From Luteolibacter sp. SL250 (GTDB lineage: Bacteria; Verrucomicrobiota; Verrucomicrobiia; Verrucomicrobiales; Akkermansiaceae), in contig NZ_CP113054.1 in the NCBI RefSeq assembly GCF_026625605.1, positions 1,240,001 through 1,304,000 on the forward strand: DNA of 64,000 bases, written 5' to 3'. Made by a program: the position numbers and the translations under genes. Below, one piece after another: positions 1 through 64,000 of the stretch. The notes beneath the pieces were generated by a model. The model was given only the letters and a program-made list of their open reading frames with translations, was not told where the DNA came from and searched no databases. Each line of letters begins with the position of its first letter. The stretch's first letter is position 1.

Positions 1-46
1 CCCATTGGAATCAGAGGGGGAGGGGATGTCATGCATTTAGCTTTTC

Positions 47-190
47 GTAGCGTCATGGCTGCGCCATGACGGCTGGGTGGACGGATGCGACACTGCGACT
101 CCGGTTGATGATGGATGGCGCCTTTTTCCATGCGGAGCCGTGGCGAAGAGGTTGGATTTCCCCGCCGTCATGGCGCAGCCATGCCGCTAC
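47..190 (-). repeat. REPIN-like palindromic element, copy 1
   Basis: A 144-base element whose two ends are inverted copies of one another. Each end begins (outer side) with GTAGCG and then forms a hairpin: at the left, GTCATGG-CTGCG-CCATGAC at 52-70; at the right, the near-identical inverse around 165-190. An outward GTAG followed by a hairpin is the known layout of REP sequences mobilised by RAYT transposases, and two such units facing each other make a REPIN. The interior is homologous to the element at 8134-8278 when this copy is reverse-complemented (both carry GGCTCCGCATGGAAAA), so the two are in opposite orientation. It sits upstream of the serine hydrolase gene. Confidence 0.8.
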
Positions 191-241
191 TTCGGGCAGT
201 TCGGTCTGGCACCGGCTTCAATGCACCGGCAACATGCGGCC

Positions 242-1861
242 ATGCTCCGGAATCTCATGCTCACCTTGCTCGCCGTCTCGGGTACCCTGGGAACCGCCCG
301 TGCCGACAAGTCGCTCGCGGAAGCGGCACTCGCCTTCAAGGACCGGGTTCCCGCAGGCTGCATCGTCACCGGTGAACTTCGCGACGGTCAGGTCACATAT
401 TCCGTGGTCGGAAAGGCGGAGCCGGACGGCGTCCCTCCGGAGCGGCGGGCCTTCGAGATCGGCTCGATCACCAAGGTCATCACCGGCGTCCTGCTCGCGC
501 GGACGGTCATCGAGAAAAAGGCACGGCTGGATTCCACCCTGGCGGAACTTCTGGGTCCGGATTTCAAATTCGCCGACGAAAGGGTGGGGAAGATCACGCT
601 GATCCAGCTCTCCACCCACACCAGTGGACTGCCGCGTCTGCCAGGGAACATGGGGCCGGACCCTGATGCGAATCCGGATCCCTACTCGCGCTACGATCTG
701 GCGAAATTGAAGGAATACCTGGGCAGGGTCAGGCTCAAGGGCGGGCCTCCCTACGACGCCTCCTATTCCAATCTCGGCGTCGGATTGCTCGGAGAAATGT
801 TGGCCCTGGTTCATGGATCGACGTGGGACCTGCTGGTGAAGGAGAAAGTCACCGGCCCCCTGGGCATGAAGGACACCATGATGGTCCCTGATGAGGATCT
901 GAGGAAACGTCTCTCCCCTCCGTATCACGACAAGGTCCCGGGCCATGAATGGACCTTCCGGGCGATGGCGGGCGCGGGTGCGCTGCGCTCCACGGCGGCG
1001 GATCTGATGATCTTCGCGCAGGCAATGATCGAGCCGGAGAAGACCCCCATTGCGGATGCCATCCGTGACATGATGCAGGTCCACGCATCCTACCCGGATG
1101 CGGGAGGGGAAGTCGGCCTGGGTATCATGATCGGCAAGCTCGATGGGGAACGGGACTACATGCACACCGGTGGCACCGGCGGCTACCGTACCGCGCTCCA
1201 GGTCATCCCGTCGAAAAAGTCCGTCCGGATCATCCTCATCAACAATGACAACCTCCCGGCGGAGGCGCTGCTGAGAGCGGTGAGGGAGGACAGGAAGCCG
1301 GTGGTGACGGAGGAAGTTGCGCTCACGGAGGTGGAGCTCGACACCTACACCGGAGTCTATGAGATGGGGCCGGGTGCGGGTTTCACCATTCTCCGTCGTG
1401 GGGCCTCCCTCCATGCGCGGCTCACCGGGCAGCCTTTCTTTCCGGTGAAAAGCATGGGCAACGACCGCTTCCGGTATGAGGTGGTGGCGGCGGAACTCCA
1501 GTTCGTGAAAGAAGCCGGCGCGGTGAAATCCCTCATCCTCTTCCAGAATGGCCGGGAGTTGCCCGCCCGGCGCAAGGATGCACCCTTGCCGACCATCCTA
1601 TTTCCTACTGCTGCGGAGCTGGCCGCCTACACCGGCGAGTATGAACTGACCCCGAAGAAGATCCTCACCATCACGGTGAAAGCGGACACCATGTATGCCC
1701 AGCTCACCGGCCAGCCTGCACTCCCTGTCTTCCAGACGAAGGCGGATTACTTCGAGCTGGATGTGGTGAAGGCCGCACTGGAGTTCCAGAAAGATGCGGA
1801 GGGAAAAGTCACCGGACTGACACTCCACCAGGGCGGGAAGCACCAGGCAGGCAAACGCTAG
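242..1861 (+). CDS. secreted serine hydrolase, beta-lactamase class C / penicillin-binding-protein-like family, with tandem DUF3471-like domains
   Basis: 539 aa. The open frame extends upstream, but the ATG at 242 gives a clean signal peptide (MLRNLMLTLLAVSGTLGTARA) and the upstream part lies in the REPIN. The catalytic domain has the family motifs: SITK (Ser-x-x-Lys nucleophile and base), YSN (Tyr-x-Asn) and HTGG (Lys/His-Thr-Gly). After about residue 370 there are two similar segments of about 85 aa, starting LDTYTGVYEM and LAAYTGEYEL, both containing ARLTGQP or AQLTGQP; these match the DUF3471-type C-terminal domain, here duplicated. The substrate cannot be told: relatives include esterases, D-aminopeptidases and beta-lactamases. 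Probably periplasmic or secreted. It is single, with no operon partner visible. Confidence 0.9.
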   Translation: MLRNLMLTLLAVSGTLGTARADKSLAEAALAFKDRVPAGCIVTGELRDGQVTYSVVGKAEPDGVPPERRAFEIGSITKVITGVLLARTVIEKKARLDSTLAELLGPDFKFADERVGKITLIQLSTHTSGLPRLPGNMGPDPDANPDPYSRYDLAKLKEYLGRVRLKGGPPYDASYSNLGVGLLGEMLALVHGSTWDLLVKEKVTGPLGMKDTMMVPDEDLRKRLSPPYHDKVPGHEWTFRAMAGAGALRSTAADLMIFAQAMIEPEKTPIADAIRDMMQVHASYPDAGGEVGLGIMIGKLDGERDYMHTGGTGGYRTALQVIPSKKSVRIILINNDNLPAEALLRAVREDRKPVVTEEVALTEVELDTYTGVYEMGPGAGFTILRRGASLHARLTGQPFFPVKSMGNDRFRYEVVAAELQFVKEAGAVKSLILFQNGRELPARRKDAPLPTILFPTAAELAAYTGEYELTPKKILTITVKADTMYAQLTGQPALPVFQTKADYFELDVVKAALEFQKDAEGKVTGLTLHQGGKHQAGKR

Positions 1862-1869
1862 GTGATTGA

Positions 1870-2022
1870 TCAGTCCTCGTCTTTGTCTTGGTCCTGATCC
1901 GTCCCCGGCGGAGGGGTGGACACATCCTTCTCCGGAGGGAAACCGTCTCCCACCACTTCTCCGGGAATTTTCGGGGTTCCATCGGGATCGGCCTGTTTCG
2001 GTTTCAGCGGGTCGTTGTTCAT
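1870..2022 (-). CDS. small hypothetical protein, 50 aa, acidic Pro/Asp-rich
   Basis: A short ATG-to-TGA frame encoding MNNDPLKPKQ... and ending DQDQDKDED. The composition is dominated by Pro, Asp, Lys and Gly, so it is probably disordered. It begins 25 bases after the stop of the 160-aa gene on the same strand and is the last of a three-gene run. Composition and spacing are the only support; there is no recognisable domain. Confidence 0.5.
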   Translation of the reverse strand: MNNDPLKPKQADPDGTPKIPGEVVGDGFPPEKDVSTPPPGTDQDQDKDED

Positions 2023-2047
2023 GGCTGCGGTTGGGGAAAGGGGTTGT

Positions 2048-2530
2048 TCAGCGCAGGGGGAATGCGGCGGTCACGAAATCGGCGATGCCCCGGTCCGTCA
2101 CCTCTCCGGTTTCATTGAGGGGGCCGTCGGTCACATGGAAAACGGAGCTGCAGGTCCCGTGCGGCACGCCGATGAGGGAGGAGACCCGCATCGAGTCCGG
2201 CCTCGCCACCACCCGCAGGGTCAGCGGTCCTTTCGGCTGCTCGATCGATATGGCGGTGGCGTATTCAGTCGAGCGGAGGTTTGTCCGGCGGGTGGTGTGT
2301 TCGGTTTCCTGGACGGGATGGACCATGCTTTCGTGCCCGGCCTCCGCCAGCAGGACGGAAAGGCGCCGCAGCAGCGGCTCCGCCACTTCCACCAGGGCCC
2401 GGCGGCATTTCGTCTGGTTCTCGCGGTATTGTTCGGCCTCCTTTTCCTCGCGCTCGCGTTCTTGCGAAGCGATGCGGTCCAGCCGCTCGCGGTAGGATCT
2501 GAGATGGGAGCTGATCTGCTCAGGAGTCAT
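2048..2530 (-). CDS. hypothetical protein with N-terminal coiled coil
   Basis: 160 aa from ATG 2530 (MTPEQISSHLRSYRERLDRI). The frame is open further upstream but that part overlaps the preceding gene. Residues about 5-60 are rich in Glu, Arg and Gln with heptad-like spacing (REREREEKEAEQYRENQ), suggesting a coiled coil. The second half looks like a small mixed fold and has no family I recognise; it ends DRGIADFVTAAFPLR. Its start overlaps the end of the 80-aa gene by 11 bases, so the two are probably translationally coupled. No signal peptide or membrane segment, so likely cytoplasmic. Function unknown. Confidence 0.7.
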   Translation of the reverse strand: MTPEQISSHLRSYRERLDRIASQEREREEKEAEQYRENQTKCRRALVEVAEPLLRRLSVLLAEAGHESMVHPVQETEHTTRRTNLRSTEYATAISIEQPKGPLTLRVVARPDSMRVSSLIGVPHGTCSSVFHVTDGPLNETGEVTDRGIADFVTAAFPLR

Positions 2531-2762
2531 CGGCTTTCTCTCCGTGGATGGCGGAGATCTCGGGGGCGAATTCATCTTCGTCTTCGTCGGAGACCGGCAG
2601 TGAAGGGTCTTCTCCATAAACGTCCGCCGCAGCTTCCCGCCGCTCATCCTCGGAGACTTCCATCCCTTCGAGGATCAAATCGCGGTTGGGATTTTCGTCG
2701 ATGTATTCCGGGGTGTTCCGTGGGGAATCTCCGCCTGCAAGTTCTACTGGGTCCAGTGGCAT
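2520..2762 (-). CDS. hypothetical acidic protein, 80 aa
   Basis: Starts MPLDPVELAGGDSPRNTPEY and is strongly acidic in its second half (SDEDEDEFAPE). First gene of a three-gene run on the minus strand, overlapping the next gene by 11 bases. No domain recognised. The tight packing and shared direction with the 160-aa and 50-aa genes suggest one transcript. The 230 bases between its start and the plus-strand gene at 2997 form a divergent intergenic region in which I see no clear operator. Confidence 0.6.
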   Translation of the reverse strand: MPLDPVELAGGDSPRNTPEYIDENPNRDLILEGMEVSEDERREAAADVYGEDPSLPVSDEDEDEFAPEISAIHGEKADDS

Positions 2763-2996
2763 GATCGGGATGGGTTGGTTGTTCCATTCATTCTAGCTGG
2801 AAGTGTTCCCAACGCATCTGCACGGGTTCCGGCGGGCCATAACCGGAAAATATGAGTCAATCGTGCAATCAGACCATGCATTTCGCCCGGATAAAATACG
2901 GAGGAGGATCAGGCCATCCGCTGCCAGTCCTTCTGATATAGGGGTTTTCCGGCGATTCTGTGGTGCGGCGCGGGATCTGCGGTGGGTGCTTTCACC

Positions 2997-3425
2997 ATGA
3001 AAGCAGCCCACCACGATGAAATCGACCTCCAGGAAATGCCTGAGCAGGTGCTGGAAAAGGTCAAAGCCACCGCGAGCGAACCATGTTCGACCGCCTGTCA
3101 CCGGGCGAAGGAAATGGTGACCCGCAACCCGATCCCGACGGTCTTCGGGGCCTTGGTCTTCGGTGCGGCCGTCGGCTATCTCGTCTATTCCAGGCGGGAA
3201 CATCTCAGCTTGCCTGATCGCCTCGTTCGGGAAACGGAGGCATTCGGCCGTCGGCTCAGCCATGCGCCGGGACGGATTTCCTCCCTGTTCCACGATGGGG
3301 TGGAGATGGCATCCACCGGTGCCGGGAAAGCCTCCGGCTACCTCCACGACCTCCCGGCGAGGGATGTTCTGGACTCCATTTCCGGATCACTGAATCGAAT
3401 CTGCAACCGACTCAAATTCTGGTAA
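2997..3425 (+). CDS. DUF883/ElaB-YqjD-like small membrane protein
   Basis: 142 aa from ATG 2997; an in-frame upstream start at 2982 would add five residues. The N-terminal half is soluble and contains two Cys (EPCSTACHRAKEMV). It is followed by TRNPIPTVFGALVFGAAVGYLV, a Gly-rich segment typical of the single membrane anchor of ElaB/YqjD-like proteins, though in those it lies at the C terminus whereas here about 70 further residues follow. In Enterobacteria such proteins bind ribosomes at the inner membrane in stationary phase; whether this one does is unknown. The next gene starts three bases after its stop, so the two form a pair. Confidence 0.65.
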   Translation: MKAAHHDEIDLQEMPEQVLEKVKATASEPCSTACHRAKEMVTRNPIPTVFGALVFGAAVGYLVYSRREHLSLPDRLVRETEAFGRRLSHAPGRISSLFHDGVEMASTGAGKASGYLHDLPARDVLDSISGSLNRICNRLKFW

Positions 3426-3428
3426 GTT

Positions 3429-3764
3429 ATGACAACCGACCCTGATTCCGTGCCATCCGTCGATGATGGCATCCGCTCCGTTCTCCACTCCGGTAAGGAG
3501 AAGACGCTCGATTGCCTGGAGCGTTGGGAGGAATGCATCCGGAAAAATCCCAAGGAGGCGGTGCTCGGAGCCGTCGCGGTGGGCTGCCTTCTCCACCGCC
3601 TGCCGGTCCGGTCCATCCTGGTGGCGAACGTGAAGCTGGTTTCCGCCCTCGCGCCTCCGGCTCTGCTGGCCTATGGGGCGGCGAAGCTCTGTGAGATCCT
3701 CCAGAAAAAATCCGCGCGTCCGGTGGTGGTGATCCCGCCCGACGCCAATCCGCGGGAATATTGA
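3429..3764 (+). CDS. hypothetical membrane protein paired with the DUF883-like gene
   Basis: 111 aa. The N-terminal region of about 40 residues resembles the preceding protein in style: a soluble helix, then a RKNPKEAVLGAVAVG stretch recalling the TRNPIPTVFGALVFG segment of its neighbour, suggesting the two are distant paralogues. A second hydrophobic stretch (LVSALAPPALLAYGAAKL) follows, giving one or two membrane passes, and the end PPDANPREY is polar. It begins three bases after the previous stop. Function unknown; the pairing suggests a heteromeric membrane partner. Confidence 0.65.
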   Translation: MTTDPDSVPSVDDGIRSVLHSGKEKTLDCLERWEECIRKNPKEAVLGAVAVGCLLHRLPVRSILVANVKLVSALAPPALLAYGAAKLCEILQKKSARPVVVIPPDANPREY

Positions 3765-3894
3765 TCGGGCACACCCACCATCGGGGGATGGAAATTGGCG
3801 GAAATCGTGCTACATTCCGCGCGCGGCGTTTTCCCTTCAGTCCTTCCGAAGGCTGAAAGAATCAGGGGTTTTGCCGCGTCTTGTTCATCATCCC

Positions 3895-6684
3895 ATGGTT
3901 TTCCGCCTGTCGATCCTCCTCCTCGCTTCCTTCGTCGTTAAATTGAACGCCGGAGACCACTGGGCGTACCTGCCCCCGGTGGACAGCAAGCCGCCCGGTG
4001 ACGCCGCGCAACATCCGGTGGACGCTTTTTTGGCGGAGGCCCGTGCGAAAGCCGGCGTGAAGCCCGCGAAGATGGCCTCTCCGCGCCGTTGGATCGAGCG
4101 TGCCGCCTACACCCTCACCGGCCTGCCACCGTCCCGCCAGCAGATCGAGCGGATTGAGAAGAATCCCGACGAGGCCACCTGGAAGGCGTTGATCGACGAA
4201 CTGCTGGCCAGCCCGGCCTATGGCGAGCGCTGGGCCCGCCACTGGATGGACGTCGCCCGCTATGCGGACACCCAGGGTTACAATTTCGACAAGGACAACC
4301 GCTATCCGTTCGCCTACACCTACCGGGATTGGCTCATCAAATCCTTCAACGCGGACATGCCCTACGCGCAGTTCGTGAAGCTGCAGATCGCGGCGGACCT
4401 GATGACCGACAAGCCGGATCACCCGGATCTGGCGGCGCTGGGTTTCCTCACTGTCGGCCCCCGGGCCGGGCAGATCGAGATGATCGACGACCGGGTGGAC
4501 GTCATCACCCGCGGCTTCCTTTCCAGCACCGTGTCCTGCGCGCGCTGCCATGACCACAAGACGGACCCCATCTCCACGAAGGATTTCTACTCCCTCTACT
4601 CCATCCTGGAGAATGCGGTGGAACCGGGCGACAAGCCGGTGATCGGCAAGCCCTCCGACGAAGTGGCCTACCAGGAATACTCCGCGAAGCTGTCGGAGAT
4701 GCAGGAAAAGGACCGCGTCGCGCGGCAAGAGATCCTCGACCAGCTCCACCAGCCGGAGTCCTTCGCGGTTTATCTGGAACTTGCCTGGCTGGCCAACCAG
4801 GAGAAGTGGGACACCGGAAAGACCTCCGCGGAGTCCTTCAAGCGCGGGCGCTACCGTCTGAACGGCGTGAACCGCTGGAAGTCGTTTTTCGACAAGGTCG
4901 CTTGGAATGACAAGCCCGCCGCCCGTCTGGGCCAGTGGCACCAGGAGATGCTGAAGGCGGACGACGCCGGGCGGAAAGCCCTCTGTGCCGCGCTGGCCAC
5001 CGAATGGTCGGGAGCAACTGAAGGGGACCTTGCGAAGTTCAAGACCGACGGACGCTGCCCGCTTTCCCTGAATCTGGAACAGATCAACGGCATCATGGAC
5101 CAGAAGGACGGCGACGCCCGCCGCGAACGGGATTCCCAGATGACCAAGCTCAACATCGAGCATCCGGGTGCGGCCCCGCGGGCGATGAGCCTCAGCGACA
5201 AGCCCAAGTGGGGCCCCGCCCAGGTCTACATCCGGGGCAACCCCGGCAGCCGCAGTGATCCGTTCCCCCGCGAGTGGCTCAGTTTCCTCGGCGGTGGAAA
5301 ATTCCCCGAAGGCAAGAGCCCGCGCCTCTCGCTGGCCGAGAAAATCGCCGATCCAGCCAACCCGATGACCGCACGGGTGATCGTCAACCGCTTGTGGGGC
5401 TGGCACTTCGGTGAGGCCCTCACCGATCCTGCGGACTTCGGCCCGCAACAGCCGATGCCAGTGCTGCGTCCGCTGCTGGATTGGCTGGCCCTGCGCTTCA
5501 ATGAGAAGGGCGGCTCCATCAAGGAGATGCACCGCCTGCTCCTCACTTCGAACGCCTTCCGCCTCGATGCCGAAGGCCCGGAGGAAAACAAGACCATCGA
5601 CGAGGCGAACACGCTGTTCTGGAAATGGAACCGGCCCCGTGCCGACTTCGAGTCCATGCGCGACCGCCTGCTCGCCAGTGCCGGTGCGCTGGACACCACC
5701 ACCACCGGTGGCCGTTCTATCCCGCTGGACAGCGACAAGGCGGATAGCCGCCGCAGCCTCTATGCCTTTGTGGACCGCTACGCACTGCCGGGCACCTTCG
5801 TTTCCTTCGACCTGCCGCACCCGGACCACCACGCGCCGCGGCGGGCGGAGACCACCGTCCCGCAACAGGCGCTCTACTTCCTCAACGGCCCGCTCGTCAC
5901 CCGCCAGGCGGAGAAGATGGTGAAGAGCCAGGACTTCGGGAAACTCACCGATAAAGCCGCGAAGGTCCGCTGGATCTACAACCGGATCTTTGACCGTGAG
6001 CCTTCCAATGCGGAGGTGAACGACGCCATCGACTGGGTGAACAGCACGGATCCGAAGGACTACCTGCCACGCATCGGCGGAGTATGGGAGATCCGACACA
6101 CGCCGGACGCCGGATTCCCGCTCGGCGAGCTGCTGCCCTTCCCGCTCTACGAAAAGAAGACCTGGAAGACCGGATCTGATCTGGCGAAGGCGCCCATCCG
6201 CTACCTGAGCGCGGGTCCTGATGGCGGTCATCCCTCGAAGGGCCACGTTCTCGTCCTCCGCTGGCGCGCCACCGGCAGCGGCCAGGTGAAGATGACCGGC
6301 AAGCTCAGCCGCGGCTCCAAGGCGGGCGATGGCGCTCCGCTCGTCTACAACATCATCGGCAGGAACACCGAGATGCTGGCCGAGGGAAAACTGATGCCGG
6401 CCACCAAGGACCAGCCCATCGACAGCAAATGGATCGACGTGAACGCGGGTGATACCGTGGATTTCGCCTACCGCGCGCCGGAAGGGGAACACTTCGGTGG
6501 CACCGGCTGGGACATCCGCATCGTCGGCCGTGAAAAGCCGGAAGCCGTGGCCACGGAGGTTTCCAACCTCAAGAAACAGTTCCCCACCTCCACCTCACCG
6601 CCCCCGGTGATCGTTCCCGACAGCCCATGGGCTGACCTGGTCCAGATGCTCTGGTCCTCCAACGAATTCCACTTCATCGACTGA
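3895..6684 (+). CDS. PSD1-family secreted protein (DUF1549 + DUF1553), lacking the cytochrome front domain
   Basis: 929 aa from ATG 3895, with a signal peptide ending around LNAG. The mature protein opens with DHWAYLPPVDSKPP, the sequence that normally follows the PSCyt1 cytochrome domain in this family, so that domain is absent. DUF1549 covers roughly residues 45-240 and includes the internal CARCHDHK motif (CxxCH, Cys 215) characteristic of it; DUF1553 lies around 460-720 (GWHFGEALTDPADFGPQQP region). About 200 C-terminal residues form an additional beta-rich module. The molecular function of PSD1 proteins is not established; they are very numerous in Planctomycetes and Verrucomicrobia and are usually paired with DUF1501 proteins. 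Stop and next start overlap as TGATG, implying coupled translation. Confidence 0.92.
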   Translation: MVFRLSILLLASFVVKLNAGDHWAYLPPVDSKPPGDAAQHPVDAFLAEARAKAGVKPAKMASPRRWIERAAYTLTGLPPSRQQIERIEKNPDEATWKALIDELLASPAYGERWARHWMDVARYADTQGYNFDKDNRYPFAYTYRDWLIKSFNADMPYAQFVKLQIAADLMTDKPDHPDLAALGFLTVGPRAGQIEMIDDRVDVITRGFLSSTVSCARCHDHKTDPISTKDFYSLYSILENAVEPGDKPVIGKPSDEVAYQEYSAKLSEMQEKDRVARQEILDQLHQPESFAVYLELAWLANQEKWDTGKTSAESFKRGRYRLNGVNRWKSFFDKVAWNDKPAARLGQWHQEMLKADDAGRKALCAALATEWSGATEGDLAKFKTDGRCPLSLNLEQINGIMDQKDGDARRERDSQMTKLNIEHPGAAPRAMSLSDKPKWGPAQVYIRGNPGSRSDPFPREWLSFLGGGKFPEGKSPRLSLAEKIADPANPMTARVIVNRLWGWHFGEALTDPADFGPQQPMPVLRPLLDWLALRFNEKGGSIKEMHRLLLTSNAFRLDAEGPEENKTIDEANTLFWKWNRPRADFESMRDRLLASAGALDTTTTGGRSIPLDSDKADSRRSLYAFVDRYALPGTFVSFDLPHPDHHAPRRAETTVPQQALYFLNGPLVTRQAEKMVKSQDFGKLTDKAAKVRWIYNRIFDREPSNAEVNDAIDWVNSTDPKDYLPRIGGVWEIRHTPDAGFPLGELLPFPLYEKKTWKTGSDLAKAPIRYLSAGPDGGHPSKGHVLVLRWRATGSGQVKMTGKLSRGSKAGDGAPLVYNIIGRNTEMLAEGKLMPATKDQPIDSKWIDVNAGDTVDFAYRAPEGEHFGGTGWDIRIVGREKPEAVATEVSNLKKQFPTSTSPPPVIVPDSPWADLVQMLWSSNEFHFID

Positions 6685-8123
6685 TGCACCACAAGCTCAC
6701 CGCCAACGACCTGATCCTCGACCGCCGCGACTTCCTGAAGCGCTGCGGCATGGGCTTCGGCAGCCTCGCGCTCGGCAGCATGTTCGGGGGCGGAGTCGCC
6801 TCCGCCGCCGGTGCGCCCTCCGCTCCGAAGTATCCGATGCTCACACCCCACCACGCGCCGAAGGCGAAGCGGGTGGTGCATCTTTTCATGAACGGTGGTC
6901 CTTCCCAGGTGGACACCTTCGACCCGAAGCCGGAGCTGGACAAATACCACGGCAAGCCGCTGCCGCTGGAAGGCATGAAGACCGAGCGCCCCACCGGCGC
7001 CGCGCTGCGTTCCCCGTTCTCCTTCTCGAAATACGGCCAGTCCGGCCTCGAGGTGAGCGAGCTGTTCAAGCACACCGCCCAGCACGCGGACGACCTCTGC
7101 GTCATCCGCTCCATGAAGGCGGACGTGCCGAACCACGAGCCGTCCCTGATGCTGATGAACTGCGGGGAAGCACGGCTTTCCCGCCCGTCCTTCGGCTCAT
7201 GGGTCACCTACGGCCTCGGAAGCGAGAACGAAAACCTCCCAGCCTATATCTCCATGTGCCCCGGCGGGATGCCGATCAAGCGCGCGGAGAACTGGCGCTC
7301 CTCCTTCCTCCCCGGCAGCTACCAGGGAACCTACCTCGATACTTCGATCCAGGAGATCGACAAGATGATCGAGAATCTCAGCAATGCGAACGTACGTGAC
7401 GAGCGGCAGGCGAAGCAGCTCGAGTTCCTCCGCAAGGTGAACGAGCGCCACATGGCCGCCCGCGAGCACGACCCGAAGATGGAGGCCCGCATCCGCAGCT
7501 TCGAACTGGCCTACCGCATGCAGTCGGAGGCGACCGATGCCTTCGACATTTCCAAGGAACCCGCCTACATCCACGAAATGTATGGCAAGGGCAACTACGC
7601 CCGCCAGTGCATCATGGCCCGACGTCTCCTGGAGCGCGGCGTGCGCTTCATCCAGCTCTGGCACGGCAATGGCCAGCCGTGGGACAGCCACGACAACATC
7701 GAGGACCACCGCAAGCTCGCCGAGCAGTGCGACCAGGCCATCGGCGCGTTCCTCACCGACCTGAAGATGCGCGGCCTGCTGGATGAGACTCTCGTTGTCT
7801 GGGGCGGTGAATTCGGCCGGACGCCCGTTGTTGAGCTGCCGAAGGCGGGATCGAACGCCGGGGTGATGAAAGGCCGGGACCACAACCACTTCGGCTTCTC
7901 CATGTGGCTGGCCGGCGGCGGTGTGAAAGGTGGCCACGTCCACGGCGCGACCGACCAGTTCGGTTTCGGGGCGGTCGAAAAACCCGTCCACGTCCACGAC
8001 CTGCACGCGACGCTGCTCCACCAGCTCGGCTTCGACCACGAACGCCTCACCTACCACTACTCCGGCCGCGACTTCCGCCTCACCGACGTGCACGGCCACG
8101 TGGTGCAGGACATCCTCGCCTGA
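6684..8123 (+). CDS. DUF1501 family protein with Tat-like signal
   Basis: 479 aa, usual size for DUF1501. The N terminus contains RRDFLKRCGMGFGSLALG, a Tat-type twin-arginine signal, so it is probably exported folded. The DUF1501 domain fills the rest and has the sulfatase/alkaline-phosphatase-superfamily look: a front MNGGPSQVDTFDPKP segment, a central WDSHDNI segment and the C-terminal GGEFGRTP and GRDHNH motifs that supply metal-binding Asp and His residues in the superfamily. Activity has not been shown for most members. Its start overlaps the stop of the PSD1 gene by one base, so the two are co-expressed. It is followed after ten bases by a REPIN-like element. Confidence 0.93.
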   Translation: MHHKLTANDLILDRRDFLKRCGMGFGSLALGSMFGGGVASAAGAPSAPKYPMLTPHHAPKAKRVVHLFMNGGPSQVDTFDPKPELDKYHGKPLPLEGMKTERPTGAALRSPFSFSKYGQSGLEVSELFKHTAQHADDLCVIRSMKADVPNHEPSLMLMNCGEARLSRPSFGSWVTYGLGSENENLPAYISMCPGGMPIKRAENWRSSFLPGSYQGTYLDTSIQEIDKMIENLSNANVRDERQAKQLEFLRKVNERHMAAREHDPKMEARIRSFELAYRMQSEATDAFDISKEPAYIHEMYGKGNYARQCIMARRLLERGVRFIQLWHGNGQPWDSHDNIEDHRKLAEQCDQAIGAFLTDLKMRGLLDETLVVWGGEFGRTPVVELPKAGSNAGVMKGRDHNHFGFSMWLAGGGVKGGHVHGATDQFGFGAVEKPVHVHDLHATLLHQLGFDHERLTYHYSGRDFRLTDVHGHVVQDILA

Positions 8124-8133
8124 CGGAACTGGG

Positions 8134-8278
8134 GTAGCGTCATGGCTGCGCCATGACGGCTGGGGGAATCCGCCCTTTCCCCCAAAGGCTCCGCATGGAA
8201 AACGTGCTGGCCGTGATGGATCGGCATCGGCGGGTGACACACATCCACCCAACCGTGATGGCGCAGCCATCCCGCTAC
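8134..8278 (+). repeat. REPIN-like palindromic element, copy 2
   Basis: A 145-base element with the same ends as the copy at 47-190: GTAGCG, then a GTCATGG-CTGCG-CCATGAC hairpin (8139-8157), CGGCTGGG, an interior of about 85 bases, and the inverted end finishing in CGCTAC. The interior aligns with the reverse complement of copy 1 through GGCTCCGCATGGAAAA and through ATCC-CACCC near the right end. It fills the space between two convergent genes, where the hairpins could also act as transcription stops. Confidence 0.85.
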
Positions 8279-8285
8279 GGCAGCC

Positions 8286-9620
8286 TCAGAGAGACGCCGC
8301 CTCGTACTCCTTCGGCGGGTGCATGATGATGCGCGCCTCCGGGGTGTTCTTGAGGTAGGCAGTGGCCCAGCCCAGCAGCACGGCCAGCTTGTTGCGGAAG
8401 CCGATGAGGAAGAGGATGTGGATGAAAAGCCACGCCATCCAGGCGATGAAGCCCTGCAGGCGCAGCGCCTTGCCGGCCTTCACCACGGCGTGGTTTTTTC
8501 CGATGATGGCCATCATCCCTTTGTCCCAGTAGCGGAAGGTCGGACGCAGGTCGTGCTTGCGGTCGGCGAAGCGGCCTTTCTCCAGCCTCAGTTCCTCCTT
8601 GAGGACCCTGGCGATGTGACGGCCCATCTGCGAGGCGGCGGGAGCCACACCCGGGACGACTTTCCCTTCGTTGTCCTTCATCGCCACGAGATCTCCGGCG
8701 ACGAAGATCTCGGGATGTCCGGGGACCGAAAGGTCCGGGTTCGGGGTGATGCGACCGCCGCGGTCGGTCTCGACCCCCAGCGCTTTCGTCAGCGGGTTGG
8801 CGGCGACTCCGGCCGCCCAGATGATGGCCGCGGCTTCGAGGTTGGTGCTGTCCCCGAACTCCAGGACGCCCGGGCGGATGTCGGTGACCTTCGTCTCCGT
8901 GCGGACCTCCACACCGATCGACTCCAAGTGGCGGCGGGCGTAGTCGCGCTGGTTGGCGTCGTAGGGTTCCAGCAGGTTCTTGAAGCCCTCGATCAGGATG
9001 ATCCGGAGTTTCGAGGTGTCGATCCGGCGGAAGTTCGACTTCAGCGAGCGGTGGACCAGGTCCGCGAAGGCACCCGCGAGTTCGACCCCGGTCGGGCCGC
9101 CGCCGACGATGGCGACGGTCATCAGCTTCGTCCGCTCGCTTTCGCTGGTCGTCAGTTCCGCCCGCTCCAGGTTCGAGAGGACCTTGCGGCGGATGGCCTG
9201 CGCGTCCGCCAGTGATTTCAGGCCCAGGGTGTAGTCCGCCCAGTGGTCGTTGCCGAAGTAACCGGTCCGGGCGCCGGCTGCGAGCAGCAAGTAGTCATAC
9301 TCGTAACGGTGGCCCGATTTTCCGCTGGCCGCGCGGGTGGCGGTGTCGATCCCGGTAATCTCGTCCATCAGGACGGTCACGTTTTTCGCTTTCGCCAGTA
9401 CCTGGCGGATCGAGCGGGCAATGTCCGGCCCGGTCAGCGAGGCGGTTGCCACCTGGTAGAGAAGGGGCTGGAAAAGATGGTGGTTTGTCCGGTCCACCAA
9501 CGTGACGTCAAACCGGTCGTCGTTGGAGAGGGTCAGGGCGCATTCGAGTCCGGCGAATCCTCCGCCGATGATGAGAACCTTACGCTTTTGATTACCTTCA
9601 GTGACACCGTGGGTGGGCAT
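8286..9620 (-). CDS. ndh: type II NADH dehydrogenase (NDH-2), FAD-dependent
   Basis: 444 aa from ATG 9620; the frame continues to a TTG 27 bases upstream. The FAD-binding Rossmann motif is VLIIGGGFAGLE, the second (NADH) motif is VAIVGGGPTGVELAGAFADL, and the late FAD motif is EIFVAGDLV followed by GVAPAASQMG, where a quinone-proximal AQ-like segment is usual. The C-terminal 60 residues contain a hydrophobic stretch (FIAWMAWLFIHILFLIGF) that attaches the enzyme to the membrane. It oxidises NADH and passes electrons to menaquinone without pumping protons. The polyprenyl diphosphate synthase just upstream on the same strand and MenD at 38 kb fit a menaquinone-based chain. Confidence 0.93.
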   Translation of the reverse strand: MPTHGVTEGNQKRKVLIIGGGFAGLECALTLSNDDRFDVTLVDRTNHHLFQPLLYQVATASLTGPDIARSIRQVLAKAKNVTVLMDEITGIDTATRAASGKSGHRYEYDYLLLAAGARTGYFGNDHWADYTLGLKSLADAQAIRRKVLSNLERAELTTSESERTKLMTVAIVGGGPTGVELAGAFADLVHRSLKSNFRRIDTSKLRIILIEGFKNLLEPYDANQRDYARRHLESIGVEVRTETKVTDIRPGVLEFGDSTNLEAAAIIWAAGVAANPLTKALGVETDRGGRITPNPDLSVPGHPEIFVAGDLVAMKDNEGKVVPGVAPAASQMGRHIARVLKEELRLEKGRFADRKHDLRPTFRYWDKGMMAIIGKNHAVVKAGKALRLQGFIAWMAWLFIHILFLIGFRNKLAVLLGWATAYLKNTPEARIIMHPPKEYEAASL

Positions 9621-9727
9621 GCCCGGAGTATGACATCTCCCTGCCAAGGTGGCAATGCGAGCTTGTGAAAATTTTCACAAGCTCATATTGGATTGGTTAT
9701 CAACAATTAGCCAAAATTCTCAGGAAA

Positions 9728-10735
9728 TCACTTCCTGCATTTTTCCAGCAGGCTGCCAAGGAAATGCGTGATCTGGACGAGAGCGTCCGAGTGAACGGAT
9801 GCGCCGAGGGTGGCCACATCCGCGCGGCACTGGTCCAGCAGCTTCAGGGCGGTGTCCACGGCACTTTCGATGGCTCCTTCGTATTCGGCGATGCCGACGA
9901 GGACGGGGAGATCGAGATCTTCCTGGGCCAGGATGCGCTTGTTCAGTTTGGTGCGCTGCGCTTCGGAGGAATTTTCCAGCAGGTTCAGGATGGGGAGGGT
10001 GAGTTTTCCCTTCGCCAGATCGGTGCGCAGGGTCTTGCCGACCACTTCCTCTGACCCCACGAGGTCGAGGCAGTCATCATAGATCTGGTAGGCGGTCCCC
10101 AGCTTCATGCCATAGCTGTAGAGGTGGGCCTCGGTTTCCTCGCTCACACCGGAAAGCCGCCCGGCCAGACCGGTGGCGGCGGCGAAAAGGGCGCCGGTCT
10201 TCATCTCAATGATGCGGAAATAGTCCGGCTTGGAGAGTGAAAGGTCGAAGCGCCGCTGGGTCTGGATGATTTCCCCCTGGCAGACCTCACGGGCGGCGAG
10301 GCCGACCTTGCGGCAGACGTCGATGCTGTCGAAGTCCGTGGCGAGGGTCAGCGCGTGGGAGAAAAGGGCGTCGCCGAGCAGGACGGAGAGTGCGTTGCCC
10401 CACTTCGCGTTCGCGGTGGGCACCATGCGGCGGGTGTTCGCCCCGTCCATGATGTCGTCGTGCACCAGCGTCGCCATGTGGATGAGTTCCAGGATGACGC
10501 CCAGTTTCAGGTGGTCGTCGGACACTTCCCCGACGGCGCCGCCCGCCAGGATGGACAGGGCGGGGCGGATCCTCTTGCCGGAGGTGTTGCACACGTAGGT
10601 GACGTAGGGTTCGACCGCCGGGTCGAAGGCCCTGACTTGCTCGCGGATCGCGGCTTCCACCTTCTCCAACTGCGGACGGACGAGTTCGAAGGGGAAGAGA
10701 TCGCTGCGGGCTGGAGTGGGATTGCTGGCTGCCAT
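9728..10735 (-). CDS. long-chain trans-polyprenyl diphosphate synthase (IspB/HepT type)
   Basis: 335 aa from ATG 10735 (MAASNPTPARSDLFPFELV). Both aspartate-rich motifs of the family are present: LVHDDIMD with the following NTRR (first, allylic substrate) and YQIYDDCLD (second). The GKRIRP segment that binds isopentenyl diphosphate lies near residue 60. The enzyme extends an allylic diphosphate with several isopentenyl units; the chain length (C35-C45) cannot be read from the sequence, and the product is most likely the side chain of menaquinone. It precedes NDH-2 on the same strand, 107 bases away, and is divergent from the DUF1080 gene. Confidence 0.92.
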   Translation of the reverse strand: MAASNPTPARSDLFPFELVRPQLEKVEAAIREQVRAFDPAVEPYVTYVCNTSGKRIRPALSILAGGAVGEVSDDHLKLGVILELIHMATLVHDDIMDGANTRRMVPTANAKWGNALSVLLGDALFSHALTLATDFDSIDVCRKVGLAAREVCQGEIIQTQRRFDLSLSKPDYFRIIEMKTGALFAAATGLAGRLSGVSEETEAHLYSYGMKLGTAYQIYDDCLDLVGSEEVVGKTLRTDLAKGKLTLPILNLLENSSEAQRTKLNKRILAQEDLDLPVLVGIAEYEGAIESAVDTALKLLDQCRADVATLGASVHSDALVQITHFLGSLLEKCRK

Positions 10736-10844
10736 GGGGCGGGAGAGGGCTCCGACAAGCATTCACAGTCCGGGATTTCCCGCAACCCGGATATTGCAGG
10801 AAGAGCTTGAAAGACCGGGCGGCGCATGGCGTTTTCAAGTTGTG

Positions 10845-11639
10845 ATGAAACTCAACCGATGGATGTTGGCCGGTATGATGACCGGAGCTGCAAATATGGC
10901 GATGGGCCAGATTCATGGCTACAAGGACACGGAAAAGCTCCCGGGCGTGCCTTGGGGTGTCCATGATCCGGACCGCCCGCAGCCCCGTGTGGTGGAGACC
11001 GCCGGAGCGGTGGTGGTGAAGCCACCGTCCGATGCGACCGTGCTTTTTGACGGGAAGAACCTCGACGCCTGGACCCAGAACGGCGGCCCAGCCCCGTGGG
11101 AGATCAAGGACGGCGTGATGGTGGTGGGCAAAAAGGACATCCAGACGAAGGAATCCTTCGGCGCGGTGCAGCTCCACTTCGAATGGCGCCTGCCGGCGGA
11201 CCGCAAGGTGGACGGCCAGAAGGGCGGCAACAGCGGTTTCTTCCTGATGGGCATGTATGAAGTGCAGGTCCTCCAGAGCAACAACAACCCGACCTATCCG
11301 GACGGCCAGGCGGGATCCCTCTACGGCCAGCTCCCGCCGCTGGTGAACGCCACCTCCCCGCAGGGTGAGTGGAACAGCTATGACGTCACCTTCGTGCCGC
11401 CGGTCTACAAGGATGGCAAGGTGGAGTCCCCGGCCCGCATCACCATCTTCCACAACGGCGTGGTGGTGCAGAATGGTGAGGCCTACCTGGGCACCACCCA
11501 GCACAAGAAACTCGCCTCCTATCCGGCCAAGCACCCGGAAACCGGCCCGATCCGCATCCAGGATCACAACGACCCGATGGAGTTCCGCAACATCTGGGTC
11601 CGCCCGCTCGGTCAGCGTGACCAGCCTGCGAAGCCCTGA
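10845..11639 (+). CDS. secreted DUF1080 (3-keto-disaccharide hydrolase-type) protein
   Basis: 264 aa from ATG 10845, signal peptide to about residue 21 (AANMAMGQ). The DUF1080 concanavalin-like domain starts at ATVLFDGKNLDAWTQNGG and contains the family pattern GNSGFFLMGMYEVQVLQS, then the PPLVNATSPQGEWNSYDV segment and the closing GPIRIQDHNDPMEFRNIWVRP. Some DUF1080 members hydrolyse 3-keto-glycosides; many in Verrucomicrobia are uncharacterised. Start chosen because the upstream extension overlaps the divergent promoter region and lacks a signal peptide. A perfect hairpin follows at 11692. Confidence 0.9.
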   Translation: MKLNRWMLAGMMTGAANMAMGQIHGYKDTEKLPGVPWGVHDPDRPQPRVVETAGAVVVKPPSDATVLFDGKNLDAWTQNGGPAPWEIKDGVMVVGKKDIQTKESFGAVQLHFEWRLPADRKVDGQKGGNSGFFLMGMYEVQVLQSNNNPTYPDGQAGSLYGQLPPLVNATSPQGEWNSYDVTFVPPVYKDGKVESPARITIFHNGVVVQNGEAYLGTTQHKKLASYPAKHPETGPIRIQDHNDPMEFRNIWVRPLGQRDQPAKP

Positions 11640-11691
11640 TGGCTTTTTCCCATCCGGGGAACGCTTCCGTTTCTATCAGCAGTTAGATAAC

Positions 11692-11721
11692 AAGGGGATC
11701 GGACCCGTTCCGATCCCCTTT
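11692..11721 (+). terminator. strong hairpin after the DUF1080 gene
   Basis: AAGGGGATCGGA at 11692-11703 pairs perfectly with TCCGATCCCCTT at 11709-11720 around a five-base loop. Only three T residues close the 3' side, so it is a less certain intrinsic terminator; it could equally be a 5' structure for the lipoprotein gene that starts at 11794. Confidence 0.55.
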
Positions 11722-11793
11722 GTCGTGGAGGGTTGCCTGATTCGTTTTGAATCCTCCTTGATTGGAGAAAAGGGTGGCATAGACTCCGGGGAA

Positions 11794-14139
11794 ATGAAAA
11801 CGCGTTTGAAATGGATCGTCGTTCCCGCTTTCGCCCTGGGTCTGGGAGCCTGCAAAAAGGAAGCAGCCCCTTCCACGACGGATACCCCCGCCGAGCAGAA
11901 GGGCGTCGTTGAGAAGGCGGTCGAGAAGGTGAAGGACGCGGTCGCGGAGGTGATCCCGCAGAAAGCGGCATCCCCCGAGGAGCGCGCGGCCAAGCTCGGC
12001 TTCGTCAAGCATCTGCCGAAGAACACCGAGTCCCTCTTCACCGTCTATGGAGCCGCCAAGACCGCGGAGAAAGCGAAGGCGCTCAAGCTCTGGAAACTGA
12101 TCGAGGATGAAATGGGAACCGAAGTGCTGCCCGACGGGGCCGCTGAGCCTCCTCTCGAAGGTGCCGCCGCTCCGGCGGAGGGCGCCACGGATGCCGCCGC
12201 CGTACCTGCCACCGAGGCGGGTGTCGCGGCCACCCCGACGCCAGCCCCGGAGGAGGCCGCTGCGGAGCCGGCCGCATTCGACCCGAAGGCACTTTGGGCG
12301 GATGAAGTCACCATCGCACTCGGAGGAGGCAGCGGGGAGCAGCTCGGCCATCTTCTCCATCTTTACCGCCGTTTCAGCTACTTCCAGATGCGGCAGACCA
12401 CAAAGGCCCTACTGGCCCAGGCAAAGAGCGCGGAGGCTGATGTGGATGCGGATGCCATGGCCGCCGACTACATGCAGCTCGTCGTCGATCTGCTGAATGA
12501 TCCGGAAGGGGGAGTGGGCACGCTGGAAAAGGTGGCGTTCCCATCCATCTACCTTGCAAGCAAAGTGGATGCCGCGAACCGTCAGAAGGCCGCGGAGGAG
12601 ATCGCCTCATCCCTCGGGATCGTCGGCAGCCTTTCCGAGTTCGCCGAGCCGGTGGAAGTCGAGAAGGCGGGCGCGAAGTTCTCCGGCTACAAGCTGAAAG
12701 GCGCCAAGCTGGCCGAAGTGATGCAGGGCGAGCGCGCAAGTCTGGAGGAAACCATCGAGGCTGAGAAGCTGGACCGGCTTTTCGCCTCCATCGCCAAGAA
12801 AGACATCGTGATCCTCACCGGCACCATCGGCGAATACGTGGTGCTGTTCCTGGGCGGCTCGGAAAGCCAGTTCGAACTGGCGGCGGATGCGAAGGACTCG
12901 CTGGCCGCGGCTGATTCGCTGAAGTTCGCGGATGAGTATCTTTCGAAGGACCTGATGGCGCTGGCCTACGGCGCGAAGGATTCCCTGAAGACCCTCATGG
13001 ACAATGCGTCCGGCCTTGCCGATACGGCGAAGGGCATCCGCGACGGCATCACCGGTGACGGGGGGCTGGGGGATACCCGTGAGATCGAATCCCTCATCCA
13101 GGTGGTGGTGGAGCGTGAAGAGGCGCTCCGCAAACTTTCCCGCGTGGATGACAGCGGCACCGTCGCCTTCTATGAAGATGGCCTCAAGGTCGAATCCTCC
13201 GGTGGTGTGGACCAGGGTGCCCTGGACTGGAAGGCTGAGCCCAAGCTCTCCCATCTCGGTGACTCGGCGGATGTGGTGCTGTTCGCCAACGCGACGATGG
13301 ATGCCAGCTATGACAAGGCATCGACGGAGTTCGTGGAGGCCATTTTCGAAACCGCCTATGCCATCACCCAGAAAGTCGCCCAACTGCCGGGTGAAAATCC
13401 GGACCTGGCCCCGTTCAAGGGCGGCTTCAAGATGTTCGACGAGAACTTCCGCACGGACGCGCTCGGCATCTGGAGTGCGGTGAAGGGGGATTTCGCCGAG
13501 GGCCTCGGCCATGAGAGCGCGTTTGTCGTGGACTTCAAAGGGACCGTCCCGGCGATTCCCGGCATCCCGCAGGCCGTCGTGGACCAAGGGAAATTCCCGC
13601 GCGTTTCCGTGATCACCCCGGTGGTGGACCGTGCGAAGGTCGCCTCCTCATGGGACAAGATCAACCAGAGTGCCACCAGCATCCTGGCGAAGGTCAATGA
13701 GATGAGCGGCTCGGAGTTCCCGATGCAGAAGCCGATGAGTTCCGAGAAAAACGGAATGACCACCTGGTTCTTCTCCATGCCGTTCTTCAACGATGACTTC
13801 CTGCCTTCCGTCACCGTCGGGGACAAATGGTTCGTCGCCTCCACTTCCAAGAACCACGCGCTGGACCTCGCCGCGCAGGCGGAGAAGGGCGGGTCGGACA
13901 AGAAGGGCCTCGTCCTGAAGGCGAACTTCGTGGCCATGCAGTCCTACGCCCGTGAGATGCAGAAGGTGTTGGATGCGAATGCGGACGCCATCCTCGCGGG
14001 CAACGCCGCCGAATATCAGGACAACAAGGAGGACATCACCCGGGCGATCGACGCGCTGGATGACTTCGACTCCCTGACCGTCCGCAGCAACCGCGATGGC
14101 GATGTGGTCCGCACCAGCGTCCACTTCAAGACCCGTTGA
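11794..14139 (+). CDS. large hypothetical lipoprotein, 781 aa
   Basis: Starts MKTRLKWIVVPAFALGLGAC: a signal peptide with a lipobox ending LGAC, so Cys20 would be lipid-modified and the protein membrane-anchored. Upstream frame to 11365 belongs to the shadow of DUF1080. After about 100 residues there is an Ala/Pro/Glu-rich linker (about 115-170), then roughly 600 residues of mixed alpha/beta sequence without transmembrane segments or a family I recognise. Repeated GAKDS, AEKGGSDKKG and similar elements suggest an internally duplicated fold but I cannot define a repeat unit. Lys-rich and well conserved in codon use, so it is a real gene. Function unknown. Confidence 0.85.
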   Translation: MKTRLKWIVVPAFALGLGACKKEAAPSTTDTPAEQKGVVEKAVEKVKDAVAEVIPQKAASPEERAAKLGFVKHLPKNTESLFTVYGAAKTAEKAKALKLWKLIEDEMGTEVLPDGAAEPPLEGAAAPAEGATDAAAVPATEAGVAATPTPAPEEAAAEPAAFDPKALWADEVTIALGGGSGEQLGHLLHLYRRFSYFQMRQTTKALLAQAKSAEADVDADAMAADYMQLVVDLLNDPEGGVGTLEKVAFPSIYLASKVDAANRQKAAEEIASSLGIVGSLSEFAEPVEVEKAGAKFSGYKLKGAKLAEVMQGERASLEETIEAEKLDRLFASIAKKDIVILTGTIGEYVVLFLGGSESQFELAADAKDSLAAADSLKFADEYLSKDLMALAYGAKDSLKTLMDNASGLADTAKGIRDGITGDGGLGDTREIESLIQVVVEREEALRKLSRVDDSGTVAFYEDGLKVESSGGVDQGALDWKAEPKLSHLGDSADVVLFANATMDASYDKASTEFVEAIFETAYAITQKVAQLPGENPDLAPFKGGFKMFDENFRTDALGIWSAVKGDFAEGLGHESAFVVDFKGTVPAIPGIPQAVVDQGKFPRVSVITPVVDRAKVASSWDKINQSATSILAKVNEMSGSEFPMQKPMSSEKNGMTTWFFSMPFFNDDFLPSVTVGDKWFVASTSKNHALDLAAQAEKGGSDKKGLVLKANFVAMQSYAREMQKVLDANADAILAGNAAEYQDNKEDITRAIDALDDFDSLTVRSNRDGDVVRTSVHFKTR

Positions 14140-14165
14140 ACGGAAATCCGTCGAGCCACCTCCCG

Positions 14166-14870
14166 ATGAAGTGTGATCCGATCGCCGTGGTCAGGTCATG
14201 CTTCGCCGGGAAGTTCGGAGTGCCCCGCCAGCCGGGGCTGTCGCCCGCCGCCTGGGGGGAGTTGATTTTCCATGAACGCTACCGCAGCCGGGAAGCGGTG
14301 CGGGGGCTGGAAGGCTTTTCCCACCTGTGGCTGATCTTCGGCTTCCACCAGACCGTGGAGGAAGGCTGGCGTCCCACCGTCCGTCCTCCGCGTCTCGGTG
14401 GGGATGAGCGGGTGGGCGTGTTCGCCAGCCGCTCCACCTACCGACCGAACGGGCTGGGTCTCTCCGCCGTCCGGCTGGAGGGCATCGATCTGGAGCATCC
14501 GGAAGGACCGGTCCTCAGGCTGGGTGGGGTTGATCTGGTGGATGGGACACCCGTTTTCGACATCAAGCCGTACCTCGCCTATTCCGACTCCATCCCGGAT
14601 GCGGTGTCCGGATATGCTCCGGAAAAGCCGGAGCTGCTCACCGTGGTGGTGGATGCGCAGGCGGAGGCCGCATTTGCCGTCATCCCGGAAAGATCGAAGG
14701 CGGTCATCGCCGAGGTGCTTGCCCTGGACCCCAGACCGGCGGTGAGGAAAGAGGAAGGGCGCGCCCATGGTGCCACGCTGTGCGGCATGAACGTGCGGTT
14801 CCAGGTCGTGGACGGCGTTTGCAGGATTCTGGAAATCAAACCGGAAATGGGTTCGGGGTTGAATGATTAA
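14166..14870 (+). CDS. trmO: tRNA (N6-threonylcarbamoyladenosine-37-N6)-methyltransferase, TrmO/TsaA family
   Basis: 234 aa from ATG 14166; an earlier TTG overlaps the preceding stop. The YaeB/TsaA core has the expected elements: IAVVRSCFAGKFGVPRQPGL at the start, LEGFSHLWLIFGFH, VGVFASRSTYRPNGLGLS and VDLVDGTPVFDIKPYLAYSD. The C-terminal part (about 175-234) is the small extra domain of the long proteobacterial-type proteins. The enzyme methylates t6A at position 37 of ANN-decoding tRNAs, using S-adenosylmethionine bound in a beta-barrel. It follows the lipoprotein by 26 bases, but there is no functional link to its neighbours. Confidence 0.92.
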   Translation: MKCDPIAVVRSCFAGKFGVPRQPGLSPAAWGELIFHERYRSREAVRGLEGFSHLWLIFGFHQTVEEGWRPTVRPPRLGGDERVGVFASRSTYRPNGLGLSAVRLEGIDLEHPEGPVLRLGGVDLVDGTPVFDIKPYLAYSDSIPDAVSGYAPEKPELLTVVVDAQAEAAFAVIPERSKAVIAEVLALDPRPAVRKEEGRAHGATLCGMNVRFQVVDGVCRILEIKPEMGSGLND

Positions 14871-14894
14871 GTTTTCCTGAGTAATCTCCGCGGC

Positions 14895-16448
14895 ATGTCC
14901 TGTTCCCGTCAGAGGCTGCTGGCTGTGGCATCCGCTCTCATGGTGGTCGTTGCGGTGCCATCCTGCCGGGACCGGAAGACCACCCTCAGCACGGACCTCC
15001 AGGATGCGGGTTTCCAGATGACGGACGCGGATTGGTTCAGGGCCTGCCAGGAGGACAACGTGGAGGTGATGAAGCGTTTCCTGGCCGGTGGCTTCTCAAA
15101 GGACGCCAGGGATGGAAATGGGAACACCGCGCTCCATGTGGCGGCTGTGGCGGGAGCTGAGAATGCGGCAAAGTACCTCCTCGACAAGGGCGTGCCGGTG
15201 GATGTCCGGGGGCAGACGGGCAGGACGCCGTTGATGGCGGCCGTGGTCGCCGACAAGCCGAAGATGGTGAAATGGCTGCTCCGCCAGGGGGCTGACCCGA
15301 AGCTGAAGGACGAGGAGAATTTCAAGGCGCTGATGCTCGCGGTGCGTGATGGCAGCGCGGGATCCGTTGCGGAGCTGGCATCATATGACCGTGAGGATCT
15401 GGACGCGGCCCTGCTGCTGGCATCCCTGCTGGGGAAAACGGCGGTCATCGACTCACTGACGAATTATGGAGCCTCCGTCTATGCCCGGATGGAGGATGAC
15501 GGACGGACGCCGCTGATGATCGCCGCGGAGAACGGCCACAAGGAGGCCGTGAACCTGCTGCTGGAGATCGGCGCAAGCCGCTACACCACGGATGAGCAGG
15601 GAAGGACCGCTGCCAATCTGGCGGAGGAGGCGGGCCATGCGGAGATTGTCGCGCTGATCAACCGGGAGCCGGCGCCGGCCGAGCTTGCCCTGGAGGCTCC
15701 GGAACAAATTTCGGCGGAGATGGATGAATTCGTCGCCGCGGCGGAAGGGGATGCCCCCCCGCAGTCAGGATACAGAGCGGCTCCGGGAGGTGATGCGGGC
15801 GTGGAGGCTCCGGGGGATCTGACGATTCCGGCTCCGGACAAACGTCCTTCCCGCCCGATCGACGGGGCGGTTCTGGGTGCCCGGCAGGGCGGTGGCGGTC
15901 TGGTGGTGGAGGGAAACCCTGGGGATGACGCGCCTGGATCCGCGGATGCGCGGACCAAGGTTTCCCGCCCGCCGGTCATCATGCGCCACTATCGTGAGAC
16001 CGATGTGCCGCTGGAAGTCGCCGGTGTCAGCGGGGACTCCGCCACACTGAGGGTCGCGGCGGGCAGCCGGAGGGAAATCACCGTGAAAGCGGGGCAGGAG
16101 ATTTCCGGAACCGGTGGCCTCTATGTCGTGCGCGTCAAACGCCGCATGGAGGAGAGCAAGGTCACCGACGGCCATCCCATGGAGATCGCCGTCGTGGAGG
16201 TCGAGGACCGCCGGTCCGGCCAGACCCGCGAGTGGATTTCCGGGCGGCCCTCCACCGCCCATGACCCCATCGCTTTGGTCGAGGATCCCGCAACGGGCGC
16301 GCGCTACACCGCCCGGCCCGGGCAGAAGTTCAAGTCCGCGGATGGCGGGGAATTTGTCGTCACGGATGTGCGGCCGAACCAGATCGTCATTGAGAGCCTG
16401 ACGGACGGATCGGTGGTCACCGTGCCGCTGGTAGGACCCCGCGGCTGA
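14895..16448 (+). CDS. ankyrin-repeat lipoprotein
   Basis: 517 aa. The N terminus has a lipoprotein signal (LMVVVAVPSC). Residues about 45-260 contain five to six ankyrin repeats, seen as DGNGNTALHVAAVAG, GQTGRTPLMAAVVAD, DEENFKALMLAVRDG, DDGRTPLMIAAENGH and EQGRTAANLAEEAGH. A low-complexity Pro/Gly/Ala linker (about 270-355) follows. The C-terminal 150 residues look like two related beta-rich units: the first contains SRREITVKAGQEISGTGGLY, the second GARYTARPGQKFKSADGGEF. Probably a periplasmic protein-protein interaction scaffold held in a membrane. The start is the only good ATG after the TrmO stop. Partner unknown. Confidence 0.88.
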   Translation: MSCSRQRLLAVASALMVVVAVPSCRDRKTTLSTDLQDAGFQMTDADWFRACQEDNVEVMKRFLAGGFSKDARDGNGNTALHVAAVAGAENAAKYLLDKGVPVDVRGQTGRTPLMAAVVADKPKMVKWLLRQGADPKLKDEENFKALMLAVRDGSAGSVAELASYDREDLDAALLLASLLGKTAVIDSLTNYGASVYARMEDDGRTPLMIAAENGHKEAVNLLLEIGASRYTTDEQGRTAANLAEEAGHAEIVALINREPAPAELALEAPEQISAEMDEFVAAAEGDAPPQSGYRAAPGGDAGVEAPGDLTIPAPDKRPSRPIDGAVLGARQGGGGLVVEGNPGDDAPGSADARTKVSRPPVIMRHYRETDVPLEVAGVSGDSATLRVAAGSRREITVKAGQEISGTGGLYVVRVKRRMEESKVTDGHPMEIAVVEVEDRRSGQTREWISGRPSTAHDPIALVEDPATGARYTARPGQKFKSADGGEFVVTDVRPNQIVIESLTDGSVVTVPLVGPRG

Positions 16449-16459
16449 ATTTTTCACAA

Positions 16460-16918
16460 ATGGATACCAACCTTGTCATCGATCACGGCGCGCCGGTGCG
16501 CCAGTTCTCCGTCATGCTGCCGAACCGGGCGGGCGCGTTCGCCGCGCTGGTCAAATTGCTGCGGACCTCCGCCATCGAGGTCATCGGTGTCAGCGTGCAG
16601 GACTCCCGGGATGCCACCATCGCCCGGATCGTCGTGTCGGACCCGGAGAGCTCCGAGCATATCTTCATGGAGAAGGGCATCCCCTACACCATGTGCGAGG
16701 TGGTCGTGATCGCCATGCGGGAATCCGGCCCCGGGCTGCTCCAGTGTCTGGACACCCTGATGGTGGCGGAGACCAACATCGATTTCGCCTACAGCCTCAT
16801 GCCCTCGCAGGACGGGCAGGCCCTGCTGGCCATGCACGTGGAGGACTATGAGTTCGCCATCTCCGTCCTGCACCAGAGCGGGTTCAAGCTGATGTACCAG
16901 GAAGACTTGAGCCGCTGA
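16460..16918 (+). CDS. tandem ACT-domain protein, probable regulatory
   Basis: 152 aa. The first ACT domain begins VRQFSVMLPNRAGAFAALVKLL, which has the typical pattern (strand, then Asn-Arg-x-Gly-x-hhhhh) that binds amino acids; a second, more diverged ACT-like half starts near residue 74 (CEVVVIAMRESGPGLLQCLDTL). There is no catalytic domain, so it is presumably a small-molecule-sensing regulator or an unattached regulatory subunit. It starts 11 bases after the ankyrin lipoprotein gene. Ligand and target are unknown. Confidence 0.82.
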   Translation: MDTNLVIDHGAPVRQFSVMLPNRAGAFAALVKLLRTSAIEVIGVSVQDSRDATIARIVVSDPESSEHIFMEKGIPYTMCEVVVIAMRESGPGLLQCLDTLMVAETNIDFAYSLMPSQDGQALLAMHVEDYEFAISVLHQSGFKLMYQEDLSR

Positions 16919-16928
16919 GGCGTGAAGG

Positions 16929-16968
16929 AAAAAAAACGCCCCCGCACACGGGATCGTGCGGAGGCGTT
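16929..16968 (-). terminator. intrinsic terminator of the azurin gene
   Basis: Read on the minus strand, AACGCCTCCGCAC pairs with GTGCGGGGGCGTT and is followed by a run of T (the A run at 16929-16936 on the plus strand). It lies between convergent genes and may serve both, but the T run fits the minus-strand azurin transcript. Confidence 0.85.
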
Positions 16969-17000
16969 GGAATTTGGAATCTGCGGGGTATCCCTGCGGA

Positions 17001-17438
17001 TCACTTCACGGTCAGGACGCCCTGCATGATGGCGAAGTGACCTGGGAAGGTGCAGATGTAAGGATACGCGCCCGGCTCGGTCGGGGTGAACTTGATCTCG
17101 TCCGACTGGCCGCCACCGAGCAGCTTGGTGTGGGCGACAACCGCCGCCTTGGACTCTTCATCCGTCGGCAGGTAGCCGTTGTCCTTGGCCGATGCGCACT
17201 TCGCGGCGAAGGCCGGCACGGAGGTGCCTGGCTTCAGGATGACCACGTTGTGACCCATGGCGACCACCGGAAGGGTGCCGATGTGCTTGAAGGAAAGGGT
17301 GACGCTCTCGCCTGCTTTTGCTTCGAGGGTCTTGGCATTGAACTGCATCTGGTCGTTGCCCGTAAGCTCAAGCTTGGTTTCCGCGAAGGCGGATGGGGCG
17401 GCGATCAGGGCAGCGAAGATCAATGAGAGTTTCTTCAT
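17001..17438 (-). CDS. azurin-like type I copper protein
   Basis: 145 aa with a signal peptide MKKLSLIFAALIAAPSAFAE, so periplasmic. The cupredoxin domain carries all blue-copper ligands: His in AMGHNVVI, then Cys, His and Met in ICTFPGHFAIMQG. The KLELTGNDQMQFN start and DNGYLPTDEESKAAVVAHTKLLGGG segment are typical of azurins in Proteobacteria and Verrucomicrobia. It would shuttle single electrons, for example to a cytochrome oxidase or peroxidase, but no redox partner is adjacent. ATG 17438 is chosen over an upstream TTG-type extension because it gives the signal peptide directly. Confidence 0.95.
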   Translation of the reverse strand: MKKLSLIFAALIAAPSAFAETKLELTGNDQMQFNAKTLEAKAGESVTLSFKHIGTLPVVAMGHNVVILKPGTSVPAFAAKCASAKDNGYLPTDEESKAAVVAHTKLLGGGQSDEIKFTPTEPGAYPYICTFPGHFAIMQGVLTVK

Positions 17439-17632
17439 AGGTAGTTCGTTGTGACCTGGCAATTATGGCGAGATAACCTGCCCCCGCAACCCAAAGAGAA
17501 CGATTTTCCATGGAAATATCCGGAGGTTCGATTTTTCCCGGAACTTCATGGTTTCCAAGGATTTTTCCCCTCGTCAAATCGGGTGCCCCTGACTATCCTT
17601 TGGCCGGATATTGAGCGAAACCGAAGGCGACT

Positions 17633-17648
17633 TGGCACGGGGTTTGCT
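17633..17648 (+). promoter_or_regulatory. sigma-54 promoter of glnB
   Basis: TGGCACGGGGTTTGCT matches the RpoN consensus TGGCACG-N4-TTGCW exactly. The GG (-24) and GC (-12) dinucleotides are separated by ten bases as required. Predicted transcription start is about 17660, leaving a short leader before the ATG at 17677. This indicates nitrogen-dependent control through an NtrC-type activator encoded elsewhere. Confidence 0.9.
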
Positions 17649-17673
17649 CTGTATTCCGCACCAATCCGCCTGA

Positions 17674-18024
<351 letters not shown>

Positions 18025-18051
18025 GCCCTTTTGGGATAGCGTTTTTCTGAG

Positions 18052-18083
18052 CCGGCGGTTCCACGGGAACCGCCGGTTTTTTT
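18052..18083 (+). terminator. intrinsic terminator of glnB
   Basis: CCGGCGGTTCC at 18052-18062 pairs perfectly with GGAACCGCCGG at 18066-18076, followed by seven T residues. A classic Rho-independent terminator 27 bases after the glnB stop. Confidence 0.95.
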
Positions 18084-18175
18084 ATCCCTTGGGGAGCGGG
18101 ACAGCGGTTGAATCCCGCCGGATTTTATAATGGCCGCCGGCTGTCCATGGGCCAATCATCCCCGCGACTCCGACG

Positions 18176-18520
18176 ATGAAATTCAATCTTTCCCATGCCG
18201 TTGGCCGTGTCCGCCTCTGTGGACTGCTCGAGGGAGCCTCATTCCTGCTGCTCCTGTTTGTGGCGATGCCGCTGAAATACCTGATGGATCTGCCGATGGC
18301 GGTCCGCTACGTGGGGATGGCACATGGAGTCCTGTTCATTCTCTACGTGCTGCTCATCCTGCTCGCTTGGCTGGATCGGAAGCTCACGGTCAAGAAGTCG
18401 GCGCTGGCGTTCGTCGCGTCGCTGATCCCGTTCGGCCCGTTCCTCATCGACGGCAAGCTGGCGGAGGATGAAAGGGCGGAAGCCGCGGAAGAAGAAAAGG
18501 AATCCGGCGGCGCTGCCTGA
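18176..18520 (+). CDS. DUF3817 integral membrane protein
   Basis: 114 aa with three hydrophobic segments: GLLEGASFLLLLFVAMPLKY, a central GMAHGVLFILYVLLILLAW and a weaker ALAFVASLIPFGPFLID. The GxxEGxSF and HGxLF patterns are the signature of the DUF3817 family (YdzA-like), whose function is unknown. The C-terminal tail is acidic (AEDERAEAAEEEKE). It is convergent with the NAD(P)HX repair gene and has no obvious operon partner. Confidence 0.85.
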   Translation: MKFNLSHAVGRVRLCGLLEGASFLLLLFVAMPLKYLMDLPMAVRYVGMAHGVLFILYVLLILLAWLDRKLTVKKSALAFVASLIPFGPFLIDGKLAEDERAEAAEEEKESGGAA

Positions 18521-18575
18521 GCCGGGTCTGAGGACACGTTGTTCCGCGAACTACCTCCGCATAGGGGTGAACGTC

Positions 18576-20087
18576 CTAGCGGGTGCGTTCCGCCCAGTCC
18601 CGGAACGCGCCGCCGATGCAAGCGTGTACGTGCGTGGGGAGGAGTGATTGCGCGGAAATTTCCGGATCAAGCATGGCTCTTTCCGCCGCCCTGCCGCAGA
18701 TCCAGGCACCGATGGAGGCGGCTTCCAGTGTTGGATTGCCAATGGCAAGCAGGGCACCCACCACGCCGGAGAGCAGATCTCCCTGGCCACCGGTTGCCAT
18801 CCCCGGGGTGCCCGTAGGATTGAACCAGAGTGGTCTTTCTTTCCGGGTCACCACCGTCCTGCAGCCTTTGAGGAGCACGGTGGCGGAGGTGCGGTCCGCG
18901 AAGGTGCGGGCGGCGTCCTCGCGTGGCAACCTCACCAGATCCGGGGCCAGCCGCCTGAACTCGCCGGGGTGGGGGGTGAGAAGATGGTTTTCCCGGAGGA
19001 GGGTGGGATCCCCGGGAGAGAGGAGGTTGAGGGCCTCCGCATCGATCACCGTGGGCAGCGGAGAGGCCAGAATCGCTTCCCGCAGGGAGCGGTGGTACCC
19101 CGGATCGGTCGAGTGGAGTCCGCAGCCGATGACGAGGGCGTCGTAGCGCTGCGAGAGGATCTCCCGGGGATCCTTGCAGGTCCGGAGAATGATTTCAGGG
19201 GGGAGCCGCCCGCTCACGAAGGGGATGGCTTCCTGCGGCAGGTGGAGGGTGACCAGACCCGCGCCTCCGGCGAGCGCGCCCATGGAGGCGAGCACGGCTG
19301 CGCCGCTGTATTCGCGGGAACCTGCCAGGATGCCCACCCGGCCGGCTTTTCCTTTGTGGAAATTGAACGGACGTGGCTCGTGGATGGAGCGGATCGAGTG
19401 AGGTCCGGCCAACTGGTGGCCGCCGGTGTCCACAGGGGCGAGGGCATCGACCGGAACGAGGTGGAGCGCGCCGACCGCATCCGCCGCATGTTCGAAGAGC
19501 AGTCCTTGTTTCGGAGCGCCGATCATGAAGGTGGCATCCGCGGTGACAGCACCTGGATGAACTTCTCCGGTGTCCGGATCCACCCCGGATGGAAGGTCCA
19601 GGGCAATGACTTTCGCGCCGAAGTGGTTCCTGATTTCCTCCATTTCCCGTGCGAGCGAAAGCAGAGGTTCCCGCAACGCTCCGTTGGCACCGATGCCAAC
19701 CAAGGCATCGAGCAGCACCAGCGGTTGGTCCGCCTGGATCACTTCCAGGATGTCAGGGAGCGGGCCGGGTTCTCCAATGACTCCGGCGGTCTCCAGCAGG
19801 GAAAGTTTCTCCAACGTCAGCGGTGCCCAACGGTCCCGGGGATGGGCGCAGCGCATCATGATGCGCCAGCCGTGGAACATGCTGAGCGTGCGCAGCGCCA
19901 CGAATGCGTCACCGGCATTATGTCCCTTGCCCAGATACGCTACGATGGTCCCGGGCTTGGGGAAAATTCTGGAAATCGAGCAGGCAAGACGCTCTCCGGC
20001 AGCCTGCATGAGGGTGGATTCCGTCCATGGACCGGCGAGTGCCGCCGCCTCGATGGAGCGCATTTCGCGGACGGTCAGCGCCTTCAT
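18576..20087 (-). CDS. nnr: bifunctional NAD(P)HX epimerase / ADP- or ATP-dependent NAD(P)HX dehydratase
   Basis: 503 aa, the standard size of the fusion. The N-terminal YjeF domain (about 1-215) begins MKALTVREMRSIEAAAL and contains YLGKGHNAGDAFVA, which corresponds to the GxGNNGGDG loop, and the IALDLPSGVDPDTG substrate segment. The C-terminal ribokinase-like domain (about 235-495) has GRVGILAGSREYSGAAVL, LLTPHPGEFRRL and GTPGMATGGQGDLLSG, with the catalytic Asp preserved although the usual GTGD/GSGD reads GQGD. It repairs hydrated NADH and NADPH. Start is 20 bases after the stop of the amidase gene upstream, so the two share a transcript. Confidence 0.95.
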   Translation of the reverse strand: MKALTVREMRSIEAAALAGPWTESTLMQAAGERLACSISRIFPKPGTIVAYLGKGHNAGDAFVALRTLSMFHGWRIMMRCAHPRDRWAPLTLEKLSLLETAGVIGEPGPLPDILEVIQADQPLVLLDALVGIGANGALREPLLSLAREMEEIRNHFGAKVIALDLPSGVDPDTGEVHPGAVTADATFMIGAPKQGLLFEHAADAVGALHLVPVDALAPVDTGGHQLAGPHSIRSIHEPRPFNFHKGKAGRVGILAGSREYSGAAVLASMGALAGGAGLVTLHLPQEAIPFVSGRLPPEIILRTCKDPREILSQRYDALVIGCGLHSTDPGYHRSLREAILASPLPTVIDAEALNLLSPGDPTLLRENHLLTPHPGEFRRLAPDLVRLPREDAARTFADRTSATVLLKGCRTVVTRKERPLWFNPTGTPGMATGGQGDLLSGVVGALLAIGNPTLEAASIGAWICGRAAERAMLDPEISAQSLLPTHVHACIGGAFRDWAERTR

Positions 20088-20107
20088 CCGTGGAAGACGG
20101 ATGGGCT

Positions 20108-20701
20108 TCAGTCGTTGTAGCGGTGGATGCCCTCCGCGATGCCGCGGGCGAGGGAGTCACGGAACCAGGCGGACTTCATGCGGTCGCGCTCGCTCTTGCA
20201 GCTCACGAACCCGCACTCCACGAGGATGGACGGGATGTTCGTGTGCCGGATGACGTAGTAGCGGGCGTACTTCGAACCGCGGTTCACGGCACGCACGCGC
20301 TTCAGGATGCTGCTCTGCACCAGGCTGGACAGGCGGGAGCTGTCGGAGCGGTTGTAGAAGGTCTCCAGTCCGCTCACGTCCTGCTTCCAGGTGTAGTTGT
20401 AGTGGACGCTGACGAAGATGGCGTTCTTCTGGCGGTTGGCGATGGCCACCCGCTGCGGCAGGGAGATGAAGTAGTCGCTGCGGCGGGTGACGATGGTCTT
20501 GTAACCCATGTTCTTGAGATGACCCTCCAGCCTCATCGCGGTGTCGAGGGCCAGATGCTTCTCATAGACCCGGCCCCATTGGCCGCCTTTGTCATGTCCA
20601 CCGTGGCCTGGATCAATCACCACGGTGCGGAATTTGGCGTCTGCGGAAACTCCAAAGGCAAAGAACGCCAATACAGTCAGAGTTTTGAGGAAGGTGCGCA
20701 T
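20108..20701 (-). CDS. N-acetylmuramoyl-L-alanine amidase (Amidase_3), secreted
   Basis: 197 aa, a minimal AmiC-type catalytic domain behind a signal peptide (MRTFLKTLTVLAFFAFGVSADA). Zinc ligands are visible: His in VVIDPGHGG, His in FVSVHYNY, and the catalytic Glu in SILVECGFVS; the second Glu ligand is presumably in VYEKHLAL. There is no AMIN or LysM targeting domain, so it may depend on an activator for localisation. It cleaves the bond between muramic acid and L-alanine in peptidoglycan. The upstream region (20702-20840) is markedly AT-rich and probably contains the promoter. Confidence 0.93.
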   Translation of the reverse strand: MRTFLKTLTVLAFFAFGVSADAKFRTVVIDPGHGGHDKGGQWGRVYEKHLALDTAMRLEGHLKNMGYKTIVTRRSDYFISLPQRVAIANRQKNAIFVSVHYNYTWKQDVSGLETFYNRSDSSRLSSLVQSSILKRVRAVNRGSKYARYYVIRHTNIPSILVECGFVSCKSERDRMKSAWFRDSLARGIAEGIHRYND

Positions 20702-20844
20702 GGCTCGGGAAAAGGTGAAAACTGTTAAGATTTATTGATATTTTTTAAAACTTGTAAAGTTTTATTTCGGAAGCGTGAAAGAATTTTCCGGCGTATGGGA
20801 GGAAGATCCCCTCCGCAGACGGATCCGACGGTTCGGATAAAATT

Positions 20845-21714
20845 TTATTCGTAGAGAAAGGCGGGGCGGTCGGACGCCTTGCGTGCTTTCGCTTTGGCGG
20901 CTGCCGCCGCTTGGGGATCGTAAGGGATACTGTTGCCAACCATCACCTGTCCGGTGGCGGAGGTCAGAAGCATGGGATCCCCCTGCGGGCCGCGTTGGTG
21001 GATCTCGCGGCGGGTCATCCGGCCATCGCTGTCCACCTCACAGTGAACATACATGGTGGGGGTGGAGAGGAACAGGACGTGGAGACGTTGGTTGCGGTCC
21101 ACGGTGACGGTGGGCTTCCGGATGGAAAGGCAGTCACCCATGGGGAAGGTCCGCAGTGGCATGCCGGTCCGGTTGTCAACGACCTGGGCGTAGATCTGGG
21201 CGGCCTGACGGCCATTGAAATTGATGACACGGAACTCCCGGGTATGGCCGGGGCGGTTCGGGATGCCGACTTTCTGGCTCCAGTAAAGGCGGCCGGGATC
21301 CAGGTTGAAGATGGCGCGGTTGGTGGCGGTGTCGCCCTCCTGGCCCGGCATCCGGACGACCGCGGCGACGGAAAAGTTCCCCGGCTCCACCAGGTAGAAA
21401 TGCTGCGTCAGGTCGACTTCCCGCGCCATTGACTGGCCGGCGCCGATTTTCAATGCGCCGAAGGTGGTGCGGCGTGGTGAACTGACTGGCTGGCCGTTGA
21501 GGTTGCGGATCAGGAAATCCAGCCACTGCTGGCGGTTGTCATTCTGCAGCACCAGGTCCCGGCCGGAGTGGTTGGTGATCGTGACGATCGCGATGACCGG
21601 TTCTCCCGCAACGTGTTGCGTCTTCGCGAGACGCAGTGAGGTGACGAGCTGGCCATGTGCCGCGCCCGCAAGAAGGGCGATGGGGAGGAGGAAGCGAAGA
21701 AATCCGGACATCAT
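20845..21714 (-). CDS. secreted hypothetical protein, 289 aa
   Basis: Has a signal peptide (MMSGFLRFLLPIALLAGAAHGQ). The mature part begins LVTSLRLAKTQHVAGEPVIAIVTITNHSGRDL, an immunoglobulin-like beta-sandwich pattern for an N-terminal domain, and continues with a second beta-rich half containing YWSQKVGIPNRPGHTREF and VDRNQRLHVLFLSTPTMYVH. The C-terminal 30 residues are Ala/Lys-rich. I recognise no named family; proteins of this type are common as envelope proteins in Verrucomicrobiales. It is encoded alone on the minus strand. Confidence 0.75.
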   Translation of the reverse strand: MMSGFLRFLLPIALLAGAAHGQLVTSLRLAKTQHVAGEPVIAIVTITNHSGRDLVLQNDNRQQWLDFLIRNLNGQPVSSPRRTTFGALKIGAGQSMAREVDLTQHFYLVEPGNFSVAAVVRMPGQEGDTATNRAIFNLDPGRLYWSQKVGIPNRPGHTREFRVINFNGRQAAQIYAQVVDNRTGMPLRTFPMGDCLSIRKPTVTVDRNQRLHVLFLSTPTMYVHCEVDSDGRMTRREIHQRGPQGDPMLLTSATGQVMVGNSIPYDPQAAAAAKAKARKASDRPAFLYE

Positions 21715-21776
21715 CAGGCTCGGACCATTACCGGAGACTCACGCGCCCGTCAATCTAACGGAAGCGGAGAATTGCC

Positions 21777-22850
21777 TCATTCGTCGCCATCCGGGTAGAG
21801 TTGGTGGTATTTGATGGCCTCCACCGCCACTGCCGCCGCGGTGCCGAAGATGGTTTCGACGCTGGCAGTCCGGGGGATCTGGGCGGCGGGGCGTGCCAGT
21901 CCGAGGATGAGCTGGCCGTAGTTCTGCGCTCCGGCGACGTGCTGGAGGAGCTTCAGCGAGATGTGGGCGGCGTCCAGGTTCGGGAATACCAGCACGTCGG
22001 CGGTCTGGCGTTGATCCGCACCGGGGAGCTTCACTTCGGAGGCGACCGGATCCAGCGCGACATCCGCCTGGATTTCGCCCTCGATCTCGATGTCGAGGAA
22101 TTTGCTCAGGGCGATCTCCCGCGCGAGCGTGGCGGCTGCGGCCATTTTCCGGGCGTCCGGAGTACCTGCGGAGCCCTTGGTGGAGTGGCTCAGCATGGCG
22201 ACGTGGACCTTCCTGCCGAGGAAGTGGTGGGCGAGCTTGCCGGTCTCGATCGCGATGGCGGCGAGTTGCTGGATGTCCGGGTTCGGCACCAGGCCGGTGT
22301 CCGCCAGGAAAAGCACGCCGCTGCCGCCGAGGTGGCGCAGGTGGGTGCCCTCCAGCATGGTGGTGCCGAAGATCTTCGGAACGGAAGAGAGGGGCTTGAT
22401 CGTGTTGATCAGCGCACGGAAATAGAACGCCGGGAGGGCCATGTTGCCTCCCACGACCGCGTCCGCCTGCCCGTACTGGACCATCAGCGCGCCGTAGTAG
22501 TGGGGCTTCGACACGAGCTCCTCCGGGGAGGCGAGCTGGACGTTGCGGTAGCGGGCCATGTTCTCCACGCGCTGGCAGAAAAGCTTGAAGTCCGTGGAGA
22601 GCGGAGGGTCGATGGTGTGGATGAAGCGCATGGAGACTTCATGCTCCTTCGCGATGTTGCGGATGCGCTCCCGGTTCCCGAGGAGGATGGGGGCGACGGC
22701 CTCCATTTCCACCAGCCGTGCGGCTGCCTGGATCACCCGCAGATCCTCACCCTCCGTGAACACGACCCGTTTCGGGTGCCGGCGGAGCTGTTCGATCAGT
22801 TGTTTGGTGACGGTTCCGTTGGGTGCTGGGTCTTTCGGGAAATCGGTCAT
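21777..22850 (-). CDS. pta: phosphate acetyltransferase
   Basis: 357 aa from ATG 22850 (MTDFPKDPAPNGTVTKQLIE), the size of the compact Pta found in Gram-positive bacteria and lacking the N-terminal DRTGG regulatory domain. Family segments include KRVVFTEGEDLRVIQAA, QYGQADAVVGGN, VLFLADTGLVPNPDIQQL and MLSHSTKGSAGTPDARK, and finally the GLARPAAQIPRTASVETI end. It interconverts acetyl-CoA and acetyl phosphate in overflow metabolism. No acetate kinase gene is adjacent. Divergent from the PHP-domain phosphatase with about 90 bases between starts. Confidence 0.94.
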   Translation of the reverse strand: MTDFPKDPAPNGTVTKQLIEQLRRHPKRVVFTEGEDLRVIQAAARLVEMEAVAPILLGNRERIRNIAKEHEVSMRFIHTIDPPLSTDFKLFCQRVENMARYRNVQLASPEELVSKPHYYGALMVQYGQADAVVGGNMALPAFYFRALINTIKPLSSVPKIFGTTMLEGTHLRHLGGSGVLFLADTGLVPNPDIQQLAAIAIETGKLAHHFLGRKVHVAMLSHSTKGSAGTPDARKMAAAATLAREIALSKFLDIEIEGEIQADVALDPVASEVKLPGADQRQTADVLVFPNLDAAHISLKLLQHVAGAQNYGQLILGLARPAAQIPRTASVETIFGTAAAVAVEAIKYHQLYPDGDE

Positions 22851-22941
22851 TGGGACTCCGGCTCTTGCGCCGTGGAATGAATCTGGATAAAAGCTCCGCG
22901 GCATTCAACCTGTTTCCACCCGATCATTCTGATAGACTGCC

Positions 22942-23736
22942 GTGCCCGCAGATTACCATACCCACACGCCTCTCTGCCGCCATGCGGAGGGGGAGCCGGA
23001 AGACTACGTGGAGGCCGCCATCGCGGCCGGACTCACCGAATATGGCATCTCCGACCATGCCCCGGCCATCCCGGAGCCATTCGACGATTGGCGGATGTCG
23101 GAAAGGGAGTTGCCGGAGTACTTCCACTGGATCAACCGTGCGAAAGCACGTGCCGACGGACGCATCGCCATCCGTTCCGGCCTGGAGTGCGACTGGCTTG
23201 CCGGGTGCGGGCCGTGGATCGCGGACCTTTCCTCCAGGCACGATTGGGACTACCTCATCGGTTCCGTGCACTACCTGGGAGACTGGGATTTCGACAACCC
23301 GAAGTGGCTCGGCCGGTGGGCGGAGAGTGACGTGGAGGCGGTGTGGTCCCACTACTGGAAGACCTACGCGGAAATGGCGGAAGCCGGGATCTTCGACATC
23401 CTGGGACATCCTGACCTGGTGAAGAAATTCTCCCATGTGCCGGGTGGCGACCTCGACCGGTTCTATGAGCCGGTCATCGACGCCATCGCCGCGTCGGGCA
23501 GCGTCATCGAGCTGAACACCGCGGGCTGGCACAAGCCGTGTGCGGAGGCGTATCCGTCGCCGCGTTTCCTGGAACTGGCCTGTTCCGCAGGCATCGGCCT
23601 GGTGATTTCCTCGGACGCGCATGCGCCATCCGAGGTGGCGCGGGATCGTGCCCGTGCCGTGGAGATGGCCAAGGCGGCGGGCTTTACGGAGACGGTGCTG
23701 TTCGAAGGACGGCGGCGGAGCTTCGAGCCGTTGTAG
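22942..23736 (+). CDS. hisK: PHP-domain phosphatase, histidinol-phosphatase type
   Basis: 264 aa beginning with GTG. The PHP metal-binding motifs are complete: DYHTHTPLC (first two His), YGISDHAP (Asp-His), GLECDW (Glu), GSVHYLGDW (His), ILGHPDLVKKF and the final SSDAH. Length and the HYLGDWDFDNP segment match HisK/HolPase of histidine biosynthesis, which dephosphorylates histidinol phosphate. Other his genes are not in the window, so a different sugar or nucleotide phosphate remains possible. Its stop lies three bases from the convergent sugar-kinase stop. Confidence 0.88.
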   Translation: MPADYHTHTPLCRHAEGEPEDYVEAAIAAGLTEYGISDHAPAIPEPFDDWRMSERELPEYFHWINRAKARADGRIAIRSGLECDWLAGCGPWIADLSSRHDWDYLIGSVHYLGDWDFDNPKWLGRWAESDVEAVWSHYWKTYAEMAEAGIFDILGHPDLVKKFSHVPGGDLDRFYEPVIDAIAASGSVIELNTAGWHKPCAEAYPSPRFLELACSAGIGLVISSDAHAPSEVARDRARAVEMAKAAGFTETVLFEGRRRSFEPL

Positions 23737-23739
23737 GGG

Positions 23740-25287
23740 TCACTTCACGCCGGTCATTTCATCGAGCAGGTCGGAGAAGTCATCGAGCGTGTCTTCGTAG
23801 AGATCTTCCAGGGAGCGGTCCGGCTGGAGGCTGGGGCCACTCACCCTGCAGAAGGTTTCCTGGAGGGTGGCAAGGTCGTGTCCGGCGGCGGTTGCGGCGA
23901 TAAGGGCGGCACCGAGAGCGGCGGAGTTCGAGACGTCGATGCGCTCCACCGGTGTCTGGAAAACGTCCGCCGCCACCTGGGCGATGCCGTCGTTCTTCGA
24001 GGCCCCGCCGGTGAGCAGGAGACGGTTGGGTTTGACTCCCATCCATTCGGAGTGGAGCCGCATGTTGAGGAACTGGCCTTCCAGCAGGGCGCGGACTTCC
24101 AGGTCCGGTGTGGGCTCTTCCTGGAAGTCCATGAACGGCTCCTCGAAGTCGAACCGGGGGGTGATCTCCGGGCCGAAGAAGGGCAGCATGAGGTTCATCC
24201 CGGCGGAGGCCTTCGTGGTGGACAACGCTTCCTTGTCGAACGCGGACCAGTCGAGGCCGAGCGCGTCCCGCAGCGCCTCGCGGGCGAGCGAACCGTTGCG
24301 GAAGACGATGATGGACATGAAGCCGCCCGCCGGGTTTCCGAAGACATGGCCGAAGCCGTTGGGGTCCGTGAGGGGATCCGGCATGGCGGCGAAGAGGGTG
24401 TCGCTGGTGCCGAGGGAGATGACGACGTTGCCGGGTGTGCTTGCCCCCATGCCGACCAGCGAGGCCGGATTGTCCCCGGTGAAGGGGCAGATGCGGCAGT
24501 CCGCCGGCAGGCGGAATTTCTCCGTGAAATAGCGGCTGATGGTGCCGCGGAAGTCGGTGGCTGACTGCGGAGGCAGCAGCTTCGGAGCGAGGTCCGGGGC
24601 GGTGATTTCGAGAAGCCGGGGGTCCCAGCGCAGGTCGGCCAGATTCAGGAGGTTCATCCCCGCGCCGTCGCCGAAGTCGATGGGCATGGATTCTCCGGCG
24701 AGGATGGATGCGATGAACGAGCTGACCAGATGGATGCGCGCCGTGTGGGACCATGCGAGAGGATCCGCTTTCGAGAACCGGCGGATCTGCGGGCCGGTGA
24801 AGCGTTCGGTCGCATTCGAGCCGGAGATCTGGCAGAGTTTCTTGTTGCCGCCGGCGGCCCTGGCGATTTCACGGCATTCCGTCCCGGTGGAGGTATCCAT
24901 CCAGATGGGGGAGGTGGCGCGGCTTAGGGCCGGGGCGACCTGCGGAGAGAGGGCCTTTGTGGGATCGAGGTCCGCGAGCCGCTGGTCGAAGGTGGCGTCC
25001 AGATAGACGGAACCATGCTGCTGGCCGGAACCGCCGATGGCACGGATGAGGGAAAGGTCGGTGGCCGAGGAGAGCCGGGTGAACAGGAGATCGAGCGCCT
25101 CCACCCACATCAGCGGGTTCGCATGGACCTCGCCGTGCGGGCCGTCGGGGATGAAGCCGCTGGGACTCTGGAAATGGGGGAGATCCTTTCCGAAGTTCAC
25201 CGCCATCTGGCAGGTGATGGCGCCGCTGGCGGGATCGATGATGACCGCGGTGAGGGATTGGGTGGAGGAGTCGAGGCCGAGGAACAT
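23740..25287 (-). CDS. FGGY-family carbohydrate kinase (xylulokinase-like)
   Basis: 515 aa from ATG 25287 (MFLGLDSSTQSLTAVII). FGGY features are seen in order: the N-terminal phosphate loop GLDSSTQS, the GGSGQQHGSVYL segment that holds the substrate-binding QQH typical of xylulokinase, SPIWMDTST, the GDNPASLVGMG and VISLGTSDTLFA pair, and the LLLTGGASKNDGIAQVAADV ATP-binding segment. It phosphorylates a pentulose or related sugar, most likely D-xylulose, at position 5. No xylose isomerase is adjacent. The upstream ORF extension to 25368 overlaps the terminator of the porin gene and is not used. Confidence 0.88.
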   Translation of the reverse strand: MFLGLDSSTQSLTAVIIDPASGAITCQMAVNFGKDLPHFQSPSGFIPDGPHGEVHANPLMWVEALDLLFTRLSSATDLSLIRAIGGSGQQHGSVYLDATFDQRLADLDPTKALSPQVAPALSRATSPIWMDTSTGTECREIARAAGGNKKLCQISGSNATERFTGPQIRRFSKADPLAWSHTARIHLVSSFIASILAGESMPIDFGDGAGMNLLNLADLRWDPRLLEITAPDLAPKLLPPQSATDFRGTISRYFTEKFRLPADCRICPFTGDNPASLVGMGASTPGNVVISLGTSDTLFAAMPDPLTDPNGFGHVFGNPAGGFMSIIVFRNGSLAREALRDALGLDWSAFDKEALSTTKASAGMNLMLPFFGPEITPRFDFEEPFMDFQEEPTPDLEVRALLEGQFLNMRLHSEWMGVKPNRLLLTGGASKNDGIAQVAADVFQTPVERIDVSNSAALGAALIAATAAGHDLATLQETFCRVSGPSLQPDRSLEDLYEDTLDDFSDLLDEMTGVK

Positions 25288-25366
25288 GGGATGATGTGGA
25301 TGAGAGCAGCGGCGTGGTGCGGGGTCGATGGAAGAGATCGTGGACACGTTTTTTTCGGCGCGGCAC

Positions 25367-25397
25367 AAAAAAAGAGCGGTCGCTCGCGCGACCGCTC
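25367..25397 (-). terminator. intrinsic terminator of the TorF-like gene
   Basis: On the minus strand GAGCGGTCGC and GCGACCGCTC form a perfect ten-base stem around a four-base loop, followed by seven T residues. It ends the transcript of the outer-membrane protein gene at 25425-26135. Confidence 0.95.
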
Positions 25398-25424
25398 CTG
25401 TAATCGTTCGAATTCCGGAAGGAA

Positions 25425-26135
25425 TCAGAAGCTGACGCTGATCATCGCGCCGCCGACGAACTCGTTCTCAAGGCCGGCGTTGAGGGTATCAACATCGTCG
25501 CTGAGGGACCAGGTGTAGGCCGCGAACGGGGTGAGCTTGGCGTTCTCCACGAATTCGTAGTCGAGCGAGACCTTGGTGGTCACGTGGGCAAGTTGGCCGT
25601 GCTCCGCGTAGTAACCGAGGGCGGTTCCGACGTTCAGGTCGAGGCAGGAGTTGAGCTCCCAGCTCTTGCTGAGGTCAAGTTGTGCGTAACCGTCGTTGTC
25701 GGTCTCGATGTCCCAGAAGTAGGTGAGGGACGCGGTGAGGAAGCCGAGGTCCTTGGCGATGCCGAAGGTCACTTCCTGTGCGTCATCCACGCCGGCGCGG
25801 TCGAAGTTGTGGTACCAGATGTAGCCGACGGAAGCTTCGAGGAAGCCGAAGTCCTTGGTGGCCTTGCCGTACAGGTCGAGCTCATCGGCGCTGCCGTTGC
25901 CCGGGGTGTCGAAGGAACCGTACCAAGCACCGGCGCTCAGGGCGAGTCCGGCAGCTTCGGTGGAGACATCGAAACCAGTTTCGATAAGGTCCGCACCCAG
26001 GTTCTGGCCGCGGAAGATATACTCGCTGGTGTAGCCTGCGTGGAGGTTGTAGCTGAGGTCGATCGCCGAAGCGTTGCCGGCCGCGAGAGCGGACACAGCT
26101 GCCAGGGCGCCGATGAGTTTGCTGTAGTTGCGCAT
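25425..26135 (-). CDS. TorF-family putative outer-membrane porin
   Basis: 236 aa. Signal peptide MRNYSKLIGALAAVSALAAGNASA followed by IDLSYNLHAGYTSEYIFRGQNLG, which is the start signature of the TorF family (TIGR02001: a beta-barrel beginning with a YxSxYxFRG strand). Alternating hydrophobic residues continue throughout, and the chain ends in Phe (MISVSF), the C-terminal signal for outer-membrane insertion. Shares a 350-base divergent region with amtB, whose sigma-54 promoter lies there, so a role in nitrogen-compound uptake is plausible but inferred only from position. Confidence 0.88.
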   Translation of the reverse strand: MRNYSKLIGALAAVSALAAGNASAIDLSYNLHAGYTSEYIFRGQNLGADLIETGFDVSTEAAGLALSAGAWYGSFDTPGNGSADELDLYGKATKDFGFLEASVGYIWYHNFDRAGVDDAQEVTFGIAKDLGFLTASLTYFWDIETDNDGYAQLDLSKSWELNSCLDLNVGTALGYYAEHGQLAHVTTKVSLDYEFVENAKLTPFAAYTWSLSDDVDTLNAGLENEFVGGAMISVSF

Positions 26136-26411
26136 CTTGTTTGTTGGTTGTGTGGGTTGCTGCTGCTCCCTCTCCGTGATCCTGTTGGTGATCCCGGAGA
26201 GAGGGGGCAGACGGATGGAAACACGCGTGCCGGAGGCCTGCGGGAAGACATCTTGGAAGAGCTATTTAGCTTTTCCTAACGATTTGTCCAGCAGCTTTTA
26301 GGCATGCGGCTTACGCCGTCGCAACCGAGGGTTAGATGGTTAGGTTGGGCAGCGCAAGAGGAATGGGCTGAATGTTTTGCGGAGGATGGAAGGGGGATGA
26401 ACCGGAAAAGT

Positions 26412-26427
26412 TGGCATGGGCCATGCT
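26412..26427 (+). promoter_or_regulatory. sigma-54 promoter of amtB
   Basis: TGGCATGGGCCATGCT fits TGGCACG-N4-TTGCW with one mismatch in each half and the invariant GG and GC ten bases apart. Start of transcription would be about 26438, 49 bases before the ATG chosen for amtB. The remainder of the 350-base gap between the divergent TorF-like and amtB genes shows no other clear element. Confidence 0.75.
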
Positions 26428-26486
26428 TTTGTCGGGTCGCCGTCCTCAAGTCGAGGCGGAGAATCATCCGATCAACCCTGACCACC

Positions 26487-27989
26487 ATGACCAGTCATTA
26501 CCTGAACAAACTGCGGGCCACCACGGCCGCGGCGATCGCCCTGATCGCCATGCCGATGGTTGCTCCGTCCCACGCGCAAGAAACGCCGCCTGCGGCTCCC
26601 CCTGTTGAGGCTCCGGCTGCACCTGCGGCAGCCCCCGCCGCTGCGGCAACGCCAACCGTAGAGGAGCGGCTCGCGGACATCGAAGCGTATATGAACAACG
26701 TGCCACGGCCGGACAAGGAAAGTGGTGCGGATTCATTGGTCGCCGGTCCGGGACCGGGACACAACGCCTGGCAGATGGTCAGCACCGCGCTGGTCCTGTT
26801 CATGACGCTGCCGGGTCTCGCGCTGTTCTACGGTGGTCTGGTCCGCAAGAAGAACGTCCTTTCCGTTCTCGCCCAGTGCCTCGCCTGTGCCTGCGTGATC
26901 ACCCCGATCTGGTTCGTCTGCGGTTACTCGCTCTGCTTCGGTGCGGGCAACGCCCTGTTCGGTGACTTCACCTATGCCTTCTTCAAGGGTGTCGAGCCGG
27001 GCAATGTCGGCGCCGGCTTCGTCTGGATCTCCGACAGCATGTGGGCGATGTTCCAGCTCACCTTCGCGATCATCACCCCCGCCCTCATCGTGGGTGCCAT
27101 CGCCGAGCGCATGAAATTCGTCTCCCTCATGGCGTTCATCATCCTCTGGATGTTCGCGGTCTACTTTCCCTTCGCCCACATGGTGTGGTCCGGAACGGGC
27201 CTGATGTGCGGTCCTCTCAACGCTGAAGCGGGCATCAAGGCGATCGACTTCGCCGGTGGCACCGTGGTTCACATGACCTCCGGATGGAGCGCCCTGGTCC
27301 TCTGCCTCATCCTCGGCAAGCGCCGCGGCTTCGGCAAGGAGCCGATGCCTCCGCACAGCATGGTGCTCTGCATGGTCGGCACCGGCATGCTCTGGGTCGG
27401 CTGGTATGGCTTCAACGCCGGATCCGCCCTGGGTGCTGACTCCGTCGCTTCCAACGCCTTCGTCACCACGACGCTCTGCGCCGCCACCGCCGGTCTCTTC
27501 TGGGCCCTCACCGAGTGGATCTTCAAGGGCAAGCCAAGCGTGCTCGGTTTCTGCTCCGGCATCGTCGCCGGTCTGGTGGTCATCACTCCTGCCGCCGGCT
27601 TCGTCTCCGCCAGCTCCGCGATGATCATGGGTGTCCTCGGTGGTATCGTCCCCTTCCTCGCGGTTGCCTACCTCAAGAAGGCGATCGGTTATGACGACGC
27701 CCTCGACACCTTCGGTGTCCACGGTGTGGGCGGCACCTTGGGTGCGATCCTCACCGGTGTCTTCGCCAGTGCGGATGTCCATCCGGTCATCAAGGATATG
27801 AACCTCGCCGATGGCCTGCTCATGGCCCAGTTCAAAGCGGTCGGTCTGACGATCGTCTGGAGCGTGGTTGCCACGGTGGTCATCGCCTACGTCGTGAAGG
27901 CGGTCTTCGGTCTCCGTCCGAGTGCGGAAGACGAGGAAACCGGCCTCGATCTGGTGGACCACGGCGAACAAGGCTACGAAGGCCACTGA
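26487..27989 (+). CDS. amtB: ammonium transporter
   Basis: 500 aa from ATG 26487. A signal peptide (to about residue 30, PSHAQ) precedes an Ala/Pro-rich linker and a short helix, then the 11-helix Amt domain from about residue 90. Family signatures include LFYGGLVRKKNVLS, the twin-histidine positions in FAGGTVVHMTSGWSAL and TFGVHGVGGTLGAILTG, and FGLRPSAEDEETGLDLVDHGEQGYEGH at the C-terminal tail, which carries the P-II-binding region. It imports ammonium; P-II (glnB at 17677) would block it. The long processed N terminus is common in Amt proteins of this phylum. An upstream in-frame ATG at 26400 lies before the predicted transcription start and is rejected. Confidence 0.96.
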   Translation: MTSHYLNKLRATTAAAIALIAMPMVAPSHAQETPPAAPPVEAPAAPAAAPAAAATPTVEERLADIEAYMNNVPRPDKESGADSLVAGPGPGHNAWQMVSTALVLFMTLPGLALFYGGLVRKKNVLSVLAQCLACACVITPIWFVCGYSLCFGAGNALFGDFTYAFFKGVEPGNVGAGFVWISDSMWAMFQLTFAIITPALIVGAIAERMKFVSLMAFIILWMFAVYFPFAHMVWSGTGLMCGPLNAEAGIKAIDFAGGTVVHMTSGWSALVLCLILGKRRGFGKEPMPPHSMVLCMVGTGMLWVGWYGFNAGSALGADSVASNAFVTTTLCAATAGLFWALTEWIFKGKPSVLGFCSGIVAGLVVITPAAGFVSASSAMIMGVLGGIVPFLAVAYLKKAIGYDDALDTFGVHGVGGTLGAILTGVFASADVHPVIKDMNLADGLLMAQFKAVGLTIVWSVVATVVIAYVVKAVFGLRPSAEDEETGLDLVDHGEQGYEGH

Positions 27990-28019
27990 TCCTGTATCTT
28001 CCTGATACGTGAATCCCTG

Positions 28020-28049
28020 CGGGCGGACCTGGAAAGGTCCGCCCGTTTT
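28020..28049 (+). terminator. intrinsic terminator of amtB
   Basis: CGGGCGGACCT at 28020-28030 pairs perfectly with AGGTCCGCCCG at 28035-28045 around a four-base loop, followed by a T-rich tail (TTTTCGTTT). Confidence 0.9.
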
Positions 28050-28087
28050 CGTTTGCAGTGGGACTGGCGGCGGGTTCCTCTTTCCCC

Positions 28088-28537
28088 GTGAAGCACAGCC
28101 GTTTCCGGATCTTCCTGTTCATCCTCCTCGGGGTTTCCGCGTTGTTCGCGGCGGCGGCGTTCATCCTTCCCTACGAGTGGGGGCCGGATCCGAAGGCGCG
28201 CTTCAAGATCGCGGCGGTGCAGGCGAAGCGGGACCGCTCCTACTACTGGATCACCGTCCATCTGAAAAAAGGGGGGGCGGAGAACCACGATCTCATGAAG
28301 CCGGTGCGCCTCCAACTGGGCACCCTGAAGTCGCTGGAGCCCGCCGATGTCACCTTCCAGGGGAATGCGGAATCCGGCTTCACGGAGATGTGGTACAAGT
28401 TCTGGGTCTCGGAGTCGGAGGCGGCCAACCCACTGCACCTGAAGATCAACGACGGCGTCCTCACCGTCAAAACCACCGAAGGCATGCCGCCGATCCACGA
28501 CGGGATGATGAGGACTTTCTCCAATCCCCGCTGGTAA
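28088..28537 (+). CDS. hypothetical membrane-anchored protein
   Basis: 149 aa from GTG 28088 (another GTG at 28058 would add ten residues). An N-terminal membrane segment (FLFILLGVSALFAAAAFILP) is followed by about 120 residues of predicted beta structure (RSYYWITVHLKKGG, VRLQLGTLKSLEPADVTFQG, VWSEAANPLHLKINDG-like segments) without a family I recognise. It would sit in the periplasm on an N-terminal anchor. It ends six bases before coaX and probably shares its transcript, but there is no functional link. Confidence 0.7.
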   Translation: MKHSRFRIFLFILLGVSALFAAAAFILPYEWGPDPKARFKIAAVQAKRDRSYYWITVHLKKGGAENHDLMKPVRLQLGTLKSLEPADVTFQGNAESGFTEMWYKFWVSESEAANPLHLKINDGVLTVKTTEGMPPIHDGMMRTFSNPRW

Positions 28538-28543
28538 TTTCCC

Positions 28544-29281
28544 ATGGCCTGGCTGTTGATCGACAACTCGAACACCCGCACCAAGTTCGCGCTGGGGGAT
28601 GCCTCCGGCCTGCTGGAGTGGCGCGGGGTGATCCCGACAGCGGAGATTTTCCCGGCGTCCCTCGCGGAGGTGGTGGCCGGGATTTCCTATGACGCGGTGC
28701 TCATCGGCTCTGTGGTTCCGGCAAAGGCGGCCATCCTGGAGGAATTTTTCGCAGGCCGGGCACCGACGCACCTGCTGGGCTGGCGGAGTCCGCTGGGCAT
28801 CGCCATCGACTACCCGCTGCCGCAGCAGATCGGTGCGGACCGTCTGGCGAATGCGGTGGGCGTGCATGGGCGGCACGGGGCGCCCGCCATCGTCATCGAC
28901 TTCGGCACGGCGGTGACCTTCGACATCGTTTCCGGGGAGCCCGCCTACTGCGGGGGGGTGATCGCCCCCGGGCTGGGCGCCATGTCCGGCTACCTGAGCC
29001 GGAAAACGGCGCTGCTGCCGGAGATCGAGCTGGAGGAACCGCCGTCCGCCATCGGGAAATCCACGGTGCATGCCATGCAGGCGGGGGCTGTCTTCGGCTA
29101 CCGGGGGCTGGTGAGGGGCATCCTGGAGCGGCTGCGGGAGGAGCTGCCCGGGGAGCTGAAGATCATCGCCACAGGCGGGGATGCGGCCCTCATCGCGCAG
29201 GGGCTGCCGGAGATCCAGCAGGTGGACGCGGAGCTGACGCTGGATGGCCTGCGGCGAGTCGCGGCGAGGGTGTTTTCCTGA
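28544..29281 (+). CDS. coaX: type III pantothenate kinase
   Basis: 245 aa, the size of CoaX. ASKHA-fold motifs are present: LLIDNSNTRTKFAL (phosphate-1 loop, with DNSNT for the usual DIGNT), IGADRLANAVGVH (pantothenate-binding GADR), VIDFGTAVTFDIV (phosphate-2, GTA in place of GTAT) and IIATGGDAALIA (adenosine). It catalyses the first step of coenzyme A synthesis and, unlike type I enzymes, is not feedback-inhibited by CoA. It is followed after 50 bases by a ROK kinase, suggesting a small housekeeping operon. Confidence 0.94.
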   Translation: MAWLLIDNSNTRTKFALGDASGLLEWRGVIPTAEIFPASLAEVVAGISYDAVLIGSVVPAKAAILEEFFAGRAPTHLLGWRSPLGIAIDYPLPQQIGADRLANAVGVHGRHGAPAIVIDFGTAVTFDIVSGEPAYCGGVIAPGLGAMSGYLSRKTALLPEIELEEPPSAIGKSTVHAMQAGAVFGYRGLVRGILERLREELPGELKIIATGGDAALIAQGLPEIQQVDAELTLDGLRRVAARVFS

Positions 29282-29331
29282 AGAAAAAACACGTGCCATT
29301 CCCCGGTGATCCGTTAGGGATGGGCGCGGAA

Positions 29332-30279
29332 ATGAGTGACACACCTCTTGCGATTGGAATCGATTTTGGCGGCACCTCGGTGAAGACCGGAGTGGTGGAT
29401 GGCAGCGAAGTCATCGACCATGCGCCACCCATCGCGACCCCCGAGTTTGAAGGCCCGGAGGAATTGATCGACGCGATCGCCCGGACGGTGGAGGACCTGC
29501 GCGCGCGGCACCCCGGCGTGAAGGCCATCGGCGTCGGCATGCCCGGCTTCGTGAACTTCGAGACGGGCACGGTTTATAATCTCACGAACGTGCGCGGCTG
29601 GACGAACATCGGCCTGAAGGCGCTGCTGGAGGCGAAGACCGGCCTGCCGGTGACCGTGGAGAATGACGCGAACTGCATGGCCTTCGCGGAGTGGAAGCAG
29701 GGCGCGGGCCGTGGTTTCCAGCACCTGATCTGCATGACGCTGGGCACGGGCGTGGGCGGTGCGGTCATCGCCAACGGCCAGTTGGTGCGTGGGGCGCGCC
29801 ACGGCGCGGGGGAGATCGGCCAGACGTCCATCGACTACCAGGGCCGCCCGGGTGCCTATGGCAACCTCGGCGCGCTGGAGGACTACGTCGGCAACAATGA
29901 GATCACGGCGAGCGCCCGCGTGGCCTATGAGGCGGCGGGTGACCCGAAGGGTGCGGAGCAGTGCAGCCCGGCGGCCCTGGCGGCGGCGGCGAACGCGGGG
30001 GACCCCATCGCGCTGAAGATCTGGGACGACGTGGGCCGCATGATCGCCACGGCGGCGATGAACTGCTGCTGGTTGCTGAATCCGGACGCCATCATCATCG
30101 GCGGCGGCGTGGCGAAGGCGGGCAAGCTGGTGTTCGACCCGATCACCAAACACCTGCACGAGCAGCTTTCCGGTCCGTTCAAGGATGACCTGAAGATCGT
30201 CCCGGCACGCTTCGGGAATGAGGCCGGCATCGTGGGCGCGGCGGTGCTGGCGCTGGAGACGGCCGGACATCCGGGCTGA
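29332..30279 (+). CDS. ROK-family sugar kinase (glucokinase-like) lacking the zinc-binding site
   Basis: 315 aa from ATG 29332; starts at 29320 and 29293 are possible but lie too close to the AGGGA at 29315. The ATP loop is IGIDFGGTSVKTGVVD, the sugar-binding ENDANCMAFAEW and the LGTGVGGAVIANGQLVRGA phosphate-2 region are intact, and the adenosine motif is AIIIGGGVAKAG. The usual ROK zinc site (GH, then CxCGxxGC) is gone: the positions read GEIGQTSID and RPGAYGNLGALED, so His becomes Gln and the three Cys become Gly, Tyr and Ala. The catalytic Asp is kept in ENDAN. It most likely phosphorylates glucose or a related hexose. Confidence 0.9.
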   Translation: MSDTPLAIGIDFGGTSVKTGVVDGSEVIDHAPPIATPEFEGPEELIDAIARTVEDLRARHPGVKAIGVGMPGFVNFETGTVYNLTNVRGWTNIGLKALLEAKTGLPVTVENDANCMAFAEWKQGAGRGFQHLICMTLGTGVGGAVIANGQLVRGARHGAGEIGQTSIDYQGRPGAYGNLGALEDYVGNNEITASARVAYEAAGDPKGAEQCSPAALAAAANAGDPIALKIWDDVGRMIATAAMNCCWLLNPDAIIIGGGVAKAGKLVFDPITKHLHEQLSGPFKDDLKIVPARFGNEAGIVGAAVLALETAGHPG

Positions 30280-30336
30280 TATCTGATACAATTTCCTTTT
30301 TGCATTCCCGCGGCTGCGGCTCTAACTACCCAGACC

Positions 30337-31065
<729 letters not shown>

Positions 31066-31090
31066 GCACGCAGGATCTGTTTTCAAAGAA

Positions 31091-31119
31091 AGCGCCGGTA
31101 GCGATACCGGCGCTTTTTT
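31091..31119 (+). terminator. intrinsic terminator of the SOD gene
   Basis: AGCGCCGGTA at 31091-31100 and TACCGGCGCT at 31105-31114 form a perfect ten-base stem with a GCGA tetraloop, followed by five T residues. Confidence 0.95.
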
Positions 31120-31121
31120 GT

Positions 31122-31264
31122 GTAGCGAACCTCGTGAGAGGTTCGGCTGGGAGGAGTTGCCAGGACCCTCCCGCTCCGTATCCGGCGGACAGGGCATCAA
31201 GGGGAGTCCATCGTCGTGGGATGGGTGGAGTCCACCCCGCCGAAGCTCTCACGAGCTTCGCTAC
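31122..31264. repeat. REPIN-like palindromic element, second hairpin family
   Basis: A 143-base element with the same plan as those at 47 and 8134 but a different hairpin. The left end is GTAGCG then GAACCTC-GTGA-GAGGTTC (31127-31144) and CGGCTGGG; the right end is the inverse, with AAGCTC-TCAC-GAGCTT and CGCTAC. The shared GTAG head and the shared CGGCTGGG after the hairpin link it to the other family. It lies between the convergent SOD and PEP carboxylase genes. The interior has no similarity that I can see to the first family, apart from a short GGGTGGAGTCCACCC palindrome. Confidence 0.85.
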
Positions 31265-31281
31265 CCCACGACGGCGAACGC

Positions 31282-34047
31282 TCAACCCGTTGTCCGCAGG
31301 CCGGAGGCGATGGCGTTGATGGAGAGCAGCAGCTTAGGCAGCAGGGCGTCGGCCTTGGTCTTGCGGTCGTGGGCGAGGTGGTTACGCCACTGGCGGAGGA
31401 GGTCGATCTGTTGCTGGTGGAGCACGCGCAGCGGGGCTTCGCGGATGTCCAGGGTCTTCGCCATGCGAGGGCGGCGGTCCGCCATTTCACCTTCGAAGAG
31501 ATCGGCCAGCAGTTCGCGGGTCTTGTTGAACTCATCCACGGCCATGCCGAGGAATTTTTTCTTCAGTTCCTTGTCCTCCACGAGGGAGGAGTAGTCCTTC
31601 ATCAGGTCCAGGTTGGCGGAGGCGAGGTTGGTCTCCACGTTGGTGAGGACGTAGCTCATGAAGGTGGAGGAGGGGAGCGCCTTCTTCAGCGCGGCGAATC
31701 CGGCGGGGTCGGTCGCCTTCAGTTTCTCCAGCGCGGAGCCGACGCCGAACCAGCCGGGGAGGTAGAAGCGGGCCTGGGTCCAGGAGAACACCCACGGGAT
31801 GGCGCGGAGGTCACCGATGGAGAAGCCCTTCTTGCCGGTGCGGCGCGCGGGGCGGGAACCGATGCGGGAGTTCTCCAGCGCGTCGATGGGCGTGGCCTGG
31901 CGGAAGAACTCGATGAAGCCGTCCGCCTTGAGGAACTTCTGGTAGGCTTCTTGGCTCCAGGTGGCGAGCTGCGGCATGAACGCTTCGCACGGGTCCTCCA
32001 CGGGGGCGCTGTGGCGGTGGCGGGCGGTGGTCACCGCCGCTCCGGCGAGGAGCAGCTCCAGGTTGAAGGTCGCGTTGGCCAGGTTTGCGTATTTCTGGGC
32101 GATGGTTTCGCCCTGCTCCGTCATGCGGAAGCCGCCGCCCATGGCACCGTGCGGCAGCGCGGCCATGAACCAGTGGGTGGGACCCGCGCCGCGGGAGATG
32201 GTGCCGCCACGGCCGTGGAAGAAACAAAGGTTCACCTGGTGCTCCTGGCCCACCTTGGTCAGCGCGCCCTGCGCGTTGTGGAGGGCGATCTGGGCGGCGA
32301 GGATGCCGCAGTCCTTGTTGGAGTCGGAGTATCCCAGCATGACCTGCTGGCTGTCCGGCTCCCCGTTTGCCACGCGGGCCTTGCGGGAGGCCAGGGAAAC
32401 GGGGTGGACGAGGTAGGCGGAAAGGATGCCGGGTGAGCGGTCCAGGTCATCCATCGTTTCGAAAAGCGGGACCACCTGCAGCGGGCAGACCAGGCCGCCG
32501 GGGGTGAGGTCCATCAGCCCGGCCTCGCGGGCGAGCAGATAGACGCCCAGCAGGTCGGAGAGCTTCCGCGTCATGGAGACGATGAGCGAGCCGAGACCCG
32601 CGTTGCCCCATTCCTGGCGGTGGCGGACCAGCACGCGGTAGGTGTCCAGCACGTTGTCCGCTTCCTCGCCGATGCGCAGGTCATTGTGCAGGAACGGCCG
32701 GGTGGAGGTGAGTTCGTTGCTCAGGAAGGCGATGCGCTTTTCCTCATCCCAGTCCGCGTAGGACGCGCCGTCCTCCACGCCTGCGGCGATGAGCAGTTGG
32801 GAGATGGCCTTGTCGTGGAACTCGGAGTTCTGGCGGATGTCGAGGTTCGCCAGGTGGAAGCCGAACATCTCGAGCTTATGCTTCAGCGGGCGGATGGCCT
32901 GCTCGTCCAGGAGTTGGCATCCGGCCTCCGCGAGGGTGTGGGAAAGCAGGTCCAGGTCCTTCGCCAGTCCGGCGGGGGACTTGTAGCCCGGCTTGCCATG
33001 GGACTGTTGCCTGACGACGAGCGCCATCAGGTCCGCGAGCTGCCGCCACGGTTCCTCCGCGTTGCGGTCGAGAAGTTGTTTCACCTCTTCCTCCGTGGTG
33101 ATGAGGAAGGAAAGCTCGTCGATGCGGGCCTGCAGTTCCTCCTGCACCTCCGTGAGCTGGCGGGAAAGCGTGAGCTGGTTCGCCAGCGCGCTGAGTTCCC
33201 GGTGGAGGAGCTGGAAGGCCGCCTGGCGCAGTTCCGCCAGCGAGCGTTCCGTGACCTCCGGCGTGACCAGCGGGTGGCCGTCACGGTCCCCGCCGATCCA
33301 GGTGCCGAAGGTCAGGCGCGGCACGCTGCCTGCCGAGCGCAGGATTTCCAGCGGCAGCCCGGAGTCCTGCCACGCATCCGTGAAGTGCTGGTCCAGGCGG
33401 TTGACGGCGGACGGGAAAAGGTCGCGGAGGTAGTGGATGGAGTTCCGCAGCTCACTGTAGATGTCCGGGCGGACCAGGTGGATCTCCGCCGTGCGCCACA
33501 GGGTTTCCAGCACGGTGACGACCCGTTCGCGGATGTTGCGGCGCTCGCGCGGCGTGTATTTCGGATATTCGTTGCGCACCATCTCGTCGTAGAGGGCGCG
33601 GTGCCGCTCGCGGATGCTGGAGCGCTTCGCTTCCGTCGGGTGGGCGGTCAGCACCGGCTCCACGCGCACGTCCTTCAGCACGTCCAGGATCTGCTCCGCG
33701 GACAGGCCCATGCCGCGCAGCTCGCTGAGCGCCTTTGGCCACAGGCCGCGGATGGATTCCGGGCCGAGCACCTTTTCCCGCTCCCGGCGGATCTCCGCCG
33801 CGACGCGTTCCTCCACCATGTTCAGGAGCTGGAAGCCGATGGAGTAAAGCTGGGGAAGTCCCTCCGGAGCGGATCCCGGGGCCGGTTCAACGCCGGACCA
33901 CGGCATGTAGGGCAGCAGCTCGGTCTCCCCGGTGCTCTGCAGCGCATCCTTCAGGCAGCCCAGCAGGTAGCCCAGCGTGTCATCAATCAGTTCAAATCCT
34001 TCGAGGCGAAGCTGTTCGCGGGTGGGGTTGCCGGCCGTCTCTGTCAT
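31282..34047 (-). CDS. ppc: phosphoenolpyruvate carboxylase
   Basis: 921 aa from ATG 34047; the 276-base upstream extension overlaps the PEP-CTERM gene and is spurious. Catalytic signatures are intact: VEPVLTAHPTEAKRSS (catalytic His), WIGGDRDGHP, VMLGYSDSNKDCGI (Lys), FFHGRGGTISRGAGP, and the invariant C terminus (IASGLRTTG). It carboxylates phosphoenolpyruvate to oxaloacetate, refilling the citrate cycle. No acetyl-CoA or aspartate effector gene is nearby. The minus-strand start is 77 bases from the PEP-CTERM stop, with which it runs in the same direction. Confidence 0.96.
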   Translation of the reverse strand: MTETAGNPTREQLRLEGFELIDDTLGYLLGCLKDALQSTGETELLPYMPWSGVEPAPGSAPEGLPQLYSIGFQLLNMVEERVAAEIRREREKVLGPESIRGLWPKALSELRGMGLSAEQILDVLKDVRVEPVLTAHPTEAKRSSIRERHRALYDEMVRNEYPKYTPRERRNIRERVVTVLETLWRTAEIHLVRPDIYSELRNSIHYLRDLFPSAVNRLDQHFTDAWQDSGLPLEILRSAGSVPRLTFGTWIGGDRDGHPLVTPEVTERSLAELRQAAFQLLHRELSALANQLTLSRQLTEVQEELQARIDELSFLITTEEEVKQLLDRNAEEPWRQLADLMALVVRQQSHGKPGYKSPAGLAKDLDLLSHTLAEAGCQLLDEQAIRPLKHKLEMFGFHLANLDIRQNSEFHDKAISQLLIAAGVEDGASYADWDEEKRIAFLSNELTSTRPFLHNDLRIGEEADNVLDTYRVLVRHRQEWGNAGLGSLIVSMTRKLSDLLGVYLLAREAGLMDLTPGGLVCPLQVVPLFETMDDLDRSPGILSAYLVHPVSLASRKARVANGEPDSQQVMLGYSDSNKDCGILAAQIALHNAQGALTKVGQEHQVNLCFFHGRGGTISRGAGPTHWFMAALPHGAMGGGFRMTEQGETIAQKYANLANATFNLELLLAGAAVTTARHRHSAPVEDPCEAFMPQLATWSQEAYQKFLKADGFIEFFRQATPIDALENSRIGSRPARRTGKKGFSIGDLRAIPWVFSWTQARFYLPGWFGVGSALEKLKATDPAGFAALKKALPSSTFMSYVLTNVETNLASANLDLMKDYSSLVEDKELKKKFLGMAVDEFNKTRELLADLFEGEMADRRPRMAKTLDIREAPLRVLHQQQIDLLRQWRNHLAHDRKTKADALLPKLLLSINAIASGLRTTG

Positions 34048-34124
34048 GCGTGGCGCGAAATAAGCACAATCCGCGCCGAATCGGAAAGGGGATTGCCACG
34101 AATTTCCAAATACTTGGGGATATT

Positions 34125-34775
34125 TCAGCCGCGCCGGTTCCTGCGGGCCAGAGCGACCAGACCGGCGGCCAGGGCAAGACCCGTGGTTCCGGGCTCCGGC
34201 ACCAGGGCGAATCCCGGGCTGCCGACATCCTGGCCCGCCCCTCCGATGCCGTCGGAGGCGGCCCGGAAGGCTCCGTTCTCTCCGATGACGCTGGTTCCCA
34301 GCGAAGTCCCCGCCGTGTTCCACTCGAAGCTGGCACCCCCGGTGGCGGAGCCGAAGGTCGCCCTCGTCACCAGTGTCTGTGACGCGTCGTAAATGTTCAC
34401 CTCGTCCCCGCCGGCACCCAGACCTTGGAAGGATGACCCGCCGATGTTGGAAACGATCACGCCGGTGATGCCCCAGTCGGAAAGCCAGGTGCTTTCCGAG
34501 CCGATGGGTTCCTCACAGATGACGGCGGACTGGCCCGCACCGAGGACCGTCAGCGAGCCGAAGTTCGAACTGCCCGGAGTCCTGGAGCTGTCGTCCCAGG
34601 TCCAGCCGGTGAGATCCACGGCGGAGCTGCCGGTGTTGGTGATCTCGAACCAGTCACCATTGTTGCTGCCTCCGCTGGGGTGGAGGGAGGAACTCATGAC
34701 CTCGGTGATGATGATGGCCGCGCCACCCGGGACGGCGGATGCCAGCAGGGCAAGGATCGGGATGATGGATTTCAT
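34125..34775 (-). CDS. lamin-tail-domain PEP-CTERM protein
   Basis: 216 aa from ATG 34775. Signal peptide MKSIIPILALLASAVPGGA, then a lamin-tail (LTD) beta-sandwich recognisable from IIITEVMSSSLHPSGGSNN, GDWFEITNTGSSAVDLTGWT and DEVNIYDASQTLVTRATFG. The C terminus is a PEP-CTERM sorting signal: VPEPGTTGLALAAGLVALARRNRRG (the motif, a hydrophobic stretch and an Arg-rich tail). Such proteins are recognised by an exosortase and held at the surface or in extracellular material; the exosortase is not in this window. LTD domains are often found on secreted nucleases and adhesion proteins, but no nuclease domain is attached here. Confidence 0.92.
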   Translation of the reverse strand: MKSIIPILALLASAVPGGAAIIITEVMSSSLHPSGGSNNGDWFEITNTGSSAVDLTGWTWDDSSRTPGSSNFGSLTVLGAGQSAVICEEPIGSESTWLSDWGITGVIVSNIGGSSFQGLGAGGDEVNIYDASQTLVTRATFGSATGGASFEWNTAGTSLGTSVIGENGAFRAASDGIGGAGQDVGSPGFALVPEPGTTGLALAAGLVALARRNRRG

Positions 34776-34909
34776 GGGTTTCAAACGTACAGCATGCTTT
34801 GTGAGCGAATCTCCGGATTTGTCCAGATCACAGAGACGCAAGCTGGCGGGGAACCTCGGGGCAGCGGAGCCGGGGATGGCGGTGCGGGTGGGTGGATCGT
34901 GCCGGTCCG

Positions 34910-35392
34910 TCAGACTCCGGAACGGCCTTCGCGGAACTCCCTTCCTTTCCGGTGCCTTGCCTGGCCTTGCGGGATCTCCTCCGGCCCGTTTCCGGCGGTG
35001 GAAACCCCGGCTTCCAGCGTGTCAATGATCGGGCAGGCTGGTGTCTGGTCGCCGGAGCAGGAGTCAGCCAGCGTCCGCAGGGTATCCAACATTTCCTGGA
35101 GTTCCACGACCTTCTGTTCCAGGGTGCGGATGTGGCCCAGCACCATCTTTTTCACGCTGGCGCTCTTCCGGCTCCGGTCGCGCCAGAGTTGCAGCAGGTC
35201 CCGGATGTCCTCGACCTTGAAGCCGAGATCGCGGGACCGCCGGATGAAGTTGAGGACCTGCACGTCCCGGGCGGAGTAGATCCGGTAGCCCGCTCCACTG
35301 CGGTCCGCCGGGGTGATGAGGCCCACGCTTTCGTAGTAGCGGATCATCTTGGCGGAAATGCCGGATGCCTTTGCGGTCTGGCCGATGTTCAT
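34910..35392 (-). CDS. cueR: copper-responsive transcriptional regulator, MerR family
   Basis: 160 aa. An N-terminal MerR helix-turn-helix ([20 protein letters not shown], then a [16 protein letters not shown] helix) and a dimerisation helix are followed by [11 protein letters not shown], matching the CueR metal loop Cys-x7-Cys that binds Cu(I). About 35 residues after the loop extend beyond E. coli CueR and are low in complexity. Its ATG overlaps the copA stop as ATGA, so it is the second gene of a copA-cueR operon. The matching operator is at 37896-37926, so it regulates its own operon. Confidence 0.94.
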
Positions 35393-37869
35393 GGTTTGCC
35401 GACGGTTTGGAAGGGAGGGCGGAACCGCTTGAGACGGAGGGCGTTCCCAAGGACGAAGACGGAGGAAAGCGCCATCGCTCCCGCAGCGAAAACGGGCGAC
35501 AGCAGCACCCCGCTGGAGGGATGGAGAACTCCGGCGGCGACGGGGATCAGGGCCGCATTGTAGGCAAATGCCCAGAACAGATTCTGACGGATGTTGCTCA
35601 TGGTGGCTTTCGAAAGGGCAATGGCGTTCGGTACGCCCTCGAGGTTGCCGGACATCAATACCACATCCGCCGCCTCGATGGCGATGTCCGTTCCGGTGCC
35701 GATCGCGAGGCCCACGTCCGCCTCCGCGAGGGCTGGTGCGTCATTGATGCCATCCCCCACGTAGGCGAGGCTGCCGTATTGTTCCTTCAGTCGCCGGACG
35801 GCGTCCACCTTGCCGTCGGGCAGCACTTCGGCGATCACCTCGTCAATGCCGAGCTGCCGTGCGACCGCGTCCGCGGTGCGGCGGTTGTCGCCGGTGATCA
35901 TCGCGACCTTCAGGCCCAGTCCATGCAGGGTGCGTATCGCTCCGCGGGTGGTTTCCTTGATGGGGTCCGAAACGGCGATGACCGCCGCGAGCCGCCCGCC
36001 GATGGCGGCGTAGAGCGGGGTTTTTCCGTCGTCGCCCAGCTTCGCCGCCGCGTTCTGGAATATCTCCGGTGAAAGCCCAAGCTCCGTCATGTAGCGGTCC
36101 GCTCCGATCTCGACGCGCACTCCTCCCGCATTGGCACGGACGCCGTAGCCCGTGACAGATGCGAAAGCCTCCACGGCGGGGAGGGGTATGGCCTCCCGCT
36201 CCGCCGCTTCGACGATGGCGCGGGCGATCGGGTGTTCGGATTTCGCCTCCACCGCGGCGACCATGGCCAGGACGCCGGCCCGGGTGAATCCATCCGCGGG
36301 GATGAGGTCGGTGAGGGCGGGTTTCCCCTCGGTCAGTGTGCCGGTCTTGTCCACCGCGACGACATCCGCCTGTTTCAGAAGCTGGAGCGCTTCGCCGCGG
36401 CGGAACAGGATTCCCAGTTCCGCACCACGGCCGGTTCCCACCATGATGGACGTCGGCGTGGCCAGTCCCATGGCGCACGGGCAGGCGATGATGAGCACCG
36501 CCACGGCGTTCACCAGCCCCAGCGTGAGCGCCGGGTCCGGGCCGAGGAAGAACCAGACCAGGAAGGTCAGGAGGGCAAGGCCCATCACCACCGGGACGAA
36601 CCACATGGTGACCCGGTCCACCACCGCCTGGATGGGGAGTTTCGAACCCTGCGCCTGCTCCACCATCCGGATGATCCGGGCCAGCACGGTGGCCCCGCCC
36701 ACGGCCTCCGCCTCCACCACCAGGGCGCCGGTCTGGTTCACGGTCCCGCCGACCACGCCGCTGCCGGTGATTTTCTCCACCGGCACGGGTTCACCGGTGA
36801 TCATGGACTCATCCACGTAGCTGGTGCCCCCGCTGACCCGGCCATCCACGGGGATCCTCTCCCCCGGGCGGATTTCCACGATATCCCCGGGAGAAAGCTC
36901 CGCCGCGGGAACCTCGGTGATCTTTCCGTCCCTGCGGACACGTGCCGTGCGGGGTTGCAGTCCCACCAGCCTCTTGATCGCTTCCGAGGTGCGGTCTTTC
37001 GCCTTCGCCTCCAGATAGCGGCCCAGCAGGATCAGCGCGACGATGACAGCGGCCGCTTCGTAATAGACATTCACCGTTCCCGGCGGGAGCCAGGAGGGCA
37101 CGAAGGTCGCCACCAGCGAATAGCCATAGGCCGCGAGGGTGCCCACGGCGACCAGTGAGTTCATGTCCGGAGCGCGCCGCCACAGGGCCGGCAGTCCTTT
37201 TTTGAAGAAGCGGATGCCGGGGAGGAAGAGGACCAGCGTGGTCAGCGCGAACTGGAGCCACCAGCTCGCCTTGCCCACGGTGGCCATGATGAGATGGTGC
37301 ATGCCAGGGATGACATGGGATCCCATCTCCAGGATGAAAACGGGAGCCGCAAGGGACGCCGCGAGGATGAGATCCCGCCGGAGTTTCCGCATTTCCCCGT
37401 CCCGTCCCGCCTCACTCCGTTCATTCCGGTCCAGTTCCACCGCCGTGTAGCCGGCGTTTTCCACCGCCCGGATGAGGGTCGGGATTTCCACGCTCCCGGT
37501 GAGGAGGATGGTAGCCGTCGCCGTGGCGGGGTTCACGGTCGCGGACTCCACGCCCGGTACGGCGGTGAGGGCTTTCTCCACCTTTCCCACACAGGAGGCA
37601 CAGCTCATGCCCCGGATGGACAGCTCCACGCCGGAGACGGAAGGGACGGCGTATCCGGCAGCTTCGATGGCCTTCACCAGCTCCTCCCTGCCGGTGGTTG
37701 GCGTGGCGGAAACATCCGCCCGTTCGGTGGCGAGGTTCACGTTCGCCCGGATGACGCCGGGCACGGCGGTGAGCGCCCTCTCCACGCGGCCCACGCAGGA
37801 GACGCAGCTCATGCCCTCGATGGAGATGGAATGCAGGGTGGTGGCTTCCGCTTGGGATGGGGTCTTCAT
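35389..37869 (-). CDS. copA: copper-exporting P1B-type ATPase
   Basis: 826 aa with two N-terminal heavy-metal-binding domains (GMSCVSC, Cys 22 and 25; GMSCASC, Cys 90 and 93), then the P-type core. Visible are the metal-transporting CPC in [15 protein letters not shown], the phosphorylation motif [11 protein letters not shown], the SEHPIA of the nucleotide domain (SP1-type HP locus), [12 protein letters not shown] and [18 protein letters not shown]. Eight membrane helices are expected. It pumps Cu(I) out of the cytoplasm. First gene of an operon with cueR and controlled by the CueR-type promoter immediately upstream. Confidence 0.96.
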
Positions 37870-37895
37870 GGTCTGGGCAGGTTGCTTCTATGGGG

Positions 37896-37926
37896 ACCGT
37901 AATCCTTCCCATCGTTGGAAGGTCAA
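37896..37926 (-). promoter_or_regulatory. CueR-type promoter and operator of copA-cueR
   Basis: Read on the minus strand: TTGACC, a 19-base spacer, then TACGGT. The long 19-base spacer is the hallmark of MerR-family promoters. The spacer contains CCTTCC-N7-GGAAGG, the same inverted repeat with the same seven-base gap as the E. coli copA CueR site. It starts 27 bases upstream of the copA ATG. Confidence 0.93.
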
Positions 37927-38001
37927 AGGAAAGATTTCACCTTTTGCCGGACCGGCGGATAAGGATCGACGGAAGCTCCTTGGACCGGCTAGCAAAGCCG
38001 C

Positions 38002-39570
38002 GTGAGTTCATGGACAAAGGCAGTCGAGGTGGTGGAAACCTGCATCCGCACGGGCATCTCCGAGTTCGTGGTTTGTGCCGGGGCGCGGAACGCCGCCCTG
38101 ATCGAGGCGCTGGCGAGGGCTGAGAAGGCTGGGCATGTGAGGCTCTGGCGGCATTTCGAGGAAAGGAGCGCGGGCTTTTTCGCCCTCGGCCGGATGATGG
38201 AGACCGGGCTGCCCTGCGCGGTGGTCACCACCAGCGGCACCGCCGTGGCGGAACTCCTTCCGGCGGTGGTGGAGGCATCCTACCAAGCCCGCCCGTTGGT
38301 CGCCCTGACGGCGGACCGGCCTGCGGCCTTCCGTGGTACCGGTGCGCCGCAGTCCATCGACCAGACCGGGATCTTCGGCGGCCATGCGTTCGCCGGTTCT
38401 CCGGAGGGATGGGACGGAAAAGGCCCGCTGCACTGGAACGTGGAGTTTGAGGAGGAATTCGTCCCCGGGGATGAGGATTTCACGGGCGGCGCCTCTGGCA
38501 ATTTCGAGCCTGCCAAGGACCGGCTGGATGTGGCGGCGCTCGCCCGCTGGCTCCGCGAGGGACTTTACCGCGGTCTGGTGGTGATGATCGGCGGCCTGGA
38601 ACCGGAGGAGCGGGAGGAAGTGTTCCATTTCTGCCGGACCCTGGAAGTGCCGGTGATGGCGGAGGCGACCAGCGGGCTGCGTGAGGCCCTGCAGATGCTC
38701 TCCCTGCCGGATGGCGACCGCCAGTTGCGGGCGAACCCACCCGGGAAGATCCTGCGCCTGGGGGAGGTGCCCAGCGGGCGCTTCTGGCGGGATCTGGAGA
38801 ACCTGCCGGACGTTTCCGTGTGGTCCGTTTGCCGGAATGGTCTGCCGGGTCTCGCCAGGGAGTCGGGCGTCGTGCGTGGTGCGGTGGACCGGGTGCTCCG
38901 GGCGCTGGGCGAGATGGAACCGGCGGAGGACGCCATGGACTATTTCCAGGGTGCGTCCCGCAGCGCCGCCGTGATCGACGAGCTGCTGGAGGCCTACCCG
39001 GACAGCGAGCCGGGACTGCTCCGCACGCTTTCCCACTACGTCTCCACCGGCAGCAGCCTGTTCCTGGGGAACAGCATGCCCATCCGGGAGTGGAACCTTT
39101 TTTCCCAGCGGGACCGCCCCATCCGCAGCGTGCGCGCGAACCGGGGTGTGAACGGCATCGACGGCCAGGTCAGCACCTGGCTGGGCTGGACGGCGGAGCT
39201 GGGGGATGCGTGGGCCGTGGTGGGGGACCTCACCGCTCTCTATGACCTCGCCGGACCGTTCGTCCTGGACCAGATCGTGGGGGAAGGCCGCGTGCTGGTG
39301 GTCATCAACAACGGCGGCGGGAAAATCTTCGAGCGCCTGCCAAGGCTGGCGTCGATGAGTCCGCGCGCCGCCGACTGCATGACCAATCCCCAGACCGCCG
39401 ACCTCGCGGGCTGGGCGCAACTGTGGGGCATGGATCACCTCCGGATCACGACGGTGGATGATTTCGACCGGTTTGAACCACGGGACAAGATGCTGCTCCT
39501 GGAGATCATTCCGGACGCCGGACAGACGAAGGCGTTCTGGGGAAAATGGGACCAGCATCCGCCGCAGTGA
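38002..39570 (+). CDS. menD: 2-succinyl-5-enolpyruvyl-6-hydroxy-3-cyclohexene-1-carboxylate synthase
   Basis: 522 aa from GTG 38002. TPP-enzyme organisation: an N-terminal pyrimidine-binding domain (VVCAGARNAALIEAL, HFEERSAGFFALG, VVTTSGTAVAELLPAVVEA with the catalytic Glu in EERS), a central domain, and the C-terminal PP domain beginning LGNSMPIREWNLF and including VVGDLTALYDLAG with the GDL of the cofactor metal motif. RANRGVNGIDGQVSTWLG is diagnostic of MenD. It makes SEPHCHC from isochorismate and 2-oxoglutarate in the classic menaquinone pathway, fitting NDH-2 and a polyprenyl synthase in the window. It is somewhat shorter than E. coli MenD (556 aa). Confidence 0.93.
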   Translation: MSSWTKAVEVVETCIRTGISEFVVCAGARNAALIEALARAEKAGHVRLWRHFEERSAGFFALGRMMETGLPCAVVTTSGTAVAELLPAVVEASYQARPLVALTADRPAAFRGTGAPQSIDQTGIFGGHAFAGSPEGWDGKGPLHWNVEFEEEFVPGDEDFTGGASGNFEPAKDRLDVAALARWLREGLYRGLVVMIGGLEPEEREEVFHFCRTLEVPVMAEATSGLREALQMLSLPDGDRQLRANPPGKILRLGEVPSGRFWRDLENLPDVSVWSVCRNGLPGLARESGVVRGAVDRVLRALGEMEPAEDAMDYFQGASRSAAVIDELLEAYPDSEPGLLRTLSHYVSTGSSLFLGNSMPIREWNLFSQRDRPIRSVRANRGVNGIDGQVSTWLGWTAELGDAWAVVGDLTALYDLAGPFVLDQIVGEGRVLVVINNGGGKIFERLPRLASMSPRAADCMTNPQTADLAGWAQLWGMDHLRITTVDDFDRFEPRDKMLLLEIIPDAGQTKAFWGKWDQHPPQ

Positions 39571-39579
39571 GTGATGGCT

Positions 39580-39632
39580 GTAGCTGCGCCGTCCCGGCGC
39601 AACCACAGCCTGCCGCGGGGCGCGACAGCCAC
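39580..39632. repeat. short REP doublet, third hairpin family
   Basis: GTAGC followed by a perfect hairpin TGCGCCG-TCC-CGGCGCA (39585-39601), then after a short gap a second hairpin, TGCCGCG-GGG-CGCGACA, bounded on its far side by GCCAC, i.e. GTGGC on the other strand. The two units therefore face each other with GTAG and GTGG outwards, as in REPINs. It lies directly after menD in the gap before the DUF4126 gene. Shorter and more diverged than the three larger elements, so less certain. Confidence 0.55.
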
Positions 39633-39696
39633 GGTTGGAAATAGCACCCTCATTTCAAGTGGAGAGACCGGCCCGGTTCTGGTATAAGCTCCCTCC

Positions 39697-40302
39697 GTGA
39701 GCGTGATCGATCAACTTGGCGTGGCGCTGGGACTGGCGACCCTTGCGGGAGTGAACCTTTACCTGACCGTGCTGGTGGCGGGGCTGGCCATCCGCTTCGA
39801 CTGGATCGGCCTGTCCTCTTCCTATGAGCAACTCTCCGTGCTGGGCAACGACTGGGTGCTGGGCGTGGCCGGAGTCATGTTCGTGATCCAGTTTTTCGCG
39901 GACAAGGTGCCGTGGCTGGACTCCCTGTGGGATGCGGTCCACACCGTCATCCGCCCGGTGGGCGGTGTGTTGATCGCGCTGGCGGCGCTTGGGAAAATGG
40001 ACCCTGCGGTCCTCACCGTCGGCGCGTTGCTGGCGGGTGGTGCCTCGCTCGCCACCCATGGCACGAAGGCGGGGGTGAGGGCGCTCCTCAATCTCTCACC
40101 AGAACCGGTGTCGAACTCCGTGGCAAGCGTCACGGAAGACGGATTGGTGCTCGGCGGCCTGGGGCTGATCGGCCTTTTCCCGGCGGTCGCGTTCGTCGTC
40201 TTTCTCGTCATCGCCGTGCTGTGCGCGGCCTTTGCGATCTGGCTCTGGAAGAAGATTTTCCGCAGGCGGAAACGCCGTGGTGAAGAACTCGCAACCGCCT
40301 GA
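39697..40302 (+). CDS. DUF4126 integral membrane protein
   Basis: 201 aa with a GTG start. Five or so hydrophobic stretches (LGLATLAGVNLYLTVLVAGL, WVLGVAGVMFVIQFFADKVPWLDSLWD, VGGVLIALAALG, VGALLAGGASLATHGTKAGVRALLNLSPEPVSNSVASVTED). The DKVPxxDxxWDxxHTxIRPxxG segment and SPEPxSNxxxSxxED are family hallmarks of DUF4126, whose function is unknown. The C-terminal tail is strongly basic (KKIFRRRKRRGEE). No partner is obvious; the AsmA-like gene follows after 64 bases in the same direction. Confidence 0.88.
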   Translation: MSVIDQLGVALGLATLAGVNLYLTVLVAGLAIRFDWIGLSSSYEQLSVLGNDWVLGVAGVMFVIQFFADKVPWLDSLWDAVHTVIRPVGGVLIALAALGKMDPAVLTVGALLAGGASLATHGTKAGVRALLNLSPEPVSNSVASVTEDGLVLGGLGLIGLFPAVAFVVFLVIAVLCAAFAIWLWKKIFRRRKRRGEELATA

Positions 40303-40366
40303 TCCCCGCGCGGATCTCGCGTGGTTCCCTGCTTGCAGAAGATGGGGAGCGCAATAGGCTCGCCGG

Positions 40367-41833
40367 ATGACCGGGAGATCACGCAGACGGGGGATGGCAG
40401 GACGCGGTGCCTGGTTCGGGCGTGCGGTGATCGTGCTGGTTGTGGCGGGCGTACTGGCCCTCGGCGGTGCCTATCTGACGCTCCGCAACTATCTTCACAG
40501 CGAGGGTTTCAGGAAATTCCTCTCCACCAAGGTGAGCCGTGCGGCAGGGGTGGAGGGTGAGTTTTCCTCCTTCCGCTGGGACGGACTGGCGGTGGATACG
40601 GACTCTTTTGAGGGTACGGGCACCGGGCGGCTGGCGCGCTTGCGGGCGGACGGACTGCACACGGAGATCGGCTTCGGTGGAGTGAGCCGCGGCGTGTGGG
40701 AACTCAAGGGCACCAGCGTGCGGCGTCTGGAGGCGGAGATCCTCGCCTCCCGGACAGAGGAGGAAAAGGAGACGCCGGAAATCGATGCGCCGGTCACGAA
40801 GAAAGAGCGCCCGAAGCCATGGTACCCGAACGAGGTGGAGCTGCGCGGATTCGACATCGGGGAGGCGGACATCCGCGCGACGCTGAAGGACGGGAAGGTG
40901 CTGCTGCTCGAGGACATCTCCGTCCGTGCGGAGGCGGGCCGGACGAAGGGCAGCTACTCCGGGGAGATCCGCGGCGGCACGCTGGGCCTGCCGGATGGGT
41001 TGCTGCCGCAGCTCGCCATCGGCAGGGTGAAAGCCCGCTACCAGGAGGGCGTGCTGTTCGTCACCTCCGCGGATGCCACCCTGTGGGGTGACGGCAGGTT
41101 GCGCGCATCCGGCGAGTGGGACAGGCAGGCGCGGAGCCACGCCTTTGAGGGGGAGGTCCAGGACGTGGGGCTGGAGCACCTGGTGCGGGAGAACTGGTCG
41201 AAGCGCATCACGGGGAAAGTGGCATCTGATTTCACGGTGGTCGGCGGAACCGGGGGGACGGTGGCGAGGGGCACGCTGGGAATCACCGACGGAAAGCTGA
41301 CCGCCCTGCCTGTGCTGGATGTCCTGGCCGCCTATGCGGACACCCGCAGGTTCCGCGAACTGGTTCTCACGGAAGCGCGTTCCGATTGGGCGTGGAAAGA
41401 CGACGTGGTCAGCCTGACGGATGTGGTCGTCGCCAGCGAAGGCCTCCTCCACATCCAGGGCCGGCTCGACATCCGTGGCGAGGAACTGGATGGTGAGCTG
41501 ATGGTCGGCCTGGCCCCGGCGGTCCTGTCCATCATCAGGGGCACGGAGACCGCCATCTTCACCCCGGGGGAGAGGGGGCTGGTCTGGACCCGCGTGAAGA
41601 TCAGCGGCACCGTCGATGACCCGGAGGAAGACCTGAGCGAACGCCTCATCGCTGCTGCCGGGGTGAGGATTCTCGAGGAGTTGCCCGGCGGGGACAAGGT
41701 GCTGAAATACTCGCAGCGCTACCTCGGTGCCGAGCCGGAGGAAGTGATCCGCAAGGGCATCGAAAACTTCGACGAGGCGGAGAAGGCCGTGAGGGAGACC
41801 CGCGACCTCCTCAAGGGAATCTTCGGGAAGTAA
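40367..41833 (+). CDS. AsmA/TamB-like membrane-anchored protein
   Basis: 488 aa. A positively charged start (MTGRSRRRGMAGRG) precedes one membrane anchor (AVIVLVVAGVLALGGAYLTL), and the rest is beta-rich and periplasmic in type. RKFLSTKVSRAAGVEGEFSSFRWDG is the typical start of an AsmA-like domain, and repeats such as GEIRGGTLGLPDGLLPQL and VSLTDVVVASEGLLHIQGRLDIRGEE look like the strands of a bridge-like beta-groove. The C-terminal 100 residues are more helical. AsmA-family proteins move phospholipid between the two membranes; the present one is shorter than TamB. It precedes the exopolysaccharide-like locus, but there is a 98-base gap and a separate promoter region. Confidence 0.82.
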   Translation: MTGRSRRRGMAGRGAWFGRAVIVLVVAGVLALGGAYLTLRNYLHSEGFRKFLSTKVSRAAGVEGEFSSFRWDGLAVDTDSFEGTGTGRLARLRADGLHTEIGFGGVSRGVWELKGTSVRRLEAEILASRTEEEKETPEIDAPVTKKERPKPWYPNEVELRGFDIGEADIRATLKDGKVLLLEDISVRAEAGRTKGSYSGEIRGGTLGLPDGLLPQLAIGRVKARYQEGVLFVTSADATLWGDGRLRASGEWDRQARSHAFEGEVQDVGLEHLVRENWSKRITGKVASDFTVVGGTGGTVARGTLGITDGKLTALPVLDVLAAYADTRRFRELVLTEARSDWAWKDDVVSLTDVVVASEGLLHIQGRLDIRGEELDGELMVGLAPAVLSIIRGTETAIFTPGERGLVWTRVKISGTVDDPEEDLSERLIAAAGVRILEELPGGDKVLKYSQRYLGAEPEEVIRKGIENFDEAEKAVRETRDLLKGIFGK

Positions 41834-41931
41834 GCAGAGGCGGTTCCGGGACCGGGGTGTACTGGAAAATAAGTGGATTTTTTAAAAAAGAAGATATCCA
41901 GATCTGTTGCTGTTCTGTAAATTCCGGGAAA

Positions 41932-42312
41932 ATGAAAATTTTACTCGCGGATGACGACAGCATCATGCACCGGATCCTGGCGCACCAGTTGGGGCGGGAG
42001 GGAATTTCGGTGGAGTCGGCCTACAATGGTCGTGAAGCGCTGGAGATGGCGGAGCGGAGCCGTCCGGATCTGCTGATCCTTGACGGAATGATGCCCGAGC
42101 TGGACGGATTCGCAGTGCTGCGTGAGTGGAAAGCACGCGAGAGTCTGCGGAATATCCCGGTGGTCATGCTCACGGCGAGGAATCGCGAGGGAGACGTGGT
42201 TGGCGCTCTCGGGGAGGGAGCGGTGGATTACCTCACGAAACCGTTCAGTCCGGCGGAGCTGATTGCACGGGTGAAACGGTTGATGTGCTCCGATGGTGTC
42301 GAAAATCCATGA
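41932..42312 (+). CDS. receiver-only response regulator
   Basis: 126 aa, a REC domain and nothing else. Acidic pocket Asp 7-9 (LLADDDS), phosphoacceptor Asp51 (LILDGMMPELDG), Thr81 (VVMLTARN) and Lys103 (LTKPFSP) are all intact, so it should be phosphorylated normally. With no output domain it must act by binding a partner, as CheY and SpoF do. It is the first of four tightly packed genes and its stop overlaps the next ATG as ATGA. The kinase at 46077-48674 ends in an HPt domain, which would be its natural phosphodonor. The AT-rich stretch upstream (41865-41900) probably contains the promoter. Confidence 0.9.
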   Translation: MKILLADDDSIMHRILAHQLGREGISVESAYNGREALEMAERSRPDLLILDGMMPELDGFAVLREWKARESLRNIPVVMLTARNREGDVVGALGEGAVDYLTKPFSPAELIARVKRLMCSDGVENP

Positions 42313-43595
42313 AACTGGCGATCATTGCGATGGGCCTGTGGCCGTTGCTCGCCGAGGCGGGGAACTACGAACGTGGGCTGGAGCTGAAGACGGCTGGCAA
42401 TTTCAGCGAAGCTGAGAAGAGCCTGTCCGCGGCGGTCAGGGAAAAGCCGGAACAGGTTGAGGCGTGGTTCCACTATGGAACGGTGCTGGCGTGGCAGGAA
42501 CGTCATGCCGAGGCGTTGGCGGCGTTCGACAAGGGACTGGCGATCGCACCGGACGACTATGATCTGCAGGTGGCACGGGCCCGCGTGCTGGCCTGGCAGG
42601 GAGACTATGATCGGGCGTCGGCAGAGCTGGAAAAGCTCGCACTCAGGAACCCGGCGGATGATGACGTGGTGGTGATGCAGGGCCGCATTGCCGGTTGGCG
42701 TGACCGTCCGGATGAAGCGGAGGTATTGTATCTGCGGGTCATTTCCAGAAATCCCGTGCAGGTCGATGCGCTGACGGGGTTGGGGGACCTGGAGCGACAG
42801 CGGAAGAACCGTGCGGAGGCCCGCAGATACTATGAAGCGGCGATTGCGGTGGATCCGTCACCGGATGCGCGCCGCAAGCTGCAGGAACTGGAGGAGGAGA
42901 AGACACGCCGTGTGGATTTCGGAGTCACTGGAAGCACCTTCGACGGCTCCTCCCGGTCGGACTGGTGGTCGGTCTGGACGCAGGTGGGCTGGGACACATC
43001 GCTCGGCGGATTCTGGGGCAGGATCGAACAGGGAGAGCGTTTCGGAGGCATGGACACTGTGCTGGAGGCTGGCTGGGAGGGAACTCCTGCCGATGGATTG
43101 ACAGCGCGCCTGTTGCTCGGAGGGTCGCCCGACGCAAGCTGGGCGCCGGAGTGGTATGGCGAGGGCGGCCTGGCCTGGAAGCCTCTCGAAAAGTGGCCGG
43201 CCCTGGTCGGCGAGATCCGCCATGCGGAGTACGTGCCGCGCGGGGTGCTCACCTTCAGGACCGGACTGGATTTCGAGTTCGGCGGCGGCTGGAAATCCTC
43301 CGCCCGCTGGATCCACCAGGATTTCGAGAACGGAACACCGACCAACGGATGGATCCTTTCCCTGGGAAAGACCTACGACAGTGGATTCGGCTGGCGGGTC
43401 GGGGCCGCGAGCGGTGCGGAATCCCTCGACGGGCAGACGTTGGAAAACGACGTGCTCAGATCGCGGACCTGGTTCGCCGGCATCAGCGGCCCGATCGGCA
43501 GGAGCTGGGGATACCGGGCGGATATCGAATTTGAGGATGTCGATGGGGGGACGGACCGGCGGGGGCTGTCGATCGGTTTCCACCATCGCTTTTGA
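42309..43595 (+). CDS. TPR plus YaiO-type outer-membrane beta-barrel protein
   Basis: 428 aa. Signal peptide MKLAIIAMGLWPLLAEA; residues about 20-195 are tetratricopeptide repeats (YERGLELKTAGNFSEAEKSL and AWFHYGTVLAWQERHAEALAAFD); residues about 205-428 are an aromatic-rich beta-barrel ending in HHRF, with a C-terminal Phe as in outer-membrane proteins. This is the order found in E. coli YaiO, and the same TPR-plus-barrel design exports polysaccharide in PgaA and BcsC. Start overlaps the preceding response-regulator stop by four bases (ATGA). It should form the exit pore of the locus. No lipoprotein signal is seen. Confidence 0.88.
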   Translation: MKLAIIAMGLWPLLAEAGNYERGLELKTAGNFSEAEKSLSAAVREKPEQVEAWFHYGTVLAWQERHAEALAAFDKGLAIAPDDYDLQVARARVLAWQGDYDRASAELEKLALRNPADDDVVVMQGRIAGWRDRPDEAEVLYLRVISRNPVQVDALTGLGDLERQRKNRAEARRYYEAAIAVDPSPDARRKLQELEEEKTRRVDFGVTGSTFDGSSRSDWWSVWTQVGWDTSLGGFWGRIEQGERFGGMDTVLEAGWEGTPADGLTARLLLGGSPDASWAPEWYGEGGLAWKPLEKWPALVGEIRHAEYVPRGVLTFRTGLDFEFGGGWKSSARWIHQDFENGTPTNGWILSLGKTYDSGFGWRVGAASGAESLDGQTLENDVLRSRTWFAGISGPIGRSWGYRADIEFEDVDGGTDRRGLSIGFHHRF

Positions 43596-43611
43596 CACGG
43601 AAAGGGACCCG

Positions 43612-44658
43612 ATGCTCGTGCTCCATGTCATCTGGATCATCGCCGCCATACTGGTGACGTGTGCGGTCATCCTCTGGATCGTTCTCCTCGTCGTCCATTC
43701 GTCGGCGAAACGGCGCGACCGGCTGGACGCGGGGTGGCACGACGTCTGGATGGAGCGGCTGCTGGATGTGCTGGATGGGGCGGAACCCGTGGAAAGTCTG
43801 CCCATTCCCGGGTCCAAGGCGGAGATGGAGGCTGTCATCGGCCTCCTGCGGGAGTTCGGCGAGCGTTTCCGCGGTTCGTATGGCGGCCGTATGAGTTCCG
43901 TGCTGACGCAGATCCGGGCGGCGGACTTCGGCCTGCGGTTGGTGCGCAGGCGTGGTGCCGAACAACGCATCCGGGGATGTGCCCTGCTGGCGTGGTGCGG
44001 GCCTTCCGCGGAACTGGATGGGCAGCTCCACCGGACGCTGGAGGACGGGGATCCGCGGGTGGTGCTGGAGGCGGCGGCCGCGTTGGTCAGGCGCGGCGCG
44101 GTGGAGGACATCGTCCCGGTGGTGCGCGCGCTTTGCCGGAGCGGGGCGGCCAGATCATTGCTTGCCCGGGATGTGATGAGGCAGTGGGGGCGTACGGCGA
44201 CGCGGGACTGGTCCACCCTCCTGGCGGAACGCTGGAGCGAGGAAGGATGGACCCTCCTGCTGGAGGCGGCTGGCACCGCCGCACGGGGTGAATGGACGCC
44301 GCTGGTCGTGCCACTGGTCCGTCATCCGTCACCTGGCGTCGCCACCACGGCCCTGATGGCGCTCCAGGAAAGCGGGGACCCGGACGGCGCCGCCGCGGCG
44401 GAAGCCGCTTCCCGCCATGACATGGAGTCCGTCAGGGAGCAGGCAGTGAGAACGCTGGTCGTGTGCGGGGACCCCGGACGTGTCATTCCGGTGCTCGAAG
44501 ATCTCCTGCTGGATGAATCTTTCGACGTAAGGCGGGCGGCCATGGATGGGATCCTCAAGCTCGGCGGGCGGGCAAGGCTGCAGGGCAGGGAGCCCGCGGA
44601 CCCATGGCAGCACGAACTTTTCAAAGAGGCCGGCCTGCTCGCCTCCAGTTCATCTTGA
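43612..44658 (+). CDS. membrane-anchored HEAT-repeat protein
   Basis: 348 aa from ATG 43612, preceded by AAAGGGA. One N-terminal membrane helix (VLHVIWIIAAILVTCAVILWIVLLVV) is followed by a soluble alpha-helical solenoid. HEAT-like repeats of about 33 residues can be picked out: LRLVRRRGAEQRIRGCALLAW, LEDGDPRVVLEAAAALVRRG, LVRHPSPGVATTALMALQES, RHDMESVREQAVRTLVVCGD and LLDESFDVRRAAMDGILKLGG. It lies 16 bases after the YaiO gene and four bases before the glycosyltransferase gene. The likely location is at the inner membrane with the solenoid in the cytoplasm or periplasm (charge bias after the helix, SSAKRRDR, suggests cytoplasm). Its likely role is to join the regulator and the synthase. Confidence 0.85.
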   Translation: MLVLHVIWIIAAILVTCAVILWIVLLVVHSSAKRRDRLDAGWHDVWMERLLDVLDGAEPVESLPIPGSKAEMEAVIGLLREFGERFRGSYGGRMSSVLTQIRAADFGLRLVRRRGAEQRIRGCALLAWCGPSAELDGQLHRTLEDGDPRVVLEAAAALVRRGAVEDIVPVVRALCRSGAARSLLARDVMRQWGRTATRDWSTLLAERWSEEGWTLLLEAAGTAARGEWTPLVVPLVRHPSPGVATTALMALQESGDPDGAAAAEAASRHDMESVREQAVRTLVVCGDPGRVIPVLEDLLLDESFDVRRAAMDGILKLGGRARLQGREPADPWQHELFKEAGLLASSSS

Positions 44659-44662
44659 AACC

Positions 44663-46093
44663 ATGGAACTCTTGTACCCCGGATTTGAAGCTTTCGTATG
44701 GACCGTCGGATTGTTGATCCTGACCCTCCAGACCTTCCAGAATGGCATCTACATCGTCCAGTTGTTCGGTGCGGTCCCCGAGTTCCTGCGGGCGAGGAGA
44801 AGGTCGTCGCGGTTGCGGGAGTGGTGGTTGCTGACCTCGGATGTCACCCCGCCCGTGACATTGCTGGTTCCAGGATACAACGAGCAGGAGACCATCGTGG
44901 AAAGCGTCCGCTCCCTGCTGACGCTCCAGTATCCGGAGCTTGAGATCATCGTGGTCAACGACGGGTCGAAGGACGGAACGCTCCAGCGCCTGATCGAAGC
45001 GTTCGAGCTGTCACCATTGCCCAAGGCCCTGCCCCGGCGGGTCGGTTACAAGCCGGTGCGTGGCATCTACGGCACGCCCCGGTTGCCGGGCCTCATCGTC
45101 ATCGACAAGGAGAACGGCGGAAAGGCCGATGCGCTGAATGCCGCGCTCGATGTGGCGAAGCACCCGTTGGTGTGTTCCGTGGATGCGGATTCGCTGCTCG
45201 ATTCCGAAGCGCTGCTGCGGGCCGTCCGCCCGTTCATCGACGAGCCGGAGGAAACGGTGGCGGTCGGCGGCACGATCCGGGTGGTGAACGGGAGCCGCGT
45301 GAGGGCGGGGCAGGTCGAGGAAGTGAGGGCGCCCCGCGGGTGGGTCGAACTTTTCCAGTCCGTCGAGTACGTGCGGGCGTTCCTGATGGCGCGGATGGCA
45401 TGGACGCGCAGCCGCACGGTCACCATCATCTCCGGTGCGTTCGGCGTTTTCAACCGTCACAGGCTCCTTCAAATGGGCGGCTACGCCCACGGCACCGTGG
45501 GGGAGGACATGGAGCTGGTGGTGAGGATGTACCGCCACGCCTCGGAAACCGGCGCCCCGATGCGGGTCTGGCATGTGCCCGACCCGGTCTGCTGGACGGA
45601 GGCCCCGGACTCCCTGAAAATTCTGGCGCGCCAGAGAACCCGCTGGCAGCGGGGGCTCTGTGAAACGTTGTGGCGCCACCGCACCATGATCGGTTCTCCG
45701 CGCTATGGATCGGTCGGCATGAGTTCGATGCCGCAGTTCCTGTTCTTTGACGTGGTCAGTCCGGTACTTGAAATGGTGGGGCTCTTGCTGGTGCCCCTCT
45801 GCACGCTGGCGGGCATCCTGAGCATCGAGTTCTTTTTCGCCTACTGCGCGGTGGTGTTCGGGTTCGGCATCAGCCTCAGCCTCGGTTCGTTCGTCCTGTC
45901 GGAGTTCGTGCTGCGCCGCCATGGCCGCGCCGTCGATCTCTGGTGGATGGGCTTGGGCGCCATCGTGGAGAATCTGGGCTACCGGCAGCTCAACAGTTTC
46001 TGGCGGGTGATGGGGATCTGGCAGTTCCTCAAGGGCAAGCAGGGATGGGGGGACATGCAGCGCAAGGGATTCCAGGTCAGGCCGAACGCATAG
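44663..46093 (+). CDS. processive family-2 glycosyltransferase (membrane polysaccharide synthase)
   Basis: 476 aa. One membrane helix at the N terminus (about 10-35), a GT-A domain (65-345) and three or four helices after residue 355. The D,D,D,QxxRW signature of processive synthases (cellulose, hyaluronan, PgaC) is complete: VND (Asp100), VDADS (Asp174, Asp176), GED (Asp282) and QRTRW (324-328). NGGKADALNAAL is the usual UDP-sugar donor loop. It should polymerise a sugar and pass the chain across the inner membrane. There is no PilZ domain, so control by cyclic di-GMP is not evident. Its stop codon overlaps the end of the convergent kinase gene by 17 bases. Confidence 0.92.
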   Translation: MELLYPGFEAFVWTVGLLILTLQTFQNGIYIVQLFGAVPEFLRARRRSSRLREWWLLTSDVTPPVTLLVPGYNEQETIVESVRSLLTLQYPELEIIVVNDGSKDGTLQRLIEAFELSPLPKALPRRVGYKPVRGIYGTPRLPGLIVIDKENGGKADALNAALDVAKHPLVCSVDADSLLDSEALLRAVRPFIDEPEETVAVGGTIRVVNGSRVRAGQVEEVRAPRGWVELFQSVEYVRAFLMARMAWTRSRTVTIISGAFGVFNRHRLLQMGGYAHGTVGEDMELVVRMYRHASETGAPMRVWHVPDPVCWTEAPDSLKILARQRTRWQRGLCETLWRHRTMIGSPRYGSVGMSSMPQFLFFDVVSPVLEMVGLLLVPLCTLAGILSIEFFFAYCAVVFGFGISLSLGSFVLSEFVLRRHGRAVDLWWMGLGAIVENLGYRQLNSFWRVMGIWQFLKGKQGWGDMQRKGFQVRPNA

Positions 46094-48674
46094 TTCCCTC
46101 CGCCGGGAGATGGCCGGCTTGCCCGAGCGCCACGCGTACCCTGGCGACCGCAGGTTGGAACAGGCGGAATCCGGCGGCCCGCTTGGTCCAGTCACCGTCG
46201 TCATGTTCGGCGGAGCGGAGCAGGGAGGCCAGTTCGGCGAAGCCCAGCACGGCGGCCGTGCCGAGCGCGCGGTGCGCGGCGCTGCGCCAGACGGCATCCT
46301 CGGTGGTGTCGATCGCGCCCTTCATCCTGTCCAGCCCCCGGTGGATCTCTTCCAGGGAGTCGGACAAGAGGCTCTCGTCCAGTGCCGCATCCCCGGTCAG
46401 GCATCCGGTGAGCTGGGTGGCATCAAGCACGGGCATCGTTTCCTCCGCAGGGGCTGACGCTTGATCCTCTGTCTCCTGAGTGACAAGCCAGCGCCCCAGC
46501 TTCGCTTTCAGCTTCGTCAGGTCGAACGGCTTAGGCAGGTAGTCGTCCATCCCCGCCTGGTAGCAGGCCTCCGCATCGCCGATCATGACGTGGGCGGTGA
46601 TGGCGATGATGGGCACCCGCGGGCTGCCGGTGCCGGCTTCCCATTCGCGGATCCTCTGCGTCGCCTCAAAGCCGTCCATCGTCGGCAACTGGCAGTCCAT
46701 CAGGATCAGGTCGAAGGTTTCCTGCTGCCTCGCCGCCACTCCATCGCCACCGTCGCCGCGGAACTCCACCTCCATGCCCAGCACCTCGAGCTGGCGTCCG
46801 AAGATCCGCTGATTGATGGGGTTGTCCTCCACCAGCAGGATGCGCGCCGCGGGCAGGGGATTCTCATCATCATGGGGTGCCGTCGATGTCGGCCCGTTGT
46901 CGGTGGTGAGCAGGTTGTAAAGGTCCGATGGACGGAAAGGGAACCGCAGGCAGGCACCGATCCCGGCCCGTGCGAGCGCGGCCGGGGAAGGTTCCTCCGC
47001 GCCGTGGTTGAGGAGGAACATCGGCTTGCCCGCGGCGTCGGCCCGCTCGCGGATCTTCGTGGCCACTTCCTCCCAGCTCTCGCTGTGCGGCTGGCCGATG
47101 ACCACGGCGGCGAGATCCGGGATGACGCCGATGCCGTCCAGCGTGGGCGCATCATCGGCGGTGGTCACCCGCATCCCCCACGCATCGACATGCTGGGCGA
47201 CCGATGTGGCGGTGATTTCCCGGCTCTCGATCAGCAGCAGGGTGCCGCCGTCGCAGAGCCGCTCGCTCTGGTCTTCCGCCACCGTCGCGCGGTCGAACCT
47301 GGCGGTGAACCAGAAGGTGCTGCCCTGCCCCGGCACGCTCTCCACCCCCATGGTGCCGCCCATCCGTTCGACGATCTCCCGGGAGATCGCCAGCCCCAGC
47401 CCGGTCCCGGAGTGGCGGCGGTTCAGCTTGATGTTCACCTGGGTGAACGCCTGGAAAAGATGCTGCTGCTCCTCCTTTGACACACCCGGTCCGGTGTCCG
47501 TGATGCGGAACAACAGCACCGGGCGGTCGTCCTCCTCCTGGCCGCGTGAGGTGACCTCGATGGAAACGCTGCCTTTCTCCGTGAACTTCACCGCGTTGCC
47601 GACGAGGTTGATGAGCACCTGGCGGACGCGGCGTGGATCCCCGCGCAGGTGGCGTGGCAGCTCGCTGTTGATGCGGTGGGCCAGCTCCAGGTGCTTCTTG
47701 CCCGCTGCGTCGGCGAACAGCGCCAGGCTTTCGTCCAGCACTTCCGCCAGGGAAAAGTCCTCGCGGATGAACTCCATCTTCCCGGCCTGGAGCTTCGACA
47801 GGTCCAGGATGTCGTTGACCAGATCCAGCAGCGCCTCCCCGGAATAGCGGATGGTGTCGACCAGTTCGATCTGGCGGCGGTCCAGCCGGTCGTCACGACG
47901 CAGCAGGTCCGCGGCCCCCAGCACCCCGTTCATGGGCGTCCGGATCTCATGGCTGACGGATGCGACGAAAACGGAAGTCGCCTTCACCGAATCGAGCGCC
48001 GTGTCCCGTGCCTCCGCCAGGCGGTCCTGGTACTGGCGGCGCTGCTTCCGGTTGCGTGCCTCCTGGAACATGGCGATGATCATCACCACGACACCGAGCG
48101 CGGATCCACCGGTTGCAAGCATCAGCAGCCGTGAGCCCGCAGAGTGCGTGGCGTCCGCCCTTTCCGTGAGAAGTCCGTCCTCCAGTTTGCGGATCTCCTC
48201 GAGGAGATCTTCGATGCGGTCCGTCTCCGCGACACCGGCGAGAATCCGTTCCGACCGTCCGCTCCCGTTGAGGTTCCGGAGATCATTCGAGTTGCGGTCC
48301 AGGGTCTCCAGCCGCGAGAACAGAAACGGGGTCACGGCATCGACCAAAGCGGACTGCTCCTTGTTGTCCGTGACCAACTGCCGGAGGTTGGCGTGGTGGG
48401 CGCGCACCGACTCCAGAAGCTTGTCGAAATTCTCCCTCAATACCGATGACTGGCTGCCTGTAAGCAACATTGCCCGCTGGATGCTCTCCGCCTCACGCAT
48501 GTTGCGGTCCAGTTCCTCGATCTCAAGGCGGACCTGATAGCTGTGTGAAACCCACCGGTGGTGGCTGCGGAGCTGTCCTGCCTGCCAATAGAGCAACCCA
48601 CAGAGAGCGACGATCAGGGACGTGATCAGCGGAACACTGATCCTGCTGAATCGCGCTTCCGCCGGTGGGGTCAT
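46077..48674 (-). CDS. hybrid sensor histidine kinase with CHASE3-like sensor, receiver and HPt domains
   Basis: 865 aa from ATG 48674; a GTG nine bases earlier is possible. Two membrane helices (about 15-35 and 185-205) enclose a helical periplasmic CHASE3-like domain. Then come HisKA (ASVSHEIRTPMNG, His about 242), HATPase (INLVGNAVKFTEKG, DTGPG, GTGLGLA), a degenerate receiver-like segment (about 470-590), a canonical receiver (ILLVEDNPINQRIF, MDCQLPTMDG, LPKPFD) and a C-terminal HPt (AAHRALGTAAVLGF). The design is a multi-step phosphorelay ending on HPt. Nearest receiver without output is the protein at 41932. It converges on the polysaccharide locus and overlaps the last gene by 17 bases. 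Confidence 0.92.
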   Translation of the reverse strand: MTPPAEARFSRISVPLITSLIVALCGLLYWQAGQLRSHHRWVSHSYQVRLEIEELDRNMREAESIQRAMLLTGSQSSVLRENFDKLLESVRAHHANLRQLVTDNKEQSALVDAVTPFLFSRLETLDRNSNDLRNLNGSGRSERILAGVAETDRIEDLLEEIRKLEDGLLTERADATHSAGSRLLMLATGGSALGVVVMIIAMFQEARNRKQRRQYQDRLAEARDTALDSVKATSVFVASVSHEIRTPMNGVLGAADLLRRDDRLDRRQIELVDTIRYSGEALLDLVNDILDLSKLQAGKMEFIREDFSLAEVLDESLALFADAAGKKHLELAHRINSELPRHLRGDPRRVRQVLINLVGNAVKFTEKGSVSIEVTSRGQEEDDRPVLLFRITDTGPGVSKEEQQHLFQAFTQVNIKLNRRHSGTGLGLAISREIVERMGGTMGVESVPGQGSTFWFTARFDRATVAEDQSERLCDGGTLLLIESREITATSVAQHVDAWGMRVTTADDAPTLDGIGVIPDLAAVVIGQPHSESWEEVATKIRERADAAGKPMFLLNHGAEEPSPAALARAGIGACLRFPFRPSDLYNLLTTDNGPTSTAPHDDENPLPAARILLVEDNPINQRIFGRQLEVLGMEVEFRGDGGDGVAARQQETFDLILMDCQLPTMDGFEATQRIREWEAGTGSPRVPIIAITAHVMIGDAEACYQAGMDDYLPKPFDLTKLKAKLGRWLVTQETEDQASAPAEETMPVLDATQLTGCLTGDAALDESLLSDSLEEIHRGLDRMKGAIDTTEDAVWRSAAHRALGTAAVLGFAELASLLRSAEHDDGDWTKRAAGFRLFQPAVARVRVALGQAGHLPAEGTMRSA

Positions 48675-48764
48675 TGATTTCACCGGGCGAATCTAGCATC
48701 TGATACGCCTCTCGGGATAGTAAAGAAATCGCAGCTAAATACACGGTCCCCGCCCCGGGGGGGC

Positions 48765-49415
48765 TCACCGCATCGGTGTCATGTCGGGTTCCACCCGTTG
48801 CAGGATCCGGTTCCGGCTTTCCTCCGACAGTTGCTCCAGCGGGTAGTCCACCTTCTTCTCCCCCTTCAGCTCGAAGCTCACCTTCCCATTCGCCACCTTG
48901 ATGAACTTCGCGGTGATCTTCTGGCCATCGCGGTTCGTCCACTCCTCCCACTCCGGCATCGCCTCCGCGACCGGAGCCTCCTCGCCTTCCCTAAGGAGCT
49001 GGCCGTTGTGGAATTTCAGGATTTTCGACGGCTCCATCTCATCGGAGCCCTTCTCGCCCTTTTCCCGGCCGATCTTCGCGCCCTCATGGATCCACTTCGC
49101 CACCGTCATGATCTCCTGCTCCGTCAGCCGTTCTCCCTTGTTCTTCGGCGGCATCGTTCCCTTTTCTCCTGGCGGGATCACCACGGTCACGAACAGGTAG
49201 CTCGCATCCCAATCGCCCGGCACCACCACATCGTTCTTCGCGAAGCGCTTGAAGAAATGCTCCTCGTCATCCAGCCGCAGCCCGCCCTTCAGTTCCTCCG
49301 CTCCCGCACTGTGGCAGTCGAAGCACTTCTTCTCGAAGATGGGCAGGACGTCCCGCTTGTAGTCCAGCGCCAGGCACGGCGTGGCAAGCAGCGTGAGGAG
49401 GATGATGGGTTTCAT
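48765..49415 (-). CDS. secreted PSCyt1 cytochrome plus SHD1-like domain protein
   Basis: 216 aa from ATG 49415. Signal peptide MKPIILLTLLATPCLALD, then a planctomycete-type cytochrome domain (DYKRDVLPIFEKKCFDCHSAG, with the CxxCH heme site, followed by KGGLRLDDEEHFFKRFAKND and TMPPKNKGERLTEQEIMTVAKWI). The C-terminal part from about residue 150 (MPEWEEWTNRDGQKITAKFI) matches the SHD1-like beta-fold (a W-x-x-x-x-G-x-x-x-x-A-x-F pattern). The first domain usually sits in front of PSD1 proteins; here it stands with SHD1 instead. Encoded alone, in the gap between the kinase and the beta-helix gene. Confidence 0.85.
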   Translation of the reverse strand: MKPIILLTLLATPCLALDYKRDVLPIFEKKCFDCHSAGAEELKGGLRLDDEEHFFKRFAKNDVVVPGDWDASYLFVTVVIPPGEKGTMPPKNKGERLTEQEIMTVAKWIHEGAKIGREKGEKGSDEMEPSKILKFHNGQLLREGEEAPVAEAMPEWEEWTNRDGQKITAKFIKVANGKVSFELKGEKKVDYPLEQLSEESRNRILQRVEPDMTPMR

Positions 49416-49547
49416 CGTGGCTCCATCTACGCCCAACCCGGGCGGGTGTAAAGGGTGGGGGTGGGCGGGATGATGGGGTTGGCACCAGTTTTCGGCGTGC
49501 CACTTGGGATGTTCATCGGCTCCTGCTGGCTCCGGATCGGCTCGCGG

Positions 49548-51305
49548 TTACCAAGCGTTGTTGGAGAGTTCGGCGCGAAAGGTGGAAGGGGATTCATTGG
49601 TGAATTCCGGCAGGCTGTCCCGTTGTTCGATAATCCGGTTGGAACTGAATATGCCGCGTCCCGTCATGCCTTTCCCGATAAGAATTCCCGTCGAGGCAGA
49701 GCCACGTATCACGTTGTTCCGGAAGGTCAGATCCAACAGCTTGCCGCCCACTTTCACCCCCATTCGGCGGGAATCAATGATGACATTGTCACTGAAGACT
49801 ATCCTGGCCTGGACGTTCTCCCCGCCACCGATGTTGATGCCGTGGCGGATCGTGTTCCATCCTCCGCCGCGGTGGATCACATTGCCGGTGATTGTCGCGG
49901 ACTCCAGAGGCTGGCTGGTGTCACCGAAGATCGAGATCTCCATGCCGTTGTTCGCGGCGACGTCCATGATCAGATTGTCCTTCACGACGACATTCTTCCC
50001 TCCGGCGATCCTCAGTCCGTTCGCCCACCAGGTGGCTACGGTGGTGTTGTTCAGGATCCTCGTGCCATCCATCTGCGAATTGTCTCCCTTGCTTCCGGCA
50101 TCGGAGAATGCGGCGATCCCATCATCGCCCGCGCCGCGGACGAAGTTGTTTTGCACCGTGAGATTCATCCCGCGCTTGTTCGGGCTGGGGGTGTTGCCGT
50201 TGTTGACGTTGATGCCGTCCGCCCAACTGTCCGCCACGCGGCTGTCACGGATGACCCCATTGCTTCCACTGAGCCATTGGGCGTCGCAATGCTGGACCCA
50301 GATTCTTTCGATCAGCCAGTTCTCTCCGGATGATGTGACTCCATAGTCGTCGCCGCTTACACCACCGATGGCCTTGTAGATCGCGTTCGACCCGATCGAA
50401 ACATCGCGGAGCACCGAACCGGTCCCGAGCGAGATGTTCGAGCGCCACGGCAGTTTCGGAGGAGGAAGAGGGATGTTGCGGTAAAGCATCGTGTGCCACA
50501 TGCCCGCGCCGTTCACCGTTACTCCGGTGAGATTCAGGCCGCCCCCCTTGAGGGAATTCAGCATGAACTTTCCGGCGGGAATCCAGACGGACTTGCCCTC
50601 AGCCCGCGCCGTATCGATGCATCTGGCGATCGCTTCGGTGGAGTCAGCCTGGAACGCGGGATCCGCGCCGAAGTCCAGGACGGACAGGGAATTTTCCGGT
50701 CGAGGCAGCGGTGGGGCGATCTTCTCGAAATCAATGCAATCGATATCGTAGTATTCGGCTCCGTTCGCAGCGTCCTTGCGGAGTTCGACCGTTGCATTCG
50801 CTGGGATGGGCGGACCGGCCAGGATCGCGCGATCCTCGTTGTAGAAGTGATAGGGCATGCCCCCGCCTTGCGGATTGTTGATAACGGGAGCTGCCTTTCT
50901 ATAGACCCAGGATTGTCGGGAACTCACTGTGATGGCTTGCCGGAATTTGCCGTCCACGTAGAGGTTGATGGTGGACTCCTGGCCACTGCCGTCGTCCGTA
51001 TCTGGGATGCAGCTCCGGATGACGATGGTGTTCGCGCCTGCGACCGGATTCCTCCAGGAGATGGAATCGCCCGTGCGGGACAGGGTGACGTATGCCCCCC
51101 CTGATGCCTCGAGTTCCTTGGTGGATACCGTCGGCACCGGGCTGCCGATGATGAAGCGCTTCACCGCGGCGCCTCCGCCGGGATTTCCTGACTCCGCCTC
51201 CACGGTCGTGAAAGGCGTTTTAGCCCCAGCCGCACTGAGAGGTGGACAGAACGCGAGAAGGAGAAGCGGCGCGGCGAGTGTGGGCGGAAGCAGACGATTC
51301 ATCAT
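49548..51305 (-). CDS. secreted right-handed beta-helix carbohydrate-active protein with N-terminal CBM-like domain
   Basis: 585 aa. Signal peptide to about residue 26. Residues about 30-170 form a carbohydrate-binding module of CBM35/CBM6 style (TTVEAESGNPGGGA, GAYVTLSRTGDSISWRNPVA, STINLYVDGKF). From residue 195 the pectate-lyase-superfamily beta-helix begins (SVLDFGADPAFQADSTEAIA) with parallel coils through DGINVNNGN, GAGDDGIAAFSDAG and NNVIRGSASTG. Paired acidic residues at DGIN and GDDG recall glycoside hydrolases with beta-helix folds (for example GH87 alpha-1,3-glucanases), but a pectate lyase cannot be ruled out. Upstream, at 51434-51451, is a GTCCCC-N6-GGGGAC palindrome shared with the divergent PEP-CTERM gene. 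Confidence 0.85.
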   Translation of the reverse strand: MMNRLLPPTLAAPLLLLAFCPPLSAAGAKTPFTTVEAESGNPGGGAAVKRFIIGSPVPTVSTKELEASGGAYVTLSRTGDSISWRNPVAGANTIVIRSCIPDTDDGSGQESTINLYVDGKFRQAITVSSRQSWVYRKAAPVINNPQGGGMPYHFYNEDRAILAGPPIPANATVELRKDAANGAEYYDIDCIDFEKIAPPLPRPENSLSVLDFGADPAFQADSTEAIARCIDTARAEGKSVWIPAGKFMLNSLKGGGLNLTGVTVNGAGMWHTMLYRNIPLPPPKLPWRSNISLGTGSVLRDVSIGSNAIYKAIGGVSGDDYGVTSSGENWLIERIWVQHCDAQWLSGSNGVIRDSRVADSWADGINVNNGNTPSPNKRGMNLTVQNNFVRGAGDDGIAAFSDAGSKGDNSQMDGTRILNNTTVATWWANGLRIAGGKNVVVKDNLIMDVAANNGMEISIFGDTSQPLESATITGNVIHRGGGWNTIRHGINIGGGENVQARIVFSDNVIIDSRRMGVKVGGKLLDLTFRNNVIRGSASTGILIGKGMTGRGIFSSNRIIEQRDSLPEFTNESPSTFRAELSNNAW

Positions 51306-51433
51306 GAGACTTGCACTGGGAGTCGGGGAGCGTAAGCAGGCCGGTGTCAGGCCACGAGTCCTTAAATAGGGGACAGGCCCGGCTCCGCCCGCACCAGTTT
51401 ATCTGCGTTGGGCATGCCGGTCGCCAGGCCGCT

Positions 51434-51451
51434 GTCCCCATTTTCGGGGAC
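51434..51451 (+). promoter_or_regulatory. GTCCCC-N6-GGGGAC palindrome, site 1
   Basis: GTCCCCATTTTCGGGGAC, perfect six-base arms, in the 246-base divergent region between the beta-helix gene (minus) and the PEP-CTERM gene (plus). The arms, the six-base spacer and the following KAT match the site at 55021-55038. Likely an operator for a dimeric regulator; the protein is not known. Confidence 0.6.
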
Positions 51452-51551
51452 TATCTTTCGGGTCACTACGGAATCATGATTGTGGCGATCCGTCTTCTGC
51501 GGGCGCATTGGAGCGCATCCGGAATCCTGAGATCGCAACCCTTCCCAGACC

Positions 51552-52253
51552 ATGAAAATTTCGATCATCGGAGGAATCCTCGCAATCTCGACAGCCCTCG
51601 GCAGCGGTGCCACGCTGGTGGAGTATAATTTCAACGGAGGCGCCGACGGCGTCCCTGACTACTCTCCGACAACCACCGGCAGTGGAGTGAACGTGTCCGC
51701 CGTCTCACCTACCGGAACATTTGTCCGATCCGGCTCCGATCTAACCGGAGTGACCGGGGGAGGGACGCTGGCGGTGACCTTTGGAAACATCGGCAAAGAA
51801 AGCCCGCCGGTATCGGGAGCCGCGGCAAGAACCTACATCTCCTTCACCATCGGTGCTGCGAGTCCGGGACAGATCATCTCACTGACCTCGCTTTCCTTCC
51901 TCACGAACCTCGCCACGGCGCAGGCGAGCGGCGCGAACTACACGCTGCAGTACGGGAGTGCCTCGGACCCTTCCGGCTTCATGAACCTTTCCCTCTCCCC
52001 GAATACGGCACAGGTCAATTCGACGATCGTCACCCGAACGGCGGATCTTTCCGGTATCGACTTCAGCAGCTTCACCTCCGGGGTGACATTCCGGATCAAC
52101 GTCACCCAGCCGATCGACTCGACGGCCACGGGGAGCTCGAGCGCACGGATTGATATGATCAACGTCCAAGGAAGCGTCATCCCGGAGCCCGGCTCCGCGG
52201 CGCTTTTCGTTGTGGGAACCGCAGGCGTTCTCCTCGGCCGCCGGAGGAAATGA
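51552..52253 (+). CDS. PEP-CTERM protein, unknown beta-rich domain
   Basis: 233 aa. Signal peptide MKISIIGGILAISTALGSGA, then about 175 residues of low-complexity Ser/Thr/Gly-rich beta structure (LVEYNFNGGADGVPDYSPTT, AARTYISFTIGAASPGQIIS). The C terminus VIPEPGSAALFVVGTAGVLLGRRRK is a PEP-CTERM anchor with the PEP motif, a membrane stretch and an Arg-rich tail. It would be processed by an exosortase and attached to extracellular matrix. Its promoter region contains the GTCCCC palindrome. Function of the main domain unknown. Confidence 0.88.
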   Translation: MKISIIGGILAISTALGSGATLVEYNFNGGADGVPDYSPTTTGSGVNVSAVSPTGTFVRSGSDLTGVTGGGTLAVTFGNIGKESPPVSGAAARTYISFTIGAASPGQIISLTSLSFLTNLATAQASGANYTLQYGSASDPSGFMNLSLSPNTAQVNSTIVTRTADLSGIDFSSFTSGVTFRINVTQPIDSTATGSSSARIDMINVQGSVIPEPGSAALFVVGTAGVLLGRRRK

Positions 52254-52398
52254 TTTCTCCTTTCCGGCCACAGCCCCGATCTTGCCGGACATCTCCGGGA
52301 GGATCAGGGGGGGCGTGCCGGTTGACCGATCCGGTCTGACCTTCCGTTACCCGGCTGCTGGCGCGGATGGCCAGCGGCCGGTGCGGCAGGCGGAAACC

Positions 52399-54966
52399 TC
52401 AGGGCCGCTTGGCCGGTGCTTGCAGCACCTTCAGGTCATGGATGGACCAGAAGTTCCCTTTGGCTGATCCAAGCTGGGTCACACGGATGAATCTCGTGGT
52501 GACTGGGGTGAAGGAGATTTCCGTCAGAGGATTCCTTTCCTCCGGCTTCCTGGCGATGACCCTCCACGTTTTGCCATCGTCGGAGATCGAAACTTCGGTG
52601 CCGCGCGGGTAGTCGTTCACCGAACCGCGGGTGTCCAGGATGATCCCGGATGCCTTGACTGGCTTTGTCAGCTCCACCTGGAACCACATGCCGGGAAGCA
52701 TGAACTTGCCGGTGGTGTAGCGGGATCCGGCACTTTCATCGACGGCGCGGACCGCGTCGCCGCTCTTCTCCGAAGCGCTGACCTTGATTTGTGATGCCGG
52801 CATATATTGGGGCAGCCGGTCCATGAGTTCCTGGTAGGTCCAAGGTGTGGTCCGGGAAGCGGTGTCCTTCCGTGCCTGTGCGACGTCGGCATGCTGGATG
52901 AAGCTCCCCCGGTTGCCGAAGCTGTTGCGGATGTAACTCATGACGGACGCGATCCATTCGTCGTCATCCCCGCCCATCGGGATCATCAGGCCTTCGTATT
53001 TCTTCCCTTCGATCTCACCTTCGAGACCCTTTAGAAGGACGTAGATCCCGCCGTTTGGATTGTTGTTCACGATCTTGGAGCCGACAAAAGGAGGCGCGAG
53101 CATCGCTCCCTTCAGTCCCGCAATCTCACTCCCTTTGCCATCCATGCCATGGCACGCCGCGCAGACGGAATTGTAGATCTCCTGGCCCTTCTTCATGACC
53201 AGACGTTGTTGGTCGGACATTCCCGCCTGATTTTGGCCGCCTTGGAGAAGGTGTCTTCCGATCTGGGTGACGCCTTTGGCTGAAGAACCTTCAACCGTTT
53301 CCTGGATGAATTTCATGTGGTCGGGCCACGCGAGATATTTCGCTGTCAGGATGCCCTGGAGAGTCACGGCCGGATCCGGATCCTTGGCGAGATTCTGAAT
53401 GTCCTTCTGGAAAGAAGAGTCTCCGTTGAGGAAAAGGGTTTCGCTGACGCGAATCGCATTCGTACGTATCTGTGGGTCCGCGTCCGCCATCTGCCCGCGG
53501 ATGATTTGCGGGGTGAGCGCACCCAGACCCTGGAGGGTCCAGAGCGCGTGGATGCGCGCGAATGGATTTCCCTCACTCCGGACGATGTTCTCCAGCACCG
53601 GGACGACCGTCTTGTCCTGCCTCAGGACAAGGAGTCGCTGCGCGGTGTCCCGCCACCAGCCATTGGGATGCGAGAGGTGGGCGGTGAGTTGGGCGGAAGT
53701 CTCGTCATACATGCGCGGTTGTTTCACGGGACGGGTGTCCTTGTGTTCCAAGCGCCAGATCCGGCCGTGACCGGAAACCTTGTCGAACTGATATTGTTCG
53801 ACCGCTTTTCTCAGATAACTGCCCGGCCTGACCCAGTTTCCCTCCTGGATGATGCCGCGATACATGTCCGTGATGTACAGCGTGCCATCGGGAGCGTTGG
53901 TGAAATTCACCGGACGGAAGCAGAGGTCAGTGGAACGCAGGAACTCGGACTTCGTCCTCTGGTAGGGATTTGAGAGGACTTTCAAGCCGCCATCGTTGGT
54001 GACGACAGTCCGGCGGACGAGACGCCCCACCGGCTCGCCGAAGAAGACATTGCCCAGAAGCTCCCTTGGAAGCTGATCGCCGCGATAAACGTCGATGCCC
54101 GCGCAAGCTGTGAAGCCGGTGAGAGTTCCATCCGGCTCCCGGACCCGGCTGGGCCCACCTTGGAAGTCGCGCGCCCCGACCAAGGGGAAGACCTCCTTGA
54201 AACCAATGTCGAATTGCTCGGGCGGATTGAACATTCCATAGACAGGTGATGCCTGGAACGTGTTTGGACCGCGTTCACCGCTGGCGTTCACAAACCAGAG
54301 GTTGCCCAGGTCATCCTGGCCAAGTCCCCATTGCCCGCCGTTCGGTTTCGTTTCCTCTTTCTTGATTCCATCGGGAGTCCACCTGAGGCGGATGCTGTTG
54401 AGCGTGGTATAGATGGCGTTATCGAGGGCCCAGACCAAGCCGCTCGGCTGGTGTTCGAGATTCCCTCCACGGGGTCCGCCCCGGTACCAGATTTCCTTTT
54501 TGTCCGCCACTCCGTCGCCGTTCTCGTCCGTGAGCAGGAACAGATCGTTGCTGTTGGTTTCATTGATGACGAGCTGCCCTTTTCCGAGTGGCAGCATCAT
54601 GCGGGGAAGCAGCAGACCTTCGGCGAAAACCGTGTGCTTCTCGAACGTTCCGTCTCCATCCTCGTCGGCATGCATGGAAATCCTGCTGGTTTTCTCCATC
54701 TGGCCGTTGCCATCGATGTCCTGCATGTAGGTCCGCATTTCCGCCACGAACATACGCCCGTTCCCATCGAACACGGTGGCCACCGGCTCGGCGATTTGCG
54801 GCTCGGAAAGCATGAGCTGCATCCGGTAACCATCAGGCACTTCGAAAGAGCTTGCCGCTTCCTGGGGCGACAGCGCTTCCACGGGAGGCATCGCCGGGAA
54901 GTTTGCGTCCTGACCGAGACAGACGGAGAGCGCGGTGAGGGGCGGAATGAGCAGGTGGATTCTCAT
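52399..54966 (-). CDS. PVC-type heme protein: beta-propeller dehydrogenase-like, HEAT, cytochrome c and discoidin domains
   Basis: 855 aa from ATG 54966, with a signal peptide (MRIHLLIPPLTALSVCLGQ). The N-terminal half is the PVC-type membrane-bound dehydrogenase propeller (PVATVFDGNGRMFVAEMRTY, YGMFNPPEQFDIGF, GTLYITDMYRGIIQEGNWV). HEAT-like helices follow (NPFARIHALWTLQGLG), then a cytochrome c domain with CAACH (VCAACHGMDGKGSEIAGLKG) and a C-terminal F5/8 (discoidin) domain (GIILDTRGSVNDYPRGTEVS). Such proteins are expected to oxidise sugars at the surface and pass electrons to the heme. Its start is 55 bases from the GTCCCC palindrome shared with the response-regulator gene. Confidence 0.88.
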   Translation of the reverse strand: MRIHLLIPPLTALSVCLGQDANFPAMPPVEALSPQEAASSFEVPDGYRMQLMLSEPQIAEPVATVFDGNGRMFVAEMRTYMQDIDGNGQMEKTSRISMHADEDGDGTFEKHTVFAEGLLLPRMMLPLGKGQLVINETNSNDLFLLTDENGDGVADKKEIWYRGGPRGGNLEHQPSGLVWALDNAIYTTLNSIRLRWTPDGIKKEETKPNGGQWGLGQDDLGNLWFVNASGERGPNTFQASPVYGMFNPPEQFDIGFKEVFPLVGARDFQGGPSRVREPDGTLTGFTACAGIDVYRGDQLPRELLGNVFFGEPVGRLVRRTVVTNDGGLKVLSNPYQRTKSEFLRSTDLCFRPVNFTNAPDGTLYITDMYRGIIQEGNWVRPGSYLRKAVEQYQFDKVSGHGRIWRLEHKDTRPVKQPRMYDETSAQLTAHLSHPNGWWRDTAQRLLVLRQDKTVVPVLENIVRSEGNPFARIHALWTLQGLGALTPQIIRGQMADADPQIRTNAIRVSETLFLNGDSSFQKDIQNLAKDPDPAVTLQGILTAKYLAWPDHMKFIQETVEGSSAKGVTQIGRHLLQGGQNQAGMSDQQRLVMKKGQEIYNSVCAACHGMDGKGSEIAGLKGAMLAPPFVGSKIVNNNPNGGIYVLLKGLEGEIEGKKYEGLMIPMGGDDDEWIASVMSYIRNSFGNRGSFIQHADVAQARKDTASRTTPWTYQELMDRLPQYMPASQIKVSASEKSGDAVRAVDESAGSRYTTGKFMLPGMWFQVELTKPVKASGIILDTRGSVNDYPRGTEVSISDDGKTWRVIARKPEERNPLTEISFTPVTTRFIRVTQLGSAKGNFWSIHDLKVLQAPAKRP

Positions 54967-55020
54967 GGAACTTCCGGAATAGGGCCGGTCGCCGTGGGTT
55001 CGCAAGGAAAAGGGACGCAT

Positions 55021-55038
55021 GTCCCCGCAAACGGGGAC
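55021..55038 (+). promoter_or_regulatory. GTCCCC-N6-GGGGAC palindrome, site 2
   Basis: GTCCCCGCAAACGGGGAC followed by GAT, between the divergent PVC heme gene (minus, ATG 54966) and the NarL-type response-regulator gene (plus, ATG 55098). Same arms and spacer length as the site at 51434-51451; in both the spacer ends with C before GGGGAC. Confidence 0.6.
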
Positions 55039-55097
55039 GATATGCGACGGACAACGTGGTTGTTGAAATCCCGGTATCTGCGATGGTCAGGGCATCG

Positions 55098-55730
55098 ATG
55101 AGCGAACCAACGAAAACAGTCGTGCTGGTGGAGGATGATGTCCGTCTGCAGAAGCAGCTCATCGAAATCCTGTCCTGCTCCCATGACATAGAATGCCTCT
55201 ATGCCGTTTCATCGGCGGAGGAGGCGCTGGAAAAAATACCATCCCATCCCCCTGACGTCATCCTGATGGACATCAATCTCCCCGGGGCTTCCGGCATCGA
55301 CTGCATCCCGGAACTGAAACGGAAGCTTCCAGGATTGGAAATCGTGATGCTGACCGCCTACGAAGAGGAGGATAATCTCTTCCGTGCGCTCAAGGCCGGA
55401 GCAAGCGGATACCTCATCAAATCGAGCGATCCGCGGGAAATCTATGATGCGATCCGCGACGTCCAGAATGGCGGTGCCCCTTTTTCCAGCCACATTGCAC
55501 GGAAGGTTGTACAATATTTCCGAGCGGAGAAAAAAACGGAGGATGAGAACGCGAGGCTTTCCACCCGCGAACGCGAGGTGCTGGAAATGTTGGCTGGTGG
55601 CTATATCTACAAGGAAGTGGCGGACAAGCTGGACATAACGGTCGAAACGGTCCGCACGTATGTGAAGAGAATCTGCGTGAAGCTGCAGGTCCGCAGCAAG
55701 GTTGAAGCCATCCTCAAATACCGTTCATGA
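55098..55730 (+). CDS. NarL/FixJ-type response regulator
   Basis: 210 aa from ATG 55098, which has an AGGG six bases upstream; in-frame ATGs at 55083 and 55056 (non-ATG) are alternatives. REC domain at 1-125 with VVLVEDD, phosphoacceptor Asp58 (VILMDINLPG), Thr (VMLTAYEEED) and Lys (YLIKSSDP). A LuxR-type helix-turn-helix fills 145-205 (LSTREREVLEMLAGGYIYKEVADKL and TVETVRTYVKRICVKL). It should bind DNA as a dimer when phosphorylated. The kinase gene is convergent with only six bases between stops. The palindrome in its own promoter is a candidate target. Confidence 0.92.
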   Translation: MSEPTKTVVLVEDDVRLQKQLIEILSCSHDIECLYAVSSAEEALEKIPSHPPDVILMDINLPGASGIDCIPELKRKLPGLEIVMLTAYEEEDNLFRALKAGASGYLIKSSDPREIYDAIRDVQNGGAPFSSHIARKVVQYFRAEKKTEDENARLSTREREVLEMLAGGYIYKEVADKLDITVETVRTYVKRICVKLQVRSKVEAILKYRS

Positions 55731-55736
55731 TCGGGA

Positions 55737-57335
55737 TCACGGATAGGGAGCTTTCCGGACGGCCTTATGTTCGAGGGGCGCCCGCAGAAGGATGGCCGTC
55801 CCACATCCTCCGTTTGTTCCGATCTCGACTGATCCACCTATCTGGTTCATCCTCTGCCTGATGTTCTCGAGCCCATTGCCCGCGCCGATGGGTTCATGAA
55901 GCCCCTTGCCATTGTCTGAAACGCGTATTTCCAGATCTCGGTCATCGGCGTCCACCTTGAGGCGGATCTCGGTGGCTTCCGAATGTTTGAGCGCATTGTT
56001 CACCGCTTCCTTGACCGCCATGGTCACGTTGTGACGGAGCTCGCCTGTGACAGGCAGATCCTCGTCCGCAGGTGGGGGCGCGTCGATACGGCAACTGATG
56101 TCCAGCGGACGGCATAACCCGCCGACCATCCGGCAGAGATAGTCGGTGAGGGAACCGAGTCGGTCGTTTTTTGAGTTGAGCATCCAGACCGACTCGGAAA
56201 GCGAAGTGACAAGTTCCCGCGACATGGACGCGATCTCACCGAAATTGCGCATTGCCTCGGGGGTTGGGGCGGTGCTCATCGCATGGGCGCCCAGAAGGGA
56301 AATGTGCGAAAGCCGGGCCCCGAGATCGTCGTGGAGGTCGCGTGCGATCCGGAGCCGCTCGTCCGCGATCATGCGTGCCTCCCGCAAGTGCATCTGAATC
56401 TTTTTCCGGACGAGATGTCGGGCCACGAGAGTGGAGATCCCGGCAGCACCCAGTAAGAATGCGGCCAAATACCAGGGGTTTCTCCAATACGGCGACGCCA
56501 CCCGGACTTCGAAAACGGCAAGTCCATCCGGGGAAATGCCCGAGATGCCGAGCGATTCGACCTCAAAGCGGTAGTCTCCCGGGGGAAGTTTCCCATACTG
56601 GACCTTGAAGGGATCCCCCATCCCGGTACAGAAGACTTCCTTCCAGGTGAATTCGAGAGTTTCGCCGGGTGAGATCCGGGAGGAAGGGTTGACGACCGTC
56701 TTCCAGTCCGCGTGTCCGTTGACGTCGTCATCGGTGATGCAGTAGACCGGAGTGCCTTCCCGGTCGTGGCGGAGCGATGCCATGGAAGGACGCGTTCCCC
56801 CCTTTGCCCAGTCGGTGGACACATCGGCGCCTATCAGCACCCGCGGTGCCGCAGCATCGTTCCGTGCCGTTACGTTGAGATGGCTGATGGCGAAGATCCC
56901 AACTGCTGCAGCAGGTCCCGCCGATGAGATGGTGACAGCCACATTGCGGGCGTCTGGAGGCACTACGATCGATTCGCGGCGGTCGGTCGCGGCGGAATTG
57001 GCTTCGGAACCTTTCCAGCCTGTGCTCTTCCCTTTCACCAGGAACGACTGCTGGGCGATCTGGTCACCGGTGGAATCAAGGAAGCGAACGAGAAAATACA
57101 TCTCCCCGGTCCGTTCGCTCCAATCCGTCTCGTAACCGACAAGGCGATGCCGGATGAACCCCGGACGGGGCTTCACTTCAAACCGGATCTGCGACGAATC
57201 GTAGGGAATCTCGGAACGGCGCCCGGAGGAGGGTCCGCCATCGACGCCGACTTCTATGGTGGTCCGCAGAGGGGAAGCGAACCCCACCTGGGCGGACAGA
57301 AGGAGCATCACGGCTTGGACCCGGTTGCGGCACAT
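55737..57335 (-). CDS. HisKA_3-type sensor kinase with large extracytoplasmic domain
   Basis: 532 aa from ATG 57335 (a TTG 39 bases upstream also gives an open frame). Signal peptide/anchor at the N terminus, about 260 extracytoplasmic residues of beta structure, a membrane helix (PWYLAAFLLGAAGISTLVA, about 303-325), then RIARDLHDDLGARLSHI (HisKA_3 phosphoacceptor His) and HATPase_c (MAVKEAVNNALKHSEATEI, VSDNGKG). The front part includes a GDYRFEVESLGISG segment like the triple-Y beta-sandwich of sugar-responsive sensors in Bacteroidetes and Verrucomicrobia. Convergent with the NarL-type regulator gene, six bases apart, so it is most likely its kinase. Confidence 0.9.
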   Translation of the reverse strand: MCRNRVQAVMLLLSAQVGFASPLRTTIEVGVDGGPSSGRRSEIPYDSSQIRFEVKPRPGFIRHRLVGYETDWSERTGEMYFLVRFLDSTGDQIAQQSFLVKGKSTGWKGSEANSAATDRRESIVVPPDARNVAVTISSAGPAAAVGIFAISHLNVTARNDAAAPRVLIGADVSTDWAKGGTRPSMASLRHDREGTPVYCITDDDVNGHADWKTVVNPSSRISPGETLEFTWKEVFCTGMGDPFKVQYGKLPPGDYRFEVESLGISGISPDGLAVFEVRVASPYWRNPWYLAAFLLGAAGISTLVARHLVRKKIQMHLREARMIADERLRIARDLHDDLGARLSHISLLGAHAMSTAPTPEAMRNFGEIASMSRELVTSLSESVWMLNSKNDRLGSLTDYLCRMVGGLCRPLDISCRIDAPPPADEDLPVTGELRHNVTMAVKEAVNNALKHSEATEIRLKVDADDRDLEIRVSDNGKGLHEPIGAGNGLENIRQRMNQIGGSVEIGTNGGCGTAILLRAPLEHKAVRKAPYP

Positions 57336-57437
57336 AAGGAAATTCAGATATCCGTTTGGATGGGGCAGCGGCAAGTTGGAACAAAGAAATCCGGGATCGG
57401 CTCATCCTCTCTGGTTTGGACCGATGCTCGTGTGGCG

Positions 57438-57753
57438 CTCAAACAGTTTGACCATCCTCAACAGGGTTCCCATCCGTGCCGTTGCTTTCAGAGTGGTTAA
57501 CGCTCAAACCGCCTTTGAAAGTGGATAGGAAAGGGCGAACCGAAAGTGGCGGAACGAGAGGGATTGGTTTGCTGTGCAAACCCGTGCGGATTGGGCTTCG
57601 CGGGTTAGATAAAAGCTCGCTAGCGCTCGCAGGGCACTCGAACCGTTTCGCTTCGCTCAACAGGGTTCTCATCCCTCTCGTTGGCTCGGCAGGTGGGTGA
57701 TGCTCAAGCCGCCTTTGAAGGCTGAATGGAAGGGTTGAGCTTGAAAGTGGCGG
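57438..57753 (+). repeat. diverged direct repeat, two copies about 200 bases apart
   Basis: Copy A at 57438-57552 and copy B at 57637-57753 share CTCAACAGGGTTC, GCTCAA-CCGCCTTTGAA and GAAAGTGGCGG in the same order with nearly the same spacing (offset 199-201). In copy A, TGGCGGAACGAGAGGGATT (57547-57565) is, on the minus strand, like the T-arm and acceptor end of a tRNA; copy B has a similar but diverged GGGTTCTCATCCCTCTCG on the plus strand. The stretch 57336-57925 contains no gene. Possible remnants of tRNA-targeted integration sites, but no full tRNA is present. Confidence 0.5.
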
Positions 57754-57925
57754 TGGAGTAATCTCAGATCGAACTGATCTCTCGGGATTCCCTGATCTGC
57801 TGAATTAATAGGGAGATTTTGGAAGAAATCGAAATTTTCGCGGTTCTGAGCACGTCTCGCGTCGGTTCATCCCCCAGTTTTCAATGGAGTAGGAGGGAAA
57901 TTCCCTAATTCCCTGATTGAGGAAA

Positions 57926-58360
57926 TTACAGGGAAGATAGCTGAGATTCGTCCGCAAGGATCCACTGCCAGGCGGGGATTTGAGCATGACAACGGAGGAA
58001 CTGGATCATTACGGAAGTTTCAAGAGCATGGCCGATATTTGACTTGCCGCTGCGGTCGAATGCCGGGATGAGCGCGGTATCAGTGGGGTATACTTTTCTA
58101 GGATTCACTTGGTGGCGTCTACCCGAGACGGTTGCGATCGGGACGGTGTGGTGAAGAAATGCGTTCTGAAGGTGAGCGAGGTAGTCGCAAAGATGTTCTC
58201 AGCTGACTCCGATTCCTTGGGATTTTAGATCGGCGGAGAATTTCGTGATCGAGAACAAACCTGTCGGGCTGCTTAGAAGTCGGCGGACGAGCCAGCGAAA
58301 ACCAGCGGGATTCGACACCTGATAGCGTTCGATGAGCGAGTTGGATTTCGTCAAGTTTCT
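57926..58360 (-). pseudogene. remnant of an AAA+ ATPase with C-terminal DUF4143 domain
   Basis: On the minus strand a continuous reading gives LIERYQVSNPAGFRWLVRRL and FSITKFSADLKSQGIGVS, then an in-frame TGA (58199-58201), then EHLCDYLAHLQNAFLHHTVP and VNPRKVYPTDTALIPAFDRS. These are the characteristic DUF4143 segments in correct order: the RYxVSNP helix, the FS-x-K-F-x-x-D-L segment, the YLxxLxxAFL strand and the NPRKVYPxDTxLI closing motif. Homology stops after HALETSV (about 58010), and the N-terminal P-loop ATPase domain is missing. The internal stop and both truncations make it a pseudogene. Intact relatives are cytoplasmic ATPases of uncertain role, common in mobile and defence regions. 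Confidence 0.8.
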
Positions 58361-58432
58361 GTGCCTGCTCTGTATTCGAAACTCACGAAGATGAGCTATA
58401 TTAATGGCGGACCCATTCTTTGTCCGGGCTAT

Positions 58433-59896
58433 CTAACGTGTCAAATGGAAGAGCGTGCGGACCGGATCTCCCTTGCCATCTTCCGTGGCGTAAAAAGGAC
58501 GCTTTTCCACATTGAAAGCGCTTTTCGGGCTCACCCCCATGGCGGTGAATATAGTCGCATGCAAGTCCATGATCGACACCGGATCCTTCACCGCAACAAG
58601 GGGCCTGTCATCAGCGGTCGCACCGTGAACGTGACCTCTTTTCATTCCTCCGCCAAACATCAGAACCGAAGAACCACCCGTGAAGTGACGATGCAGGCCA
58701 AAATGTTTCATCTCCTGCAACGTTTCCGATTTTGCGCGGGACTGGTCCGCCGCGTCCGACCCCGGTGTGCCTTCGATCATCATGTCTCGGCTAAACTCAC
58801 TGGCGACGACCACAAGCGTGCGTTCCAACATGTTCCGCTCTTCGAGATCACGAATCAGCCGGGCGATAGGACGGTCAATCTCAGCTTTGAGCCGTGCCGC
58901 CGTCTCATGTCCATTCTCATGGGTGTCCCAGTTTAGAAACGGCACATATTCCGTGGTCACTTCCACGAATCTCGCTCCTTTCTCCGCAAGCCGTCGTGCC
59001 AACAGGCATCCGCGGCCGAACCGGCTGTGACCATATTCTTCGAGAGTTTCACCGGATTCTTGAAAAATGTCGAAGGCTTTCCTCTCCGGGGACCCGAGCA
59101 GACGATGAGCGTTCTCAAGTGCGTTCAGCATCGATTCCTGTTGGTAATCACTCATGAACTCGCGGTGAGGGCTTTTGTCGACCAGCCTCTTATACGCAGC
59201 ATACCGATTTGAGAATCTGCCTGCAGTCATGCCGTTTGGAGGGCTCACGGATCGCCCCGCTTCGTCAGGATAGGGCAGGTTGAACGGACCGAACTCGGCA
59301 CCTAAGAAGCCCCCTGTTGTGAAAGCTTTCAGTTCCTCGCTTTCGCCGATTCCCTCCAGACGCTGACCTACGTTGATGAATGCGGGCATGGCCGGATTCC
59401 TGGGACCCAGCACGCGGGCCATCCATGCCCCGATATGGGGTGCAGCGACTGTCTGCGGAGGCACGTAGCCCGTGTGCCAGTGGTATTGATGGCGAGAATG
59501 TAGAATCGTGCCGAGATCGGGTTGGACATGGGAGCGGATCAAAGTGGCCCGGTCCATCAGTTTGGCGATCTCGTCCAGACCGCGGCTGATTTTCAGGCCG
59601 TCTACTGAGGTGTTAATGGCAGGAAATGTGCTGAGAACCTTTCGGACAGGTAATCCTTTCTCAAACGGTTGATACGCTTTCGGATCGAAAGTTTCGGGCG
59701 ATGCCATACCACCCGCCATCCACAACAAGATACAACAATCTGCAGTTGATTCGGGATGGGACACCTTCTCGGCCATCGTGCGCGGGACGCCCGACATCGA
59801 CGCTGCGAGGGCGGACGCAGAGAGGGCCTTGAGAAATGAGCGCCGGGCAATCCCGGTATCTGAAACATCGAAGGGTAGTGAGGAATGAACGGGCAT
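58433..59896 (-). CDS. DUF1501 family protein (second copy)
   Basis: 487 aa from ATG 59896 (MPVHSSLPFDVSDTGIARRS). Tat-type signal (ARRSFLKALSASALAASMSG), then the DUF1501 domain with ILLWMAGGMASPETFDPKAY at the front, LNWDTHENGHETAARLKAEI in the middle and VVVASEFSRD and GLHRHFTG near the C-terminal metal-binding end. It is only distantly related to the DUF1501 protein at 6684. Its ATG is 16 bases after the stop of the PSD1 gene upstream, reproducing the gene order of the first pair (PSD1 then DUF1501). Confidence 0.92.
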   Translation of the reverse strand: MPVHSSLPFDVSDTGIARRSFLKALSASALAASMSGVPRTMAEKVSHPESTADCCILLWMAGGMASPETFDPKAYQPFEKGLPVRKVLSTFPAINTSVDGLKISRGLDEIAKLMDRATLIRSHVQPDLGTILHSRHQYHWHTGYVPPQTVAAPHIGAWMARVLGPRNPAMPAFINVGQRLEGIGESEELKAFTTGGFLGAEFGPFNLPYPDEAGRSVSPPNGMTAGRFSNRYAAYKRLVDKSPHREFMSDYQQESMLNALENAHRLLGSPERKAFDIFQESGETLEEYGHSRFGRGCLLARRLAEKGARFVEVTTEYVPFLNWDTHENGHETAARLKAEIDRPIARLIRDLEERNMLERTLVVVASEFSRDMMIEGTPGSDAADQSRAKSETLQEMKHFGLHRHFTGGSSVLMFGGGMKRGHVHGATADDRPLVAVKDPVSIMDLHATIFTAMGVSPKSAFNVEKRPFYATEDGKGDPVRTLFHLTR

Positions 59897-59912
59897 GGGC
59901 GTTGGCGATTGT

Positions 59913-61787
59913 CTAGCGGACAAATTGAAACTCCGGCAACAGGAGGACGATCCACAGCAAGTCTTCGATGGTGTGAGGCGAGAGGTTTTTGTCGATCAGC
60001 CCGAGCAGTGTTTCGAGCTCGATATCCGAGGGCATTCTGCTCAGCGCCCGCAGGTAGATTGATTCGATTACCTCGTTCTCAGATTGCAACTCTGATGACA
60101 GTTTAATGGCGCCTTTACTTAGCAGTCCCGCGAGAATCTCGCCGTTGGCCATGTCTATAGCTTCGAGTGTTGTAATATTGTCCGGGCGCATGCTCACGAT
60201 CTGCTCTCTGTTTGGCCGTCCAAGCGCGCGCATGAGGGGATCTGATTCCACCAATGATGCTCTAACCTTCCTTCCGGGATCTCGCGGGCGGACAATCGAC
60301 CTGTGAGGGCTATCTGGCGCGGTCCCGGTTAGTGTCCAGACGGCATCCACGAATTGCTCTGCGGTCATCCGTTTGGCGATCGGGCCTCGGAATTCCCGGT
60401 GGGTTACCTTGTCCCTTGGCACCGACGCGGATTGGTATGTGCGCGACGAGACGATGAACAAGAGCGATTTCTTTAGGTCATAGCCGTCATCAGCAAAGCG
60501 TGTCGCGAGATAATCGAGGACGTCCTCGCTCCAAGGTTCCGAATCCATTGAATCCACGGGATGGACAATGCCCCTTCCCAGCAATCGTTCCCAAAGCCGA
60601 TTGACGATCGTGCGGGTAAAGCGTCCGTTTTCGGGGTGTGTCATCAACCCGGATAGTTGCTTCAGGCGTTCTTGACGTGATGCGGTTGCATCCACCTCAC
60701 CAAGTTCAGGGTAAATCCATCTCGGCGTCGCAATGCGATCCGTTGGTTTGTCGCAGCGTGCGATCTCCAAAGGCGTCTCCGCATAAATTGCGGCGAGGCC
60801 GTAAGCATCGTCGAGCTTCCAGTTGTCCACGAAACTGTCGTGACAGGAAGCACATTTCATATTCAGACCGAGGAACGTCTGGCTGATCGATTGGGCGAAC
60901 TGAATCTCAGTTGTCTGGCTTGCGTTGACACGCCCACGCCATTTTATCCCCCGAATAAAGCCCTCCGATTGTCGAGTTGTCGGCGCGATCAGTTCTTTCG
61001 CAAACTGGTTGTAGGGCTTGTTTTCGAGTAGCGCGTTGTAGAGCCACTCCGTTATAGGTGTGCGACCCCCATCGATGTATCCGGTGCCCTGATAGTCGTT
61101 CCTCAAAAGATCATTCCAAAATGAGATCCAGTGTTCCGCATATCCCATGTTGTCCGAGAGAAAACGCTCTGCGAGTTCTGAACGTTTGGATGGATTCCTG
61201 TCTTTTGCGAATGCCTCCAGAATCTCGGGACTGGGAAGCATCCCGATGAGATCGAGGGATAAGCGCCGGGCGAATTCGCGATCACTCAGAAGGCGTGGTT
61301 GTTGGATGTTCCTGGCCTGGTGATATTCGTCAATTATCCTGTCCAATGGATGGTCCCGTCCATCGCGGCCTGGAGGGATCGGCGGGCGGCGGGGCTTTAA
61401 TGCGGGCGTGTAGGACTCGGTCCCAAGAGCGATACCTGGTTCCCACTTCATGCCCTCTTTGATCCATTCACTGATAATCGCGGCCTCCTGAGAACTGAGT
61501 CGTTTGCCTTCGGGGGGCATCATTATGTCCTCATCGTGAGAGAGGATGACATCCATCAGACGACTTTCCTCTGGCCTTCCAAGGGTGACGATCTCGCCGG
61601 CTTTGGAACCATTGAGAATCGATTCGCGGGTGTTGAGAGATAATCCACCCTTCTTAGCTTCTCCGATATGACATTTTCCGCAGTGTTTGTGCAAAATGGG
61701 AACCACCCTGTGGACAAAGTCGGTCTCGCCTGAGCTGCGGTACGAAGCGACGAGAAAGAACAAGCATTGAAGATAGATAAAACGCAT
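59913..61787 (-). CDS. PSCyt1-DUF1549-DUF1553 (PSD1) protein
   Basis: 624 aa. Signal peptide MRFIYLQCLFFLVASYRSSGE, then PSCyt1 (FVHRVVPILHKHCGKCHIGE with CxxCH, and DEDIMMPPEGKRLSSQEAAI). DUF1549 follows (REFARRLSLDLIGMLPSPEI) and its CxxCH site is MKCASCHDSF; DUF1553 is in the last 250 residues (TRTIVNRLWERLLGRGIVHP). At 624 aa it is short for a cytochrome-bearing PSD1 protein, which is usually 800-1100. The counted sequence lines inside the gene are 53-55% GC. Operon with the DUF1501 gene that follows. Confidence 0.93.
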   Translation of the reverse strand: MRFIYLQCLFFLVASYRSSGETDFVHRVVPILHKHCGKCHIGEAKKGGLSLNTRESILNGSKAGEIVTLGRPEESRLMDVILSHDEDIMMPPEGKRLSSQEAAIISEWIKEGMKWEPGIALGTESYTPALKPRRPPIPPGRDGRDHPLDRIIDEYHQARNIQQPRLLSDREFARRLSLDLIGMLPSPEILEAFAKDRNPSKRSELAERFLSDNMGYAEHWISFWNDLLRNDYQGTGYIDGGRTPITEWLYNALLENKPYNQFAKELIAPTTRQSEGFIRGIKWRGRVNASQTTEIQFAQSISQTFLGLNMKCASCHDSFVDNWKLDDAYGLAAIYAETPLEIARCDKPTDRIATPRWIYPELGEVDATASRQERLKQLSGLMTHPENGRFTRTIVNRLWERLLGRGIVHPVDSMDSEPWSEDVLDYLATRFADDGYDLKKSLLFIVSSRTYQSASVPRDKVTHREFRGPIAKRMTAEQFVDAVWTLTGTAPDSPHRSIVRPRDPGRKVRASLVESDPLMRALGRPNREQIVSMRPDNITTLEAIDMANGEILAGLLSKGAIKLSSELQSENEVIESIYLRALSRMPSDIELETLLGLIDKNLSPHTIEDLLWIVLLLPEFQFVR

Positions 61788-61823
61788 CAGATCATTTGGA
61801 TCGTTTTGAGATTGCTAGAAAGG

Positions 61824-61860
61824 GGAGCGGGCCTGGCGTGGGGATTGCGCGGCCCGCTCC
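61824..61860 (-). terminator. hairpin terminator after the PEP-CTERM gene
   Basis: On the minus strand GGAGCGGGCC and GGCCCGCTCC form a perfect ten-base stem with a 17-base loop, followed by a pyrimidine-rich tail (CCTTTCT). It lies between the PEP-CTERM gene and the PSD1 gene downstream on the same strand. Confidence 0.7.
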
Positions 61861-61898
61861 TAAAGGGCGTCTCCGTTTCTGGAGTATACCTTCTCAGG

Positions 61899-62744
61899 TT
61901 ACGGTCTCCGTCTGCGCGCCAGACCGAATGCGAGAGCACTTGCAAGGATCAGAGCGGATGAGGGCTCCGGAACCTGCATGATCTGGACAGCGTTCAGGAA
62001 GCCCCTCGCTTCCGGCCCGCCAGCCCCCGTGATTCCGTTGCCCCCATTTGCCGCGATGTTCAGAAATTCGCCCTCCGCGAGGGTAATGCTGAAACGGGTG
62101 TAGTTCACGTTCTCTTGCCAGGAAGCCTGTGCGCCGTTTCCAGGAATATCGCCATCCACAGGGGTTTGGGGGATGAGGCTGAGGCCCGTGAGGTAACTTG
62201 TGACATCGAAATCGCCCGCGGCGGCGCTTTTTCCAACAAAACCGAATTGGGAGTGGGCGGCGGCCGTGTTGGTGTTCCGTGAGGCGATGAATATGTCGTA
62301 GGTTCCGCTCGCGAGGCCGCCGATCTGCAAGCCGACGTAGCGCACGGTCGTGCTGGACGCGAAGATTGCGTCCCTGCCTGCCGACGGTGACGCATAGATG
62401 CCACCGGAAAAGTTCGTAACACTCCCGAGTGCGCTACTGTTGACCGGTTGCGTGGACAATCCGATGGTGGTGCCGCTGCTGACACCGAGATTCAATGTTA
62501 CGCCCGCCGCGGCCGCTCCATTCGATAAAATCAAACCGGAGTTGATGTCGGCCAGTTGGACTTGATTCCACGCGTTATCCGCCGAGGAGCCGCCGAGGGC
62601 GTGATAGGGGCTGTTGGTCAATGAACCACCGCTTACCGTCGTAGGACCGAAGTCGAACATGATTGAAGCCGCCGATGCGATTGAGGTGAACATAGGCAGT
62701 GCCAGGAATGCGATCAGGGTTTTGTATGGTTGTGGGTATTTCAT
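61899..62744 (-). CDS. PEP-CTERM protein, third in the window
   Basis: 281 aa. Signal peptide MKYPQPYKTLIAFLALPMFT with cleavage near IASAA, then about 220 residues of Ser/Gly/Asn-rich beta structure (ASIMFDFGPTTVSGGSLTNS, YDIFIASRNTNTAAAHSQFG). The end VPEPSSALILASALAFGLARRRRP is a clear PEP-CTERM signal. No known catalytic motif. It starts 50 bases from the end of the glycosidase-like gene upstream and may share its transcript; a hairpin follows. Confidence 0.88.
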   Translation of the reverse strand: MKYPQPYKTLIAFLALPMFTSIASAASIMFDFGPTTVSGGSLTNSPYHALGGSSADNAWNQVQLADINSGLILSNGAAAAGVTLNLGVSSGTTIGLSTQPVNSSALGSVTNFSGGIYASPSAGRDAIFASSTTVRYVGLQIGGLASGTYDIFIASRNTNTAAAHSQFGFVGKSAAAGDFDVTSYLTGLSLIPQTPVDGDIPGNGAQASWQENVNYTRFSITLAEGEFLNIAANGGNGITGAGGPEARGFLNAVQIMQVPEPSSALILASALAFGLARRRRP

Positions 62745-62794
62745 AAGAGTTTACTGGATGATGGTTAGCGTTTTTTTCCGTTGTTACGACCTGG

Positions 62795-64000
62795 TCACTG
62801 TTCGACCTCAACGTTCGAGATGACGTGGAACCCCTTCCCGGCGGTCGGCACCAGAGGAAGGTTGATCGCCTTGCCTGTTGCGGCATCGAAGAGTGAAATT
62901 TGGAGGGCGGCGGTCCCGCTTCCCTTTATGTCAGGAAAAATAATCCGGCCGCGGGTAATGTGCTTTTCGTTCTGAAGCCAGCGGCTGGTCGGGACTGATC
63001 CCGCATCGGTTTCTGCTAGGATGTTGCTGTTTTTGTCGACAAGCCGGACTTTCATCCGGAAATCCCGAAGGGCTCTGCCTGCGGCTCGATTCGTCCATTG
63101 GATGTCCATTGCGAATGCCTCACCCGCGCGTATCACCTTTGGCAATTTGATCTTGAGGGGAACAATGCGGTAGCCCATCCCCCGCATACCTCGGGCCACC
63201 AGATCCGGGCGGTCACGCATGAAGCTGAAGGCGTCCTTGGAGCCATAACCGAGGAGATTGATGTAATTGGGGTGGAGGCTCAGTGCATCGTCGACGGCCC
63301 ACGAAAGATGATCCGGCCCCCCTTGGCGCGTCTTTGCATAGCTGCCAACGAATTCACTTACTTGCGGCGCGCGGTGGAGTTCCTGATAGACTTGCTTGGA
63401 AAGTTTCCGCTCATTCGAACTGACGGCACCTCCAACTCCGTCCCGGCGAAGCGTGATGTTGGGTTTCAAGAGCGCGAGATCGAAGGCGCTGTAGTGGAGA
63501 AACTCCTGGTAGTTCGCTGTGAATGCCGGATCGTATCGGTTCTTGGGGCCGCCGTTGAGCGCGGCCGGCCCATCGGGATCGTAGGAATAGCTCAAGGCCA
63601 ACATCTGGTCGTTGAAAACCTCCGTCCACAGATCGAGCAGGATGGCCAGGGCCTCTCGCCGATCTTCAACGGTCGGATACTGGAAACCGGTATGCCACTC
63701 GCCCCAACGGCCGAAGCCGCGGAGATCCACCAAGGTCGGCCTACGTGGTCCCGTGAGGTGGGCGCGGGTTTCCGTTAGGAAGACCTTCAGTCTTTCGCGG
63801 TAGAGGGCATTTCTCGCGTCCACATGCCAACCGAAGTTTCCCTGCTCGTCCTTGCGGAGCTGCTTCTGCTCCTCGGGGATTCCCGCCAGAAGCCACTCGG
63901 GTATCCCAAGTCCGCCCGCCGGTCTGAGGCGCGACCACCCGAACAGGGGCTCGGTGCTCATCCTCAATTGTATCGATTTACCGCGGGCCGTCCAGTGGTC
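62795..64000 (-). CDS. glycosidase-like protein with C-terminal Ig-like domain (DUF4832-type), truncated at the window edge
   Basis: The reading frame stays open through the last base of the window (reading SIQLRMSTEPLFGWSRLRPA across the nominal first Met), so the true start is outside. At least 401 aa are present. The first 300 residues look like the second half of a TIM-barrel glycosidase (LVDLRGFGRWGEWHTGFQYP, NDQMLALSYSYDPDG, LSLHPNYINLLGYGSKD). The last 100 residues form an Ig-like beta-sandwich (IKLPKVIRAGEAFAMDIQWT, RALRDFRMKVRLVDKNSNIL). This combination occurs in DUF4832-type proteins of polysaccharide-degrading bacteria. Substrate unknown. Confidence 0.75.
   Translation of the reverse strand, partial: DHWTARGKSIQLRMSTEPLFGWSRLRPAGGLGIPEWLLAGIPEEQKQLRKDEQGNFGWHVDARNALYRERLKVFLTETRAHLTGPRRPTLVDLRGFGRWGEWHTGFQYPTVEDRREALAILLDLWTEVFNDQMLALSYSYDPDGPAALNGGPKNRYDPAFTANYQEFLHYSAFDLALLKPNITLRRDGVGGAVSSNERKLSKQVYQELHRAPQVSEFVGSYAKTRQGGPDHLSWAVDDALSLHPNYINLLGYGSKDAFSFMRDRPDLVARGMRGMGYRIVPLKIKLPKVIRAGEAFAMDIQWTNRAAGRALRDFRMKVRLVDKNSNILAETDAGSVPTSRWLQNEKHITRGRIIFPDIKGSGTAALQISLFDAATGKAINLPLVPTAGKGFHVISNVEVEQ

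Follow-up and report, generated by a model that had tools for sequence, protein, structure and literature searches.

The systems that most closely resemble the one analysed here are the two-component systems of the NarL/FixJ type, such as NarXL, DesK/DesR, VraSR, and DosSR, and the hybrid regulators of Bacteroidota PUL, in which sensor, kinase, receiver, and an AraC-type helix-turn-helix (HTH) are joined in one protein. In mycobacteria, the DosR (DevR) box is an operator of the NarL family with GGGAC as its half-site, arranged as GGGACT..AGTCCC around a short centre. Here we describe a window of 64,000 nucleotides, positions 1240001–1304000 of the single 4,916,937-base (4.9 Mb) contig of Luteolibacter sp. 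SL250, in which the palindrome GTCCCC-N6-GGGGAC occurs in two promoter regions. Sequence comparison made it very likely that these palindromes are operators of the NarL-family response regulator whose gene lies next to one of them and which would control its own gene, that of a haem/cytochrome-c dehydrogenase-like protein and, probably, a PEP-CTERM/beta-helix gene pair. The initial annotation knew of no regulator assigned to the palindrome, and the open-licence literature searched yielded no paper describing the motif or the pair and, for Verrucomicrobiota, no comparable operator–regulator pair or regulon.

Two palindromes in divergent promoters

Both palindromes matched the proposed pattern exactly and also shared the flanks first noticed: the right arm is preceded by C in each and followed by TAT at 51434 and GAT at 55021 (K-A-T). 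Their location in two divergent promoters serving four genes was likewise borne out by gene starts 54–128 bp away (Table 1). The palindrome at 51434 lies 128 bp from the start of the beta-helix gene and 100 bp from that of the PEP-CTERM gene, and for the palindrome at 55021 the corresponding distances are 54 bp (dehydrogenase) and 59 bp (regulator); for the dehydrogenase, the ATG at 54966 was taken as the start, the mechanical ORF start being 55020. The weak candidate second site in front of the beta-helix gene may be a chance match.

Table 1. Predicted sites and genes of the palindrome-bearing region, in coordinates of the window.
Feature	Position	Strand	Remarks
CatAgl_D1/beta-helix, alpha-1,3-glucanase-like secreted protein	49548..51305	-	Candidate target of palindrome 1; CatAgl_D1 7.3e-34
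Weak candidate second site	51358..51374	.	GTCCTT-AAATA-GGGGAC, 2 mismatches, N5, ~50 bp before beta-helix start
Palindrome 1, GTCCCCATTTTCGGGGAC	51434..51451	.	GTCCCC-ATTTTC-GGGGAC, then TAT; predicted operator, exact pattern match
PEP-CTERM protein	51552..52253	+	Candidate target of palindrome 1; PEP-CTERM 19.9 bits, cutoff 20.7
PVC-type haem/cytochrome-c dehydrogenase-like protein	52399..54966	-	DUF7133, cytochrome c, F5/8C
Palindrome 2, GTCCCCGCAAACGGGGAC	55021..55038	.	GTCCCC-GCAAAC-GGGGAC; predicted autoregulation operator, exact match
NarL/FixJ-type response regulator, 210 aa	55098..55730	+	Predicted binder; HTH GYIYKEVADKLDITVETVRTYVKRIC
Partner sensor histidine kinase	55737..57374	-	Beta-rich periplasmic region, one TM, HisKA_3/HATPase

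The exact pattern occurred twice in the whole genome, both times in the window and between genes, against one copy of a control pattern and about 1.5 copies expected from base composition. One-mismatch sites numbered 29, compared with 22 for the control pattern. When exact and one-mismatch loci with N5 or N6 spacers were pooled, 40 of 49 were called coding and 9 were not, and the most site-like of these nine (L068) proved to be coding on closer look. The genome-wide search suggested at the outset upheld the two sites as the only exact copies, both intergenic, but the near-matches were mostly coding. A genome-wide regulon in SL250 was rejected on these grounds. A REP-like element was also rejected, as the extended palindrome TGTCCCC..GGGGACA has no copy in this genome.

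Within the SL250 genome alone, only the 3.6-kb clustering is unusual (P about 0.0015 for a second random copy at such closeness), the number of copies being no more than chance. Both the copy number and the near-match count are in keeping with two GC-rich palindromes having arisen 3.6 kb apart by coincidence. That the palindrome exceeds chance follows from the comparison with relatives, which was decisive, the evidence from its own genome being weak.

Distribution of the palindrome in relatives

The best regulator orthologs in relatives were 62–75% identical to that of SL250, each encoded immediately after a kinase of this type and in the same orientation. In the 20-kb neighbourhoods, the palindrome appeared again, with a 5-bp spacer. 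Five congeners with a 72–75% identical regulator also carried the palindrome, with a 5-bp spacer in their clusters compared with the 6 bp peculiar to SL250, in 2–8 copies each (G050, 8; G009, 5; G004, 4; G019, 3; G029, 2); otherwise, only isolated copies were found. All eight copies in G050 lay within 34 kb around its regulator and all four in G004 within 20 kb, while the three in G019 were on the regulator's contig and two of the five in G009 were beside the kinase/regulator pair; the G029 assembly is too fragmented for such distances. Of the copies inspected in relatives, one isolated G009 copy fell inside a gene and one G029 copy sat at a contig end without gene calls; the others were intergenic. 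At least two sites were present in 6/6 congeners with this class of regulator (hereafter site-class) and in 0/56 of the others sampled (Fisher p = 1.6e-8, a value that ignores phylogeny). The full genus, with 73 genomes searched for N5 or N6 spacers, gave the same picture.

Read in gene direction, the sites of the relatives have the approximate consensus YTGTCCCC-GCTTT-GGGGACTAT. The spacer T-tract of both SL250 sites agrees with it, that of site 2 on the dehydrogenase-facing strand, as does the TAT after site 1, including the T following GGGGAC. Taken together with the clustering of the same palindrome around the orthologous regulator and its position ahead of the same dehydrogenase gene, the T-tract match argues against coincidence, a reading that these comparative data largely refute and that we consider very improbable.

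Two further features of the relatives were observed. Similar sequence extends downstream of the palindrome at two positions in G050 (L089 and L091, G050:C1:4171833 and 4200737), pointing to a duplicated promoter. The site-class regulator gene of G004 (L057 9429–10039, i.e., G004:C1:1669429–1670039) is split over two frames, covering residues 6–62 and 46–210, by a frameshift or an assembly error; this genome still has its predicted operators.

The kinase/regulator pair and its promoters

The regulator showed a receiver domain (Pfam Response_reg, 2.4e-25) followed by a GerE/LuxR-type HTH (GerE, 1e-15). Its nearest solved relative was NarL, with a full-length alignment (1.8e-32), and the phospho-acceptor aspartate, D58, was invariant in 14 aligned orthologs. 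The closest named regulators, at 68–69%, were from Akkermansiaceae. The adjacent kinase matched HisKA_3 (3.2e-8) and HATPase (2.6e-11), as in NarL/FixJ two-component systems. In a structural model of the kinase, moderate in quality (mean pLDDT 68), a DesK-like core was accompanied by a single membrane helix and an extracytoplasmic region rich in beta structure. Assigning a sensor fold from this model was abandoned, since the matches listed were kinases, aligned over about the length of the kinase core, and offered no clue to a ligand.

Kinase and regulator genes are convergent in SL250 and in tandem on one strand in 12/12 orthologous loci; the SL250 regulator gene has changed its orientation, and one divergent promoter now serves both it and the dehydrogenase gene. 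Inversion by flanking repeats was rejected as the cause, as no long inverted repeat of high identity accounts for the flipped gene. The neighbours of the kinase at 58433–61787 are a DUF1501 gene and a PSCyt1/PSCyt2/PSD1 gene pair, a combination characteristic of PVC bacteria; a palindrome ahead of this group was looked for and not found. A second kinase/NarL-type regulator pair is located just past the window end (G000:C1:1304560–1307177).

In G009, G004, and G019 the site precedes the kinase gene; in SL250 and in G050, whose kinase and regulator genes are about 360 bp apart, it precedes the regulator gene. In a motif-free search of six kinase/regulator promoters, SL250 included, GTCCCC was the sole shared 6-nt inverted-repeat arm and was present in 5/6, so that it is found repeatedly ahead of the operon encoding the regulator; after shuffling, an arm common to at least three promoters appeared in 0/2000 trials. 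The suggestion that the NarL-type protein is the natural candidate and controls its own promoter is strengthened by these sites in the kinase/regulator promoters of four further genomes. In an Akkermansiaceae MAG with a site-class regulator (L128), the kinase promoter had no site and one copy was found nearby, before a PEP-CTERM gene; the missing promoter site, like the differing spacer of SL250, counts against the operator reading. A signal resembling a -10 element, 23 nt beyond the site, exceeded 1000 shuffles and would fit activation from just upstream of the -35 element, a suggestive but weak indication because some of the promoters are duplicates.

The palindromes could instead act as RNA hairpins, in an attenuator or a leader structure. 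Both sites do fold into an RNA stem of 6–7 bp, and the plus strand of site 2 reached z = -2.5, but the other strands gave only -0.5 to -1.6 and Rfam had no match for the sites. The arm letters are constant in the kinase/regulator promoters, with no compensated change, the sites lie in shared divergent promoters, and they occur in step with the HTH residues of a single regulator, all of which speaks for a protein-binding DNA site and makes a hairpin the least probable of the explanations considered.

Candidate reader of the site

Kinase and regulator were the only gene families common to 5/5 site-bearing neighbourhoods. Site-class regulators read GYIYKE...ETVRTYVKRIC (Y171/E183), and sister regulators without sites read GYIHKE...(P/A)TVRTYV(K/R)RIC (H171, P or A183). 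Congeners lacking a site-class regulator, including those with a sister regulator, had essentially no sites; when the kinase promoters of the sister class were viewed by eye for a shared operator, only ordinary promoter-like sequence was seen. The palindrome thus follows the regulator class and is all but lacking where that class is missing, which favours the protein encoded at 55098–55730 as the predicted binder, as first proposed.

A different DNA-binding protein might nevertheless read the palindrome, the kinase/regulator pair being merely one of its targets. The second kinase/regulator pair past the window end would be one candidate, and others would come from the NarL-type genes, which number up to about 30 per genome. 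However, no other regulator family was common to the five site-bearing neighbourhoods and the sites disappear together with the site-class regulator, so we regard another reader as improbable.

Lys179 of DosR is described as a base-contacting residue (PMC4082495), and position 183 of the present regulator would correspond to it by residue order. The combination Y171/E183 is not sufficient, because regulators from another family (G077, G098), at 62% identity, also have Y and E, and no site of such spacing was seen nearby. Operators and regulator may have changed together: a regulator family of one genus would have split in two through a change where the DNA-reading helix begins, the class with E183 and Y171 keeping the GTCCCC palindrome and that with P/A183 and H171 lacking it, and in SL250 both sites would have exchanged a 5-bp spacer for one of 6 bp while the regulator gene flipped relative to its kinase. 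We put this forward as a tentative and rather doubtful reading. If it is true, the regulator classes and the spacer shift are a natural record of regulator–operator co-change.

Candidate target genes and proposed mechanism

The dehydrogenase is the best-supported predicted target besides the regulator itself. Among ten other genomes searched, orthologs at 67–68% identity were found only in G050 and G009, the next best match being 46%, and in both the gene is the second in a same-strand run that starts right after a site. In G009 the regulator and this run with its site are on separate contigs, implying action in trans. The initial proposal that the regulator also controls the neighbouring genes held for the dehydrogenase, which stands behind a site in 3/3 genomes with an ortholog of at least 67%, but the beta-helix and PEP-CTERM genes received little comparative support. 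Control through palindrome 1 is probable for the PEP-CTERM gene, given its position and the PEP-CTERM target in the Akkermansiaceae MAG, and also for the beta-helix gene, given its position.

Other genes directly behind sites in relatives included those for autotransporter-repeat proteins, lectin-like proteins, and further DUF7133 proteins, as well as DUF6807, a SASA esterase, and an MFS transporter. Their site clusters also contained GH92, ROK, phosphomannose isomerase, sulfatase, and rhamnosidase-like genes, together with GH99-like matches that fell below the curated cutoff. From this gene content, our guess is that the cue is a carbohydrate, possibly mannose-rich. The kinase would probably sense an extracytoplasmic cue, perhaps such a carbohydrate, and phosphorylate the regulator, a dimer of which would bind GTCCCC-N5/6-GGGGAC upstream of the target promoters. 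Binding would most likely activate the genes of the regulator and the dehydrogenase and, probably, those of the PEP-CTERM/beta-helix pair. Judged from sequence, a small regulon of secreted, carbohydrate-related genes under a self-controlling NarL-family two-component system is supported.

This would give a candidate operator to a previously unassigned Verrucomicrobiota response regulator, and would connect carbohydrate-active genes and the abundant, poorly understood haem/cytochrome proteins of PVC bacteria (DUF7133) with a single two-component signal. The sister regulator classes offer a clean test of the residues that set specificity.

Comparison with known systems

The SL250 system resembles NarXL, DesK/DesR, VraSR, and DosSR in the order of receiver and GerE HTH in its regulator, in its HisKA_3 kinase with a DesK-like catalytic core, and in a predicted operator that is a dimer-sized inverted repeat with apparent self-regulation. 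It differs from them in an operator sequence and spacing that matched no named one and in its predicted targets, a set of secreted, haem, and carbohydrate-related proteins from Akkermansiaceae-like bacteria. The GGGAC half-site is shared with the DosR box, but in the SL250 arrangement, GTCCCC..GGGGAC, the half-sites do not face the centre as in the DosR-type box and the centre is longer, at 5–6 bp. As with the hybrid regulators of Bacteroidota PUL, a membrane sensor lies beside a local cluster that it apparently controls, and the clusters of relatives hold glycoside hydrolases, esterases, sulfatases, and a transporter; SusC/D were not seen among the genes examined. Unlike those hybrid regulators, the functions are divided here between a separate kinase and a NarL-type regulator, with a GerE rather than an AraC-type HTH.
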